A stretch of DNA of 61,358 nucleotides from Brachyspira innocens ATCC 29796 (GTDB taxonomy: Bacteria; Spirochaetota; Brachyspiria; Brachyspirales; Brachyspiraceae). The translations under genes were made by a program, and so were the position numbers. Positions 1 to 61,358 of this stretch are shown piece by piece; positions within the stretch are counted from its first letter, which is position 1, and each line of letters begins with the position of its first letter. The stretch is from NCBI RefSeq assembly GCF_000384655.1, contig NZ_ARQI01000114.1, forward strand, positions 1-61,358, in the 5' to 3' direction. The notes beneath the pieces were generated by a model. The model did not search any database. It was not told the origin of the DNA and worked only from the letters and a program-made list of their open reading frames with translations.

Positions 1-8684: not shown

Positions 8685-10118
8685 TTAGTGTATAATTACC
8701 ACACGAACACTATTTTCCTGCCATCTGCCCTGCCATTTGCTTCCGCTGACAACTATTGCTGTATCACCATGATTAGCTAAATTATGTTTAACTATAGTAT
8801 CTTCAAGTATATCTATCTGTCCGCCATGACTAATTCCAGAACTGAAGTTTAAATCTTCAGGCATAAGTATAGTATAAACATTATGACATATAGCAAGACT
8901 ATTACATAAATTAGTATCAGCCGACATAAATACTATAGGAGTTTTTGGTCTTTTTTTAGATAAGTTTTTTACAGTTCTTCCAGACCTAGAAAGAGCAATT
9001 ATTACTTTATTGTTTAAACTGTATGATAAGTATGAAGCACTATCAGCTAATGCATCATTTACTCCTCTGTCTAATAAATTCATATTATCATGAGATGTTT
9101 TAGTCATAGATCTTTCAGCGGCCTCTACAATAGAAACCATAGCCTTAACTGATTCTATAGGATAATCTCCAGAAGCAGTTTCAGCAGACATCATAACAAC
9201 ATCGGTTCCGTCTAGTACAGCATTAGCAACATCGCTCGCCTCTGCCCTTGAAGGTGCTGGACTTTTTGTCATACTTTCAAGCATCTGAGTAGCTATTATA
9301 GTAATTTTACCCAAATCATTTGCCATTTTTAATATTTTTTTCTGCCAAACAGGAACCTCTCCGAATGGTATTTCTACTCCTAAATCACCTCTTGCTACCA
9401 TAACGCCGTCAGAATGTTTTATTATCTCTTCCAAATTTTCTAGCGATTCTGTATTTTCTATTTTTGATACTATGCCAACATGCTGAAAATTATTATCATC
9501 TAAAATTTTTCTAAGCCTTATAACGTCCTCAGCACGCCTAACAAAACTCATTCCCAAATAATTTACCCCATTTTTAGCACAGAATAATGCATCATTAATA
9601 TCTTTTTCTGTTAAAACTTCTGTAGTAACATGGGCACCCGGTAAATTAATACCTTTGCTGCTTAATATAGTACCTCCAGTTATAACTTTGCACACCACAA
9701 GTTTTGAAGCCTCATCGCTTGATTCTACAACTAGTTGTATAGTACCATCAGCTATTAAAAGCATAGATCCGCTTTTTACATCATGTGCTATATTAGAATG
9801 TGTTGTAGTAATAATACTGTCATCATTAGTTTCTTTATATCCGCTTAATTTTACAATATCTCCCTCTTTTACTGCTATAGGTTCTTTTAATTTTCCTATT
9901 CTTATTTTTGGTCCCTGCATATCCGCTAATATTGCTACAGGTTTGTTCAATTCTTTAGAAACTTTTCTTATTATATTGATTCTCTCTAAATGTTCTTCAT
10001 AAGCCCCAAATGAAAAATTTAATCTGCATACATCTGCACCATTTTCTATAATTTTTTTTACCATATCTTCACTAGACCATCTTGGTCCTAAAGTAGCTAT
10101 TATTTTAGTTTTTCTCAT
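8685..10118 (-). CDS. pyk: Pyruvate kinase
   Basis: Last step of glycolysis, transferring phosphate from phosphoenolpyruvate to ADP. The 477 residues match full-length bacterial enzymes. Visible: RKTKIIATLGPRW and the NFSFG loop at the N-terminus, ILADMQGPKIRIG, the B domain, the active-site segment VGIVSKIENTESLENL with its Lys-Glu, MVARGDLGVEIP, ATQMLESM near 280 and the C-terminal allosteric domain. AAGGAAA precedes the ATG. It is monocistronic with a terminator immediately downstream. Confidence 0.97.
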   Translation of the reverse strand: MRKTKIIATLGPRWSSEDMVKKIIENGADVCRLNFSFGAYEEHLERINIIRKVSKELNKPVAILADMQGPKIRIGKLKEPIAVKEGDIVKLSGYKETNDDSIITTTHSNIAHDVKSGSMLLIADGTIQLVVESSDEASKLVVCKVITGGTILSSKGINLPGAHVTTEVLTEKDINDALFCAKNGVNYLGMSFVRRAEDVIRLRKILDDNNFQHVGIVSKIENTESLENLEEIIKHSDGVMVARGDLGVEIPFGEVPVWQKKILKMANDLGKITIIATQMLESMTKSPAPSRAEASDVANAVLDGTDVVMMSAETASGDYPIESVKAMVSIVEAAERSMTKTSHDNMNLLDRGVNDALADSASYLSYSLNNKVIIALSRSGRTVKNLSKKRPKTPIVFMSADTNLCNSLAICHNVYTILMPEDLNFSSGISHGGQIDILEDTIVKHNLANHGDTAIVVSGSKWQGRWQENSVRVVIIH

Positions 10119-10283
10119 TCATATTTCCTTTACTTGTAATTTTTATTCCCATAAATCTTATATTATATAAATATAAAAAATTATACAGCAATGTTAAAAA
10201 AAAATCTTTAAGATTTATAAAAAATAATTATATAAAATGATTTTTTTACTTTAAAAATATGTATTATAATATATAATAAAACA

Positions 10284-10838
10284 ATGCTTACAAAAAATAT
10301 ATCTATAATATTTTTTACTATTCTATTGGCATTGTCATTATATGCCTGCAAACCTAGAACTAAAACAATTATTCTTAATAATGTAGCAATAGATGTGCCT
10401 GAAGATTTTTCAGAAAATTTTTTAGGTGAAGTTGTAGATACTGATAATACGGTAGAATATTATAATTCATACGGAGTGCAGAGAACAACAGCAATATACA
10501 CTGCAGCATATAAAAAATATAAAGCGGCATACACTGGTATAATCAATTTAGAAAAAGCTAGAAATGATATAGTAAACGGTTTGAAAAATAATAATGCTGT
10601 TCAGGAATTTCAGATAGTAAATGAAGGTGCTGCTGAAGGTTTTGATAATGCTTATGAAATTTTGCTAAGTTTCTATTACGGACCTAATAAAACTTACCAC
10701 AAATCATTTTCAATGCTTCATGACAACGGCATACTTCAAATAATATGTATGTATAATGCCAACAGCAAAAAAGATGATAAAGAAATAAACAACATTATAA
10801 AATCTGTCAGAATAATAGAAAATAATACAAATGATTAA
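10284..10838 (+). CDS. Small lipoprotein of unknown function
   Basis: 184 residues opening with a charged start, a hydrophobic stretch and a lipobox LYAC at about residue 22, so it should be lipid-anchored in the envelope. The mature part begins KPRTKTIILNNVAIDVPEDF and has an alternating strand/helix pattern, similar in feel to small periplasmic domains that wrap an amphipathic sheet. I recognise no named family. No clear ribosome site precedes the ATG. It converges on rsmA with a 4-bp overlap of the two stop regions. Confidence 0.8.
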   Translation: MLTKNISIIFFTILLALSLYACKPRTKTIILNNVAIDVPEDFSENFLGEVVDTDNTVEYYNSYGVQRTTAIYTAAYKKYKAAYTGIINLEKARNDIVNGLKNNNAVQEFQIVNEGAAEGFDNAYEILLSFYYGPNKTYHKSFSMLHDNGILQIICMYNANSKKDDKEINNIIKSVRIIENNTND

Positions 10839-11686
10839 TTAATATATTCTTTTAATATATTGGAAAGTTTAATTACTTTATCCAATTTTAAAGTTTCACC
10901 TCTTACATTTCCGTCAATATTTGATTTTTCAAGTATTTCATCTATATTATTTTTATCTATATTATCAATATATGGAGAATTAATAAAATTATTTCTTATA
11001 GTTTTTCTTCTGTTATGAAATAATGTTTTTGAAACTAACTTAAATACATTTATCATAGAAATATCAACCTCCTTTGGAGTAATACTTATAATAGACGATG
11101 TAACTTTTGGAATAGGATAAAAAACCTCTTTAGAAACATTATACTCAAATTTTACATCCGACATAAAATTAGCAAATAGTGTTAAAGCTGAATAATTTTC
11201 TGTATCTTCTTTAGCTATAAGTCTATTTGCAAAATCACTTTGAACCATAAATACTGCATAGTTCCATTTACCGTAAGATTTTTGTAATAACCATTCCATT
11301 ATAGGGCTTGCTATATTATATGGTATATTACCATAAACATCATATTTCTTATCAGAATCGGATATATCAAAAGTTAATATGTCTTTATGAATTATATTAA
11401 TATTATTAAATCTTTCTTTTAGATGATTGTACAAGGCATTATCATATTCTACTATAGTAAGATTTTCTTTATATATATCTATGAGCATACTGCTTAAAGC
11501 TCCAAGCCCTCCGCCTATTTCTAAAGAAAACTCGCCTCTCAAATAATTTTTTGGAACAACAGATGCTATATTATATGCAATATTTCTATCACATAAAAAA
11601 TTCTGACCTCTATTTTTATTTGGAAATATAGACTTCTCTTTTAAATATTCTGTTATTTCTCTCTTTGAATATAAATTATATAACAT
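10835..11686 (-). CDS. rsmA: 16S rRNA dimethyladenosine transferase (KsgA)
   Basis: SAM-dependent enzyme that dimethylates the two adjacent adenosines near the 3' end of 16S rRNA. The 283 residues carry the GQNFLCD motif near residue 27, the SAM loop LEIGGGLGALS near 57-67, and the catalytic motif NIPYNIASPI near 120. The C-terminal head includes FHNRRKTIRNN. It is the last gene of a four-gene leftward run and its start overlaps the preceding membrane gene by 11 bp. Confidence 0.95.
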   Translation of the reverse strand: MLYNLYSKREITEYLKEKSIFPNKNRGQNFLCDRNIAYNIASVVPKNYLRGEFSLEIGGGLGALSSMLIDIYKENLTIVEYDNALYNHLKERFNNINIIHKDILTFDISDSDKKYDVYGNIPYNIASPIMEWLLQKSYGKWNYAVFMVQSDFANRLIAKEDTENYSALTLFANFMSDVKFEYNVSKEVFYPIPKVTSSIISITPKEVDISMINVFKLVSKTLFHNRRKTIRNNFINSPYIDNIDKNNIDEILEKSNIDGNVRGETLKLDKVIKLSNILKEYIN

Positions 11687-13403
11687 CTCTCGGAATTCTA
11701 GCCATTTGGAATATTACAATCAGTATCAAAATAAATGCAGCAGCAACAATAATAATCACACTAAGAGCAATTTGAGAAAGCATTACAAGAAGCATAGATA
11801 TATATCCAACTATTACCCTATATACCAACCCAAGCAATATAGTACCAACTACTCCAGTAACTCTATTATATATATGAAAAGTACCTGAAGGAGACATAGA
11901 AAGCCTATATCTAAATGAATAATATGCTATTATAAGAAATAATAATAAATATGTAATAGGTTCTATATTTTTAGTTATTAATTCAAGATTAATTTCTTTA
12001 TCTGAATATCCAAATCTTTTAATTTCCTTCCTTAAAGTAAATAAATCCGATAAATTAATATACTTTAATTCCAAAGAAGTATAATTTTTAATAATATCTA
12101 AAGTACTGTAAGATATTGAAATAGGAATAACTAAACTATTAGTATCACTGTAAATATAATCATTTCTATTTGTATCAAAACGTGCTTTTAATATAATATT
12201 TTTATTATTATTTGTAGCTTTAAATGCTTCAGCTATTTTTCCGTATAAATAATTATTACAGCTCACAATTTTTAATTCATCATCAAATTTTATAATAGAA
12301 ACATCAAATATATAAAAACTATTTTTAAACACAGCACTGCTTGAAGATGAAAGCAATGTGTTTTTATCAAGCATTAAATTTATTCCATTATGGTTTAATG
12401 CAGATGTATACTGCAGTATGTCTGGATTATTGATATAAGCATTTCTTACCTCTTTGGCTTCCCTAATAAAGAAATCATATCTGCTTATAGAATCCCTGAT
12501 AATAGAATAATAATTATCAACTTCCGCTATATTAGGAGCTTCCATATACAATTTAGAAATTCCATAATAAGCATCCCATAATCTTCCATTTTCATAAAGG
12601 GTAATAACATCTGATAATCTTCCATATACAGATGCCTCTTCTGTTGTAGTAATTGCATACTTAGGCTTTTGATTATTTGCAATGCTGATTTTATTTATAT
12701 AATATAAGGCTAAAGGATTATATTTATCCAAAGCAATAACCTGATTAAAATATTTAGAAGGTTCATAATAATTTGAATAGCTAAACTCTCTAGTACCAAG
12801 TCTTATTAAATTATTAATATTGCTTATTTCTAATTGATGAAGTCTTTCATGCTCTTTTCTTTTTTCTTCCTGTATGCTTTTTATTAGAAGGAGTACATTA
12901 CCGTCATTTCTATCATAAAATAATGCCTCTTCAGCAAAATAAGCAGCAGAATCTAAATTACCGCTGACAAGTTCATTTTTAGCTTTTTCATATGCTTCAT
13001 TTTTTAGTTTTAGTCCGTATTCATAATATGCCATCGCATCCCTAGAAGCATTATGCTCTTTTACAATAGAAATAAAGGAATCTACAAAAGAATAATCATA
13101 TAGGGTATAAAATATGACTAAAATTATAATGACGGTTATAGGAGCTGCTATAACTTTTGATATATTTTCCTGATATAGATACCTAGCTTTAAAGAAAGCA
13201 AAATATACAGATAAAGATATTATATACGGCATGTAAGTTTTATAGAATATTAAACTTATTAATATATATGTAAATAAAGAATAATCTCTGCCTTCGCCTC
13301 TGGAATATAAAACATATATTATTAATATAACAGCTATACCTATAATACTCATTATTAAAAAATTTAATATAAGTCTAGTAGTAATGCTATGTTCTTTTCT
13401 CAT
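11676..13403 (-). CDS. Multi-pass membrane protein with central TPR-like region
   Basis: 575 residues. Four or so hydrophobic helices fill residues 10-130, a long soluble middle follows, and three more helices close the protein (about 480-570). The middle begins with helix pairs of TPR type (AYYEYGLKLKNEAYEKAKNE, then NLDSAAYFAEEALFYDRND), then changes to a mixed strand/helix domain. The soluble part probably sits in the periplasm or cytoplasm between membrane anchors; topology is not certain. It overlaps both neighbours by a few bases (ATGA type with the TPR lipoprotein upstream), so translation is probably coupled. No named family recognised; the context suggests envelope housekeeping. Confidence 0.8.
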   Translation of the reverse strand: MRKEHSITTRLILNFLIMSIIGIAVILIIYVLYSRGEGRDYSLFTYILISLIFYKTYMPYIISLSVYFAFFKARYLYQENISKVIAAPITVIIILVIFYTLYDYSFVDSFISIVKEHNASRDAMAYYEYGLKLKNEAYEKAKNELVSGNLDSAAYFAEEALFYDRNDGNVLLLIKSIQEEKRKEHERLHQLEISNINNLIRLGTREFSYSNYYEPSKYFNQVIALDKYNPLALYYINKISIANNQKPKYAITTTEEASVYGRLSDVITLYENGRLWDAYYGISKLYMEAPNIAEVDNYYSIIRDSISRYDFFIREAKEVRNAYINNPDILQYTSALNHNGINLMLDKNTLLSSSSSAVFKNSFYIFDVSIIKFDDELKIVSCNNYLYGKIAEAFKATNNNKNIILKARFDTNRNDYIYSDTNSLVIPISISYSTLDIIKNYTSLELKYINLSDLFTLRKEIKRFGYSDKEINLELITKNIEPITYLLLFLIIAYYSFRYRLSMSPSGTFHIYNRVTGVVGTILLGLVYRVIVGYISMLLVMLSQIALSVIIIVAAAFILILIVIFQMARIPRDVI

Positions 13404-13846
13404 GAGTCTATATTTTCTTCAATAACTTCTACTTCCTCTTCTATTATCTCTGCTGGTTTCAATTTAGGTTTTTTATCATAAATATCCTGCATAACCTTTT
13501 GAGCTAAAATTCTAGGAGGTAAAACTGTAAAATTATTTATAACTATATCAAAATATGTTAAAGCCTCTTCATACTTTTTCTGATAATAGTAGCAGAAACC
13601 TATTTCATAATAAGCCCAAGCCACATCTTTACTATAGTTTTCTCTATCAAAATTATCTATTATATACTGATAATAAGCTATAGCAGTCTTGTAGTTTTTA
13701 TTACCAAATTCAGTATATGCCTTCTCAGCTATTATTTTAGGATATCTCTCTTCTTCAACAGATATCTTAACCGCCGAGGCACATGAAGCTAATAAAAAAA
13801 CAAGTATAACTAAAAAAACAAAACTTTTTTTCACTAAGAAATCCAT
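13400..13846 (-). CDS. TPR-containing lipoprotein
   Basis: 148 residues. A hydrophobic leader ends in LLASC near residue 22, a lipobox, so the protein is probably anchored in a membrane facing the periplasm. Residues 40-115 contain two tetratricopeptide-like pairs (AYTEFGNKNYKTAIAYYQYI; AYYEIGFCYYYQKKYEEALT), similar to small BamD/YbgF-like helpers. The tail is highly acidic (IIEEEVEVIEENIDS). Its ATG overlaps the stop codon of the upstream gene by one base (TAATG), and its own end overlaps the next gene, so the set forms an operon. Confidence 0.85.
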   Translation of the reverse strand: MDFLVKKSFVFLVILVFLLASCASAVKISVEEERYPKIIAEKAYTEFGNKNYKTAIAYYQYIIDNFDRENYSKDVAWAYYEIGFCYYYQKKYEEALTYFDIVINNFTVLPPRILAQKVMQDIYDKKPKLKPAEIIEEEVEVIEENIDS

Positions 13847-14151
13847 TATTTTTTTATAGTATATACCTCATCACGAACAGGCAGACTTTTGCGTAAAGCC
13901 TTTAGGAAACTTCTTAAATCACCCATTTCCTTATAGTCATCACACTTTTCAACCGTTCTTCTTGCAACTGTAAAATACTTGTACATTTTTTCTTCGCCAA
14001 GTTTTTTACGCCATTGTTCCTGTGTACATTTTACTCTTAGCAAATATTGGTTGCCGTCTACTCCGCTTGACTTTCTAAACAATACGCAATATCGGCAGTT
14101 AGCACAATATATGCCTGTTTCTGACACTTGTTCATTTTGTTCTTCGCTCAT
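13846..14151 (-). CDS. Small Cys-rich protein, probable metal binder
   Basis: 101 residues, no signal peptide. A CANCRYC cluster at residues 16-22 plus single cysteines near 42 and 72 could form a zinc or iron-sulfur site. The rest is strongly basic and helical (RSFLKALRKSLPVRDE). It is the first gene of the run ending in rsmA, which hints at an RNA or ribosome link, but that is inference. I recognise no family name. Confidence 0.78.
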   Translation of the reverse strand: MSEEQNEQVSETGIYCANCRYCVLFRKSSGVDGNQYLLRVKCTQEQWRKKLGEEKMYKYFTVARRTVEKCDDYKEMGDLRSFLKALRKSLPVRDEVYTIKK

Positions 14152-14355
14152 AAATACTTACCATAAATATATTTGTTTTAATTATTTTATAATAAAAGTA
14201 TAACAAACTTTAAGATTTAAGTCAAGATTACTAATTTGTTAAAAAATTTCACAAATATTTAAGTATGATAATCATTACATAATTTTTTAATTTATTATTT
14301 TAGTATATTTAAAAAAATAATATTTAAAATTAATTTTTTTACGAAAATTGCTAAT

Positions 14356-15018
14356 ATGACATATATAAAAACAGCATTAATAATTATTATACTATATACA
14401 GCTGCTTTATACTCTCAGGAAAGCACCGCTATTAACTTTCAGGATTTATATACACAAATGAAAGATAAATATTCTTCTGTGTATCCAAAACATTTTGAAG
14501 CATATATAAGCGGAAAAATAGTACAAAGACAAATTGATACTATTCCTGCAAAAAGTTATACAAAAACTAAAGATGATATAAAATTAAAATTTTCTTTTAC
14601 TCAGGGAGGCACACCTTCTATAGTACTAGAAAATGTTGATAGTTTTTATAGAAATATGTTTTCTGTATTTGAAGGTGCTTTAGAAACTATAGGATTTTAT
14701 ACTTTAGTTGGCAGTTCATCAAGCTATGATTCCTTATCAAAAAAATTCACTTTTGAATCTTTAGAAGAAAGTAAAAATAAATATGAAATAACTTTAAGAG
14801 CAAAAGGAGAAAATCAAAATTATAGTGTGGTATATACTGTTGATAAAGAAATTTTATTAATAGAAAAAGCGGAGTATTATAATAAAAAATCTAAAATATA
14901 CGATGTAAGTATCAGTTATGAAAATATAGAAAATTATACTCTGCCTAAAATTATCAAATATAAAAGTTCTGACGGAAAGGTAAACTCTGAAATAGAATTT
15001 ACTGATATAAAATTTTAA
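14356..15018 (+). CDS. Secreted protein, possible LolA-like fold
   Basis: 220 residues with an N-terminal signal peptide ending ALYSQ near residue 21. The mature part is a succession of amphipathic strands (KHFEAYISGKIV, KLKFSFTQGG, KYEITLRAKGE, YSVVYTVDKEILLIEKAEYY, PKIIKYKSSDGKVNSEIEF), the pattern of LolA/LppX-type half-barrels that carry lipids or lipoproteins across the periplasm. This assignment rests on pattern only. A second secreted protein follows 17 bp later in the same direction. Confidence 0.7.
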   Translation: MTYIKTALIIIILYTAALYSQESTAINFQDLYTQMKDKYSSVYPKHFEAYISGKIVQRQIDTIPAKSYTKTKDDIKLKFSFTQGGTPSIVLENVDSFYRNMFSVFEGALETIGFYTLVGSSSSYDSLSKKFTFESLEESKNKYEITLRAKGENQNYSVVYTVDKEILLIEKAEYYNKKSKIYDVSISYENIENYTLPKIIKYKSSDGKVNSEIEFTDIKF

Positions 15019-15035
15019 ATTACGGATAACAAATT

Positions 15036-15782
15036 ATGAAAAAAATATTAATAATCATAGCTTCTTTGACATTAACTTTTAATCTATATGCAATTGATGT
15101 GCAAAGTTTATTTAATCTTTCAAGCAATGGAGAAATTGTATACTATAAAAGTGAAAATATAAATAATGCCGATTATACTCAGGCTGAAAAATTAAAATCT
15201 GATTTAGAAAAAAAAGGATACAATGTGAACTCTATAGTTATTGCTGATGTTCTCCCTATAGAAGGAAATGAATTTATAGCTTTAGTATCATCTACTCAGG
15301 GAAATAAAATTTGCATATATAATAATGATAAAGAAGAGTTTTCATACAGCACAGACAGATTTGGAAAAAACTCTGCTGTAGATTTAGAAAATTTCTATGA
15401 CAGAAAAGATGAAATAGGAATTATAAAATATTATATTATCAATGACAATGGACAAGACAAAGATATATACATGTATATGTTTAGAATAGACGGAGCAAGT
15501 ATAAAGTTTATAGCTGATATAGAATTTTATAGAGAAATTAATTCTATGAAAAGTTCTGTAATAACTCAAATGGACAATATATTTGAAGATATTGACGGAG
15601 ATGGGATATATGAAATGCTTGTTGAGTCAAGAGAAAAAATAAGCGGAAGAAATGACAGAGTAGAATATCAGATATATAAATTAAGCAAGAGCAAAGGAAG
15701 ATATGAATGCATCATGTCATCTTGGCTTGAAGATACACCTGTTGACTTATCAAGATATTTCCAAAAGAGCATAAGAAAATAA
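15036..15782 (+). CDS. Secreted protein of unknown function with a calcium-type loop
   Basis: 248 residues. The first 19 form a signal peptide (MKKILIIIASLTLTFNLYA). Near residue 187 the segment DIDGDGIYEML looks like the Asp-rich loop of FG-GAP or EF-hand-like calcium sites. The gene follows the preceding secreted protein after 17 bp and is probably cotranscribed. I do not recognise the family. It converges on rarD across a short AT-only spacer. Confidence 0.72.
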   Translation: MKKILIIIASLTLTFNLYAIDVQSLFNLSSNGEIVYYKSENINNADYTQAEKLKSDLEKKGYNVNSIVIADVLPIEGNEFIALVSSTQGNKICIYNNDKEEFSYSTDRFGKNSAVDLENFYDRKDEIGIIKYYIINDNGQDKDIYMYMFRIDGASIKFIADIEFYREINSMKSSVITQMDNIFEDIDGDGIYEMLVESREKISGRNDRVEYQIYKLSKSKGRYECIMSSWLEDTPVDLSRYFQKSIRK

Positions 15783-15825
15783 TTTATATATATATTTTTA
15801 TATATAAAAAACATACAAATATTCT

Positions 15826-16680
15826 TTATATTTTATCTTTATTAGCAGAATTTTTAAATATTGATATTGTATAAAGCACAGCAGCAATTATTATAATAAT
15901 AAGTGTAACTGCCCTATTTACATTAATTTCTTCCTTGTATACAAAAATTGCAAGCAAAGTAGCAATTAAAGGAAGTAAAAATTGTAAAAATCCAAGAGTA
16001 GAAACATCAAGACCTTTAGCCGCTTTAGCATACAAATAAAGAGGTATACCAGTAGCAATACCCGCAAACATCAAAGTTACCCAAGAAGAAACAGACTGAG
16101 GCGAAGAAGGAAAATATATTTTGCTTAAAATTATTGAAGGAATAAGTATAGCAGCCGTCTCCAAAAATAAACTCTCCCAGCCTGAATATACTGTCATTTT
16201 TTTGAATATACCATATATAGAAAAAGTAAGTCCTATAAAAAATGCCATTATAGGAGGCTTTCCTAATGTAATAGTTTGATAAATCATACCTATAAACATC
16301 AAAATTATAGCGGCATATTCTAATGCTGTTTTTTTCTCTTTAAAAAATATTATTCCAGTAAGTATACTTAAAATCGGTGCTATATAATATGCAAGTCCAG
16401 CTTCAAGAACATGACCAGAGTTCACAGTATAAATATATAAATACCAATTTACACCTAAAAAAATACCTGCTATTATTATGGATACCAAAGGTTTTACACC
16501 TCTGTAAAGATTGGCTCTTTTATAAATAATTATTATCAAAGTAAATATGAAAGTAGTTATAACACGAATACCCAAAACAAATGCCGAATCAAAATTCTGA
16601 ACTGCTTTCCAATATACTGGAAGAAGTCCCCAAATTATATAAGCTGACGCTGCAAGAAGTATCGATTTATTTTTAGACAT
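15826..16680 (-). CDS. rarD: EamA-family transporter, RarD type
   Basis: A drug/metabolite-superfamily inner-membrane protein of 284 residues with about ten hydrophobic helices in two EamA halves. RarD-like segments are visible: AYIIWGLLPVYWK near residue 12, GVNWYLYIYTVNSGHVLEAGLAYYI near 75-100 and FFKEKK after the fifth helix. The substrate of RarD proteins is not established (chloramphenicol sensitivity in some). The gene stands alone; a miniature element lies upstream of it. Confidence 0.88.
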   Translation of the reverse strand: MSKNKSILLAASAYIIWGLLPVYWKAVQNFDSAFVLGIRVITTFIFTLIIIIYKRANLYRGVKPLVSIIIAGIFLGVNWYLYIYTVNSGHVLEAGLAYYIAPILSILTGIIFFKEKKTALEYAAIILMFIGMIYQTITLGKPPIMAFFIGLTFSIYGIFKKMTVYSGWESLFLETAAILIPSIILSKIYFPSSPQSVSSWVTLMFAGIATGIPLYLYAKAAKGLDVSTLGFLQFLLPLIATLLAIFVYKEEINVNRAVTLIIIIIAAVLYTISIFKNSANKDKI

Positions 16681-16788
16681 ACGATGTATCCCATATATTT
16701 TTTTGCATATATAATAAGACTTAAAAAATTTTTTTCAATACTGCATTTAAGTTTTTTGATTAATTTATAAAAATTAATAAATTTATAA

Positions 16789-17092
16789 TAGACTTGTTTC
16801 AAAACTAAATTTATTAATATTTATAAATTTTTATTTAATATTTTTTAATTATAGTTGGGGGCTTCACAGTCGTGCCAAACCCCAGTTCTTTTATGATGTC
16901 TGTCCGCCTGTGACGTGGTATAAAAGAACCATACGCTGTACGCCTGTGGCGAAAGAACTGCATTTTGTAGTTTAAACATAGAATTTATACAACATATAAA
17001 ACATTTAATTAAATCATAATTAATATTATTTAATTTAGCATAAAATAAGAAACTTATAAAATTGTTTGTCAAGTACTTTTAAAACAAGTCTA
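16789..17092. mobile_element. Miniature inverted-repeat element, copy 1 (about 300 bp, TA-flanked)
   Basis: The left end (16791) reads GACTTGTTTCAAAACT and the right end (17090) reads AGTACTTTTAAAACAAGTC, an imperfect terminal inverted repeat. Both ends are bounded by TA, as expected for Tc1/mariner or IS630-type insertion. The core is much richer in G and C than the surroundings and contains a perfect 10-bp hairpin, GTTCTTTTAT with ATAAAAGAAC. No transposase is encoded; the short ORFs in it are not protein-like. Copy 2 begins 785 bp further on, in the same orientation. Confidence 0.75.
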
Positions 17093-17104
17093 ACAAATGA
17101 ATGT

Positions 17105-17854
17105 CTATCTTACAGCACCATATTTAATTAAAATCTCTGCCATTTTATAATTTTTATTTTCTTCTGCCATAGTTAAAGCGGTTTTATTATAATTATTTCT
17201 TTTATTTACATCAGCCCCATTTTCTATTAATATTTCAACTAAATTTCTATAATCAAGTATAGCAGCATACATCAAAGCACTATAACCATGAATATCCTGA
17301 ATATTAATATCCGCTTTGAAACTAATAAAAAGATTAATCATATTAACATCAGCACTATTTAAAACATTGTACATCAAAGCAGTTTTGCCGTCTAAGTTCT
17401 GAGCATTAATATCAGCACCAGACTCCGCTAATAATGTTATAATGTTAGTACTGCTATTTGCTGCATACATTAAAGCTGTAGATTTATAATTATCTGTTAT
17501 ATTAATATCCGCATTATACAGTATAAGCATTTGTATAATATCAAAATCTCCAGACTGACAAGCATATATTAAAGCAGTTTTACCGCTGTCATTTTTAATA
17601 TCAGTATCAGCATTATTTTTTAATAATAATTCCAGTATATAGATATTTTTATTAAATACAGCATGCATTAAAGGAGTAACACCATATTTATCTCTCACAT
17701 TAACATCAACGTCTTTTCTGTTAAGTATATTTCTAACCGAAACAGTATCTGAAGTTTCAGCCGCCATTAGTAAATCATTTTCATTTTGAGTAAATGAAAA
17801 AATATTAAGGCATATACAAATAAATAAAGCCGTTACAATTAATAAGCACTTCAT
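17105..17854 (-). CDS. Secreted ankyrin-repeat protein
   Basis: 249 residues: a signal peptide (MKCLLIVTALFICICLNIFSF) and about six ankyrin repeats filling the rest, each with the G-x-T/S-A-L-M-x-A pattern (for example GKTALIYACQSGDFDIIQML, HGYSALMYAAILDYRNLVEIL). It should be exported and act as a protein-binding scaffold; partners are unknown. The gene is framed by two copies of a miniature inverted-repeat element that begin 22 bp upstream of its start and end 12 bp past its stop, so its promoter must lie in or beyond the upstream copy. Confidence 0.92.
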   Translation of the reverse strand: MKCLLIVTALFICICLNIFSFTQNENDLLMAAETSDTVSVRNILNRKDVDVNVRDKYGVTPLMHAVFNKNIYILELLLKNNADTDIKNDSGKTALIYACQSGDFDIIQMLILYNADINITDNYKSTALMYAANSSTNIITLLAESGADINAQNLDGKTALMYNVLNSADVNMINLFISFKADINIQDIHGYSALMYAAILDYRNLVEILIENGADVNKRNNYNKTALTMAEENKNYKMAEILIKYGAVR

Positions 17855-17873
17855 AATTATATTATTTCATTAA

Positions 17874-18131
17874 TAGACTTGTTTCAAAACTAAATTTCTT
17901 AATATTTATAGTTTTTTAATTTAATATTTTTTTAATTATAGTTGGGGCTTTGCCCACCGCTCTGCGTGCTTACGCAAAACCCCACTTCTTTTGGTGACCC
18001 AAAGAAGCAAAAGGACTGAATGTTTATATAATAAAACAATAGTTTATACAACATGTAAAACATCATATTTCTAATTTTAAAATTAGATAATTTTATGCTG
18101 AATCTTATCAAGTACTTCTGAAACAAGTCTA
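17874..18131. mobile_element. Miniature inverted-repeat element, copy 2 (about 254 bp, TA-flanked)
   Basis: Same left end as copy 1 (GACTTGTTTCAAAACTAAATTT from 17876, shown here only in part) and right end AGTACTTCTGAAACAAGTC to 18129, with TA on both sides. The inner part has a GC-rich hairpin block (GGGGCTTTGC with GCAAAACCCC, and CTTCTTT with AAAGAAG). It differs from copy 1 in the core but shares both flanks, so the two are siblings of one family. Confidence 0.75.
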
Positions 18132-18209
18132 ATAAAATTTATATATAACAATTTTATTATTAAATAAAAATATATCAAGGAGTAAATAATATTTAAAACT
18201 AAATAAAAA

Positions 18210-18257
18210 TAAAAAAGGCTTAAATTATGCATATATAGATAAGCATAATTAAGCCTT
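18210..18257 (-). terminator. Rho-independent terminator of the Old Yellow Enzyme gene
   Basis: On the minus strand, AAGGCTTAATTATGC pairs with GCATAATTTAAGCCTT (one bulge) around a 12-nt AT loop, then six T. It lies about 40 bp after the stop codon of the gene at 18297. Confidence 0.88.
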
Positions 18258-18296
18258 GAATATTATAATCAAAAAAATATTTAATTATATATTATT

Positions 18297-19331
18297 TTAT
18301 CTTTTAGCCATTTCATATTGTTTAGGGAATGGAACATCAATACCTAAAGTTCTTGCAGCCTGTAATGCCCAGTAAGGATTTCTTAAAATCTCTCTTCCAA
18401 TATATACAGCATCAGCAGCACCGTTTCTTACTATCATATTAGCCATTTTAGCATCAGTTAAAAGTCCTCCACCTATGCAAGGAACTTTCATATATTGTTT
18501 AATTTCTCTGCAGAAAGGTATTTGATAGCCTTCATAAGGTATGATTTTACCATCAGCAGTAACGGCTCCTGTACTAACATTGATAGAATCAAATAATCCT
18601 TGTTCTTCTAATGGTTTTAACATATCTACAAAATCTTTCACTGTGTTTCCGCCCTCTTTCCAGTCATAAGAAGATATTCTTATTTGTATAGGATAATCTT
18701 TGCCTACAGCTTCTTTTCCTTTTCTTAAAATCTCTTCCAAAATTTTAGCTCTGTTTTTTCCGTATTCATCAGTTCTTTTATTTGATAATGGTGATAAGAA
18801 AGTAGAAATCAAATAACCATGAGCAGCATGCACTTCAATCATATCAAAACCAGCTTTTTTGGCTCTTACAAATGCTTTAACAAATGCATCAACAACTTCA
18901 TTAATATCATCTTGAGTCATCTCAACAGGAGTTCTGTATTTATCATTAAATGCTATAGCACTAGGAGCATATATTTTATCTATTTTTACAGATTCGCATT
19001 TTCTTCCAGCATGGTTAATCTGTATTGCCGCCAAAGCCCCATTGTCTTTAATAGCTTTAACAAGTTTGCTCAAACCATCAATATACTTATCGTCCCATAT
19101 ACCTAAATCATTATCAGTGATAGAACTTACATAAGGAAGTACTCCAGTAGCTTCAACAATAATAAGTCCTGTTCCGCCTATAGCTCTTGTAGCATAATGC
19201 TGAATATGCCAATCATTAACATATCCGTCTTCTGCACTGTACATACACATTGGAGGCATTACTACACGATTTTTTATTTCAAGATTACCTATTTTTAAAG
19301 GTGTAAAAAGATTGCTTTTTTCTGGTTTCAT
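18297..19331 (-). CDS. namA: NADH:flavin oxidoreductase, Old Yellow Enzyme (YqjM/NamA type)
   Basis: FMN-dependent ene-reductase of 344 residues, a single TIM barrel. Recognisable: LFTPLKIGNLEIKNRVVMPPMCMYSA at the N-terminus (Cys 28 region as in YqjM), the AIQINHAGRK strand, the catalytic/FMN segment EVHAAHGYLISTFLSPLSNKRTDEYG, and GREILRNPYW near the end. AAGGAGTT lies just before the ATG and a terminator follows, so it is monocistronic. It probably reduces electrophilic alkenes; the physiological substrate is unknown. The cut of the motif shown here does not include the full segment. Confidence 0.93.
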   Translation of the reverse strand: MKPEKSNLFTPLKIGNLEIKNRVVMPPMCMYSAEDGYVNDWHIQHYATRAIGGTGLIIVEATGVLPYVSSITDNDLGIWDDKYIDGLSKLVKAIKDNGALAAIQINHAGRKCESVKIDKIYAPSAIAFNDKYRTPVEMTQDDINEVVDAFVKAFVRAKKAGFDMIEVHAAHGYLISTFLSPLSNKRTDEYGKNRAKILEEILRKGKEAVGKDYPIQIRISSYDWKEGGNTVKDFVDMLKPLEEQGLFDSINVSTGAVTADGKIIPYEGYQIPFCREIKQYMKVPCIGGGLLTDAKMANMIVRNGAADAVYIGREILRNPYWALQAARTLGIDVPFPKQYEMAKR

Positions 19332-19578
19332 AAAATAACTCCTTTATAAAAAATTAATTATTAAACATTCTTTATATAGTACTATATAGTATATAACAAT
19401 TTTTTTAATATTTCAATTTCACAATATAATTAATTTAAATATACCTGTTGTATAATTATATGTGAATATCAAAAAAATCAATATAAATAACACATATAAT
19501 ACATTTGTTTGTAAAAAATGCGTGAAAAACACATAAGAATTATTATTAAATTATCAAAAACATACTAATAAAAAAATA

Positions 19579-19893
19579 CTATTCTTTCTTTTCAACCCAT
19601 TTAATAGTATATCTGTCAAATGATTTACTTCTATCGGCAAGCCATATAGTATCTTTTTTCACTTTAGCTGTTACAGTAATATTCTGTCCTACATACTGGG
19701 CATATTCATCAAAAAATTTTTTATCAAAATAATAATCTCTCTCTTCTGTACTTATAACAATACTAGGAAATATTGAAGTTCCAACCATTCTAATAGTACC
19801 TGTGATATCTTCCTTTTTAGCAAAAAGTAAAAAGAAAAAAATACACATACCAATATAAGAATATTTTATCATATTTTTATAAATTGTTTTCAT
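19579..19893 (-). CDS. Small exported or membrane-anchored protein
   Basis: 104 residues with a hydrophobic stretch at about 10-25 (YIGMCIFFFLLFA), then a soluble part dominated by strands (GTIRMVGTSIFPSIVIST, QNITVTAKVKKDTIWLA) that resembles a small OB-fold or DUF-type envelope domain. GGAGAACTA precedes the ATG. Not recognised. It precedes the large ankyrin gene region but has its own spacing. Confidence 0.65.
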   Translation of the reverse strand: MKTIYKNMIKYSYIGMCIFFFLLFAKKEDITGTIRMVGTSIFPSIVISTEERDYYFDKKFFDEYAQYVGQNITVTAKVKKDTIWLADRSKSFDRYTIKWVEKKE

Positions 19894-19983
19894 TAGTTCT
19901 CCATTTTTTGTAGATTAATATTTTTTATATTTCAGCATTTACAAAACAATTATGTATTTAAATATATAATAATCATATTTATT

Positions 19984-22611
19984 TTAACTAGTAATATCAG
20001 CAGGGGTTAATCCTTCGTTATTTTTTATATCAGTTTTTGCACCTCTTTGAACAAGCAAGTCAATAGTGGAAGAGTATCCCTTTTCACAGGCACAATGCAA
20101 AGGAGTGTTTCCCTCATTATCTTTGGCATTAATGCTTAAAAATGTATTAGATAAATAATATGATATGGCTTCATCATTTCCATATAAAGCAGCAAAATGC
20201 ATAACCGTTCTTCCGCTTAAAGATTTTTCTCTTGTAAGAGAAGGATCTTTTTTTAATAAAAAATGTATCATATTAGCGTCAGAAAAGGCCGAAGCATAAA
20301 ATAAACTGCAGTATCCGTTATAATCTTTTTTCTTTGTGTCAGCCCCATTTTCTATAAGAAGATTTACAGCATTAGTATTGCCTTTATATACAGCATACTG
20401 TAAAGGAGTGGTTCCATTAAATAATACTTCTCCGCTGAAATTTTTTCCTTTAATAGAATATATATTAGTATAATTATTAAGAGGCATTTCTATATCTATA
20501 ATATTACTATAGCTTAAAAGAGCTTTCATAATTTCAAGTCTGTCATAATTAATAGCATAAAGTAATGGAGTAAAACCTTCCTCATTTCTTGAGTTTATAT
20601 TAATACCATTTGAAACAGCTTTCAATACATCAGAAACATTGTTATTGTATATGGCTTCAAATAAAGGTTGGCTTGCATTATAATACTCTGAATAATCATC
20701 ATCTGTATCAGGCTCTACATAATCATCAGAATTATCTTCAGTAATTCCTTCATCACTATACTCGTATATTAAGTCATCAGCAAAAGTATTAGCATTAACT
20801 GCCTTAACATTATCAAATGTGTTTTCATTATTAATGCTGTTAGTATATTCTATATCATCATAAGGTAAACTTTCCGAAGAATAATTAGTACTCATATTAT
20901 TGCTTTGATTAATAGAATTAGTATATTCTATATAATTATTTGTATCATTTAAGTTTGTATTATTAGTATTTATCTTATTCAATTTATCATTTGTATAGAT
21001 ATTGGTAAATGAATTAGTATCATTACTTATAATGCTATCTATACTCTCAATACCATCTGCATATAATAAATCAGAAGCAGTTTTTCCATCATAATTTTTT
21101 ATAGTATAATCAGCACCTTTTAATAGTAAAAATCTGTATGTATTGCTGTTATGATTTTTTACGGCAAAATGCAAAGGGGTATTACCATCAATATTCTGAG
21201 CATTTATATTAATAGGAGTTCTATTCATAATGGCTGTCAAAGTATTAGTATTTCCCAATGCTGCTGCATTATGCAAGGGAGTATCACCATATATATCAAC
21301 AACTCTGTAAGAATTACTGCTGTAATTTAGAAGCGTATCAATAACTTCTGCACTTCCATAACTTGCTGCATACATTAAAGCATTATTTCCTAAACTGTCT
21401 TTTCTGTTTATGTCAGCACCAAGTTTTAAAAGAGTGTTTATTATATTAATATTTCCTTTGAATATAGCATACTGCAAAGGACTAGCATCTCCCAAATATA
21501 CATTGCCTACAGCTTCTATTCCATTAGTACTTTCATCAAAATATACTTCGCCTTCTGGTATAAAACTAGTTTCTATATTGATAATATTAGTATTATACAT
21601 TTTATATCTAAAAATCTGATTAACTATATCATCTTTGCCAAGATGTATAGCATAAGTAAGAGGAGTTTCATATTCTGTAATTACAGAGTTCATATTAAAA
21701 TTAGAATACATCATTATATTTCTTAAAGCATTAGTGTCTGATGTTTCAATAATTCTTGCTATATACATATTCTCTTCATAAGTATTTGTAAGAGAATTAT
21801 TATTTTCTTCATTGTTATCATCACCTAAATCAACAGCAGAACTTCCTCCAGATAAAATATATTCAGGCTTAACTCCGTAATTATCTCCTATATCTTTATT
21901 AGCACCAAGTTTAATAAGAAGATTGTAAGCCTCTTTTTTTCCATGATAAGCAGCATAATATAAAGCAGTACAGCCGTTTAAATCTCTATCATTAATATTC
22001 ATATCAACATTTTTAATTAAAAAATTAATAGTCTCTAAATTGTTAAGAGATGCCGCATAATGAAGTCCGTTAATATTGCTATTAGGAGTTTTATCGTTTA
22101 CTAAAGTTCTGTCTCTTACAAGAAGCATTCTTATGATATTTCCGTCCCCAAAACCGCATGCATATAAAAATACAGAAGTTCCTTCATTATCTCTAGCCTT
22201 AACATTAGCCCCCTTATCTATTAGCTGTTTAACTATTCTGGCATTTCCTTTAAATATAGCAAACATTAAAGGAGTAGCTCCTCCTATATTAAAACTGTCG
22301 CCTTCGTATCTATTTATATACGGATAATCTGCAAAATCGTCTGGAAGTTTATATTCAATATTAACTTCGCTGTACTCAAGCAATACTCTTACAGCTCTTT
22401 CATTACCGCATTCAATAGCATACAAAAGCGGAGTTAATCCTCTTTCATTTGCAGCATTTAAATCAATTTTATATCTCAAAATATTTTTTAATTGAGCTTC
22501 ATATTTATTTTCTTTTACAGCCTTAAAAAACTCTTCTTCCTTTGAAGTAAGAGCAAAAATATTTATATAAAAAACAATTAAGAGTACAGAAGCATATAAT
22601 ACTTTTTTCAT
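19984..22611 (-). CDS. Large secreted ankyrin-repeat protein
   Basis: 875 residues from the ATG at 22611, which opens a clean signal peptide (MKKVLYASVLLIVFYINIFA). A GTG at 22650 would prepend 13 residues and is less likely. Three blocks of ankyrin repeats (about residues 30-260, 280-540 and 640-870) are separated by low-complexity Asn/Thr/Ser/Asp-rich linkers, for example near 550-640. Each block follows the same plan, with a longer insert (YINRYEGDSFNIGGATPLMFAI type) in its second repeat, so the gene grew by duplication of a multi-repeat unit. It should work outside the cytoplasm as a binding scaffold. It is followed upstream by a shorter paralogue. Confidence 0.92.
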   Translation of the reverse strand: MKKVLYASVLLIVFYINIFALTSKEEEFFKAVKENKYEAQLKNILRYKIDLNAANERGLTPLLYAIECGNERAVRVLLEYSEVNIEYKLPDDFADYPYINRYEGDSFNIGGATPLMFAIFKGNARIVKQLIDKGANVKARDNEGTSVFLYACGFGDGNIIRMLLVRDRTLVNDKTPNSNINGLHYAASLNNLETINFLIKNVDMNINDRDLNGCTALYYAAYHGKKEAYNLLIKLGANKDIGDNYGVKPEYILSGGSSAVDLGDDNNEENNNSLTNTYEENMYIARIIETSDTNALRNIMMYSNFNMNSVITEYETPLTYAIHLGKDDIVNQIFRYKMYNTNIINIETSFIPEGEVYFDESTNGIEAVGNVYLGDASPLQYAIFKGNINIINTLLKLGADINRKDSLGNNALMYAASYGSAEVIDTLLNYSSNSYRVVDIYGDTPLHNAAALGNTNTLTAIMNRTPININAQNIDGNTPLHFAVKNHNSNTYRFLLLKGADYTIKNYDGKTASDLLYADGIESIDSIISNDTNSFTNIYTNDKLNKINTNNTNLNDTNNYIEYTNSINQSNNMSTNYSSESLPYDDIEYTNSINNENTFDNVKAVNANTFADDLIYEYSDEGITEDNSDDYVEPDTDDDYSEYYNASQPLFEAIYNNNVSDVLKAVSNGININSRNEEGFTPLLYAINYDRLEIMKALLSYSNIIDIEMPLNNYTNIYSIKGKNFSGEVLFNGTTPLQYAVYKGNTNAVNLLIENGADTKKKDYNGYCSLFYASAFSDANMIHFLLKKDPSLTREKSLSGRTVMHFAALYGNDEAISYYLSNTFLSINAKDNEGNTPLHCACEKGYSSTIDLLVQRGAKTDIKNNEGLTPADITS

Positions 22612-22704
22612 AATAAAAATTAAGTTCCTCCAATACGAATATTCAATCACAAGTAAACATAATTATATATCAATAAATTATTAATAACAATAAACAATTA
22701 TCTT

Positions 22705-24135
22705 TTATTTCAAAACATCAGCAGGTTTTAATCCATCATTATTTGCTATATTTTTATCAGCACCTAATCTTAAAAGCAGATTATAAGCATCTTTTTTATT
22801 GTTTGCAGCAGCATAATAAAGAGCAGTCCAGCCATCATTATCCTGAGCATTAATATCTACTTTTAAATTTCTAACCAAATATTTTATATTGTCTATATTA
22901 TCATAAACAACAGCCATATGAAGAGGAGTAACATTATCTTTTGTTTTGCTATTAACAAGATTTTTATTTTTAGATACAATACTTCTTAATATTGAACTGT
23001 TTCCAAAAGCAGCTGCATATAAAAAAGTACTCCAGCCCTCTTCATCAACAGCATTAACATCAGCACCTTTTCTTATAAGAGCATTTACTATTTTACTGCT
23101 CCCATTGCTTTTAAATATGGCATAAATAAGCGGAGTAGCTTTACCTATATACACAGCGTCATTTGAATTATCACCCAAATGAGTAAAATAACCTTCTGGA
23201 AGTTTAGATTCCAAATTAATATTTCTGTTGACAATAAGTGTATTGAGAGAGTCTATGCTGTTATTTTTTATAGCCAAATGCAAAGCACTTAAACCGTAAC
23301 CATCTTTAGCATTAATATTAGCCCCCCTATTTATAAGAGATCTAATAGTTTTATAATCATCAACTTCTATAGCTTTAAATAATTCAATATCAATATCTCT
23401 AAGTTCATTATTTTCTTCTTCTATGGTTCTAGTTAAAACAGTTTCTGGAAGCACATTATTATTATCAGCAATAGTACTATCAGCCCCAAGCATTATAAGC
23501 AAATTATAAGCCTCTATACTTTTAGAATGAGCTGCATAATAAAGAGGAGTCCAGCCGTCAATATCTCTTGCATTAATATCTATATTAGAATTCGTACATA
23601 AATACATTATAGCTTCAAGGTTATTATAATCACTTGCTGCATGAAGAGGTGTTACATTAAACTCTGTTTTTGTGTCAAGCAAAGTGCTGTCTTTTTCTGC
23701 CAATAGTGACAATGTATACAAATCAGAAAAAGCAGCCGCATACATTATACTGTTCCAAGTTTTAAAATCTTTTACGGATAAATCTGCACCATTCTCTATT
23801 AAAAACTCTGTTATATATCTGTTATTTTTATATATAGAATATAGTAAAGGAGTAGCACCGCCTAAATTATCCTCATAATTATCTGGAAGTTTTGTATTAA
23901 TATCGGCACTATTACTTATAATTGTTTTTATATATTCCAAATCATTATTATCAATTGCCTCATACACATCAGTATATTCTAGATTATTATTTATAACTTC
24001 ATCATTATCTAATCTATTATAATAATAATCATTTTCTAAAACTTCATAATCTTCAATAATATTTTCAAGATTTTCAATATCCTGTGCATAAATAAATACA
24101 CTAAAAACGAATAAAATAATCAAAATATTTTTCAT
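22705..24135 (-). CDS. Secreted ankyrin-repeat protein, paralogue of the neighbouring gene
   Basis: 476 residues from the ATG at 24135 (signal peptide MKNILIILFVFSVFIYAQ); a reading from 24150 adds five residues. Two ankyrin blocks (about 55-215 and 245-475) share the insert-bearing repeat with the 875-residue neighbour (NLGGATPLLYSIYKNN; IGKATPLIYAIFKSN) and both end in a module with GWTALYYAA and LGAD. It is probably a tandem duplicate. Spacing to the next gene upstream in transcription is about 70 bp, so linkage with the LptD-like gene is possible. Confidence 0.92.
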   Translation of the reverse strand: MKNILIILFVFSVFIYAQDIENLENIIEDYEVLENDYYYNRLDNDEVINNNLEYTDVYEAIDNNDLEYIKTIISNSADINTKLPDNYEDNLGGATPLLYSIYKNNRYITEFLIENGADLSVKDFKTWNSIMYAAAFSDLYTLSLLAEKDSTLLDTKTEFNVTPLHAASDYNNLEAIMYLCTNSNIDINARDIDGWTPLYYAAHSKSIEAYNLLIMLGADSTIADNNNVLPETVLTRTIEEENNELRDIDIELFKAIEVDDYKTIRSLINRGANINAKDGYGLSALHLAIKNNSIDSLNTLIVNRNINLESKLPEGYFTHLGDNSNDAVYIGKATPLIYAIFKSNGSSKIVNALIRKGADVNAVDEEGWSTFLYAAAFGNSSILRSIVSKNKNLVNSKTKDNVTPLHMAVVYDNIDNIKYLVRNLKVDINAQDNDGWTALYYAAANNKKDAYNLLLRLGADKNIANNDGLKPADVLK

Positions 24136-24206
24136 AATAATAACTCTCATATATATACTGCATTATAAAACAATTATAAATAATATAAGTAATAAAGAAA
24201 AATACA

Positions 24207-27146
24207 CTATTGAGTAGTAGCAGCACTCTCCTGCAAATCGGTAATTGTACTATTAAGATTATATTCTTTTCTAGGAAGTCCAACATTAGGAAAGTCAGTA
24301 AGAGTAAATTCTATCCAAAACTCTTTATCCCAATAAATCCCTTTTACAGAACCTGATGTAATGTCAGAAGGAAGTGTTGAAGGTCTTACCGCAAATGTAG
24401 CAAGAATCTGCCAGCCATCTAATTCATGCCAAACGCTTGCTTCTATTGACTTTAATTTAAATAAACTATCTGTACGTTTCTGAGAATCTGAAAAATTAAA
24501 TGAATTAATAATATCCCAAAAAGGATTAACCCAAGTCTCATTTTCTTTTTCTGCATATGATTTTATATATCTGTATGCTTTTTCATTAGCACTTGTAGTA
24601 GCTATTCTAAATCTCCATTGATCCAAAACTTGAAGCTCTATACCAAAAGTAAATGCAGCTGTATTGTATCTGTAATTAATAAAATCATGAGTAAAAGAAA
24701 AACCAAAATACAAATTAAAATCATTAATTATACCATCAAAAAAAGGCTTTTTATTATTCTTTATTAATATCCAGTCAGTTATCTTTCCAAGAGGTATTGG
24801 AAAATGAAAATAAGAATTAATACGATTAACTGTTAAATTAGTACCTAATAAATTTCTTGATATATCATACGATATGTAAGACTGATTATATAAAAGCCTT
24901 GCAGAAGCTCCAACTTCAGTAGTAAGCATTTTATTGGTAGAAAATTCTACCTGATAAGTTCTAGTTTCAGAGTTGTATGTAGGTATAAAATCATAACCAG
25001 TTCTTATAGAAGTTTCCAAATTAAGATTTAAGTCTGGAATAAAGAATAAACTATATCCAGTACCACCCAGTGTAAACTTTGTAGTAAAGTTATGATTATT
25101 AAACTCCCCTACCTGAGAACCAATAGCATCAGTATCTATATATTTCTCTTTAAATCTATAATTTAATGTATAAGTAGTATCCCATCTTACTGTAGGCTCA
25201 AAATAATGCGTGAAATTATAAGGTAAAATAGTATAAGGCAAGAACATAGAAAAATTCATTCCAGTTCCCAATCCCAAATAAGTATTATCTTTATCATAAA
25301 TCAAATCTTCTGCTGTAGGATCAATACTATTTTGATATGAATACTCCATATTAATATTAGGGACAAATCTAATAAAATCATTAGTAAAGTTTCTTGATAT
25401 AGAACCGTATAAATTTAAATTATTTCTTTCAGCAAGTTTATCATTAAGCTGTTCGTCCAACATAGGATTATTATAAAAAGCAATACCTTCAGAAGTTTTG
25501 TAATTAATAGTATGATTATAACTGCCTCTCAAACTATAATTAAGGTTAAGACCTGGAAAATAATATGAAGTTTCATCTCCAAATACAGAACTATAACTAG
25601 CTTCTACAGATGGTAGAATAAGTTTATACGGTTTAGGCATATAGTAGTCAAAATTTGTATTAACGTCTACAGAAATATTCCTTACAGCCTGCAAATCCCA
25701 TTCAGCACCAACTTTTAAATTAACGCCGTAAATATTATTATTAACATATACCGAGTTTTCTGTATAATATTCTGGATAGCTGTCACCTATATCCTGCAAA
25801 TTGCCTGTAACGGATGTAAAGAATGTTAATATATCAAACTGACCTCTTTGATTATAAAAATCAGATTTAAAATACAAATCGCTATTTAAATTTAGTTTTC
25901 CTGTAATATAACTATTAATATTTTGACTGCTGTATAACTGAATGGTATGATCATATTGAAATTTGTATCTAGGTACAAATTTTCCGCCTTCACCTGAAGC
26001 AAAATAGTTAACATACCTAGTACCATAACCTATACTAGAAGTAATATAAGAATCAAGTAAATAATACTGCCTTCCTAAAGCAAACATAGCATCTAATGAC
26101 AAATCCTGATACTGACTAGTATACCTTATTTCATCACCTATAAGAAAACCTAATTTTTGATATGCATCAAATCTTATTTTATGCTGCACTCCGTATAAAT
26201 TAAATATCTTATAATTTTGAATATAAACACCTTCTCTCAACGATTCACCAAAAGAAGATATTATACCTGTACCCATATAGTTCTGAAGAAATAAAGGAAA
26301 ATAAAATACTGGCTGACGGCCTACTCTATAAATGCTGTTAAATACCATCATCTTCTTATTGTCCCAGAGATAAACTCTGCTTGTTAAAAAGTCATGGGCT
26401 ACTGGAGTAAGACGTGAAAAACTCACGCTGCTGTTTTCAGCAAAGAAATCCTGATCATTAAATTTTATTACACGTCCTTCAACGGTAAATCCCATAAACT
26501 TGGTACCGCCCCCAAACAAAACACCTTTTTTATTTTCTCTGTTAAGCATAAACCACTCGCCATTAAGAGTAGTTTCTCCAGACTCTACCTTTAAATTTCC
26601 AGCAGCAAATACCTCCCCTGTTTTTAAGCTATATACAACCCTGTCTGCTATCAATGTATTATTATACATTCTCATAGTAACATTACCATATAATGATATA
26701 AGCTCTTCTTCTGCCTCTTTTATTTCATAACGTTCAACAAAATCTGCCCCTATAAGTTCTACCTGAGCACCTCCTCTATTTATGGTATTTCTTGCTACTT
26801 CTTTTATCTGGTCTTTATCAGTTATAACCTCCTGCTTTATATTAACCTGTCTTTCTATAATCCTAGCTCTTAAAGTAGATTCTGTATCATAAGGATAGAT
26901 TTCTATATTATTAACTCTGGCATATTCCTGAAGTACATAATATGGTGTAAAGTTTACTAAATTTATAAAGGATATAGGATTTTTTCTTGCATCAAATTTA
27001 TTTATCTGCATTATTGCACTTTCACCTACATTATTAGCTGCAGCAGTATTATTTACATTATTATTAGCGTTTTGAGTATTCGTATCTTGTGCATACAAAC
27101 ATACATTAAATATAAATGTAAATAAAAGCAAAATTAAAATCCGCAT
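24207..27146 (-). CDS. lptD: LPS-assembly protein LptD (OstA) homologue
   Basis: Outer-membrane translocon that inserts lipooligosaccharide into the outer leaflet. The 979 residues start with a signal peptide (MRILILLLFTFIFNVCLYAQ), then an Asn-rich spacer, then an OstA-type jellyroll at about 140-230 (GNVTMRMYNNTLIADRVVYSLKTGEVFAAGNL), and then a large barrel (about 260-960) full of aromatic-ended strands. The conserved segment PVFYFPLF is near 285. Start: GAGGATATA just before the ATG. It is short on cysteines compared with enteric LptD, as in other phyla. tyrS lies 26 bp upstream and may be cotranscribed. Confidence 0.85.
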   Translation of the reverse strand: MRILILLLFTFIFNVCLYAQDTNTQNANNNVNNTAAANNVGESAIMQINKFDARKNPISFINLVNFTPYYVLQEYARVNNIEIYPYDTESTLRARIIERQVNIKQEVITDKDQIKEVARNTINRGGAQVELIGADFVERYEIKEAEEELISLYGNVTMRMYNNTLIADRVVYSLKTGEVFAAGNLKVESGETTLNGEWFMLNRENKKGVLFGGGTKFMGFTVEGRVIKFNDQDFFAENSSVSFSRLTPVAHDFLTSRVYLWDNKKMMVFNSIYRVGRQPVFYFPLFLQNYMGTGIISSFGESLREGVYIQNYKIFNLYGVQHKIRFDAYQKLGFLIGDEIRYTSQYQDLSLDAMFALGRQYYLLDSYITSSIGYGTRYVNYFASGEGGKFVPRYKFQYDHTIQLYSSQNINSYITGKLNLNSDLYFKSDFYNQRGQFDILTFFTSVTGNLQDIGDSYPEYYTENSVYVNNNIYGVNLKVGAEWDLQAVRNISVDVNTNFDYYMPKPYKLILPSVEASYSSVFGDETSYYFPGLNLNYSLRGSYNHTINYKTSEGIAFYNNPMLDEQLNDKLAERNNLNLYGSISRNFTNDFIRFVPNINMEYSYQNSIDPTAEDLIYDKDNTYLGLGTGMNFSMFLPYTILPYNFTHYFEPTVRWDTTYTLNYRFKEKYIDTDAIGSQVGEFNNHNFTTKFTLGGTGYSLFFIPDLNLNLETSIRTGYDFIPTYNSETRTYQVEFSTNKMLTTEVGASARLLYNQSYISYDISRNLLGTNLTVNRINSYFHFPIPLGKITDWILIKNNKKPFFDGIINDFNLYFGFSFTHDFINYRYNTAAFTFGIELQVLDQWRFRIATTSANEKAYRYIKSYAEKENETWVNPFWDIINSFNFSDSQKRTDSLFKLKSIEASVWHELDGWQILATFAVRPSTLPSDITSGSVKGIYWDKEFWIEFTLTDFPNVGLPRKEYNLNSTITDLQESAATTQ

Positions 27147-27172
27147 TATATCCTCTAAAATACAGCTTTTGT

Positions 27173-28363
27173 TTAAGAAAATTTAATTTTAAAGAAATTG
27201 CGTTTTCCAACTTTTAAAATACCCTCTTTAGAAACTAAAGTATTTATATCATTAATTTTTTCATTATCCAAACTAACACTTCCCTGAGAAATAAGCCTTT
27301 TTAAATTTGATTTACTTTCTGAAGGCATACAAACAGATAATATATTTAAAATATTATCATCTTTATTAACTGACACTTCATCAATTTCATCAGGAAGCCC
27401 CTTTGAACTAAATATCCTTTTAAACTCATCTTCAGCATTATTTGCTTCTTCTTCTCCATGGTATATTTTAACAATTTCTTTTGCTAATATTCCTTTAATA
27501 TTTCTAGGATTTTCTCCGCTTTCCATAGATTTAGTATAATTTTTTATATCTTCTATAGGTATATCAGTAAGAAGCTCCATATATTTAGAAATCAAATTAT
27601 CTGGTATGCTCATAGCCTTTCCATACATATCTTTAGCACTGTCATATATACCAATATAATTACCAAGAGATTTACTCATCTTCTCTACACCGTCAAGTCC
27701 TTCTAATAAAGGAACTGTTATAACAGCCTGAGGAGACAATCCGTATTCCTTCATCAAAGTTCTTCCTACGAGCAGATTAAATTTCTGATCGTTACCTCCA
27801 AGTTCAACATCGCATTCTAAAGCAACAGAGTCATACCCTTGAGCTAAAGGATACAAAAACTCCATAATGCTTATAGGCTGACCATTTTTATATCTTTTAG
27901 AAAAATCATCTCTTTCTATCATCTGAGCCACTGTATATCTTGAAGTTAATCCTAATACATCAGCAAAACTCATTTTTTCAAGCCATTTAGAATTAAACTC
28001 TACTATAGTTTTTTCTGGATCTAAAATTTTAAAAACCTGCTGTTTATATGTTTCAGCATTTTTTAATACATCTTCTAAAGTAAGTCTAGGTCTGGTTTTA
28101 GTTTTTCCAGAAGGATCCCCTATTCTTCCAGTAAAATCTCCTATTAAAAACACTACTTTATGACCTAATAACTGGAAATGTCGCATCTTTCTTAAAAGTA
28201 CAGTATGACCTAAATGTATATCTGGTGCTGTAGGGTCAAAACCCGCTTTTACTGTTAATTGTTTTCCGCTTTTTAATTTTTCTTTTATTTCTTCAAGTCC
28301 TATAACTTCGCTTATACCGCGTGTAATTAATTCTATAGATTCTTCTACAGTGTATTTTTCCAT
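27173..28363 (-). CDS. tyrS: Tyrosyl-tRNA synthetase
   Basis: Charges tRNA-Tyr. The 396 residues include the class I HIGH motif as PDIHLGHT near residue 46-53, the KMSKS motif as EKMSKSLGN near 230, and a C-terminal S4-type RNA-binding domain ([18 protein letters not shown]). The shape matches the long TyrS class. AAAGGG lies upstream of the ATG. Divergent from the AroQ-like gene across a 308-bp spacer. Confidence 0.97.
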
Positions 28364-28671
28364 AATGATTAACCCTTTTATAAATAAAAAATATTATTAT
28401 ACAGATACTAATAATAATGTAAATTTTAATTAAAGTCAAATATGATTTTTTATTATGTTAATTTTATATCAATAAAATGATGACTATGCAATAATAAAGT
28501 TTAAGCGAATTGATATATCACTGTATCAATAACCATTATACATATTAATATCATAATTAAAAAATACAATAATTAGGAATTACAAATTAACATAACACAA
28601 TTATGACATTTGATTTTTTTTATAATAGGTATATTATTAATAAAAATCAAAATTCTTTATAAAAGGCTTAT
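28364..28671. promoter_or_regulatory. Divergent spacer with a 7-bp inverted repeat
   Basis: AT-rich spacer between tyrS (leftward) and the AroQ-like gene (rightward); it must hold promoters for both. The only structure I see is ATTGATA at 28509-28515 and TATCAAT at 28524-28530, a perfect 7-bp dyad with an 8-nt gap that could be a small operator. Nothing else is recognised. Confidence 0.35.
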
Positions 28672-29112
28672 ATGAATATATTAGTTATCAACGGTCCTAA
28701 TACAAATATGCTTGGTGCAGCACAAACCGAAATTTTTGGAAATACAACACTGGGCGATATTGAAAAAAAAATTAAAGAAGCAGCATTAGGCAGTGCTAAA
28801 GTATCATTCTTTCAGTCAAACCATGAAGGAGCTATAATAGACAGAATACACAGAGCTTATGATGAAAGTACAGACTACATCATCATAAATGCAGGAGCAT
28901 ATGCCAATATTTCTATAGCAATAAGAGATGCATTTCTTGCAACAAATATTCCATTTATAGAAGTGAGTATGAGAAATGTTTATGCGGCTGAAAGTTATAG
29001 GGCTAAAAGTTATTTATCTGATATAGCATTAGGTGTAATTACAGGTTTCGGAGATAATAGTTATATATTAGCTTTGGCTCATTTGCTCTCTATACAAAAA
29101 AGAAATGATTAA
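28672..29112 (+). CDS. AroQ-like (type II 3-dehydroquinate dehydratase fold) protein lacking catalytic residues
   Basis: The fold is clear: INGPNTNMLG, FFQSNHEGAIIDRIH, NAGAYANISIAIRDA and a C-terminal GVITGFG, at 146 residues, the usual length. But the residues that make type II dehydroquinases work are changed. Compared with typical AroQ, the catalytic Tyr is Phe22, the Arg of the LGRRE loop is Ala17, the second His is Asn79, the His of EVHxSN is Ser99, its Ser is Arg101, and the Arg after HA is Ala106. Asn73 and Arg110 remain. So dehydratase activity is unlikely; a binding or regulatory role is possible. In Gram-positives aroQ often precedes an M24 peptidase and efp, and here the peptidase follows 18 bp later. 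Confidence 0.85.
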   Translation: MNILVINGPNTNMLGAAQTEIFGNTTLGDIEKKIKEAALGSAKVSFFQSNHEGAIIDRIHRAYDESTDYIIINAGAYANISIAIRDAFLATNIPFIEVSMRNVYAAESYRAKSYLSDIALGVITGFGDNSYILALAHLLSIQKRND

Positions 29113-29130
29113 TATAAACGGAGTTTGAAA

Positions 29131-30246
29131 ATGTGTAAATTGACTTTAAATGAAAGCGGTGAAAACAAAAAATTTGATTATGATTCTAGGTTAAACAGAT
29201 TATTAAAACTGACAAAAGAAAATTTGCTCATAACCAAAAATGAAAATATATTTTATCTAACAGGATTTAAAGGCACTGCAGGCTGGCTTCTTATCAGCAG
29301 CGGAAAAAAATATTTATTTGTAGATTCAAGATACTCTGAACATGCTACAAAAGTTACACATAAAACTACTGTTATACTTGTAGCTACTACATATGCTGAT
29401 GCTTTGGCCGAGTTCTGCAAAGAAAACAACATAAAAGAAGTATATGCTGCTAAAAGCGGACTTTATCTTGCTGAATATGAAGCTATAGTTTCTGCAATGG
29501 TTAATAGTTCTATAAAAATAGGAATAAGCAAAATAGATGTTGATGTTATAAGACAGGTAAAGGAAAAAGCAGAAATTAAAATAATAAAAGATAATTTAAA
29601 TAGAGCTGAAAAAGCCATGACTAAAATGCTTGCATTTGTAAAAGAAGGTGTTACAGAGAATGAACTTGCAGCCGAACTTGAATATCAAATGCGTAAGGAA
29701 GGAGGAGATAAAACAGCATTTGATACTATTTTGCTTTTTGGAGATAGAACTTCTCTTCCTCATGGTGTGCCTTCGGATAGAAAATTGAAATTAGGCGATA
29801 ATATACTTATGGATTTTGGTTTGTCAAAAGACGGATACAAAAGCGATATCACTAGAACATTTTTCTTCGGCAAAGGAGAGCATTTTGAAGAGATGAGTAA
29901 AATATACAATATAGTAAGAACAGCTCATCTCAAAGCAATAGAAGCTGTACATTCTGGAGTATTAGGAAAAGAAGTAGATAATGCCGCAAGAGAAATTATA
30001 AAAAGTAATGGATACGGACAATATTTCGGACATGGACTTGGTCATAGTGTTGGTCTTGAAATACATGAATCTCCTAGACTTTCACCTCTAGTTGACCATA
30101 TACTTGACGGAGGATCTATTGTTACAATTGAGCCAGGTATATATGTACCTAATTTGGGCGGAGTTAGAATAGAGAATATGGTAATAGTAACTAAAGAAGG
30201 GGGTGTTTCTATGAATAATACTCCTACAGACCTTATAGTATTATAA
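29131..30246 (+). CDS. M24 family metallopeptidase (Xaa-Pro aminopeptidase type)
   Basis: Cytoplasmic dinuclear-metal peptidase with a creatinase-type N-terminal domain (about 1-130) and a pita-bread catalytic domain. Metal ligands are visible: Asp in MDFGLSKDG and Asp in SDITRTFFFG, His in FGHGLGHSVG, Glu in TIEPGIYVP and Glu in GGVRIENMV. Length 371 from the ATG at 29131, which has GGAG 8 nt upstream; a TTG at 29125 would add two residues. It removes N-terminal residues ahead of proline in known relatives. It is cotranscribed with the AroQ-like gene. Confidence 0.9.
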   Translation: MCKLTLNESGENKKFDYDSRLNRLLKLTKENLLITKNENIFYLTGFKGTAGWLLISSGKKYLFVDSRYSEHATKVTHKTTVILVATTYADALAEFCKENNIKEVYAAKSGLYLAEYEAIVSAMVNSSIKIGISKIDVDVIRQVKEKAEIKIIKDNLNRAEKAMTKMLAFVKEGVTENELAAELEYQMRKEGGDKTAFDTILLFGDRTSLPHGVPSDRKLKLGDNILMDFGLSKDGYKSDITRTFFFGKGEHFEEMSKIYNIVRTAHLKAIEAVHSGVLGKEVDNAAREIIKSNGYGQYFGHGLGHSVGLEIHESPRLSPLVDHILDGGSIVTIEPGIYVPNLGGVRIENMVIVTKEGGVSMNNTPTDLIVL

Positions 30247-30320
30247 TAAAATATTGACTTATTCTTTTTAAGATATATATTAAATAAAAATAGTTATAAT
30301 ATTTTAATTAGGAAAAATAT

Positions 30321-30926
30321 ATGGCAAGAAGAAAGAAAAAATCATCACCAATTATAATAATACTCATTATTATAATTGCATCTATCTACTACTATTATAA
30401 TAATATATATATTAAAAAAGATACAGAAAAAACTCAAAAACAAACTGTAACAAGATATAATAGAGATGATTGGGGAGATTGGATTGATGAAGATAATGAT
30501 GGACTTAATACCAGACATGAAGTACTTGCAAGAGAGTCGCTAATAAAACCAGTTATATCAAATAACAGAGTAATATCAGGAAAATGGTACGATAAGTTTA
30601 CAGGCAAATATTTTACCAATGCAAGAGATTTGGATATAGATCATTTAGTGCCTTTAAAAAATGCTTATGAAAGCGGTGCAAGTAATTGGAGTAAAGAAAA
30701 GAAGAACGAATATTATAATTATATGAAAAATGAAAATCATTTAATAGCAGTATCAAAAGGAGCAAATCGTTCTAAAGGCGATAAATCTCCAGTTGAATGG
30801 CTGCCTCCTAATGAAGAATATCAATGCGAATATGTACGTGAATGGTATAAAATAAAAACTGATTGGGGGCTTACTATAGAAGAAGGTTTTGATGAAGTTT
30901 CAAACCGAGTATGCAGAGGAAAATGA
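30321..30926 (+). CDS. Membrane-anchored/secreted HNH nuclease
   Basis: 201 residues. A basic start (MARRKKKSS) and a hydrophobic anchor (PIIIILIIIIASIYYYY) place the rest outside the cytoplasm. The nuclease part is the secreted HNH family: DLDIDHLVPLKNAYESGA with the catalytic HLVPL, then HLIAVSKGANRSKGDKSP and EWLPPNEEYQCEYV. Two cysteines near the end may form a disulfide. A possible role is nucleic-acid scavenging or defence. TAGGAAAAAT is its ribosome site, and a weak TTGACT promoter-like box sits at 30254 in the spacer. Confidence 0.85.
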   Translation: MARRKKKSSPIIIILIIIIASIYYYYNNIYIKKDTEKTQKQTVTRYNRDDWGDWIDEDNDGLNTRHEVLARESLIKPVISNNRVISGKWYDKFTGKYFTNARDLDIDHLVPLKNAYESGASNWSKEKKNEYYNYMKNENHLIAVSKGANRSKGDKSPVEWLPPNEEYQCEYVREWYKIKTDWGLTIEEGFDEVSNRVCRGK

Positions 30927-30929
30927 TTA

Positions 30930-31259
30930 TTATTTATTTTTATTAGCCATATAAGCAAAGCTGTCAAAATATTTCATAATGCTTTCATCTGTATGAAATT
31001 CATTACTCCCAAGAAGATAATCACATATAACCTCTCTAAGTCTTGTAAACTCTTTAATACTATGCTTTTTATATTGTGCTTCTATAGTTAAATCAATTAA
31101 TTCTAATGCTCTGTAAGCTGCATTTTTAGAATACTCTATATTATTTTTCTTTTTAAAACGTATTGCTCTGTATACTTCGCTTCCAATATTGCCCATCTGC
31201 TGTGCTAAAGTGAACGTTTTCCATCTGCCGTTAGCTAAATCTTTATGTACATATCCCAT
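30930..31259 (-). CDS. Small helical protein of unknown function
   Basis: 109 residues, all-helical and charged, with the segment NGRWKTFTLAQQMGNIGSEV at the N-terminus, which looks conserved and not random. No signal peptide or membrane segment. It ends 4 bp from the HNH gene stop (convergent) and lies 9 bp downstream of the DUF5674 gene, so it is the last gene of a leftward run with mltG. No family recognised. Confidence 0.68.
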   Translation of the reverse strand: MGYVHKDLANGRWKTFTLAQQMGNIGSEVYRAIRFKKKNNIEYSKNAAYRALELIDLTIEAQYKKHSIKEFTRLREVICDYLLGSNEFHTDESIMKYFDSFAYMANKNK

Positions 31260-31268
31260 AACATCACC

Positions 31269-31610
31269 CTATCTTTTTACAATGTTATTAACAATATTTA
31301 TTATATCATTTCTAATATTCTCATCTTCAACATATCTTGTTCTATTATTATCTATAGGGCGTATATTTATAAGAGAATCAAATTCTATAAAATCTTCATC
31401 CTCTAATTCTGGATATATATTAATTCCCCATAAATCCCTTTGAGAAGATCCATTTTCTATTAATAAAGCCTCTAAATCACTATGAAGCTCAGCGTCTAAT
31501 GCCAAATATTTTTTTTCTATATCAACAACACCTTTAACCATTTCTGGAAAAAAATTCCCCAGCATACTTTTTATCTCTTCTAAATCAATACTATCTTTTA
31601 TTATAATCAT
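31269..31610 (-). CDS. DUF5674 family protein
   Basis: 113 residues from the ATG at 31610 (MIIIKDSIDLEEIK), with an AAGAGA ribosome site overlapping the mltG stop. The open frame extends further upstream to 31703, but that part overlaps mltG and is composition-free hydrophobic filler. The hallmark block DAELHSDLEALLIENGSSQ and DFIEFDSLINIRP identify the family as I remember it. Function unknown. The gene is coupled to mltG. Confidence 0.8.
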   Translation of the reverse strand: MIIIKDSIDLEEIKSMLGNFFPEMVKGVVDIEKKYLALDAELHSDLEALLIENGSSQRDLWGINIYPELEDEDFIEFDSLINIRPIDNNRTRYVEDENIRNDIINIVNNIVKR

Positions 31611-31614
31611 AAAC

Positions 31615-32622
31615 TTATCTCTTAAAAATATATCTGTTAATATTTTCAACATGCTCTTCATAAGTAACAGAAAAAGCATGTTTACCAGTGCCATCAGCAA
31701 CAAAGAAAATATAATCAGTATCGGCAGGATTTAAAGCAGCCTCTATAGCCTTAGCACCAGCAGAACATATAGGTCCAGGAGGAAGTCCAGTATTTTTATA
31801 TGTGTTATAAGGATGTTCCATACGAAGGTCAGCATATTTAAGATTTGGTTTTTCTATATAATCACCTTTTACTAATGTCATAGCATATATCGTAGTAGGA
31901 TCTGCTTCAAGTCTTTTATCAATATTTAATCTGTTATAGTATACTGAAGATATAAGTTTAGGATCATCTAAAGGCCCCATTTCCTTTTCTACTATAGAAG
32001 CCATAGTAAGTACTTCATGAACACTGCGTCCTATTTTTTTAGCTCTATCTTCTAAATCTGGAAACTGTTTAAATAAAGAATCTATCATATATGTAACCAA
32101 TACTTTTGTAGGATTGCCTTTAACTATATAGTATGTGGAAGGAAATATATATCCCTCAACACTGTCGGAAGGAATATTGTATTTTTGTAGTATTTCTTTG
32201 TCATGGCATACTTCTAAAAATTCTTTTTTGGTGGTAAAGCCTTGAGCCTCAAGATAAGCACCTATCTCATAAATATTTTTTCCCTCAGCAATAGTAAGTC
32301 TTACCATAGCCTGCTTACCGCTGTTAAGATGCTTCATAATATCTATCATACTCATACTTCTATCTACCTGATAATATCCGCTTAAAAGTTTTCTGTCGTA
32401 TTTTAGATATTTAGCAAAAGCAACAAATATTTTTGAATTTCTTATAAGTCCCTGAAGCTCTAATTTTTTAGCTATTGTAGAAGCACCTTCTCCCTGCTTT
32501 ATTTCAAAATATACTTTATCACTATCACCGCCTACTGGACTAATCATGTATTGTATAAATGCCGCAGAAGAAGCCGATACTACGGCAGCTAATATTATTA
32601 ATATAATAAGCAATTTTTTCAT
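31615..32622 (-). CDS. mltG: Endolytic murein transglycosylase
   Basis: Inner-membrane enzyme that cleaves newly made glycan strands and sets their length. 335 residues: a single N-terminal anchor (LLIILIILAAVVSASSAAFI), a LysM-like segment (about 40-100), then the YceG domain with VLTMASIVEKEMGP, whose Glu is the catalytic residue in the family, and SVYYNRL and DPTTIYA downstream. GLPPGPICSAG and DYIFFVADGTGKH near the end are typical. A weak SD precedes the start. Confidence 0.94.
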   Translation of the reverse strand: MKKLLIILIILAAVVSASSAAFIQYMISPVGGDSDKVYFEIKQGEGASTIAKKLELQGLIRNSKIFVAFAKYLKYDRKLLSGYYQVDRSMSMIDIMKHLNSGKQAMVRLTIAEGKNIYEIGAYLEAQGFTTKKEFLEVCHDKEILQKYNIPSDSVEGYIFPSTYYIVKGNPTKVLVTYMIDSLFKQFPDLEDRAKKIGRSVHEVLTMASIVEKEMGPLDDPKLISSVYYNRLNIDKRLEADPTTIYAMTLVKGDYIEKPNLKYADLRMEHPYNTYKNTGLPPGPICSAGAKAIEAALNPADTDYIFFVADGTGKHAFSVTYEEHVENINRYIFKR

Positions 32623-32695
32623 AATTATTCTCTATATAAATTATTATTTTTAGATTAAAACAGATGATTAATCTTTATGTAATAAGTTTTTAATA

Positions 32696-33943
32696 TCATT
32701 TAATATTGGAATGTATATCATTTAACGATACTTCTTTCTCTTCGCCAGTGTCCATATTTTTTAATTTACACATTTCTCTTTTTAACTCATCTTCTCCAAG
32801 AACTAAAGCATATTTGGCATTTCTTTTATTTGCAGATTTAAACTGACTTTTTACAGACTTGCATGCAAAATCATAATCACAGCTTATATTATTAGCTCTT
32901 AATGTCTGCATAATTTTCAAAACATTATTTTCAGTCTCTTTAAAAGCAACAATAAAAACATCAAGTCTGTCTGTAATAATATTATCCTTACTTTCAAGCA
33001 CAAGCAAAAGCCTCTCAATACCCATAGCACTTCCTACAGCAGGAACATCTTTACCATTATTGAAAAGACCAATCAAATTATCATATCTTCCGCCGCCAAG
33101 TATAGCACTTTGAGCTCCTAATGCATTAGTCTGCACTTCAAAAGCAGTTTTTGTATAATAATCAAGCCCGCGTACAAGCATATGATCAACTGTAAAGTTC
33201 TGACCTATTCTTGTAAGCTCATCACATAATTTATCAAAATGCTCTTTACACTCATCGCATACATAATCATAAAATTTTGGTATGTCTTTTATAGTTTCTT
33301 TGCATTTCTCATTTTTGCAGTCTAATATTCTTAAAATATTTCCCTCATATCTTTTTTGACAAGTTTCGCAAAGATCATCTTTTCTGCTTCCTATAGCTTC
33401 TTTAAGAGCATTATTATAAGCTCCTTTACATTTAGAACAGCCTACTGTATTTATTAAAAGATTTACATTATCAATTCCAAATTCTTTTAATACATTTATG
33501 TTAAGAAGAATTATTTCAGCATCTATTAAAGGAGAAGTTCCTCCTATACATTCTACACCGAATTGATTGAACTCTCTGTATCTTCCTTTCTGAGGACGTT
33601 CAGCTCTGTACATAGTGCCTAAATAGAATAATTTATTTATAGCAAACTCATTTTGCATAGAGTTTTCTACATATGCTCTTGCCACAGATGCTGTGCCTTC
33701 AGGTCTTAAAGTAAGAGAACGTCCTCCCCTATCTTCAAAAGTAAACATCTCCTTTCCTACAATATCAGTACCTTCTCCTATTCCTCTTGTAAAAAGGTCT
33801 GTATATTCAAATAAAGGAGTTCTTATTCTGCCGTATCCATAAAGTTTTACTATCTCTTTTATCTTATTTTCTATAAACTCCAATCTTTTGGAAGAATCAT
33901 AGAAAAAGTCATTAGTTCCTCTTGGTTTTTTTATATCTAACAT
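32696..33943 (-). CDS. hisS: Histidyl-tRNA synthetase
   Basis: Class II synthetase charging tRNA-His. 415 residues: KPRGTNDF at the N-terminus, motif 2 (RYREFNQFG), LRPEGTASVARAYVEN, the histidine A loop LVRGLDYYTKTAFEV, and a C-terminal anticodon domain. A Cys-rich insert (CSKCKGAYN, LCETCQKRYEGN, CKNEKCKE, CDECKEHF) occurs at about 165-240, as in clostridial-type HisS, and could bind zinc. It is 30 bp downstream of the preceding protein gene and probably shares its message. Confidence 0.96.
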   Translation of the reverse strand: MLDIKKPRGTNDFFYDSSKRLEFIENKIKEIVKLYGYGRIRTPLFEYTDLFTRGIGEGTDIVGKEMFTFEDRGGRSLTLRPEGTASVARAYVENSMQNEFAINKLFYLGTMYRAERPQKGRYREFNQFGVECIGGTSPLIDAEIILLNINVLKEFGIDNVNLLINTVGCSKCKGAYNNALKEAIGSRKDDLCETCQKRYEGNILRILDCKNEKCKETIKDIPKFYDYVCDECKEHFDKLCDELTRIGQNFTVDHMLVRGLDYYTKTAFEVQTNALGAQSAILGGGRYDNLIGLFNNGKDVPAVGSAMGIERLLLVLESKDNIITDRLDVFIVAFKETENNVLKIMQTLRANNISCDYDFACKSVKSQFKSANKRNAKYALVLGEDELKREMCKLKNMDTGEEKEVSLNDIHSNIK

Positions 33944-33972
33944 CTCAACTTATCCTAGTATTAATTTATTGT

Positions 33973-35979
33973 TTAATTTAAAATCTCTTGTGTTTTACTG
34001 CTTCCAGCTTTGGAAATATTTTTTGGAGGTTCATATAAAGGTTTTGAACTTTTTACTGCTCTTATACCTGTTATTTTATTTTCATAAGAAGGCATAACTG
34101 ATAAATCTTTAAACATAGTAGAAGAATAATCAAGTATTTGAGTATCTTTAGGTTTTGAAGCAAGTATATTTATAAAATTATTTCTCTGAGTCTCATCAGC
34201 AACACCTATTCTAGCTCTCCAATAAAGAACTGTAGGGTAATATCTATGATCTTCAGTAAGAGAAGAACCTACTTCAGCAAACATTTTATCAGCTTCATAT
34301 AAATCATTATAGGCAAATAAATTAACAGCACCCAAATAAAGTCTTGTTCTCATCAAAAGATTAGAATTATCTTTTTTATTGTACGCAAATGTTAAATCGG
34401 ATTTTGCCTGAGCTGCAAACTCGGAAGATCTTCTGCCCTCATTTAAAAATCTTGAGTAATAAGCAACGCCTCTATAGTAAGTGTATTCTTCTACAGATAT
34501 TCCCATATATTCATTATAAGGGTTGGTGTTAAACCAATCTGTTGCAACTTTTGCAGGTCTTGATAATACTTCTCTTATTATATTTCTAGTATTTTCTGCA
34601 TTGCCGTCATATTTATTAACAGGTGTATTTTCTTTTCCTACAGTTAAAGAAACATCTTCTGTATTTTCTTCTTCCAATGTTTCGCTAACTTCATTACTAT
34701 TTGTTAAAGTTTCTTCAGCATCCTCTTTATTTTCTTCTGAAATATTAGTATTTTCATTAGTATAATGATCTTCTATTATTATAGAAAATAAATTATATTT
34801 GTCTTTTTCTACTTTTACACTATTAGTATATAATTTATCTCCAAAAGATATATAAGCATCGTATGTACCTTCTGAAACTTCTATAATAAAATTAGTAGAA
34901 ATATCTGTATTAAATGAATAGTCTTCTATATCAACACCTATATTCCCATTATTAGGATTTTTATCTATTAAAATAGTTAATGGATATAATATTTTTTCTG
35001 CATCTTCACTAGGTATAACCTCTGGATCTTCTATTACTATTTCATCAAGTATTTCTTCTTCTATAGCTGGTATTCTTCTATTTGAAGCATTTTCAGGTGT
35101 TTTTTCTTTTTTAGCTATATCCTGAAGTTCATCTAACTCTTTCTTTTCTTCAGGTGCTACCCTATTTTCTACTAAATCTTCTTCATTTTTTTCTTCTATT
35201 TCTTTTTCTATATCTTCAATTTCCTTAGTAGGAGCATATCTTTCAAAAACAGCAAACTTCTCTGATGTAAATGTAGATAATCCTTCTTCTTCTGGAAGTA
35301 TAGGAATAGAGTTTTTAATAAGAGTATACACATCCATATTTGAAGTAGTCCACTCATAAACTCTTTGCGTCATATTTTCAGGAGATTTTAAATTCTTCAT
35401 CATTTCTGTAATACTTTTATTATCGCCTGTAAAATAATCGTATATTGTGTTTTCTGGATTTCTTGAGAGTATATCTAATGTTTCATAATAGCTGCTGTAT
35501 ACCATAGGAGTTATATAGCTTAAATACATACTCCAATATATAGCTGTAGCATAATTAGGATTTGAAGTTTTACAGTTATCAGCATAATATTTGAATATTC
35601 TTGCTGGAAGTTCTTTATCTCCCGGTAAAATAGTAAGTATGCCTCCTATATACAAAAATGCTCTGTCATTATAAGAGTATACTGGATCATTAGGAAGTTC
35701 TAAAGCCTGTCTGAAATCACTTGCTGCCCTATTAACTTCTGTTCTAGCTGCCTTAAACTTTACAAATGATAAATATCTGCTTACTCCTCTATAAAAATCA
35801 AAAACATATCTATTAACTCCATATTCATAAGAATAACCATTTTTCTTAAACCATTCTATAGATCTTTTAGGAGCTTTATCCTGCAAATCCTCTATATATT
35901 CTGGAAATGTTATATTATTTTGGGCGAATAAAGGCAAAGAAAAAAGTAATGCCAATGCAGTATAAATGATTTTTTTCAT
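33973..35979 (-). CDS. Secreted duplicated-domain (TPR-like) periplasmic protein
   Basis: 668 residues from the ATG at 35979, with GGAG just upstream (a TTG at 35991 is unlikely). Signal peptide MKKIIYTALALLFSLPLFAQ. The N-terminal half (about 30-210) and the C-terminal part (about 470-620) are similar helical domains: each has a WF start, VFDFYRGVSRYLSF versus EYTYYRGVAYYSRF, then LYIGG versus LYLGAVN and TAIYWSMYL versus TVLYWRARI. Between them lies a Glu-rich stretch (about 255-330) and a strand-rich domain of PEGA type. The role is unknown; the site is the periplasm. Confidence 0.78.
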   Translation of the reverse strand: MKKIIYTALALLFSLPLFAQNNITFPEYIEDLQDKAPKRSIEWFKKNGYSYEYGVNRYVFDFYRGVSRYLSFVKFKAARTEVNRAASDFRQALELPNDPVYSYNDRAFLYIGGILTILPGDKELPARIFKYYADNCKTSNPNYATAIYWSMYLSYITPMVYSSYYETLDILSRNPENTIYDYFTGDNKSITEMMKNLKSPENMTQRVYEWTTSNMDVYTLIKNSIPILPEEEGLSTFTSEKFAVFERYAPTKEIEDIEKEIEEKNEEDLVENRVAPEEKKELDELQDIAKKEKTPENASNRRIPAIEEEILDEIVIEDPEVIPSEDAEKILYPLTILIDKNPNNGNIGVDIEDYSFNTDISTNFIIEVSEGTYDAYISFGDKLYTNSVKVEKDKYNLFSIIIEDHYTNENTNISEENKEDAEETLTNSNEVSETLEEENTEDVSLTVGKENTPVNKYDGNAENTRNIIREVLSRPAKVATDWFNTNPYNEYMGISVEEYTYYRGVAYYSRFLNEGRRSSEFAAQAKSDLTFAYNKKDNSNLLMRTRLYLGAVNLFAYNDLYEADKMFAEVGSSLTEDHRYYPTVLYWRARIGVADETQRNNFINILASKPKDTQILDYSSTMFKDLSVMPSYENKITGIRAVKSSKPLYEPPKNISKAGSSKTQEILN

Positions 35980-36102
35980 TGTTATCTCCAAATATTTTTA
36001 TACTATTCGTTAAAATATCGACATCTGTTAAAAAACTTAATCATATTTTACTATAAAAAAATATAATATCAAGTATAATGCACTTTGATTTTTGACTATA
36101 TA

Positions 36103-37920
36103 TTAAATTACCACCCTATCATTACCCTGACGCTTTAGAAGTTTTTCTCTTTCCAAAGCATTTAAAAGCGGTATTACATATTTTCTTGAAAGACCTGTTT
36201 TTTCTTTGACAAAGGCTATTGTTATAATATCTTTAGGTTTAGAATTTTTCATTATTAAATTTTTTACTCTATTGTATACATCTATATGATAATATATACC
36301 CTCTTCAAGATACATAGCCTGCTTAGAAGCAGATAATACTTTTATATCTTTCATTCCATTAGGAAATGTCTTTATGGCTTTCTCATCTAATCCGTTTAAA
36401 TCTTCTTTTTTTAGTTTATCTAATAATAATTTCTGAGAATTAGTTAAATCAATACTTTGGCTATATTTCTTGTATATATTATTAAAAGGCATTATGATTT
36501 TATTTTGAACTAAATAATCTATAAAAGGTTTTGTAAAGGCATTATCTATATTGAGATGATTTCTTATATCTTCAAAAGAAAACCCATCTTTTTTAGAATC
36601 TATTAATTTTTTTGACTCTTCAAGAAGATTATTTAAATAATCCTTTTTCACAAAATAATTAGATATACTTACTGCATAGTCTGGAAGTTTTCCTACAGCA
36701 ATAGAATATCCATTTACCGACATAACCAAATCAGTATATCTATCTCTTTTTACTTTACCCAAAAAGTCATGGGCATTATCCATTATACCTTTTCTAATCT
36801 GAGGTGTTGTTTTGCTGCCCCAAAATACATCTCCAGTACCTATTATATTGCTTCCGCCATGACTTATTAATATGCCTCTTTCTTTCCAAAATACTGATAT
36901 AGGCTCATCAAATTTTAATCTTATAAACCTATCATCTATTTCCCTAATATCAACATCAGTTTTTATCTTTTTATCCGCATCATTATAAACAGCCCTCTTA
37001 TACATAGGTATTATCTGAGCTACCGCACATTCAGTACCTATAGCAAACTCTGCATTTTTTATCTTTTTTAAATATTCTACATCGCTGTTATGAACTAATT
37101 CCAGTATTATCTCATCTGTTAAAAATACTGTTTCGTCTTTATCGCATAAAAGATGCCCTCTTCTAATCTCTTCTTTTTTTATGTTTTTTAAATTTATAGC
37201 TATACGGGATGTTGCATATACTATTTCTCTGTCCTCATGATAGGACTGAATATTTCTTATAGCAACTTCTTTTTTTGTAGGATAATGTATTAGAGTATCA
37301 TCTCTTTTTATACTGCCTCCTTTAATACTGCCAGTAATAGTGAGACCAGCACCTTTTATAGAAAAAACTCTATCAACATAAATATGCGTTTTTATATCTT
37401 CTTCATATTTTTCATTAATTAATATATCTGTAACTCTTTCTTTTAATAAATCTATATTAGTGCCGTTTAAGGCAGAAACTTTTACTATCTCTATATCCTT
37501 ATTAAATATTCTGTATAAATTCTTTCTAATATCTTCTTCACTTTCTTTTAATTTCTCTTCATTAACTAGATCAATTTTATTCATTACACATATAATATTT
37601 CTTATACCAAGAGACAATGCTACTTTAGCATGTTCTTCTGTCATATTCATCCAGCCTTCACTGGCACAAACAACAAGCATAACCAAATCCAAGCTCCACA
37701 TACCAGCAACCATGTTTCTTATGAATCTTTCATGACCTGGTACATCTATTACACCAATAGTAATATCATCATTAGGCTTGAAAAAACCAAATCCCAAATC
37801 AATAGTCATCTCTCTTTTTTTCTCTTCAGGCAAACGCATCATAGCGATACCTGTTAATGCTTTGATTAATTCCGATTTACCATGGTCAACATGCCCTGCT
37901 GTACCTATAATTCTGTTCAT
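36103..37920 (-). CDS. selB: Selenocysteine-specific elongation factor SelB
   Basis: GTPase that brings Sec-tRNA to UGA codons with a SECIS hairpin. 605 residues: GTAGHVDHGKSELIKALTG (P-loop), DVPGHERFIRNMVAG (G3 region), NKIDL (G4), then EF-Tu-like domains 2 and 3. The C-terminal winged-helix repeats that bind the SECIS occupy about 400-605. AGGAG lies before the ATG. It follows selA in the same direction after 330 bp, and tRNA-Sec lies beyond selA. The motif quotes are trimmed. Confidence 0.95.
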   Translation of the reverse strand: MNRIIGTAGHVDHGKSELIKALTGIAMMRLPEEKKREMTIDLGFGFFKPNDDITIGVIDVPGHERFIRNMVAGMWSLDLVMLVVCASEGWMNMTEEHAKVALSLGIRNIICVMNKIDLVNEEKLKESEEDIRKNLYRIFNKDIEIVKVSALNGTNIDLLKERVTDILINEKYEEDIKTHIYVDRVFSIKGAGLTITGSIKGGSIKRDDTLIHYPTKKEVAIRNIQSYHEDREIVYATSRIAINLKNIKKEEIRRGHLLCDKDETVFLTDEIILELVHNSDVEYLKKIKNAEFAIGTECAVAQIIPMYKRAVYNDADKKIKTDVDIREIDDRFIRLKFDEPISVFWKERGILISHGGSNIIGTGDVFWGSKTTPQIRKGIMDNAHDFLGKVKRDRYTDLVMSVNGYSIAVGKLPDYAVSISNYFVKKDYLNNLLEESKKLIDSKKDGFSFEDIRNHLNIDNAFTKPFIDYLVQNKIIMPFNNIYKKYSQSIDLTNSQKLLLDKLKKEDLNGLDEKAIKTFPNGMKDIKVLSASKQAMYLEEGIYYHIDVYNRVKNLIMKNSKPKDIITIAFVKEKTGLSRKYVIPLLNALEREKLLKRQGNDRVVI

Positions 37921-37929
37921 ACTATGAAA

Positions 37930-38215
37930 CTCCTATTATTGCTATGTTCGCCTACGCCTATAAATAGCAAATAAATAAATTTATTTTCTGGCTTCGGCTC
38001 ACTTGTTCATTGCTATGTCACCCGTAAGGGTGCCTACTTGGTCGCCTCGCATTAAAAAAGTGAATAAATAAATTTATTCACACATCTGTGCCATTGGTAT
38101 GGCTGGCTCGGCTAATTTTTTATTGCTTCTAATAAAAATTGTTAGCTATTTGCTGTATGATAAATAAATTTACTAGACGCTCACAATATTTAGCATTATA
38201 ATAATTGCTAGTGAT
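37930..38215. repeat. GC-rich palindromic repeat element between selA and selB
   Basis: A gene-free 330-bp gap in an otherwise compact cassette. It holds a perfect palindrome GTGAATAAAT-AA-ATTTATTCAC (38060-38081), a second palindrome AAATAAAT-AA-ATTTATTT near 37968-37985, a partial third near 38161, and a 5-bp hairpin CACCC/GGGTG at 38019-38032. GC-rich words (cttcggctc, gtcgcctcgc, ctggctcggct) stand out from the AT-rich spacers. I see no coding potential. It may be an intergenic repeat of the host. Confidence 0.6.
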
Positions 38216-38248
38216 AAACTTATCCTTATAATATTTTCACATTCAATA

Positions 38249-39604
38249 TTAAACTGCTAAAAAATTACCATTCTTTATTTTTATTAAAACCTCTTTTACA
38301 TAATCTATATCTTCATCTTTTATAGTTATAACGTATATCAATACAGAATCTTTCTTAACTTTCGGTATAATAGGCACATCCAAATTATGCATAAACTTAA
38401 TAACGGCTTTTATATCCTTAGGCTTAAAACTGATTGCATAAGACGGATAAAAAGTATCGGCCATAGCACCGCCTCCTGTTTCAACCAATTCTTCAATAAC
38501 TTCAAAGCCTTCAATATTTTCTATGATTTTTAAAGCTTTTTGTTTTATGATTTCGGGTTTAACTGACAATAAAGTCTCACAATATCCTTTGAACTGCCCT
38601 TCAGTATTAAGTCTTTTTATAACACTTTTTTCCAATATGGAAAGTACAGTTTTCCCGCATCTGAAAGCCCTCATCAAAGGGTGTTTGTATATTCTCTCTA
38701 TATATTCTTTCTTTCCTACTATAATACCTGCCTGCACACTTGAAAACATTTTATCACCAGAAAAACATACCAAATCAACTCCGCTTCTTAAAGCTGATTT
38801 TACATGCTCTTCTTCACTCATACTCTCATCAAATATTCCAGCTCCCTCATCATAAACTAATGGTATATTATTTGGTATAGCGTCTCTTATCTTTTTAAAT
38901 GATGGGTGCTTAACAAATCCTCTTATTTTGAAATTTGATGCATGTACTTTAAGTATCATAGCAGTATTTTCTCTTAAAGCTTCTTCATAATCTTTTATAG
39001 TTACTATATTAGTTGTACCTATTTCTACAAGTTTAGCTCCTGCCTCTCTTAATATATCAGGTATTCTAAAACCTCCGCCTATCTGAACCTGCTCTCCTCT
39101 AGAAACAATAACCTCTTTATCAGTAGCCAAAGTCTTTAATATTAAAAATACAGCTGCTGCATTATTATTAACAACCAAAGCATCTTCGGCACCAGTTAAT
39201 TTTGCTAAAAGCGAATACAAAAACTCGCCTCTTATTCCTCTGCCTTCATTATTAATGTTATATTCAAGATTATTGCTGCATATATTTAAAAGCTTAACTT
39301 TATCCCAAACTTCTGAATCTATAGGAGAACGTCCCAAATTGGTATGCATAATTGTGCCTGTGGCATTAATTACTCTTTTTATTGGGAGATTAGATTTCTG
39401 TTTTATTTTTTTCTCACAAAGTTTTATTATATCATCTTTGGTGGGAGAAAAATTAGGATTATTTTTTAGTTCTATTCTTAGTTTATCTAAAGTATCTCTT
39501 ATAATATCTGCTATAATTGGACGTGAAAGAATTTCATAATATGGTTTTATAGAATCATGCTCTAATACTGTATTGGTTTGTACCAAGTTGAATTTATTGT
39601 TCAT
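38249..39604 (-). CDS. selA: L-seryl-tRNA(Sec) selenium transferase SelA
   Basis: PLP enzyme that turns Ser-tRNA(Sec) into Sec-tRNA using selenophosphate. 451 residues: VINATGTIMHTNLGRSP at about 80-96, VNNNAAAVFL, then the PLP-lysine segment CFSGDKMFSSVQAGIIVG near 283-300 and PLMRAFRCGK after it. The family usually shows SGDKLLGGPQAG here, so SSV is a mild deviation. GAGGGA is the ribosome site. tRNA-Sec sits 117 bp upstream, sharing its promoter by inference. Confidence 0.92.
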   Translation of the reverse strand: MNNKFNLVQTNTVLEHDSIKPYYEILSRPIIADIIRDTLDKLRIELKNNPNFSPTKDDIIKLCEKKIKQKSNLPIKRVINATGTIMHTNLGRSPIDSEVWDKVKLLNICSNNLEYNINNEGRGIRGEFLYSLLAKLTGAEDALVVNNNAAAVFLILKTLATDKEVIVSRGEQVQIGGGFRIPDILREAGAKLVEIGTTNIVTIKDYEEALRENTAMILKVHASNFKIRGFVKHPSFKKIRDAIPNNIPLVYDEGAGIFDESMSEEEHVKSALRSGVDLVCFSGDKMFSSVQAGIIVGKKEYIERIYKHPLMRAFRCGKTVLSILEKSVIKRLNTEGQFKGYCETLLSVKPEIIKQKALKIIENIEGFEVIEELVETGGGAMADTFYPSYAISFKPKDIKAVIKFMHNLDVPIIPKVKKDSVLIYVITIKDEDIDYVKEVLIKIKNGNFLAV

Positions 39605-39720
39605 TATTAGTCCCTCTCTTTTTTATATAAAAAAATAAAATATACTTCAAGATAAGAGACTATTTTTCATTATTAGTAGTAATTTAATCATACTATACTT
39701 TTTACAGCCGCCTATTTATC

Positions 39721-39808
39721 GGAAGAGGCAGGAGTTGAACCTGCCAACGCTGCTATAGCGTCCAACGCTTTTGAAGAGCGCGGAGACCACCGGGCCTCAT
39801 CTACCTCC
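39721..39808 (-). tRNA. selC: tRNA-Sec (UCA anticodon)
   Basis: The minus strand gives an 88-nt tRNA with the TCA anticodon in a CTTCAAA loop, a 6-bp D stem (GAGGCC with GGTCTC), a long variable arm (ACGCT with AGCGT), and a T arm GGCAGGTTCAACTCCTGCC. These features define tRNA-Sec. The acceptor stem is imperfect: GGAGGTA against CTCTTCC leaves two mismatches at pairs 6 and 7. CCA is not encoded. It lies directly upstream of selA, in the same direction. Confidence 0.9.
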
Positions 39809-39818
39809 AAGCAATACA

Positions 39819-39847
39819 ATAATATATCATTTTTTATTTTATGTCAA
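39819..39847 (-). promoter_or_regulatory. Sigma-70-type promoter for tRNA-Sec (and probably selA-selB)
   Basis: On the minus strand TTGACA (39842-39847) is followed by a 17-bp spacer and TATTAT (39819-39824). Its predicted start lies a few bases before the mature tRNA 5' end at 39808. No other promoter of comparable quality lies between it and selA. Confidence 0.75.
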
Positions 39848-39935
39848 TTTTTTTTGTTATTTATTTCACCAATTATTAATATATTGCAAATTATCATTAT
39901 TAAAATATAATTAAATAAAAAGAGGATTATCATAA

Positions 39936-40517
39936 ATGAAAATTGCTATTTTAGGAGGAACTTTTGACCCTCCGCATCTTGGACATTTAATACTTGCTGA
40001 TACTGTTATAACTAACTGCAATTATGATAAAGTAATTTTTATACCAGCAAAGATTCCTCCGCATAAAAATATAAGCGGAAAAGTATCAAATGATGACAGG
40101 CTCAATATGCTTAAACTTTCTATAGAAGATGATGAAAGATTTTTATTAGATGAATATGAACTTAACAATGATGGAGTTTCATATACTATAAACACATTGA
40201 ATTATCTATATAAAAATTATGATATTGAAGGAAAAATCGGTCTTATAATAGGTGCTGACCTTGTGAGAGATTTTGATAAATGGAGAGAACCTCAAAAAAT
40301 TTCTGAAATATCCGACATAACTGTTGTAAACCGAGAAGACGATAAAAACCTATATAAAGAACATATTGATAAATACAATATCAAAGTAATAATGGCTCCG
40401 CGTATAGATATATCTTCAAGCCTCATCAGAGATAGAATAAAAGAAAAAAAAGGATTTAGATATTTTGTAAAAGATAAAGTTTATGATTATATAGTATCAA
40501 AAAAATTGTATTTATAA
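39936..40517 (+). CDS. nadD: Nicotinate-nucleotide adenylyltransferase
   Basis: NAD synthesis enzyme that adenylates nicotinate mononucleotide. 193 residues: GGTFDPPHLGHL at residues 8-19 (nucleotidyltransferase HxGH), FIPAKIPPHK, GADLVRDFDKW, and the C-terminal ISSSLIRDRI signature. GAGGATT precedes the ATG. It is divergent from tRNA-Sec and is followed 34 bp later by a solute-binding protein. Confidence 0.95.
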   Translation: MKIAILGGTFDPPHLGHLILADTVITNCNYDKVIFIPAKIPPHKNISGKVSNDDRLNMLKLSIEDDERFLLDEYELNNDGVSYTINTLNYLYKNYDIEGKIGLIIGADLVRDFDKWREPQKISEISDITVVNREDDKNLYKEHIDKYNIKVIMAPRIDISSSLIRDRIKEKKGFRYFVKDKVYDYIVSKKLYL

Positions 40518-40551
40518 ATTGCATAAACATAAAATAATATAGGAGAATAAT

Positions 40552-41451
40552 ATGAAAAATATAAAATTAATATTAATAATACTTTTTATTTTTATAAACA
40601 GCCTTTACTCTCAAAAAATGTATCTTCTTAACGGACCTACTGGAATAGGCGGTTTAAAAATGATGAAAGACTACAATAAAATAACTATAAATACTGTAAA
40701 TGCCCCAAATAATATGCTTTCATTGATAGTTAAAGGAGAGGCTGATATAGCGGCAATACCTGCTAATATGGCTGCCATAATTTTTAACAGACAATTAGAT
40801 TATAAAGTTATAGCCGTAATATCAGAAACAAAACTTTTTATAGTATCTGCTAATAATAAAATACAAACTATAAACGATATAAAAAATAATACTGTATACT
40901 GCGGTACTAAATTAGCCGCACCTGATTTAATGCTTCAGTATTTAATTTCAAAAGAGCAAATTCCAAATGTTAATATTAATTATTCTTTAAGCAATCCAGA
41001 TTTATCAAAAGCAGTAGCATCAAAAAATGCGGATATAGCTATACTTCCAGAGCCTTTTGTATCATCTGCAATGCTTGAAAATAAAGATGTGCATATAGTT
41101 GTTGAAATGTCAAAATATATTGATGATTACCCTGTAGCTGTACTTATAGCAAAAAATTATTTTATAAATCATAATAAAATGCTTGTAAAAGAAATATTAA
41201 ATGAATACAAAAACTCTACTGATTATATTATAAACAATAAAGAAGAAATGAAAAATCTTATAAAAGAAAGAAACATGATAATAAATGCTGAAGCTGCATA
41301 TTACGGATTAAACAGAATGGGATTAGTTTTTTATGATGGAGAAAAAATGAAATTCGCTTTAAATAGCTATTATAATTTTTTGTATAATTTTGATAAAAAA
41401 TTAATAGGCGGCAAAATACCTAATGATAACTTTTATTATATAGAAAAATAA
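40552..41451 (+). CDS. ABC-transporter-like substrate-binding protein (NMT1/SsuA type)
   Basis: 299 residues. A signal peptide ends near SLYSQ (residue 20) and the mature part is a type II periplasmic-binding fold with segments such as GEADIAAIPANMAAII, NTVYCGTKLAAPD and NADIAILPEPFVSSAML, all typical of NMT1/SsuA-like proteins. The permease and ATPase are not next to it, though an unrecognised membrane protein follows. The ligand is unknown. AGGAGAATAAT precedes the ATG. Confidence 0.82.
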   Translation: MKNIKLILIILFIFINSLYSQKMYLLNGPTGIGGLKMMKDYNKITINTVNAPNNMLSLIVKGEADIAAIPANMAAIIFNRQLDYKVIAVISETKLFIVSANNKIQTINDIKNNTVYCGTKLAAPDLMLQYLISKEQIPNVNINYSLSNPDLSKAVASKNADIAILPEPFVSSAMLENKDVHIVVEMSKYIDDYPVAVLIAKNYFINHNKMLVKEILNEYKNSTDYIINNKEEMKNLIKERNMIINAEAAYYGLNRMGLVFYDGEKMKFALNSYYNFLYNFDKKLIGGKIPNDNFYYIEK

Positions 41452-41503
41452 AAAATAATATAAAAAAATCAAATACAAAAATAATCTATAAGGCTTTGAT
41501 AAA

Positions 41504-42655
41504 GTGGAAAACATTGATAAAAATAATATAAATACTAATGCTTATAAAAATATAATAAGAAACTTTAATATAGTTATAGGCATTAGCTTTATACTATTAA
41601 TATCTTCTATATATATTATTTCTATATTTAGCATCAATATTCCAAAAATTAACTCTGATACCAATTTAGCATTACTAGAAACTGTTTTAAGTGAGAATTT
41701 TATATTTTATATAAAAATATTTTTCTCTTTTTTAATTCCATTAACTTTTTTTATATTCACATTTTTATTTGTATTAAATCCTATAAGTGTTAAATCTATA
41801 TTAATATCATTTGTACTTATTTTTTTAACAGCCATTTATTTATACAATTTAAAATATAAAGTATTATTAAATCCTTTAGAGAATACCAAACTTTTTATAA
41901 ATCTTATAGTTCATATAACGGCAGCAAACTTTATTATGCTTTTCATATCCGCTTTATCATATATAAAATATGATATAAAAAAACTTAATAATTTATACGA
42001 TTTCTACACTATGACCGCAGAGATTATTATATGGAGTTTTCTTATATTTTTCATTATGTTTCTAATAATAGGAACAGTATTTGCTTTACTCTATTTTAAC
42101 GGCAAAATAGATATAAAAATACTTGTAAAATCTCTATTAAAAAATAACTTAAAAAATATAAAGATACTACTTTCTATATTTACTCTGATTACAGTTTCAG
42201 TAATATATTTTTCTTATATAATATATAATAAAATGCCAAATACAAAATTATCAATAAATATTTCTAGGACTTTATCTTTATTTATAAGTACTGCTTCTAT
42301 ATTGATTATAATTTATAACTTATTTAATAATCATAATATTTTATTATATGTCTGTATTATATTTCAAGTATTATTTATAATAAACATGTTTTTATTTAGG
42401 ATAGATAAAGAATGCAAATTGATTACTCAGATTATATATATAATATCAAATACTATTGGTATAATATTTTCTGTATTTTGCCTAAAAATCTATACTTCAT
42501 CATTTTCATATATATTCGTTATAATTTTTAATATTATAATAATTGCTAATTACATACATAATATAATAGCCGCAATTATAAAAAAATACAGAAATTTCAT
42601 ATTTATATATAATTACATATACGTTATATTTTTTATTATAATTTTATTTAATTGA
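41504..42655 (+). CDS. Multi-pass membrane protein of unknown function
   Basis: 383 residues, GTG start at 41504, after a short spacer with no strong ribosome site. About ten hydrophobic helices fill the length, with almost no soluble loops apart from a charged N-terminus (MENIDKNNINTNAYKN). The composition is Ile/Phe-rich. It does not look like a binding-protein-dependent permease. It follows the solute-binding protein by 53 bp and may be linked. Its stop codon lies inside the promoter of the next gene. Confidence 0.75.
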   Translation: MENIDKNNINTNAYKNIIRNFNIVIGISFILLISSIYIISIFSINIPKINSDTNLALLETVLSENFIFYIKIFFSFLIPLTFFIFTFLFVLNPISVKSILISFVLIFLTAIYLYNLKYKVLLNPLENTKLFINLIVHITAANFIMLFISALSYIKYDIKKLNNLYDFYTMTAEIIIWSFLIFFIMFLIIGTVFALLYFNGKIDIKILVKSLLKNNLKNIKILLSIFTLITVSVIYFSYIIYNKMPNTKLSINISRTLSLFISTASILIIIYNLFNNHNILLYVCIIFQVLFIINMFLFRIDKECKLITQIIYIISNTIGIIFSVFCLKIYTSSFSYIFVIIFNIIIIANYIHNIIAAIIKKYRNFIFIYNYIYVIFFIIILFN

Positions 42656-42680
42656 CTTTATATATTTTTTATAGTATACT
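42652..42680 (+). promoter_or_regulatory. Sigma-70-type promoter for the two barrel genes
   Basis: TTGACT at 42652-42657, a 17-bp spacer, then TATACT at 42675-42680. It overlaps the stop codon of the preceding gene and stands about 30 bp before the first barrel gene. Confidence 0.75.
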
Positions 42681-42716
42681 ATATATAGGTACAAATTATA
42701 AATGGGGGTTTATATT

Positions 42717-43409
42717 TTGAGAAAAAGGCTGCTTTTTGCAAGTTTTTTCATATTACTAGCATTTACCTATAATTTAAATGCTCTTAATTTAGCAATTGGT
42801 CTTGTAAGTCAATTTGGTATTAGCGGGGCAAATACTAATTCATCAAAGATATTTCCGTCCAGTTTCAGAGATTTTGATAGCGGGCTTTCTTTTTCAATAG
42901 GTATTAATAAAGATTTATCATCATCTATGTCTTTATCACTACTTTTAGATTTAGGATACTGTCATGATGCTTATGATTTTAAATATACAATAGAAGGTAA
43001 AAGAGCCACAGAAAATTATCAATTTGAAAGTTTTTTAATTGGAGGATATGGAAGATTTAATTTCAGCTTCATATCATTAGGGGCTGGAGTCGGAATTAAA
43101 ATACCTGTTTATGCTACTTATAAATTAGAATCATATAATAAATACAGACGTTACGGATTTAGATTTGGAGATTTAAACGATATATTTGAAAGAGCTGTAA
43201 TACCATATATAAAAGTTTCTCTTGACTTTACTATATTTAATTATTTATTAGTAGGCGTATATGCAAATTATGATTTTCCTCTTTATTTTCAATATAATAA
43301 CTATATAAATGATACAATAATAAACAAAGATTCCATAAGTGCATTTGATATAGGGGTTCAATTTGGTTATTATTTAAATATAAGTTTAGATAGAGACTAT
43401 TATTATTAA
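42717..43409 (+). CDS. Outer-membrane beta-barrel protein, first of tandem pair
   Basis: 230 residues from a TTG start at 42717, where GGGGGT sits 8 nt upstream and a signal peptide begins cleanly (MRKRLLFASFFILLAFTYNLNA); an ATG at 42702 gives five extra residues but no proper spacing. The mature part alternates short strands with Gly turns in the way of small 8-stranded barrels. It is a close paralogue of the next gene, sharing SKIF, FRDF, LLLD-GY, ENYxFxS, IPYxKVSLDF and ANYDFP. Function unknown. Confidence 0.82.
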   Translation: MRKRLLFASFFILLAFTYNLNALNLAIGLVSQFGISGANTNSSKIFPSSFRDFDSGLSFSIGINKDLSSSMSLSLLLDLGYCHDAYDFKYTIEGKRATENYQFESFLIGGYGRFNFSFISLGAGVGIKIPVYATYKLESYNKYRRYGFRFGDLNDIFERAVIPYIKVSLDFTIFNYLLVGVYANYDFPLYFQYNNYINDTIINKDSISAFDIGVQFGYYLNISLDRDYYY

Positions 43410-43419
43410 GGAGTTTTTT

Positions 43420-44106
43420 ATGAAAAAATTAATAGTTTGTTTGATGAGTATTATATTTTTACTACCATTAAATAATATTTACGCTGCTGATTTTGTTGTA
43501 GGTTTTGTAGGGCGTTTTGGTGCAAGCAGTGCTACAACTGACAGAAGCAAAATATTTACAACTGACTTTAGAGATTTTGAAACATCTTTTTCATTTCAGC
43601 CCGGTGTATTTTGGGGATACGATGATTTTTTGTCCTCAGCATTGCTGCTTGATATAGGATACAATAAAGATAAATATGAATTAAAATATACTGTAAACGG
43701 TGGAAGACTTTTAGAAAATTATAACTTTAATAGTATATCATTCGGATTATTTCCAAGACTTAATATAAGTTTTGTTTCTATAGGTGTTGGAGGCGGTATA
43801 AAAATCCCATTATCTTTAAAATATTCTAAAGAAGGAGATGCCTACAGCTACAACAAATACTCATTAGATTTTGGAGATATAAAAGATTCATTTGAAACTT
43901 TTTATATACCTTATGTTAAAGTTTCTCTTGACTTTTTAATAAAAACAAAAGGAAAATTCATGATGTCTTTAGGATTATATGCTAATTATGACTTCCCTAT
44001 CAATATAGATAAAAACGGACTTTTAAAAGATATATCTGTAGATAAAGAATCAATAGCAGCATTTGATATAGGTTTTCAAATAGGAGCGTATTTAGTAAAC
44101 AGATAA
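43420..44106 (+). CDS. Outer-membrane beta-barrel protein, second of tandem pair
   Basis: 228 residues with signal peptide MKKLIVCLMSIIFLLPLNNIYA, 10 bp after its paralogue and preceded by AAGGAG. The same strand order is conserved throughout (SKIFTTDFRDFETSFSFQPG, LLLDIGYNKDKYELKYTVNG, IPYVKVSLDFL, ANYDFP and AFDIGFQIGAYL), while loops differ, as in a surface-exposed duplicate pair. A hairpin with a T run follows 20 bp later. Function is not identifiable. Confidence 0.85.
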   Translation: MKKLIVCLMSIIFLLPLNNIYAADFVVGFVGRFGASSATTDRSKIFTTDFRDFETSFSFQPGVFWGYDDFLSSALLLDIGYNKDKYELKYTVNGGRLLENYNFNSISFGLFPRLNISFVSIGVGGGIKIPLSLKYSKEGDAYSYNKYSLDFGDIKDSFETFYIPYVKVSLDFLIKTKGKFMMSLGLYANYDFPINIDKNGLLKDISVDKESIAAFDIGFQIGAYLVNR

Positions 44107-44124
44107 TTATTATATAATTAAAAT

Positions 44125-44164
44125 AAAAATTGCATGCTTAAAAAATAGTATGCAATTTTTTTTA
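44125..44164 (+). terminator. Rho-independent terminator after the barrel pair
   Basis: AAATTGCATGCT and AGTATGCAATTT pair around a short A-rich loop, followed by eight T. The read direction is plus; it closes the two-gene unit. Confidence 0.85.
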
Positions 44165-44357
44165 ATCAAAAAATAATAGTCTTATTCCAAAACTAATTTA
44201 TGACAATAATAATTTTAATCATTATAATCTACTTTTTAAGAAGTAAAACTATTTTTATTAAAATTGAATACTATATACAAACACCAAAAATACATATTAA
44301 GAAATAATATTATAATCTGAGAACTAAATATGATTTAATATATTTAAACAATATTAT

Positions 44358-44714
44358 TTACTGATTAGAAGAAGCAGTATTATTAGGTAAAGTTTCAGTA
44401 TTAGTAGGAGCAGACAAAGGAGTATTTTGCTGCTGCTGCTGAGTTGTAGTAGTTGCTGTATTAGTAGTTACATTTTCAAAAGCAGTTTTCTGAGTACTTA
44501 TAGCAACAGATATAAGAAGAGCACCCACTATAAATATAGTAGAAAGAAAAGTAGTAGCTTTAGTTAGGGCATTTCCTCTTTGGCTTCCCAAAACATTAGC
44601 CTGAGCACTGGAAAATAAACCTTCTGCTTTACCGCCTTGTATAATAATTAGCAATATTAATAACACGCATATTATAGAATAAACAACTATTCCTAAAGTA
44701 AGCAAAGCATTCAT
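44358..44714 (-). CDS. secG: SecG, preprotein translocase subunit
   Basis: 118 residues. Two transmembrane helices (about 7-27 and 52-72) are separated by the family loop (GLFSSAQANVLGSQRGNALTK), and a Gln/Thr-rich low-complexity tail follows (TTTTQQQQQNTP). SecG stabilises SecYEG-driven export. It has its own promoter upstream (44759-44786) and is monocistronic. Confidence 0.94.
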   Translation of the reverse strand: MNALLTLGIVVYSIICVLLILLIIIQGGKAEGLFSSAQANVLGSQRGNALTKATTFLSTIFIVGALLISVAISTQKTAFENVTTNTATTTTQQQQQNTPLSAPTNTETLPNNTASSNQ

Positions 44715-44758
44715 ATATATTTCCTTAAAACTTTATTAATTAAAAATTATTTCGTATA

Positions 44759-44786
44759 ATTATACCATTTATAAAATATTTTTCAA
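44759..44786 (-). promoter_or_regulatory. Sigma-70-type promoter for secG
   Basis: On the minus strand TTGAAA (44781-44786), 16-bp spacer, TATAAT (44759-44764), then about 45 bp to the secG start. Confidence 0.7.
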
Positions 44787-44900
44787 GTGTTTAAAAGTAT
44801 TAAATTTAATGTATAATATATATAAATATTTTTCTTTATTAAATTTTGATTTTTTCCGTTAATACTAATAAGGATTAAAATATAACGGCAGGTACTTTAT

Positions 44901-46505
44901 ATGGCAGTAAAAAAAACAGATACAAAAAAAAATACAGCTAAAAAAACTTCAGCAGTATCAAAAACTACTAAAACTGCAAAACCAGTAAAAAAAACAGTAT
45001 CAGAAGAAAAAGTATCAGGCAGAATTTCATACAAAGAATTGTCTGAAGAATTAAAATTAAAACTTAAACAGTCTGAAGAAAAAATAGCAGAACTTAATCA
45101 AAAATACAAAAAAGTTGTAGATATACAAAAAAAGAAAATAGAAAATAAATATAAAAAAATTATAGAAGATTTAGAATCAAAAAAATCTATACCTGCTAAA
45201 ACTCAAAATAGCAATGCTGAAATTAATAAACTTCAAAAAAGATTAGAAAAATTAGAAAAAACTAATCAAAAATTAGAAGAAGAAAAAAGAAAAATAGAAT
45301 TAAAAAATGAAGAATTAAAACAAAAAGCAAAAGAAGCTTTAAAATCAAAAACTGAAACTGCCTCAAAAACTGCCAAAACTGATAAAGAAACATTAAAAGA
45401 AATAAAAGCTCTAAGAGAACAATTACTTGAATCAGAACAGGAGAAAAAAGAATTAAAAGCAAAATTAAAAGAAGCAGTATCAGAATTAAAAAATGCTAAG
45501 AAAAACACTAATAAATTATCAAAAGAAGATAAAGAACAATATAAAGAAAACTTAAAAATATTAAAGCAGATAGAAAAAGAATCAAAAGCATTAGATAAAA
45601 AAAGAGAACTTCTAAAAAAAGAAGAAGAAAAATTAAAAGAAATAAGAGGCGATATAAAAAGCTCTGCAAAAGATATAGCTTCAACAATGAAAAAAAGCTA
45701 TCTTGCTGATGATGAAGATAATAATGAAGAAAACGGCAATTTACTTTCTAATATGGATGCCAAAACAGAAGAAGGCATAACAAAATTGGCTACTCTATTA
45801 TGTGCTGCTATGGACGATTACAGGGAGCAGAAAGAAAAAGAAAGAGAAGAGATTGAAAAAGAAAGTTCTGAAGCACAGCCTATAATGTCTGAAGGTGAAG
45901 AAAGATTAAATAAAGCCTCTGAAGAATTAGAAAATCTAGTTGAAAACAGACTTGAAGATTCTGACAGCAGTAAAGATGAAAATTTAAGCAAAAGACCTTT
46001 TACTATAATAGATAAAATAGAAAATAGCCGTGTAGAAATTAATGAGGGATATACTCCTCCTTCAGGCGGACAGACTATAGTTGCAGCTCCTCAGGACACA
46101 GCACAAGCTCCTCAAACACCAGCCCAGCAACCTAATATTACAGTAAAAGTAGAAGCCCCTAAAGAAAGTGCTAAATTAGCAAAACCAGAAACTCAGCTTA
46201 AACCTGCAAGCGAAACTCCTACTATGAGAATGAAGCTTTTAGATGACATAGATGATTATGAGAAGAAACTTGTAATTACTTATGGTTTTGATAATATGCC
46301 AGAAAATACATACTATTCTAAATATAAAAGAATATTAAGAAATGCTGCTAGAATAAGTTTGTTCGGTAATTTGCAGGAAGGTCTTGAAATGTTCAAACTC
46401 ATAAGAGATCAAAATATACCTGATGAATACAAGCAAATGATAGATAAAAATATACAAGACATTACTTACTATTTAAGAGGTCTTCATAGAGTAAGAATGG
46501 AATAG
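44901..46505 (+). CDS. Long coiled-coil protein with conserved C-terminal domain
   Basis: 534 residues, no signal peptide or membrane segment. The first 40 are Lys/Thr/Ala-rich, residues 40-260 form a very long charged coiled coil (for example KLQKRLEKLEKTNQKLEEEK), then an acidic linker and a Pro/Gln-rich stretch (about 390-425). The last 100 residues form a compact helical domain (RMKLLDDIDDYEKKLVITYG then LQEGLEMFKLIRDQNIPDEY). This layout suits a structural or scaffold role in the cytoplasm. I do not recognise the family; it is not CfpA as I remember it. A lipoprotein gene follows 32 bp later. Confidence 0.75.
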   Translation: MAVKKTDTKKNTAKKTSAVSKTTKTAKPVKKTVSEEKVSGRISYKELSEELKLKLKQSEEKIAELNQKYKKVVDIQKKKIENKYKKIIEDLESKKSIPAKTQNSNAEINKLQKRLEKLEKTNQKLEEEKRKIELKNEELKQKAKEALKSKTETASKTAKTDKETLKEIKALREQLLESEQEKKELKAKLKEAVSELKNAKKNTNKLSKEDKEQYKENLKILKQIEKESKALDKKRELLKKEEEKLKEIRGDIKSSAKDIASTMKKSYLADDEDNNEENGNLLSNMDAKTEEGITKLATLLCAAMDDYREQKEKEREEIEKESSEAQPIMSEGEERLNKASEELENLVENRLEDSDSSKDENLSKRPFTIIDKIENSRVEINEGYTPPSGGQTIVAAPQDTAQAPQTPAQQPNITVKVEAPKESAKLAKPETQLKPASETPTMRMKLLDDIDDYEKKLVITYGFDNMPENTYYSKYKRILRNAARISLFGNLQEGLEMFKLIRDQNIPDEYKQMIDKNIQDITYYLRGLHRVRME

Positions 46506-46537
46506 TATACAAAAAATTGGGGATATAAAAAATAGTA

Positions 46538-49291
46538 ATGAAAAAAATTATAAAAATTGTATTAATAATATTGATAATACCTATTATCTTTTCCTGTTCT
46601 AAAAAGAAAATATATGACAGAGAAATAGAAGCAGTTTATGACAAAAGAGATAATTCATATACTATTTCATACCCAGAATATAATAAACAATATCCTAAAT
46701 ACATATCATTAAAATATGGTAAATCAGTAAAAATACAAAACGGCATAATATTAACTTACAATATAGACACAGACAATATACCTATTCAATTAAATATAGA
46801 AGTAAATGAAAATAATATAAAAAAAACATTTAATATAGAAAATCCATTAGTTAATAGAAATATAAACCTTACAATATATGCCACTAATTTTAATCCTCCT
46901 TTAGAAAAAGATAAAATCGATGAGCTTTCTGTAAGTATAAAAAGCATAGGAAATACGGATACTAAAGATACAGTAAAAATTGCAATAGCAGAAAATGAGG
47001 ATAAAAGAGTCTCAAGAGAAAATATTGCCTTAATACTTCCAGAGAGCGGACATATAGCTAAAAGTAATCCTCCTTTTATAATGGTTAATAAAAGAACTAC
47101 ACTTACAAGAATATCCGTATCAAAAGAGCTTTCTTTTTCTTCACGCTATGAATATACATTAAGAAATAATAGTTTCTTTTCTATGACCAATCAATTAGAA
47201 AACGGAAAATGGTATATAGCATTCGATGAAAACGGAGACACAAATTTAAGAAGAATATATCATTTCTTTATAGATGACAGCAGTACAAAAATAGTACCAA
47301 TAACAAATAAAACATTTAATATAAAAAGACCATTTGTATTTATAGATAAACAGACATTTGATGTTTTATATAATTTACTATACAGACAAAACCGCCTTCA
47401 AGCATCTACCCTACTTAGAAATATAAATGCATTCAAATTATACACAGCTTCAAATATGGGAAAATGGTCAGTTAATAATATATCGTACACAAATAATAAT
47501 GATACTAATAAACTGAACTTTGAAGACCTTCCTTCTCATGCTATGCTTATGTCATTAAAAGCAGCATTTGAACCTAATAATAATTTATTAAAATATGAAA
47601 TTAAACAGATGATAAGGGATATAGTAAACATAGATGAAGCAAATATACCGAATTATAAAGAAATAGATGCTGTTACTATATTGGCTAATTCTCTTCTTAT
47701 GCCTTTTGATTTGATGTATGATGAGTTTTCTCCAGAAGAAATAGTTTTAATGAAACAGGAGTTTATTAAATATGGAGAAACTCTTTATAATTATATAATT
47801 GAAAATCCTGCAGAATATAGAAAAAAAGACACTATAAAATACGCTTCAGCATTGGGATTAATAGCTATAAACATGCTAAATGAAAATGTTAATCAGGATC
47901 AAATTAGAAATTGGCATTATTTTGCTATGAATTATATTAATGGAATGATATTTTCTATGTTTGAAAAAGACGGCAGTTTTAAATCTTCTATAAGTGAAGC
48001 ATTTGATACCATTCTTCCTATATTTACATACGCATTATCATTAAAAAATGTTGGAATATTTGATGCTTTTAGTTTAGAATCATTTCAAAATATAGGAAAG
48101 TATTTATCTATAGTAGGATATCCTTCTGGATACACATTGCCTATAGGATACACTGCCATAGATAACAGAAGCAGATTAAGATTTGATACTGGTGCTAGAA
48201 GTGCTGTTATGGAGCTTTTAAGTAAAATGTGTGCAAATCCATTATATAAAAATTATGCCGTATTTGCACAAAGTGAATCTGTAAATTTAAGATATCTGCC
48301 TTATGTATTAATGTGGAATAATTATTATCTTAGAGACAATGTGCCTTCTAATCCCGAATTTCAATATGAAACATTGCTCTTAAAAAAAATACAAACAGCC
48401 ATATACAATGAAAATATAAAAACTCTTAATGCTCCTTATTTAGCAATATACGCAAAAGGAAGAAATGTTAATGATTCTTTCGGTCTTAATCATAATGACA
48501 GAATGAGCTTTGTTTATTACAATTACGGGGATTCTATAATTGATGAGTTAGGATATAATTTTGATACTAACAATTATGAATTATTTAAAGATGCTGATTT
48601 TCATAACGGTATATCTATAGATAATGAGAAAATAGAAGAGATTACTGGAAGCTATTCATATATAGAAAGTATAACAAATTATTACAAAATGTTTTATGCA
48701 CATGCTAAAGCAAATCAGCAGTATACTTATACTATAAATCTAAAAAATTATGACAGAAGATTTTATTATTTAAAACCTAATATTTTGATAATAAAAGAAG
48801 ATATTGAAGCCTTACCTGATATCACTAGAGAATATCATGTTTACGGATATAAATATAAATGGGCATTTAATTCAAAACTTCCTATGGTACTTGAAAATAA
48901 TAAATTTATTATAGAAGGTAATTATTCATCTACATATGTGGAAGTATTATCTCAAAATGAATTAGAGTATAAGGTTATTCAAACTAATATAGGAAATAAT
49001 ATATTATACAGAGCTGAAGTTGCTACAAAAGAAAATATTAAAAGGTTTGAGCCTTGGGTGATAGTAACAACAATGCCTAAAAATAATGTTCCTATAGCTA
49101 TGAGAAGAAATATTCTAAATACTAATATTACTGTAAACAGCTTTACAAGCACAAATTTAAACTTTAAAGCAGGATACAAAGATTATAATATAAACATAGA
49201 AAACTACAAAAATACTTCAGATAATACAAATAAAATAAACAATATAGTATATACAGAAAATAGGGAAAATGTTATAATAAGTTCATATTAA
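46538..49291 (+). CDS. Heparinase II/III-like lipoprotein
   Basis: 917 residues with a lipobox IIFSC near residue 20, so it is anchored in the envelope. An Ig-like/strand-rich N-terminal part (about 30-290) leads to an alpha/alpha toroid (about 290-620) and a beta-sandwich C-terminal half. The best clue is near residue 647-670, GLNHNDRMSFVYYNYGDSIIDELGY, which follows the heparinase II/III pattern H-x-D-x-x-S-F-x-x-x-x-Y-G-x-x-x-x-x-x-x-G-Y. The family splits uronic-acid glycans such as heparin or alginate. Genes for amino-sugar use follow at once. The fold assignment is from pattern, so the exact substrate is unknown. Confidence 0.7.
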   Translation: MKKIIKIVLIILIIPIIFSCSKKKIYDREIEAVYDKRDNSYTISYPEYNKQYPKYISLKYGKSVKIQNGIILTYNIDTDNIPIQLNIEVNENNIKKTFNIENPLVNRNINLTIYATNFNPPLEKDKIDELSVSIKSIGNTDTKDTVKIAIAENEDKRVSRENIALILPESGHIAKSNPPFIMVNKRTTLTRISVSKELSFSSRYEYTLRNNSFFSMTNQLENGKWYIAFDENGDTNLRRIYHFFIDDSSTKIVPITNKTFNIKRPFVFIDKQTFDVLYNLLYRQNRLQASTLLRNINAFKLYTASNMGKWSVNNISYTNNNDTNKLNFEDLPSHAMLMSLKAAFEPNNNLLKYEIKQMIRDIVNIDEANIPNYKEIDAVTILANSLLMPFDLMYDEFSPEEIVLMKQEFIKYGETLYNYIIENPAEYRKKDTIKYASALGLIAINMLNENVNQDQIRNWHYFAMNYINGMIFSMFEKDGSFKSSISEAFDTILPIFTYALSLKNVGIFDAFSLESFQNIGKYLSIVGYPSGYTLPIGYTAIDNRSRLRFDTGARSAVMELLSKMCANPLYKNYAVFAQSESVNLRYLPYVLMWNNYYLRDNVPSNPEFQYETLLLKKIQTAIYNENIKTLNAPYLAIYAKGRNVNDSFGLNHNDRMSFVYYNYGDSIIDELGYNFDTNNYELFKDADFHNGISIDNEKIEEITGSYSYIESITNYYKMFYAHAKANQQYTYTINLKNYDRRFYYLKPNILIIKEDIEALPDITREYHVYGYKYKWAFNSKLPMVLENNKFIIEGNYSSTYVEVLSQNELEYKVIQTNIGNNILYRAEVATKENIKRFEPWVIVTTMPKNNVPIAMRRNILNTNITVNSFTSTNLNFKAGYKDYNINIENYKNTSDNTNKINNIVYTENRENVIISSY

Positions 49292-49306
49292 TAAAGGACT
49301 TATTTT

Positions 49307-50080
49307 ATGAATATATATATCGCTAATTCATATAAAGACTATATTGACTTTACAGCTAAACATATTCTGCATTTTTTAGAAAAGAAACAGGAAAAAAAAG
49401 AAAAGTTATATATATCTGTTTCAAGCGAATATGATACAAAAGATATTTATAAATCTATAATAGAAAATATTAAATCTTACAAAATAAATTTCAAAAATAT
49501 ATTTATATTTCAGCAGTCTGAATATATAGGACTTTCCCCTACTGACAAAAACAGCAAAGCATATTTTTTAAGGGAAAATCTTATATCAAAATTAGATATA
49601 CCAGAAGAAAATGTTTTTTTATTTGATGGAAAGGGCGACGAATCTCAAATGGATAAACAGCTTGAAATTATCAAAAAAATAGGCAGATTTGATGTTATAT
49701 GGTATTCTCTTACAGCAGATTCTACTTCAGCAGGTAATGAGAGAATGTCATCATTATCATCACTGTTTAGAATAAAAACTTTAAGCGAACATTCCATAAG
49801 CGAAATAAAAAAAAGATTTTCAGAAGATAAGGAAGTACCTACTACAGTATTTAGCATGGGTATGGGATTTATAGATATTGTAGATACTGTTTTACTTACA
49901 TCATCTGGTATAGAAAAGTCATGTTCTTTAAGAGAATGCCTAGAACATGGAATAAGTGATTCATATCCTTTAAGCAAACTTCAAAAACATAGTGATGTTA
50001 CTGTAATAGCTGATTATGAATCCTCTTTAAGACTTTCAAGCCAAACTGTATTTATGAAAATAGAAAAAAATATAAAATAA
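49307..50080 (+). CDS. NagB-like (glucosamine-6-phosphate deaminase fold) protein, active site lost
   Basis: 257 residues aligned end to end with NagB: EYIGLSPTDKNSKAYFLRENL matches the NagB segment after the MDEY motif. But the phosphate loop is replaced by SVSSEYDT and the catalytic Asp (Asp72 in E. coli) is Ser71. In the second motif Asp138 and Glu145 remain but the catalytic His is Thr140. So it is probably not a working deaminase. It may regulate or pair with the fusion protein downstream (11-bp gap). The heparinase-like gene precedes it by 15 bp. Ribosome site AAAGGA. Confidence 0.82.
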   Translation: MNIYIANSYKDYIDFTAKHILHFLEKKQEKKEKLYISVSSEYDTKDIYKSIIENIKSYKINFKNIFIFQQSEYIGLSPTDKNSKAYFLRENLISKLDIPEENVFLFDGKGDESQMDKQLEIIKKIGRFDVIWYSLTADSTSAGNERMSSLSSLFRIKTLSEHSISEIKKRFSEDKEVPTTVFSMGMGFIDIVDTVLLTSSGIEKSCSLRECLEHGISDSYPLSKLQKHSDVTVIADYESSLRLSSQTVFMKIEKNIK

Positions 50081-50091
50081 GGAGTATAGAT

Positions 50092-52056
50092 ATGAGAATC
50101 ATTATTACAAATGAAAGCGTTTATGAATGGGCAGCATATTATACAGTAAAATGTATATTAGATTATTCGGATACTGATAAGCCTTTCGTATTATCTTTTC
50201 CTTTAAGATATGTTAATAAATCATACTATCAAAAACTATTATCTTTTTATAATGACAATATAGTATCATTCAAAAATATACATATAGTTTCATCTGGAGA
50301 ATATATAGACTCAAATATATCGCAGAAATATTTAGAGGATAATTTCTTAAAGTTTATAGATATACCTAGAGAGAATGTGCATTTATTTGACAGCAATGTT
50401 GCAAACAGAAAAGAAGAAGCCAAAAGAATGGCTAATTTGATAAAAGAATTAGGAAATATAACATTATTAATAGATACATTAGCAGAAGATGGAAGTTTTC
50501 TTCTTAATACTCCAAGCTCCTCACTAGAAGGAAGTGTAAGGGATAAAAAAATAAGCGAAATAATAAGAAGCTATGAAGCTAAAAAGTTTGATATGCCTAT
50601 AGAGATGTTTCCTAGAGAAGGACTTACTTTAGGTTTTGAAGAGGCTTTTAATGCTAAATATGTACTTGTAATGGCTAGCGGATATGAAGTGTCTGATGCT
50701 TTGGCTCATTGTGTGGAAGGTGCTATTACTCAGTTCTACCCTACTTCTGTACTTCAGGAGCATAAAAAACTTATAATTGTTGCCGATGAGGAATCAAGCA
50801 GCGATTTGAAAGTAAAAACTTATAAATATGCTAAAAGTTTAGAAAGCAAAAGTCTTCACCCTAAAGAGCTTATTAAAGGACTTTATAAATCTTATTATGC
50901 TCTTACAAACATTAAAATATTTGATGGTGAGAAGTTTATAGAAGGACATTGTATTGTTATAGAAAATAATGTTATTAAAAGCGTTGAAAAGGAAATAGAT
51001 GTTGATGCTGTTATTACTAGAATAGATTTAGGAGGAAAAATAGTAGCTCCCGGATATATAGATTTACAAGTCAATGGCATTGGAGGATATGATATTAATG
51101 CTTCTCCAACAGTTGAAACATTAAAAAATATGAATGAAGTTTGCCAAAGATACGGTTGTACTTCATATTTACCTACAGTCATTACTAACAGTGATGAATA
51201 TATGATAAAAATTATAGATTTATTCAATAACATAGAAGATTTATCTGTAATGGGTGTGTTAGGAATACATTTTGAAGGTCCTTATATATCGCATGAAAAA
51301 AGAGGCATACACAATGAGAAGTTTATAAGAGAGCCTAATATGGAGATGGTAAAAAAAATCAATGCTTCAAAATGTGTAATGGTTACTGTAGCACCAGAAA
51401 TGGTAAACGGTGAAGTTATAGAGGCTTTTGCTTCTGCTGGTAAAGTAGTATCGGTAGGGCATACCAACGGCACATACAATGAAATAAAAGAGAAAATACC
51501 TTATGGAATAACTTTTGCCACACATTTATTTAATGCTATGCGTCCTTGGGGTTCAAGAGAGCCCGGTGCTGTCGGAGCGGTACTTGAAACTAAAGACATG
51601 TATGCTGGTTTAATATGTGATGGTGTGCATTGTGATTTTGCCTCAGTAGAGCTTGCCTACAAATTAAAAACAGGTCATATATGTATAGTTACTGATGCTA
51701 TAGCTCCTGCTGCTGCCCCAGAGATAAAAGAGTATATTTGGGCTGGTAAAAAAATACACAGAGACGGCAACAGACTTATTGATGATAATGGTACTTTGGG
51801 AGGCTCTTCAATTACTATGAGTCAATCTGTAAGAAATGTAGTTAATCATGTAGGTGCTGCTGTAGAAGAGGCTTTAAAAATGGCTTCGCTTTATCCTGCT
51901 AAAGTTATGGGTATAGATGACAAATACGGCAGAATAAAAGAAGGACATATTGCTGACTTAGTGATACTAGATGAAAACCTAATAGTAAAAGGTGTGGTAT
52001 TTAAAGGAAACTACAAAGAGTATAATTATGACCATGAATGGGTAACACATGCTTAA
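50092..52056 (+). CDS. nagA: Fusion of a degenerate NagB domain and N-acetylglucosamine-6-phosphate deacetylase
   Basis: 654 residues. Residues 1-260 are NagB-like but degenerate: Gly69 replaces the catalytic Asp, the phosphate loop is lost, and Ser135 and Thr140 replace the catalytic His and Glu (Asp133 stays). Residues 265-654 are NagA, complete: HFEGPYIS, VGHTNGTY, FATHLFNAMRPWGSREPGAVG, CDGVHCDFAS, IVTDAIAPA and LGGSSITM. NagA removes acetyl from GlcNAc-6-phosphate in amino-sugar recycling and use. Fusing NagB and NagA in one chain is unusual. The NagB half may be a tether or sensor. GGAG lies just before the ATG and a terminator follows. Confidence 0.92.
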   Translation: MRIIITNESVYEWAAYYTVKCILDYSDTDKPFVLSFPLRYVNKSYYQKLLSFYNDNIVSFKNIHIVSSGEYIDSNISQKYLEDNFLKFIDIPRENVHLFDSNVANRKEEAKRMANLIKELGNITLLIDTLAEDGSFLLNTPSSSLEGSVRDKKISEIIRSYEAKKFDMPIEMFPREGLTLGFEEAFNAKYVLVMASGYEVSDALAHCVEGAITQFYPTSVLQEHKKLIIVADEESSSDLKVKTYKYAKSLESKSLHPKELIKGLYKSYYALTNIKIFDGEKFIEGHCIVIENNVIKSVEKEIDVDAVITRIDLGGKIVAPGYIDLQVNGIGGYDINASPTVETLKNMNEVCQRYGCTSYLPTVITNSDEYMIKIIDLFNNIEDLSVMGVLGIHFEGPYISHEKRGIHNEKFIREPNMEMVKKINASKCVMVTVAPEMVNGEVIEAFASAGKVVSVGHTNGTYNEIKEKIPYGITFATHLFNAMRPWGSREPGAVGAVLETKDMYAGLICDGVHCDFASVELAYKLKTGHICIVTDAIAPAAAPEIKEYIWAGKKIHRDGNRLIDDNGTLGGSSITMSQSVRNVVNHVGAAVEEALKMASLYPAKVMGIDDKYGRIKEGHIADLVILDENLIVKGVVFKGNYKEYNYDHEWVTHA

Positions 52057-52081
52057 ATAAAAAATTAATATAAATGTTTGT

Positions 52082-52123
52082 AAAAAGGCTTTGATTAAAT
52101 ATATTTTAGTTAAAGCCTTTTAT
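52082..52123. terminator. Bidirectional hairpin terminator between nagA and the restriction enzyme gene
   Basis: AAAAAGGCTTT and AAAGCCTTTTA pair around a 19-nt AT loop; A-runs on one side and T-runs on the other allow function for both convergent units. It directly abuts the stop of the minus-strand gene. Confidence 0.75.
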
Positions 52124-55100
52124 TTACAAAAAATCAATAGCCGAAATTTCACTTTCTATAATCAATGATTTATACAAAATCTGTATAATCTTCTGAAAAT
52201 ATGAGTAATCAATATCTTCGCCTTTATGAGATTTTAAATATTTATCCAATACCTGATAGCCTCCTATTTTATAAAGCCAAACTTCTTTTGAAACTTTATC
52301 AAAATAAAGAGTTTTATTAATAAATAGTTTATTTTCTTTTTCATTATAAACAGGTTTTTCTATTTTGTTATTTTTGTCATCTTTGTATAAACCCTCTCCT
52401 ATATCAGCATTCAAATCATTGTCTTTCATCAAATGAAGATTGTAAAGCTTAGTACCTAGAAAACTTAATTTTATAAATATATCTTTAGAATCAGTAAAAG
52501 GAATTTTAGGAAAATCTATTTTTAGGAAATCAATATATTTAGTTCTGTAAGTTTTGTGAAAGAGTATAGCATAAATATATCCCAAAACATCTTCAGGCGG
52601 GAAATGAGAGCCGTATTTTTTGTCGATGAAATTTCTAAAATTGAGCGTAAAATTTTCTATTTTGTTGGAATTTTCAAAAGGGTTTGAAGCTGATTTATTA
52701 AATAAAACAGTATCTCCATAATCTTGAGACTGAATAACCTTTCTAGCATTAGGTGTGTCATATATATAAATAGGAAATATATAACTGCCAGAACCTACAA
52801 GGTGTAAATCAATCAAATTATCAGAAATAAAAATATTTGATATCTCTTTTAATTTAGTACCTCTATCACATACTAATCCTATATTATTATATTTTAGAAA
52901 ATGCTCCATTATATCTTTTCTTGCCCTTTCTATTTTATCTGTATCATAATATACAAATCTTTTATCAAAAGGACGGTAATTTATAGTTTCTATAAAAGAA
53001 CTATCAAATTCATTATAATAATTTTTGACTTGCTCTTCCAATTTATCTTTGTTTAAACCTATTAATACAGAATCTTTTGATGTTACTATACCAACATTAC
53101 AAATTCTAAACATATCTTTTACGCTATAAAATTTATCATACTCTTCGCGTAATTCTTCATCTTGTTTGACAAACAAAAAGAAAGGCTCTTTATATTCTAA
53201 TTTACTCCACTCTATACTTTTTATATTATTATCAAGAAGAAAATTATATTTATACTCTCTCTTTCCGTACAAGTCATAATAATAAACTGCTGCATTTTCT
53301 CTGCTGTATTTATGTGTGATAGAGTTTACATTAATTAATTTTTCATCTTCTATATTTTGGGTATGTCTTAAAAATATATTTATACTTACGCCCTGCATTA
53401 TGTCAAATACATTTTCATCTTTGCTGCCGTCTGGACATACTTCCTTTTTTCTTGTATTGCCATGAAGATTAACAATATATATTTCATCAAAACTTTTTAA
53501 TAAGCTGTAACGCATACCTCTGAAAGTGGGATTATCTAAAAATGAGTTATTAGAAATAAATCCGAATATTCCGCCTGCCTTTTGATTATCTATTTTCTGC
53601 TGTGCAAATCTTATAAACTTCACATAATCATCAAGAAGCCATTTAGGATTTTTCTCTTTTTCTACTTTACCGTTTCTTGTTATAGCCAAAGGAGGAGATT
53701 CTAATCCGTCTTTATATTCTTTTCTCACCTCTTCCTCAAATATACCTTTATTGGCACTTGCTCCGCTGTATGGAGGATTGCCTGTTATTATAAGGATCTC
53801 TTTTTCTTTTGTTTTTTGTGCGAGGTTCATCTCTTCATTAAGCTCTTCAAATATATTGTTTTTCCCTTTGCTCTCATCTAAATCTATATTTTCTAAAGTG
53901 TTAGTTAAAAATATATTTAATCTCTCATCATCTTCTAAATTATAATTAAACTCTTCTTTAAGTGTTTGAGATATTTTAAGATGTGCTATTGTATACGGTG
54001 CTATCATAAACTCAAAGCCGTAAAATTTATTTATTAATTCTTTAGGGTTATATTTAACAGAGTTTTTTTGATAATATGATAAAGATTTTCTAAAAGAATC
54101 AAGTAAAAATGTACCTGTTCCTGTAGCAAAATCTAAAAGAGTTATATTAGTTTCTTTTTCTAATGCATCGCCTAAACCTTTATTTTTATTGAAATACTCT
54201 TTTAAAACTATATCTATAGAATCAATAATAAAATTAACTACGCTTTGAGGAGTATAATAAACGCCTCTTAATTCTCTAAGTTCTGGATTATATTTATACA
54301 AAAAAGTTTCATAAAAATGCATATAAGGATCTTTCTGCGAAACTGTATTATCATATTTATTTAATTCTTCTACAATAGATACAATATTTATATGATTAGT
54401 TATATTTATTATTTCATTTAAAAGCCATTCTATAGTTTTTAAGTCATTAATATTTAACTCTTCCAAATCCTGAAGGAATTTACTCATAGCTCTTATTAAT
54501 GGAAATGATTTAGGTATAAACTTAGTCACATTATATAAATCGATTTTTTCATTAGTATTGAGTCTTGCTAAAAACAAACTATAAGTAAGTGTCTGTGCAA
54601 AATTATCGCAAAAGTCTGCAAAATCTATTTGAGAATAAATTGTACTTTTAAATATATTATATAAACGCTCTATATGATTATTATTTTCAAGTTCGTATAA
54701 ATCATCTCTTAATATTCTAGTACGCATAGCTAAAGCATCTGCAAACTCTAAAGCTGTATTTATAGGTTTAGGCTCTCTTGAGAAAAATATTTTAAATATA
54801 TCTGAAAGTTTTTTACTTACTTCTTCAAGTTTAATTTTTTTATAATTTTTAATCTCACTTAATTCGCATATTCTAACTTCATCAATAATATTTAAGTTTT
54901 CATCAATTAATATAAATCTCAAATAATCCGTAATTATAATATTATCGCTCAAAAGAAGATATTTTTTTATCTGCTCGCTTTTAATAATTTCATCAAGATT
55001 GGCATTTACTCTTTTATTTTCAATATAGCCCAAAACAAGAGAATCAATAGTAACTAAAAAATCAGGTGCTCCTCTGCCCTCTTTATCATTGTTTGGTTCA

Positions 55101-55243
55101 TGTTTTATATTTATCTTATTAAAATTAAGATGATTTTTCATACCATTTAATAAACTCTCTAAAGAAGCTCTATAACTATGCTCTTTATCTTCAGTAGTTA
55201 TATCTTTTATGCCTTCTAAATATAAATATAGTTCTTTAATCAT
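52124..55243 (-). CDS. Single-chain restriction-modification enzyme (type IIG-like, N6-adenine methylase)
   Basis: 1039 residues combining nuclease and methylase. The N-terminal PD-(D/E)XK site is seen as GAPDFLVTIDSLVLGYIENKR (near 58-80). A helical linker follows, then the gamma-type adenine methylase: YYTPQSVVNFIID, motif I LDFATGTGTFLLDSF near 372, and motif IV ITGNPPYSG near 488. The C-terminal 400 residues should recognise the target. No separate specificity subunit or helicase is present. It is monocistronic. The specific site is not predictable. Confidence 0.93.
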   Translation of the reverse strand: MIKELYLYLEGIKDITTEDKEHSYRASLESLLNGMKNHLNFNKINIKHEPNNDKEGRGAPDFLVTIDSLVLGYIENKRVNANLDEIIKSEQIKKYLLLSDNIIITDYLRFILIDENLNIIDEVRICELSEIKNYKKIKLEEVSKKLSDIFKIFFSREPKPINTALEFADALAMRTRILRDDLYELENNNHIERLYNIFKSTIYSQIDFADFCDNFAQTLTYSLFLARLNTNEKIDLYNVTKFIPKSFPLIRAMSKFLQDLEELNINDLKTIEWLLNEIINITNHINIVSIVEELNKYDNTVSQKDPYMHFYETFLYKYNPELRELRGVYYTPQSVVNFIIDSIDIVLKEYFNKNKGLGDALEKETNITLLDFATGTGTFLLDSFRKSLSYYQKNSVKYNPKELINKFYGFEFMIAPYTIAHLKISQTLKEEFNYNLEDDERLNIFLTNTLENIDLDESKGKNNIFEELNEEMNLAQKTKEKEILIITGNPPYSGASANKGIFEEEVRKEYKDGLESPPLAITRNGKVEKEKNPKWLLDDYVKFIRFAQQKIDNQKAGGIFGFISNNSFLDNPTFRGMRYSLLKSFDEIYIVNLHGNTRKKEVCPDGSKDENVFDIMQGVSINIFLRHTQNIEDEKLINVNSITHKYSRENAAVYYYDLYGKREYKYNFLLDNNIKSIEWSKLEYKEPFFLFVKQDEELREEYDKFYSVKDMFRICNVGIVTSKDSVLIGLNKDKLEEQVKNYYNEFDSSFIETINYRPFDKRFVYYDTDKIERARKDIMEHFLKYNNIGLVCDRGTKLKEISNIFISDNLIDLHLVGSGSYIFPIYIYDTPNARKVIQSQDYGDTVLFNKSASNPFENSNKIENFTLNFRNFIDKKYGSHFPPEDVLGYIYAILFHKTYRTKYIDFLKIDFPKIPFTDSKDIFIKLSFLGTKLYNLHLMKDNDLNADIGEGLYKDDKNNKIEKPVYNEKENKLFINKTLYFDKVSKEVWLYKIGGYQVLDKYLKSHKGEDIDYSYFQKIIQILYKSLIIESEISAIDFL

Positions 55244-55355
55244 AATATAATCCTTAATTTTATATTATAATAAAAAATATACCATTTGTCAAAATTATAC
55301 ATCTATACAAACTAATAACAAACTAATAAAAAATAAACTTTAATTAAATATGAAC

Positions 55356-55384
55356 TTGACTAAAAATTATATTTATGTTATGAT
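55356..55384 (+). promoter_or_regulatory. Sigma-70-type promoter for tRNA-Ser
   Basis: TTGACT at 55356-55361, 17-bp spacer, TATGAT at 55379-55384, about 30 bp before the tRNA. It is the only strong promoter ahead of both tRNA-Ser and fliO. Confidence 0.8.
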
Positions 55385-55415
55385 AACAAAACTATTTGAG
55401 AAAATATATAGTTAT

Positions 55416-55501
55416 GGAGAGATGCCCGAGAGGCCGAAGGGAGCAGTTTGCTAAACTGTCGTAGGCAACCCCTACCGCGGGTTCGAATCCCGCTCTCTCC
55501 G
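55416..55501 (+). tRNA. tRNA-Ser (GCT anticodon)
   Basis: 86 nt with a perfect 7-bp acceptor stem (GGAGAGA with TCTCTCC), anticodon GCT in a TTTGCTAAA loop, a long variable arm (GTAGG with CCTAC) and T arm GCGGGTTCGAATCCCGC. CCA is not encoded. fliO begins 13 nt after it. Confidence 0.97.
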
Positions 55502-55514
55502 CATCGGTTTATAT

Positions 55515-56192
55515 ATGATTAAAAAAATTTCTATTATATTCCTAGCTGTTTTTATGGCAGCGCTTTCTCAGGAAACAAATAATAACACAATAACTAATCA
55601 AATAATTACTAATGAAAATATACAAAATACAGAAACAAATTTTTTCAATGCTCAGCTAAACAATACAAACAATATTAATGAACCTGCTATACTTCAGGAT
55701 ATTAGAAATATAGAAAACAGAGCCCAAGTAAGTAACGGCTGGATGTTTTTTAAAGCTATTATTGGTTTTATAGTTACTTTAGTTGGAATATATTTAGTAT
55801 TTATGTATATGAAAAATAAATCAAAAAAAGTATCTGGTTCATCTGAAATTATAAAAGTACTTGCCACTACTCCATTAGCACCTAACAGATATGTTTCTAT
55901 AATAGAAATTGTTGATGATATGTACTTAGTTTCTATATCGGATCATAATATTAATATGCTTTCAAAAATTGAAGATAAAGAGACTAAAGATCAGATTAAA
56001 ATGATGTATATTAATTCTAAAAATAATATTGTAGATGACAGCTTTAAAAATATATTAAATCAAACTCTTTCTGTGTTCAAGCAGCCAAAGATGAAAGAAA
56101 AAGACCCTTTAAAAACTACTTCTGAAATAAGAGAAAGACTTCATGATCTTAACTCGAATAATCCTACCAATAAAGAAGATGGTCAGAAATAA
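55515..56192 (+). CDS. fliO: Flagellar biosynthesis protein FliO (FliZ) homologue
   Basis: 225 residues: a signal-like N-terminus, an Asn/Thr-rich periplasmic segment (about 20-75), one transmembrane helix (FKAIIGFIVTLVGIYLVFMYM), then a cytoplasmic strand domain with IIKVLATTPLAPNRYVSIIEI, which is the FliO pattern. FliO helps assemble FliP/Q/R of the flagellar export gate. No other flagellar gene is in the window, which is odd because fliO normally precedes fliP. It starts 13 nt after the tRNA-Ser 3' end with no clear ribosome site. Confidence 0.82.
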   Translation: MIKKISIIFLAVFMAALSQETNNNTITNQIITNENIQNTETNFFNAQLNNTNNINEPAILQDIRNIENRAQVSNGWMFFKAIIGFIVTLVGIYLVFMYMKNKSKKVSGSSEIIKVLATTPLAPNRYVSIIEIVDDMYLVSISDHNINMLSKIEDKETKDQIKMMYINSKNNIVDDSFKNILNQTLSVFKQPKMKEKDPLKTTSEIRERLHDLNSNNPTNKEDGQK

Positions 56193-56273
56193 AAAATTAA
56201 TACATAGTATATACTGAAAATTTTTAAGTTTGTCAATTTTTTATTCAACTTTTTCACGCCATAAAAAATGCAA

Positions 56274-56301
56274 TTGACAGAACTTTATATTTTTTTAATA
56301 T
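56274..56301 (+). promoter_or_regulatory. Consensus promoter pointing into a GC-rich repeat
   Basis: TTGACA at 56274-56279, 16-bp spacer, TAATAT at 56296-56301. It stands about 250 bp before the M42 peptidase gene, so the message would carry the GC-rich repeat in its leader. Confidence 0.55.
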
Positions 56302-56319
56302 TTATTAAATGTATAATAT

Positions 56320-61358: not shown

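Follow-up and report, generated by a model that had tools for sequence, protein, structure and literature searches.

Type II dehydroquinases (AroQ/DHQ2) depend on three essential residues, Arg19, Tyr24, and Asp88' (M. tuberculosis AroQ numbering, as used throughout for the family). His101 is the proton donor, the substrate carboxylate is held by Asn75 and Ser103, the C5 hydroxyl is held by His81 and Arg112, and Arg108 lowers the pKa of the Tyr residue (PMC6011038). The role of Tyr24 as the base and the essential nature of Arg19 have also been stated independently (PMC7144000).

The loss of a dehydroquinase activity with retention of the protein has been described in Candida albicans, in which substitutions in the active site have inactivated the Aro1 type I DHQase domain and the step falls to Dqd1, a type II enzyme, whereas the Candida species that lack Dqd1 keep an active Aro1 DHQase domain. 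The dead domain sits in the five-domain Aro1 protein and mediates its dimer (PMC9074039). This system is the closest precedent for the Brachyspira locus described here, as in both an inactivated dehydroquinase is kept, an unrelated isofunctional enzyme is present, and relatives without the substitute are active. The two cases are, however, mirror images, since in Candida the type I enzyme is dead and the type II enzyme works, and the dead Candida domain is bound up in a multi-domain protein, whereas the Brachyspira gene is free-standing and is sometimes lost. A further likeness is offered by the fungal QUTR repressor, which is derived from the type I-containing domains of AROM and has a known partner and function; there too, the fold of a shikimate-pathway enzyme is re-used without catalysis. 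No published type II dehydroquinase pseudoenzyme, and no paper on a Brachyspira dehydroquinase, was found in the literature searched.

The window analyzed here is a stretch of 61,358 nucleotides from Brachyspira innocens ATCC 29796 (contig NZ_ARQI01000114.1). The reading frame at 28672–29112 (+ strand) is open and complete, starts with ATG, and encodes 146 residues; the AAAAGG at 28661–28666 (+ strand), located by eye 5' of the ATG, is a likely ribosome-binding site. The ORF list, the PF01220 profile, the alignment, and an AlphaFold2 model all identify the product as a protein with the type II dehydroquinase fold but without the catalytic residues (pseudo-AroQ). In profile searches, the protein matched PF01220 (DHquinase_II) over its full length with 157.9 bits (cut-off, 23.3), and it did not reach the equivalog TIGR01088 (aroQ; 158.1 bits against a cut-off of 169.85). 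Its closest solved structures were almost all type II dehydroquinases. The monomer model (pLDDT 86.9) superimposed on the dodecameric A. baumannii AroQ 5b6p with a Z score of 24.7 and an rmsd of 1.6 Å over 143 residues, and the sole stretch with a pLDDT below 50 was residues 11–17, where the former lid begins.

In the alignment, the window protein exhibited the substitutions R19A, Y24F, H81N, H101S, S103R, and R108A (Ala17, Phe22, Asn79, Ser99, Arg101, and Ala106 in its own numbering), each as read in an earlier note made from the sequence of the window. The former substrate-covering lid, residues 17–22 (28720–28737, + strand; roles from PMC6011038), reads AQTEIF where the family has REPxIY, with Arg19 changed to Ala, Glu20 to Gln, Pro to Thr, and Tyr24 to Phe. 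The remaining substitutions, all located by alignment on the + strand, are at codon 79 (28906–28908; Asn for His81, the C5-hydroxyl contact), codon 99 (28966–28968; Ser for the proton donor His101), codon 101 (28972–28974; Arg for Ser103, the carboxylate contact), and codon 106 (28987–28989; Ala for Arg108, which lowers the Tyr pKa). Conversely, N12, N75 (Asn73), D88' (Asp86), E99, and R112 (Arg110) were retained, so that the persistence of the AroQ fold and of Asn73/Arg110, proposed in the same note, was borne out by the profile, the structural match, and the alignment. Its statement that the lost residues serve the dehydration agrees with the published roles (PMC6011038, PMC7144000).

The window protein thus resembles the type II enzymes (A. 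baumannii 5b6p, M. tuberculosis 2dhq) in fold, in length, in Asn75, Asp88', and Arg112, and in keeping 22 of the 29 positions that are at least 95% conserved in the family. It differs from them in the absence of Tyr24, Arg19, His81, His101, Ser103, and Arg108, in falling below the TIGR01088 cut-off, and in the presence of a separate AroD that catalyzes the step. Six of the seven near-invariant positions that were lost are catalytic or pocket residues. A sequencing or frameshift artefact was excluded, since the same changes were found in assemblies of two other species, G009, a single-contig genome, and G015, which has Ser at position 106; the substitutions are therefore neither chance nor sequencing error. 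A phage-borne origin was also rejected, as every phage aroQ match was below 60% identity.

As judged from its sequence, the known AroQ mechanism is not open to the window protein, because the base, the essential Arg, and the proton donor are all gone, and we infer that dehydroquinase activity is absent. The protein is an AroQ by fold, but the name 3-dehydroquinate dehydratase should be withheld from it, since the catalytic features that define this enzyme were tested and found to be missing.

The earlier note had suggested looking for a second, complete aroQ or an aroD. No second complete aroQ was found in the window genome, and a single type I dehydroquinase, AroD (PF01487, 220 bits), was found directly downstream of aroE (L023; aroE at 3917–4774 and AroD at 4826–5566). 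This AroD can be aligned over its whole length with that of C. difficile, and the SNHDF, AKVAYMPK, and SAPGQ segments, which we take to hold the type I active site, are part of the match. As aroB and aroC are present in one copy each, the shikimate pathway looks complete at these steps. A standalone AroD was observed in 25 of the 26 Brachyspira genomes, among them every one that is at least 90% complete; the one without a match, G023, is an 85%-complete assembly. An apparent absence of aroD from G015 was rejected, because its short fragment terminates in a stretch of Ns, which marks an assembly gap. The Brachyspira species without aroQ have AroD alone.

Outside the genus, Arg19, Tyr24, His81, and Arg108 were 100% conserved in 114 AroQ sequences, a non-exhaustive sample combining phylum searches with a contig set chosen by similarity to the query. 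In three genomes of the same family from two other genera (G065, G073, and G146), an intact AroQ is followed by an M24 peptidase gene, as in Brachyspira, and AroD is missing. In the AroQ tree, the Brachyspira sequences form a genus clade (100/97) that nests with these sister-genus AroQs (97/88). Taken together, the tree and the AroD-less sister genera show that Brachyspira AroQ was vertically inherited from an active enzyme and that it was displaced by AroD on the branch leading to Brachyspira, with horizontal transfer as the likely candidate route for the acquisition of AroD. In three genomes of the same phylum (G144, G150, and G162), a type I dehydroquinase-like gene occurs with an AroQ whose residues are intact, indicating that a type I-like gene alone does not force the loss; such a gene and an AroQ also occur together in G035. 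A different arrangement was seen in one spirochaete genome (G028:C1), in which two AroQ domains are fused head to tail in one frame at two loci (L163, 2431910–2432791; L164, 2030363–2031247), the second domain of both carrying Phe for the proton donor His101.

Within the 26 Brachyspira genomes, intact aroQ was present in 17, giving 18 copies because the somewhat contaminated G020 has two; the gene was frameshifted in one genome (G002) and absent from eight. No credible tblastn match to an aroQ remnant was found upstream of M24 in the aroQ-less Brachyspira. Just upstream of the start of the frameshifted gene in G002 (G002:C1:248000–248426; L170, L020, and L022), tandem copies of a short repeat were observed. 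These absences, together with the frameshift, show at least two to three losses of aroQ within Brachyspira, and pseudo-AroQ is therefore dispensable, its job not essential.

A comparison of relatives, also proposed in the earlier note, resolved the substitutions into steps. Arg19 is replaced by Ala or Ser and Tyr24 by Phe or Leu in all 18 intact copies, whereas the full set is common only to the three species of the window clade (G000, G009, and G015), with position 106 being Ala or, in G015, Ser. This clade is the sole Brachyspira group without His81, Ser103, and Arg108. Three groups lost His101 separately, the window clade and G019 to Ser and G004, G005, and G006 to Arg. These results indicate that Arg19 and Tyr24 were lost before Brachyspira radiated and that the window clade marks the final state reached by stepwise loss. 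The changes in the lid at the stem of the genus (R19 to A/S, E20 to Q, Y24 to F/L, and L13 to S/T) are replacements that are themselves conserved: the Q–T pair is kept in 17 of the 18 copies, and the rewritten lid segment reads AQT.I[FL]G.

Between the aroQ stop codon and the M24 peptidase gene (29131–30246, + strand) lie 18 bases; the latter gene encodes a 371-residue protein of the Xaa-Pro peptidase type, in which profile search and alignment found the metal-ligand motifs. The two genes probably form one transcript; promoter and terminator scans of the locus returned sites no commoner than in shuffles, so that the operon structure is deduced from spacing only. A third gene of the conserved cluster, assigned by profile search and locus comparison, encodes a membrane-anchored HNH/GmrSD_C-type nuclease (30321–30926, + strand), which adjoins M24 in every Brachyspira locus examined, including those of aroQ-less species. 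The aroQ–M24 pairing described in the earlier note is real and is conserved across Brachyspira and in the sister genera. The neighborhood that the note designated as Gram-positive, presumably after the yqhS–yqhT–efp arrangement of B. subtilis, is at least also a spirochaete arrangement. Since the pair is found in sister genera with intact AroQ, it predates the catalytic loss, and since M24 survives without aroQ, the pairing by itself does not speak for a new function that both share. A dependence of M24 on pseudo-AroQ is likewise unsupported, M24 being present in the aroQ-less genomes.

Additional features were observed near the gene and elsewhere in the window. A second, distant M24 paralogue (37–40% identical) lies near pseudo-aroQ in G009 (L171, 4395–5474), G014 (L173, 10807–11892), and G015 (G015:C8:919145–919852); in G009 it separates tyrS from aroQ and directly precedes the latter, a position that it does not occupy in the window. 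The window also contains a selenocysteine tRNA (39719–39809, − strand) with a SelB-like gene nearby (36103–37920), suggesting selenoprotein synthesis, and two large ankyrin-repeat proteins in tandem (19984–24150, − strand).

The distribution of variable positions differed markedly between Brachyspira and other clades. Among the Brachyspira AroQs, 8 of 13 pocket positions and 44 of 127 other positions were variable (Fisher within the genus alone, P = 0.07), whereas in the 114 relatives the corresponding values were 3 of 13 and 118 of 127. Conservation is thus inverted in Brachyspira, where the pocket varies and the fold is fixed, an argument carried by the contrast with the other clades. Position 88, that of the essential Asp88' contributed by the neighboring subunit, is invariant within the genus. 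Of the five changes specific to the window clade, three are in the pocket (P = 0.005). The reading we favor, with a probability of roughly 0.62, is that the window protein is a pseudoenzyme, which was displaced by AroD in its catalytic role and was retained for its scaffold and its rewritten lid, and not for its pocket.

An unlikely alternative is that the protein still holds a ligand, be it quinate, dehydroquinate, or a similar acid, and does not turn it over, serving as a sensor or a buffer. In most Brachyspira copies, Arg19 and Tyr24 are the only losses, with Asn75, His81, Ser103, and Arg112 still in place, and the S. coelicolor R23A mutant (equivalent to R19A), which was solved with dehydroshikimate (1gtz, among the structure matches), indicates that binding survives the loss of that Arg residue. 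In the window clade, however, the contacts His81 and Ser103 are gone, His101 was lost in three lineages, and the pocket is the variable part of the protein across the genus. Ligand binding would therefore be a stronger proposal for the rest of the genus than for the window clade.

A new reaction in a remodeled pocket, using the kept Asp88', Glu99, Asn75, and Arg112, is more doubtful. The persistence of these four residues agrees with it, as does the concentration in the pocket of window-clade changes that are common to three species. Nevertheless, the residues gained are small or non-catalytic, no new conserved acid/base pair is seen among them, and position 106 alternates between Ala and Ser within the clade.

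The strength of selection on the gene was estimated from pairs among G000, G009, and G015, all of which descend from the dead form. The dN/dS values of pseudo-aroQ were 0.053–0.064 at a dS of 0.28–0.35, with 22–26.5 synonymous and 5–7.5 replacement changes per pair (22 against 5 for G000–G009), and no indels or stops were found. For comparison, dN/dS was 0.014–0.049 for M24 in the same pairs and 0.109 for aroD in the G000–G009 pair. The dead gene is under purifying selection about as strong as that on the working genes M24 and aroD.

These values weigh against a relic that is being lost after the AroD takeover, with the low dN/dS reflecting slow decay only. The absence of aroQ from 8 of 26 genomes, the frameshift in G002, and the stepwise erosion of the catalytic residues, with His101 lost three times, are all in keeping with decay, whereas about 80 replacement changes would be expected under neutral decay at this divergence, compared with the 5–8 observed, and the low dN/dS was obtained among descendants of the dead form without any indel or stop; we regard a relic as very improbable. 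Scarcely credible is a dehydroquinase still active through another mechanism, for although the essential Asp88' and the fold are intact, the protein lacks the base, the essential Arg, the proton donor, and the carboxylate contact, every Brachyspira genome that is at least 90% complete carries AroD, and the aroQ-less species manage on AroD alone.

The strong purifying selection after the catalytic loss indicates that pseudo-AroQ most likely has another job. The change of job proposed in the earlier note is consistent with the loss of the known mechanism, the AroD alternative, and this selection. The specific part of that proposal, namely binding, sensing, or transforming a similar ligand, is less supported, because the pocket is the variable part and the window clade has lost the contacts His81 and Ser103.

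In the favored scaffold-and-lid reading, the course of events is as follows. A working aroQ adjoining M24 was inherited vertically on the line to Brachyspira, in which a standalone type I AroD was then present and carries out the step. The catalytic base Tyr24 and the essential Arg19 disappeared from AroQ ahead of the radiation of the genus, and the three species of the window clade subsequently lost His81, His101, Ser103, and Arg108 as well. What was retained may be the flavodoxin-like scaffold, probably still oligomeric, with the rewritten and conserved lid, and the protein would act non-catalytically in a partner-binding, structural, or regulatory manner, not through the old ligand pocket. 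The adjacent M24 peptidase is no more than a candidate partner, given that it remains in genomes that lack aroQ. As a counterpoint, Asn75, Asp88', Glu99, and Arg112 are kept, and some pocket function could remain; the rewriting of the lid could also be partly neutral drift after the catalytic loss. For the genus as a whole, it is reasonably probable that AroQ was replaced by the unrelated AroD and that its scaffold and lid now serve a non-catalytic job outside the shikimate pathway.

Overall, the sister genera with AroQ only, the Brachyspira species with AroD and a dead AroQ, and the Brachyspira species with AroD only represent the starting state, the later state, and the outcome of a clean natural experiment in enzyme displacement, which separates selection for catalysis from selection for fold in one small, well-characterized family. 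Pseudo-aroQ is likely to be annotated as 3-dehydroquinate dehydratase, and metabolic models and drug-target lists built on that annotation would then pick the wrong protein for the step in these animal-associated spirochaetes.

Follow-up and report, generated by a model that had tools for sequence, protein, structure and literature searches.

The window, a stretch of 61,358 nucleotides that makes up contig C114 of the 3.28 Mb assembly of Brachyspira innocens ATCC 29796 (genome G000), carries two adjacent genes related to that of the deaminase NagB, the second fused to nagA, and we asked whether the encoded proteins can still be deaminases and, if not, what role they may have. The preliminary description had placed three plus-strand open reading frames 11 to 15 bp apart, and this layout was borne out. 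A gene for a lipoprotein of 917 aa (46538-49291, lipobox Cys20) is followed after 15 bp by the gene for a stand-alone pseudo-deaminase of 257 aa, here called pNagB1 (49307-50080), and after a further 11 bp by a gene for a protein of 654 aa (50092-52056) in which, according to its open reading frame, profile matches and alignment, a second NagB-like domain, pNagB2, is joined to NagA. An AAAGGA-type ribosome site lies upstream of pNagB1 and an AAGGAG-type one upstream of the fusion.

From family f1, which includes Brachyspira, 22 different pNagB1 and 25 different pNagB2 sequences were aligned with E. coli NagB and the second NagB of the genome. The alignment confirmed the earlier statement, residue numbers included, that both NagB domains of the window are without the phosphate loop, Asp72 and the catalytic histidine. 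In E. coli numbering, which is used throughout for NagB, both have lost the phosphate loop at 41-44, Asp72 is replaced by Ser71 in pNagB1 and by Gly69 in pNagB2, and His143 by Thr140 and Ser135, respectively. Arg172 is also lost in the genus (mostly Lys in pNagB2), as is Lys208 in pNagB2. The possibility that the two copies complement each other into one active site was rejected because in the window both lack Asp72 and His143. The full comparison set comprised 55 pseudo-NagBs (29 pNagB2 and 26 pNagB1) from f1 and a second, distant spirochaete family, f35. Asp72 is kept in none of them and is present in 20/20 further phylum NagBs that carry allosteric-type residues; of 13 tested positions that we take, partly from general knowledge, to be catalytic, none is kept in all 55.

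The degree of erosion differs between the families. Both copies lack Asp72 in all four f35 genomes, where the phosphate loop is largely still there; f35 pNagB2 has changed at Asp72, Thr41 and Arg172 and has kept His143 (4/4), most of the GGT loop and Lys208. The former active-site columns vary freely in f1 pNagB1 (2/17 invariant, versus 32% of columns overall); in f1 pNagB2 10/17 are invariant, some of them fixed for new residues. Since the former active site of f35 pNagB2 is conserved above average (14/17 columns, P 0.02), a second ligand may be bound there, and a second ligand or a new pocket at this place is possible in the pNagB2 of both families as judged from the alignments. In profile searches with the window proteins, pNagB1 is barely over the Pfam cut-off for Glucosamine_iso (28.4, cut-off 27), and both domains match the nagB equivalog TIGR00502 (pNagB1 129.8 bits, E 1e-37; pNagB2 153.7 bits, E 6e-45) below its cut-off of 236.9 bits.

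The pNagB2 domain (aa 1-255; 50092-50856) keeps its native N-terminus and is followed by the conserved linker HPKELIKGLYKSY (50857-50895), found in f35 as well, and by the NagA domain (50896-52056), defined by profile match and alignment. The two units are joined almost directly: the last residues of E. coli NagB are IKGL, the first of its NagA are MYALT, and here the sequence reads HPKELIKGLYKSY-YALTN. An error of frame or start creating the fusion, which had been named as a possible refutation, was rejected, as fusions of 651-654 aa are encoded in 24/26 genomes of the genus and in one genome of a sister genus. The NagA part passes TIGR00221 nagA (367.5 bits, cut-off 225.65) and is the sole NagA of the genome, the other match being far under the cut-off. 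Ten of the 12 NagA residues checked, whose roles we presume, are invariant in 29/29 fusions (Gln59, Asn61, Glu131, His143, His195, His216, Asn219, Arg227, His251 and Asp273); Ala220 is kept in 28/29, and Ser307 is Gly or Ala in 28/29. Judged by profile score and residue conservation, NagA looks intact, as had been described. A Foldseek search with the AlphaFold model of the fusion, itself of such low confidence as to be unusable (pLDDT 47.7), gave at E <= 0.001 only NagA, NagB and related NagB-fold chains, little more than the sequences themselves show.

The genome does have an active-type NagB. A complete nagB was searched for elsewhere and found on contig C112; the notion of a genome without active NagB was therefore rejected. 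The C112 protein has a complete active site (Asp72, His143 and the 41-44 loop) and no allosteric residues, positions 151, 152, 158 and 160 being Glu, Val, Leu and Val. A canonical non-allosteric NagB with complete active site occurs in 26/26 genomes of the genus (for the 25 genomes other than G000, 24 aligned rows and the G003 sequence read by eye) and in 3/4 f35 genomes, the fourth genome being 79% complete. In these and neighbouring genomes the non-allosteric NagBs keep the active site without Ser151, Arg158 and Lys160, so these residues are not needed for the fold. PMC9812318 describes a C-terminal helix that marks hexameric forms of NagB; the canonical NagB has no such helix in its sequence, and its gene lies apart from the pair in the window. 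Presumably, this canonical NagB does the deamination.

What the pseudo-NagBs have kept is of a different kind. According to PMC4281351, GlcNAc6P is contacted in E. coli NagB by Tyr121, Asp141, Glu148, Ser151, Arg158, Lys160 and Tyr254. PMC4008608 places the site between subunits, most contacts coming from one face (face A) and the opposite side being formed by Tyr254 and the N-terminal amine of the adjacent subunit. Without exception, the 55 pseudo-NagBs carry Ser151, Arg158 and Lys160. These three are among only 13 of the 266 E. coli residues kept in all 55 (I125, G129, N147, S151, L153, R158, K160, P182, G189, E217, S227, Q230 and H232); of 73 residues conserved in active NagBs, 11 are kept throughout the pseudo-NagBs. 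In the window the retained segment was located by alignment at residues 148-158 of pNagB1 (49748-49780), equivalent to E. coli Ser151-Thr161, and at residues 143-152 of pNagB2 (50518-50547), equivalent to Ser151-Lys160. By these alignments, pNagB1 and pNagB2 have lost the NagB catalytic residues and kept E. coli-type GlcNAc6P allosteric residues.

The two proteins differ in how much of the site they preserve. Met1, Arg2, Ile4 and Tyr254 are present in 29/29 pNagB2, matching the face formed by the N-terminal amine and Tyr254; in the window this tyrosine is Tyr246 (50827-50829), on the other face of the inter-subunit site. As pNagB2 appears to keep both faces, it could make complete inter-subunit sites alone. 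Tyr254 is found in 0/26 pNagB1, in which the C-terminus is short and most of the C-terminal helix is missing, so that pNagB1 could offer face A only. All four allosteric columns of f1 pNagB1 are invariant (Ser151, Ser152, Arg158 and Lys160). Changes at the site of pNagB2 include Thr161 to Lys/Arg or Glu and Ile159 to Asp; Glu148 is lost in f1 pNagB2 and Tyr121 in f1. The retention of three of five allosteric-only residues is a modest enrichment by the hypergeometric test, with P 9e-4 against all columns, P 0.0097 against columns conserved in active NagBs and P 0.07, not significant, for each lineage alone against the conserved background, and all of these values ignore the relatedness of the sequences.

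Among the matches listed from the 392 phylum genomes scored, the fusion was found only in f1 genomes and in four f35 genomes (G095, G100, G116 and G132). In f1 it is present in 27 genomes, namely 26/26 of the genus and G027, the copies of G020 and G023 being cut by contig edges. A 623-aa open frame of G304 was considered as a further fusion and rejected, since nagA and nagB are separate genes there. pNagB1 occurs in 24/26 genomes of the genus: 21 copies are intact, that of G012 is truncated by the end of its contig, and those of G008 and G015 are in two pieces; G001 and G003 have the fusion and lack pNagB1, the lipoprotein gene and a coiled-coil gene that in the window precedes the latter (44901-46505, plus strand). 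The absence or breakage of pNagB1 in these genomes indicates that the fusion does not need it. Elsewhere in f1, G027 has the complete set of four genes and G026 has neither NagB nor NagA; G028 has two other NagB-family proteins and no NagA over the cut-off, and in it the canonical NagB is present and a pseudo-NagB is not. A stand-alone NagA in addition to the fusion was found in G027, G095, G116 and G132. In each f35 genome a NagB-like gene lies directly upstream of the fusion, and the pair sits between ptsI and a gene that we take, from its sequence and general knowledge, to be a crr-like EIIA gene; no PTS gene was recognised by eye among the listed neighbours of the f1 loci.

The tree of 54 NagB domains placed the pNagB2 of f1 and f35 in one clade (98/92) and pNagB1 in another (95/73), with long f1 stems. 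These common clades, together with the linker region HPKELIKGLYKSY shared by f1 and f35 fusions, indicate that the duplication, the fusion and the loss of Asp72 predate the split of the f1 and f35 genes; the alignments show further erosion of the active sites in the Brachyspira line after that split. The fusion is old, and its sharing by the two families may reflect vertical descent or transfer alike. Nine Brachyspira genome pairs (eight for pNagB1) were used for dN/dS, which gave 0.020-0.048 for pNagB2, 0.014-0.049 for NagA, 0.029-0.105 for pNagB1, 0.040-0.116 for the active NagB and 0.050-0.185 for the lipoprotein. Purifying selection on the dead pNagB2 matches that on NagA in strength and is tighter than that on the active NagB. 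A decaying pseudogene was rejected by these values and by conservation in two families; the pseudo-deaminases of the preliminary description are thus supported and, moreover, conserved under strong selection.

The idea of a single amino-sugar locus that takes in the lipoprotein is weak, since gene presence and absence separate it from the nag genes: G026 has the lipoprotein and neither NagB nor NagA, and G001, G003 and f35 have the fusion and no lipoprotein. A nag operon with the lipoprotein as partner is weakened by the same genomes. Being separable, the lipoprotein was treated as a neighbour only, which it probably is; its products may or may not feed the nag pathway. The coiled-coil gene adjoins it and travels with it. 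The label heparinase-like holds at the level of fold and family, as suggested by one orthologue and by model searches. The window lipoprotein had no Pfam match, and searches with it and its close relatives against Pfam, NCBIfam and PDB-sequence profiles gave no relevant match; the G026 orthologue passes PF07940 Hepar_II_III_C (30.3 versus 24 bits). In G029, a weak relative (5e-7) clearly belongs to Hepar_II_III, and profile comparison aligned it over about 360 columns with 75.6% probability. All 31 Foldseek matches of the low-confidence AlphaFold model (pLDDT 54.5) at E <= 0.001 were polysaccharide lyases or related enzymes of that fold, among them exo-heparinase, alginate lyases, chondroitinases and dermatan sulfate epimerase, which points to a heparinase II/III-like fold; alignment of the model gave a VIA Z of 19.1, an rmsd of 15.9 and 451 aligned positions. 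Invariant His652 and other residues are candidates for catalysis.

For the nag pair, we tentatively favour a reading to which we give close to an even chance, that pNagB2 is a GlcNAc6P-sensing, oligomer-forming regulatory domain tethered to NagA, and the pseudo-NagBs together are probably a built-in sensor or switch. They would descend from a hexameric, GlcNAc6P-activated deaminase that lost deamination and kept its allosteric site. The pNagB2 domains, with pNagB1 where present, would form NagB-like rings, and GlcNAc6P would bind the sites between ring subunits; as it is the substrate of the attached NagA, its binding would switch or tune that enzyme when GlcNAc arrives via the PTS, deamination being left to the separate non-allosteric NagB. 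A NagE-type GlcNAc PTS is encoded in the genome, so GlcNAc should enter as GlcNAc6P, which NagA consumes and which the retained site would bind. Mixed rings may also arise with the second dead copy, its face A set against the N-terminal/Tyr254 face of pNagB2. The broader proposal that an allosteric site outlived its own enzyme, its ring having been joined to the upstream enzyme, NagA, which it would control in a substrate-gated way, is one that we regard as possible and would sooner doubt than affirm. The earlier suggestion of a complex or sensor is plausible in this respect; GlcN6P as its ligand is less likely, because in the genus the active-site contacts for GlcN6P are gone and the kept residues point to GlcNAc6P, and for channelling to a deaminase no positive evidence was found.

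The main rival to a GlcNAc6P sensor is a purely structural role, in which pNagB2 would hold NagA in an oligomer and stabilise it, the allosteric residues being kept as interface. The whole domain and the linker are strongly constrained, and the Ser151/Arg158/Lys160 region lies at the subunit interface described in PMC4008608; on the other hand, retention favours charged ligand contacts while many other residues conserved in active NagBs are lost (11/73 kept throughout), and other NagAs, such as the stand-alone ones of G027, G095, G116 and G132, do without such a domain. We hold this role unlikely, if deserving of weight. It is rather improbable that the pseudo-NagBs are a scaffold or regulatory subunit of the active NagB, recruiting it, channelling GlcN6P to it from NagA or lending it allostery: the canonical NagB does coexist with them in the whole genus and in 3/4 f35 genomes, but it lacks the hexamer-marking helix (PMC9812318) and is encoded elsewhere, and G028 has it without any pseudo-NagB.

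We would be surprised if the pseudo-NagBs were still or newly catalytic, as a weak deaminase, an isomerase or an enzyme that acts on phosphosugars in some other way through different residues. Such an activity would fit the retention of His143, Lys208 and most of the GGT loop in f35 pNagB2 and the new residues fixed at former active-site positions in f1 pNagB2, but Asp72 is lost in 55/55 and present in 20/20 allosteric-type NagBs of the phylum, and the active-site columns of f1 pNagB1 vary freely. Only a slight chance is given to a sensor with another output, for instance PTS proteins or gene control, NagA being attached merely for co-expression. The f35 pair between the crr-like EIIA gene and ptsI would suit it; the Pfam search, however, gave no match to a DNA-binding domain in pNagB1 or the fusion, and the listed neighbours of the f1 loci held no PTS gene recognised by eye.

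The favoured sensor can be set against known systems. E. coli-type hexameric NagB (TIGR00502) shares with the pseudo-NagBs ancestry, the fold as predicted from sequence and Ser151/Arg158/Lys160, and with pNagB2 the N-terminus and Tyr254; the pseudo-NagBs differ by lacking the general base Asp72, in the genus also His143, the phosphate loop, Arg172 and, in pNagB2, Lys208, and by the fusion of pNagB2 to NagA. The monomeric non-allosteric NagB of the B. subtilis/S. mutans type, which occurs in the same genomes, is their mirror image, with a complete active site and no allosteric residues. The NagB-like phosphosugar sensors of SorC/DeoR regulators regulate transcription and bind their effector where the active site used to be; there too a NagB-type fold was turned from catalysis to effector sensing, whereas the pseudo-NagBs keep the allosteric site and their proposed output is an enzyme. 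Regulatory pseudo-enzymes are already known as a kind: in the trypanosome AdoMetDC prozyme and in GlgD a dead paralogue is kept to regulate a metabolic enzyme, while here, by proposal, it would regulate the preceding enzyme of its own pathway, to which it is covalently fused. NF002557/PRK02122, a 'glucosamine-6-phosphate deaminase-like protein' (653-position model), likewise has a NagB-like domain within a protein of about 650 aa and was matched in its NagB part only (positions 33-277); its second domain we take to be LmbE/PIG-L-like, not NagA. No NagB-NagA fusion and no dead paralogue of NagB was described in the titles and abstract openings of the top-ranked open-literature matches. If the proposal is true, loss of catalysis, retention of the allosteric site and fusion to the effector-consuming enzyme would be a good natural model for allostery moving between enzymes, and since the allostery of E. 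coli NagB has long been studied, the prediction is testable at once with known ligands and mutants.

PMC4955376 gives the B. pilosicoli NagB D8IEE0, which may be either pNagB1 or the canonical NagB, as the most often detected product of its group, in the surfaceome fraction only. The three f35 NagB-like proteins tested pass TIGR00502 (291, 298 and 248 bits) despite the loss of Asp72; relatives without this residue can thus still exceed the nagB equivalog cut-off, and counting pseudo-NagBs as deaminases may give a wrong picture of GlcNAc metabolism in Brachyspira.

The four-gene block consists of the genes for a coiled-coil protein, a heparinase II/III-like lipoprotein, the stand-alone pseudo-deaminase pNagB1 and the pNagB2-NagA fusion. 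In genome G026, which carries no nag genes, the coiled-coil and lipoprotein genes were retained together at L176, immediately ahead of a proC-like gene, which indicates that each pair of the block can be lost independently of the other. The pNagB1 gene was found in two pieces, with the break near the 5' end, in G015 (Brachyspira sp. G79; L075/L109) and G008 (L076), while the remainder of the locus was intact around it in both genomes; the split may represent either a real loss or a sequencing error.

The fusion is followed in the window by a gene on the minus strand (52124-55243) whose product of 1039 aa resembles, by appearance, a restriction-modification enzyme. Similar genes occupy the same place in G009 and G025 and different genes are found there in other genomes, so that the site looks like an insertion hot spot.

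In the distant spirochaete family that also carries pNagB1 and the fusion (f35), the proteins of the NagB-like genes at L125 and L127 scored above the curated threshold of TIGR00502, the nagB equivalog, despite the loss of Asp72, and would therefore be annotated as active deaminases.

In G003 (fusion contig listed as B. catarrhinii Z12), the canonical NagB lies within a single longer open frame (L081:12-1469), preceded by a sequence that by appearance is mannitol-1-phosphate dehydrogenase-like and by a lysine-rich stretch. In the relative of this genome, G001, NagB stands alone; the G003 frame may be a true fusion or an assembly effect. G020 encodes an additional NagB/AgaI-like protein of 240 aa (L104:506-1228) adjoining a convergent DeoR-like regulator gene. 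Within an apparent sugar ABC transporter and kinase cluster, G028, a genome without the fusion, encodes a NagB-family protein (L074:5665-6387) that has a GGDT loop and is probably a different phosphosugar isomerase or deaminase.
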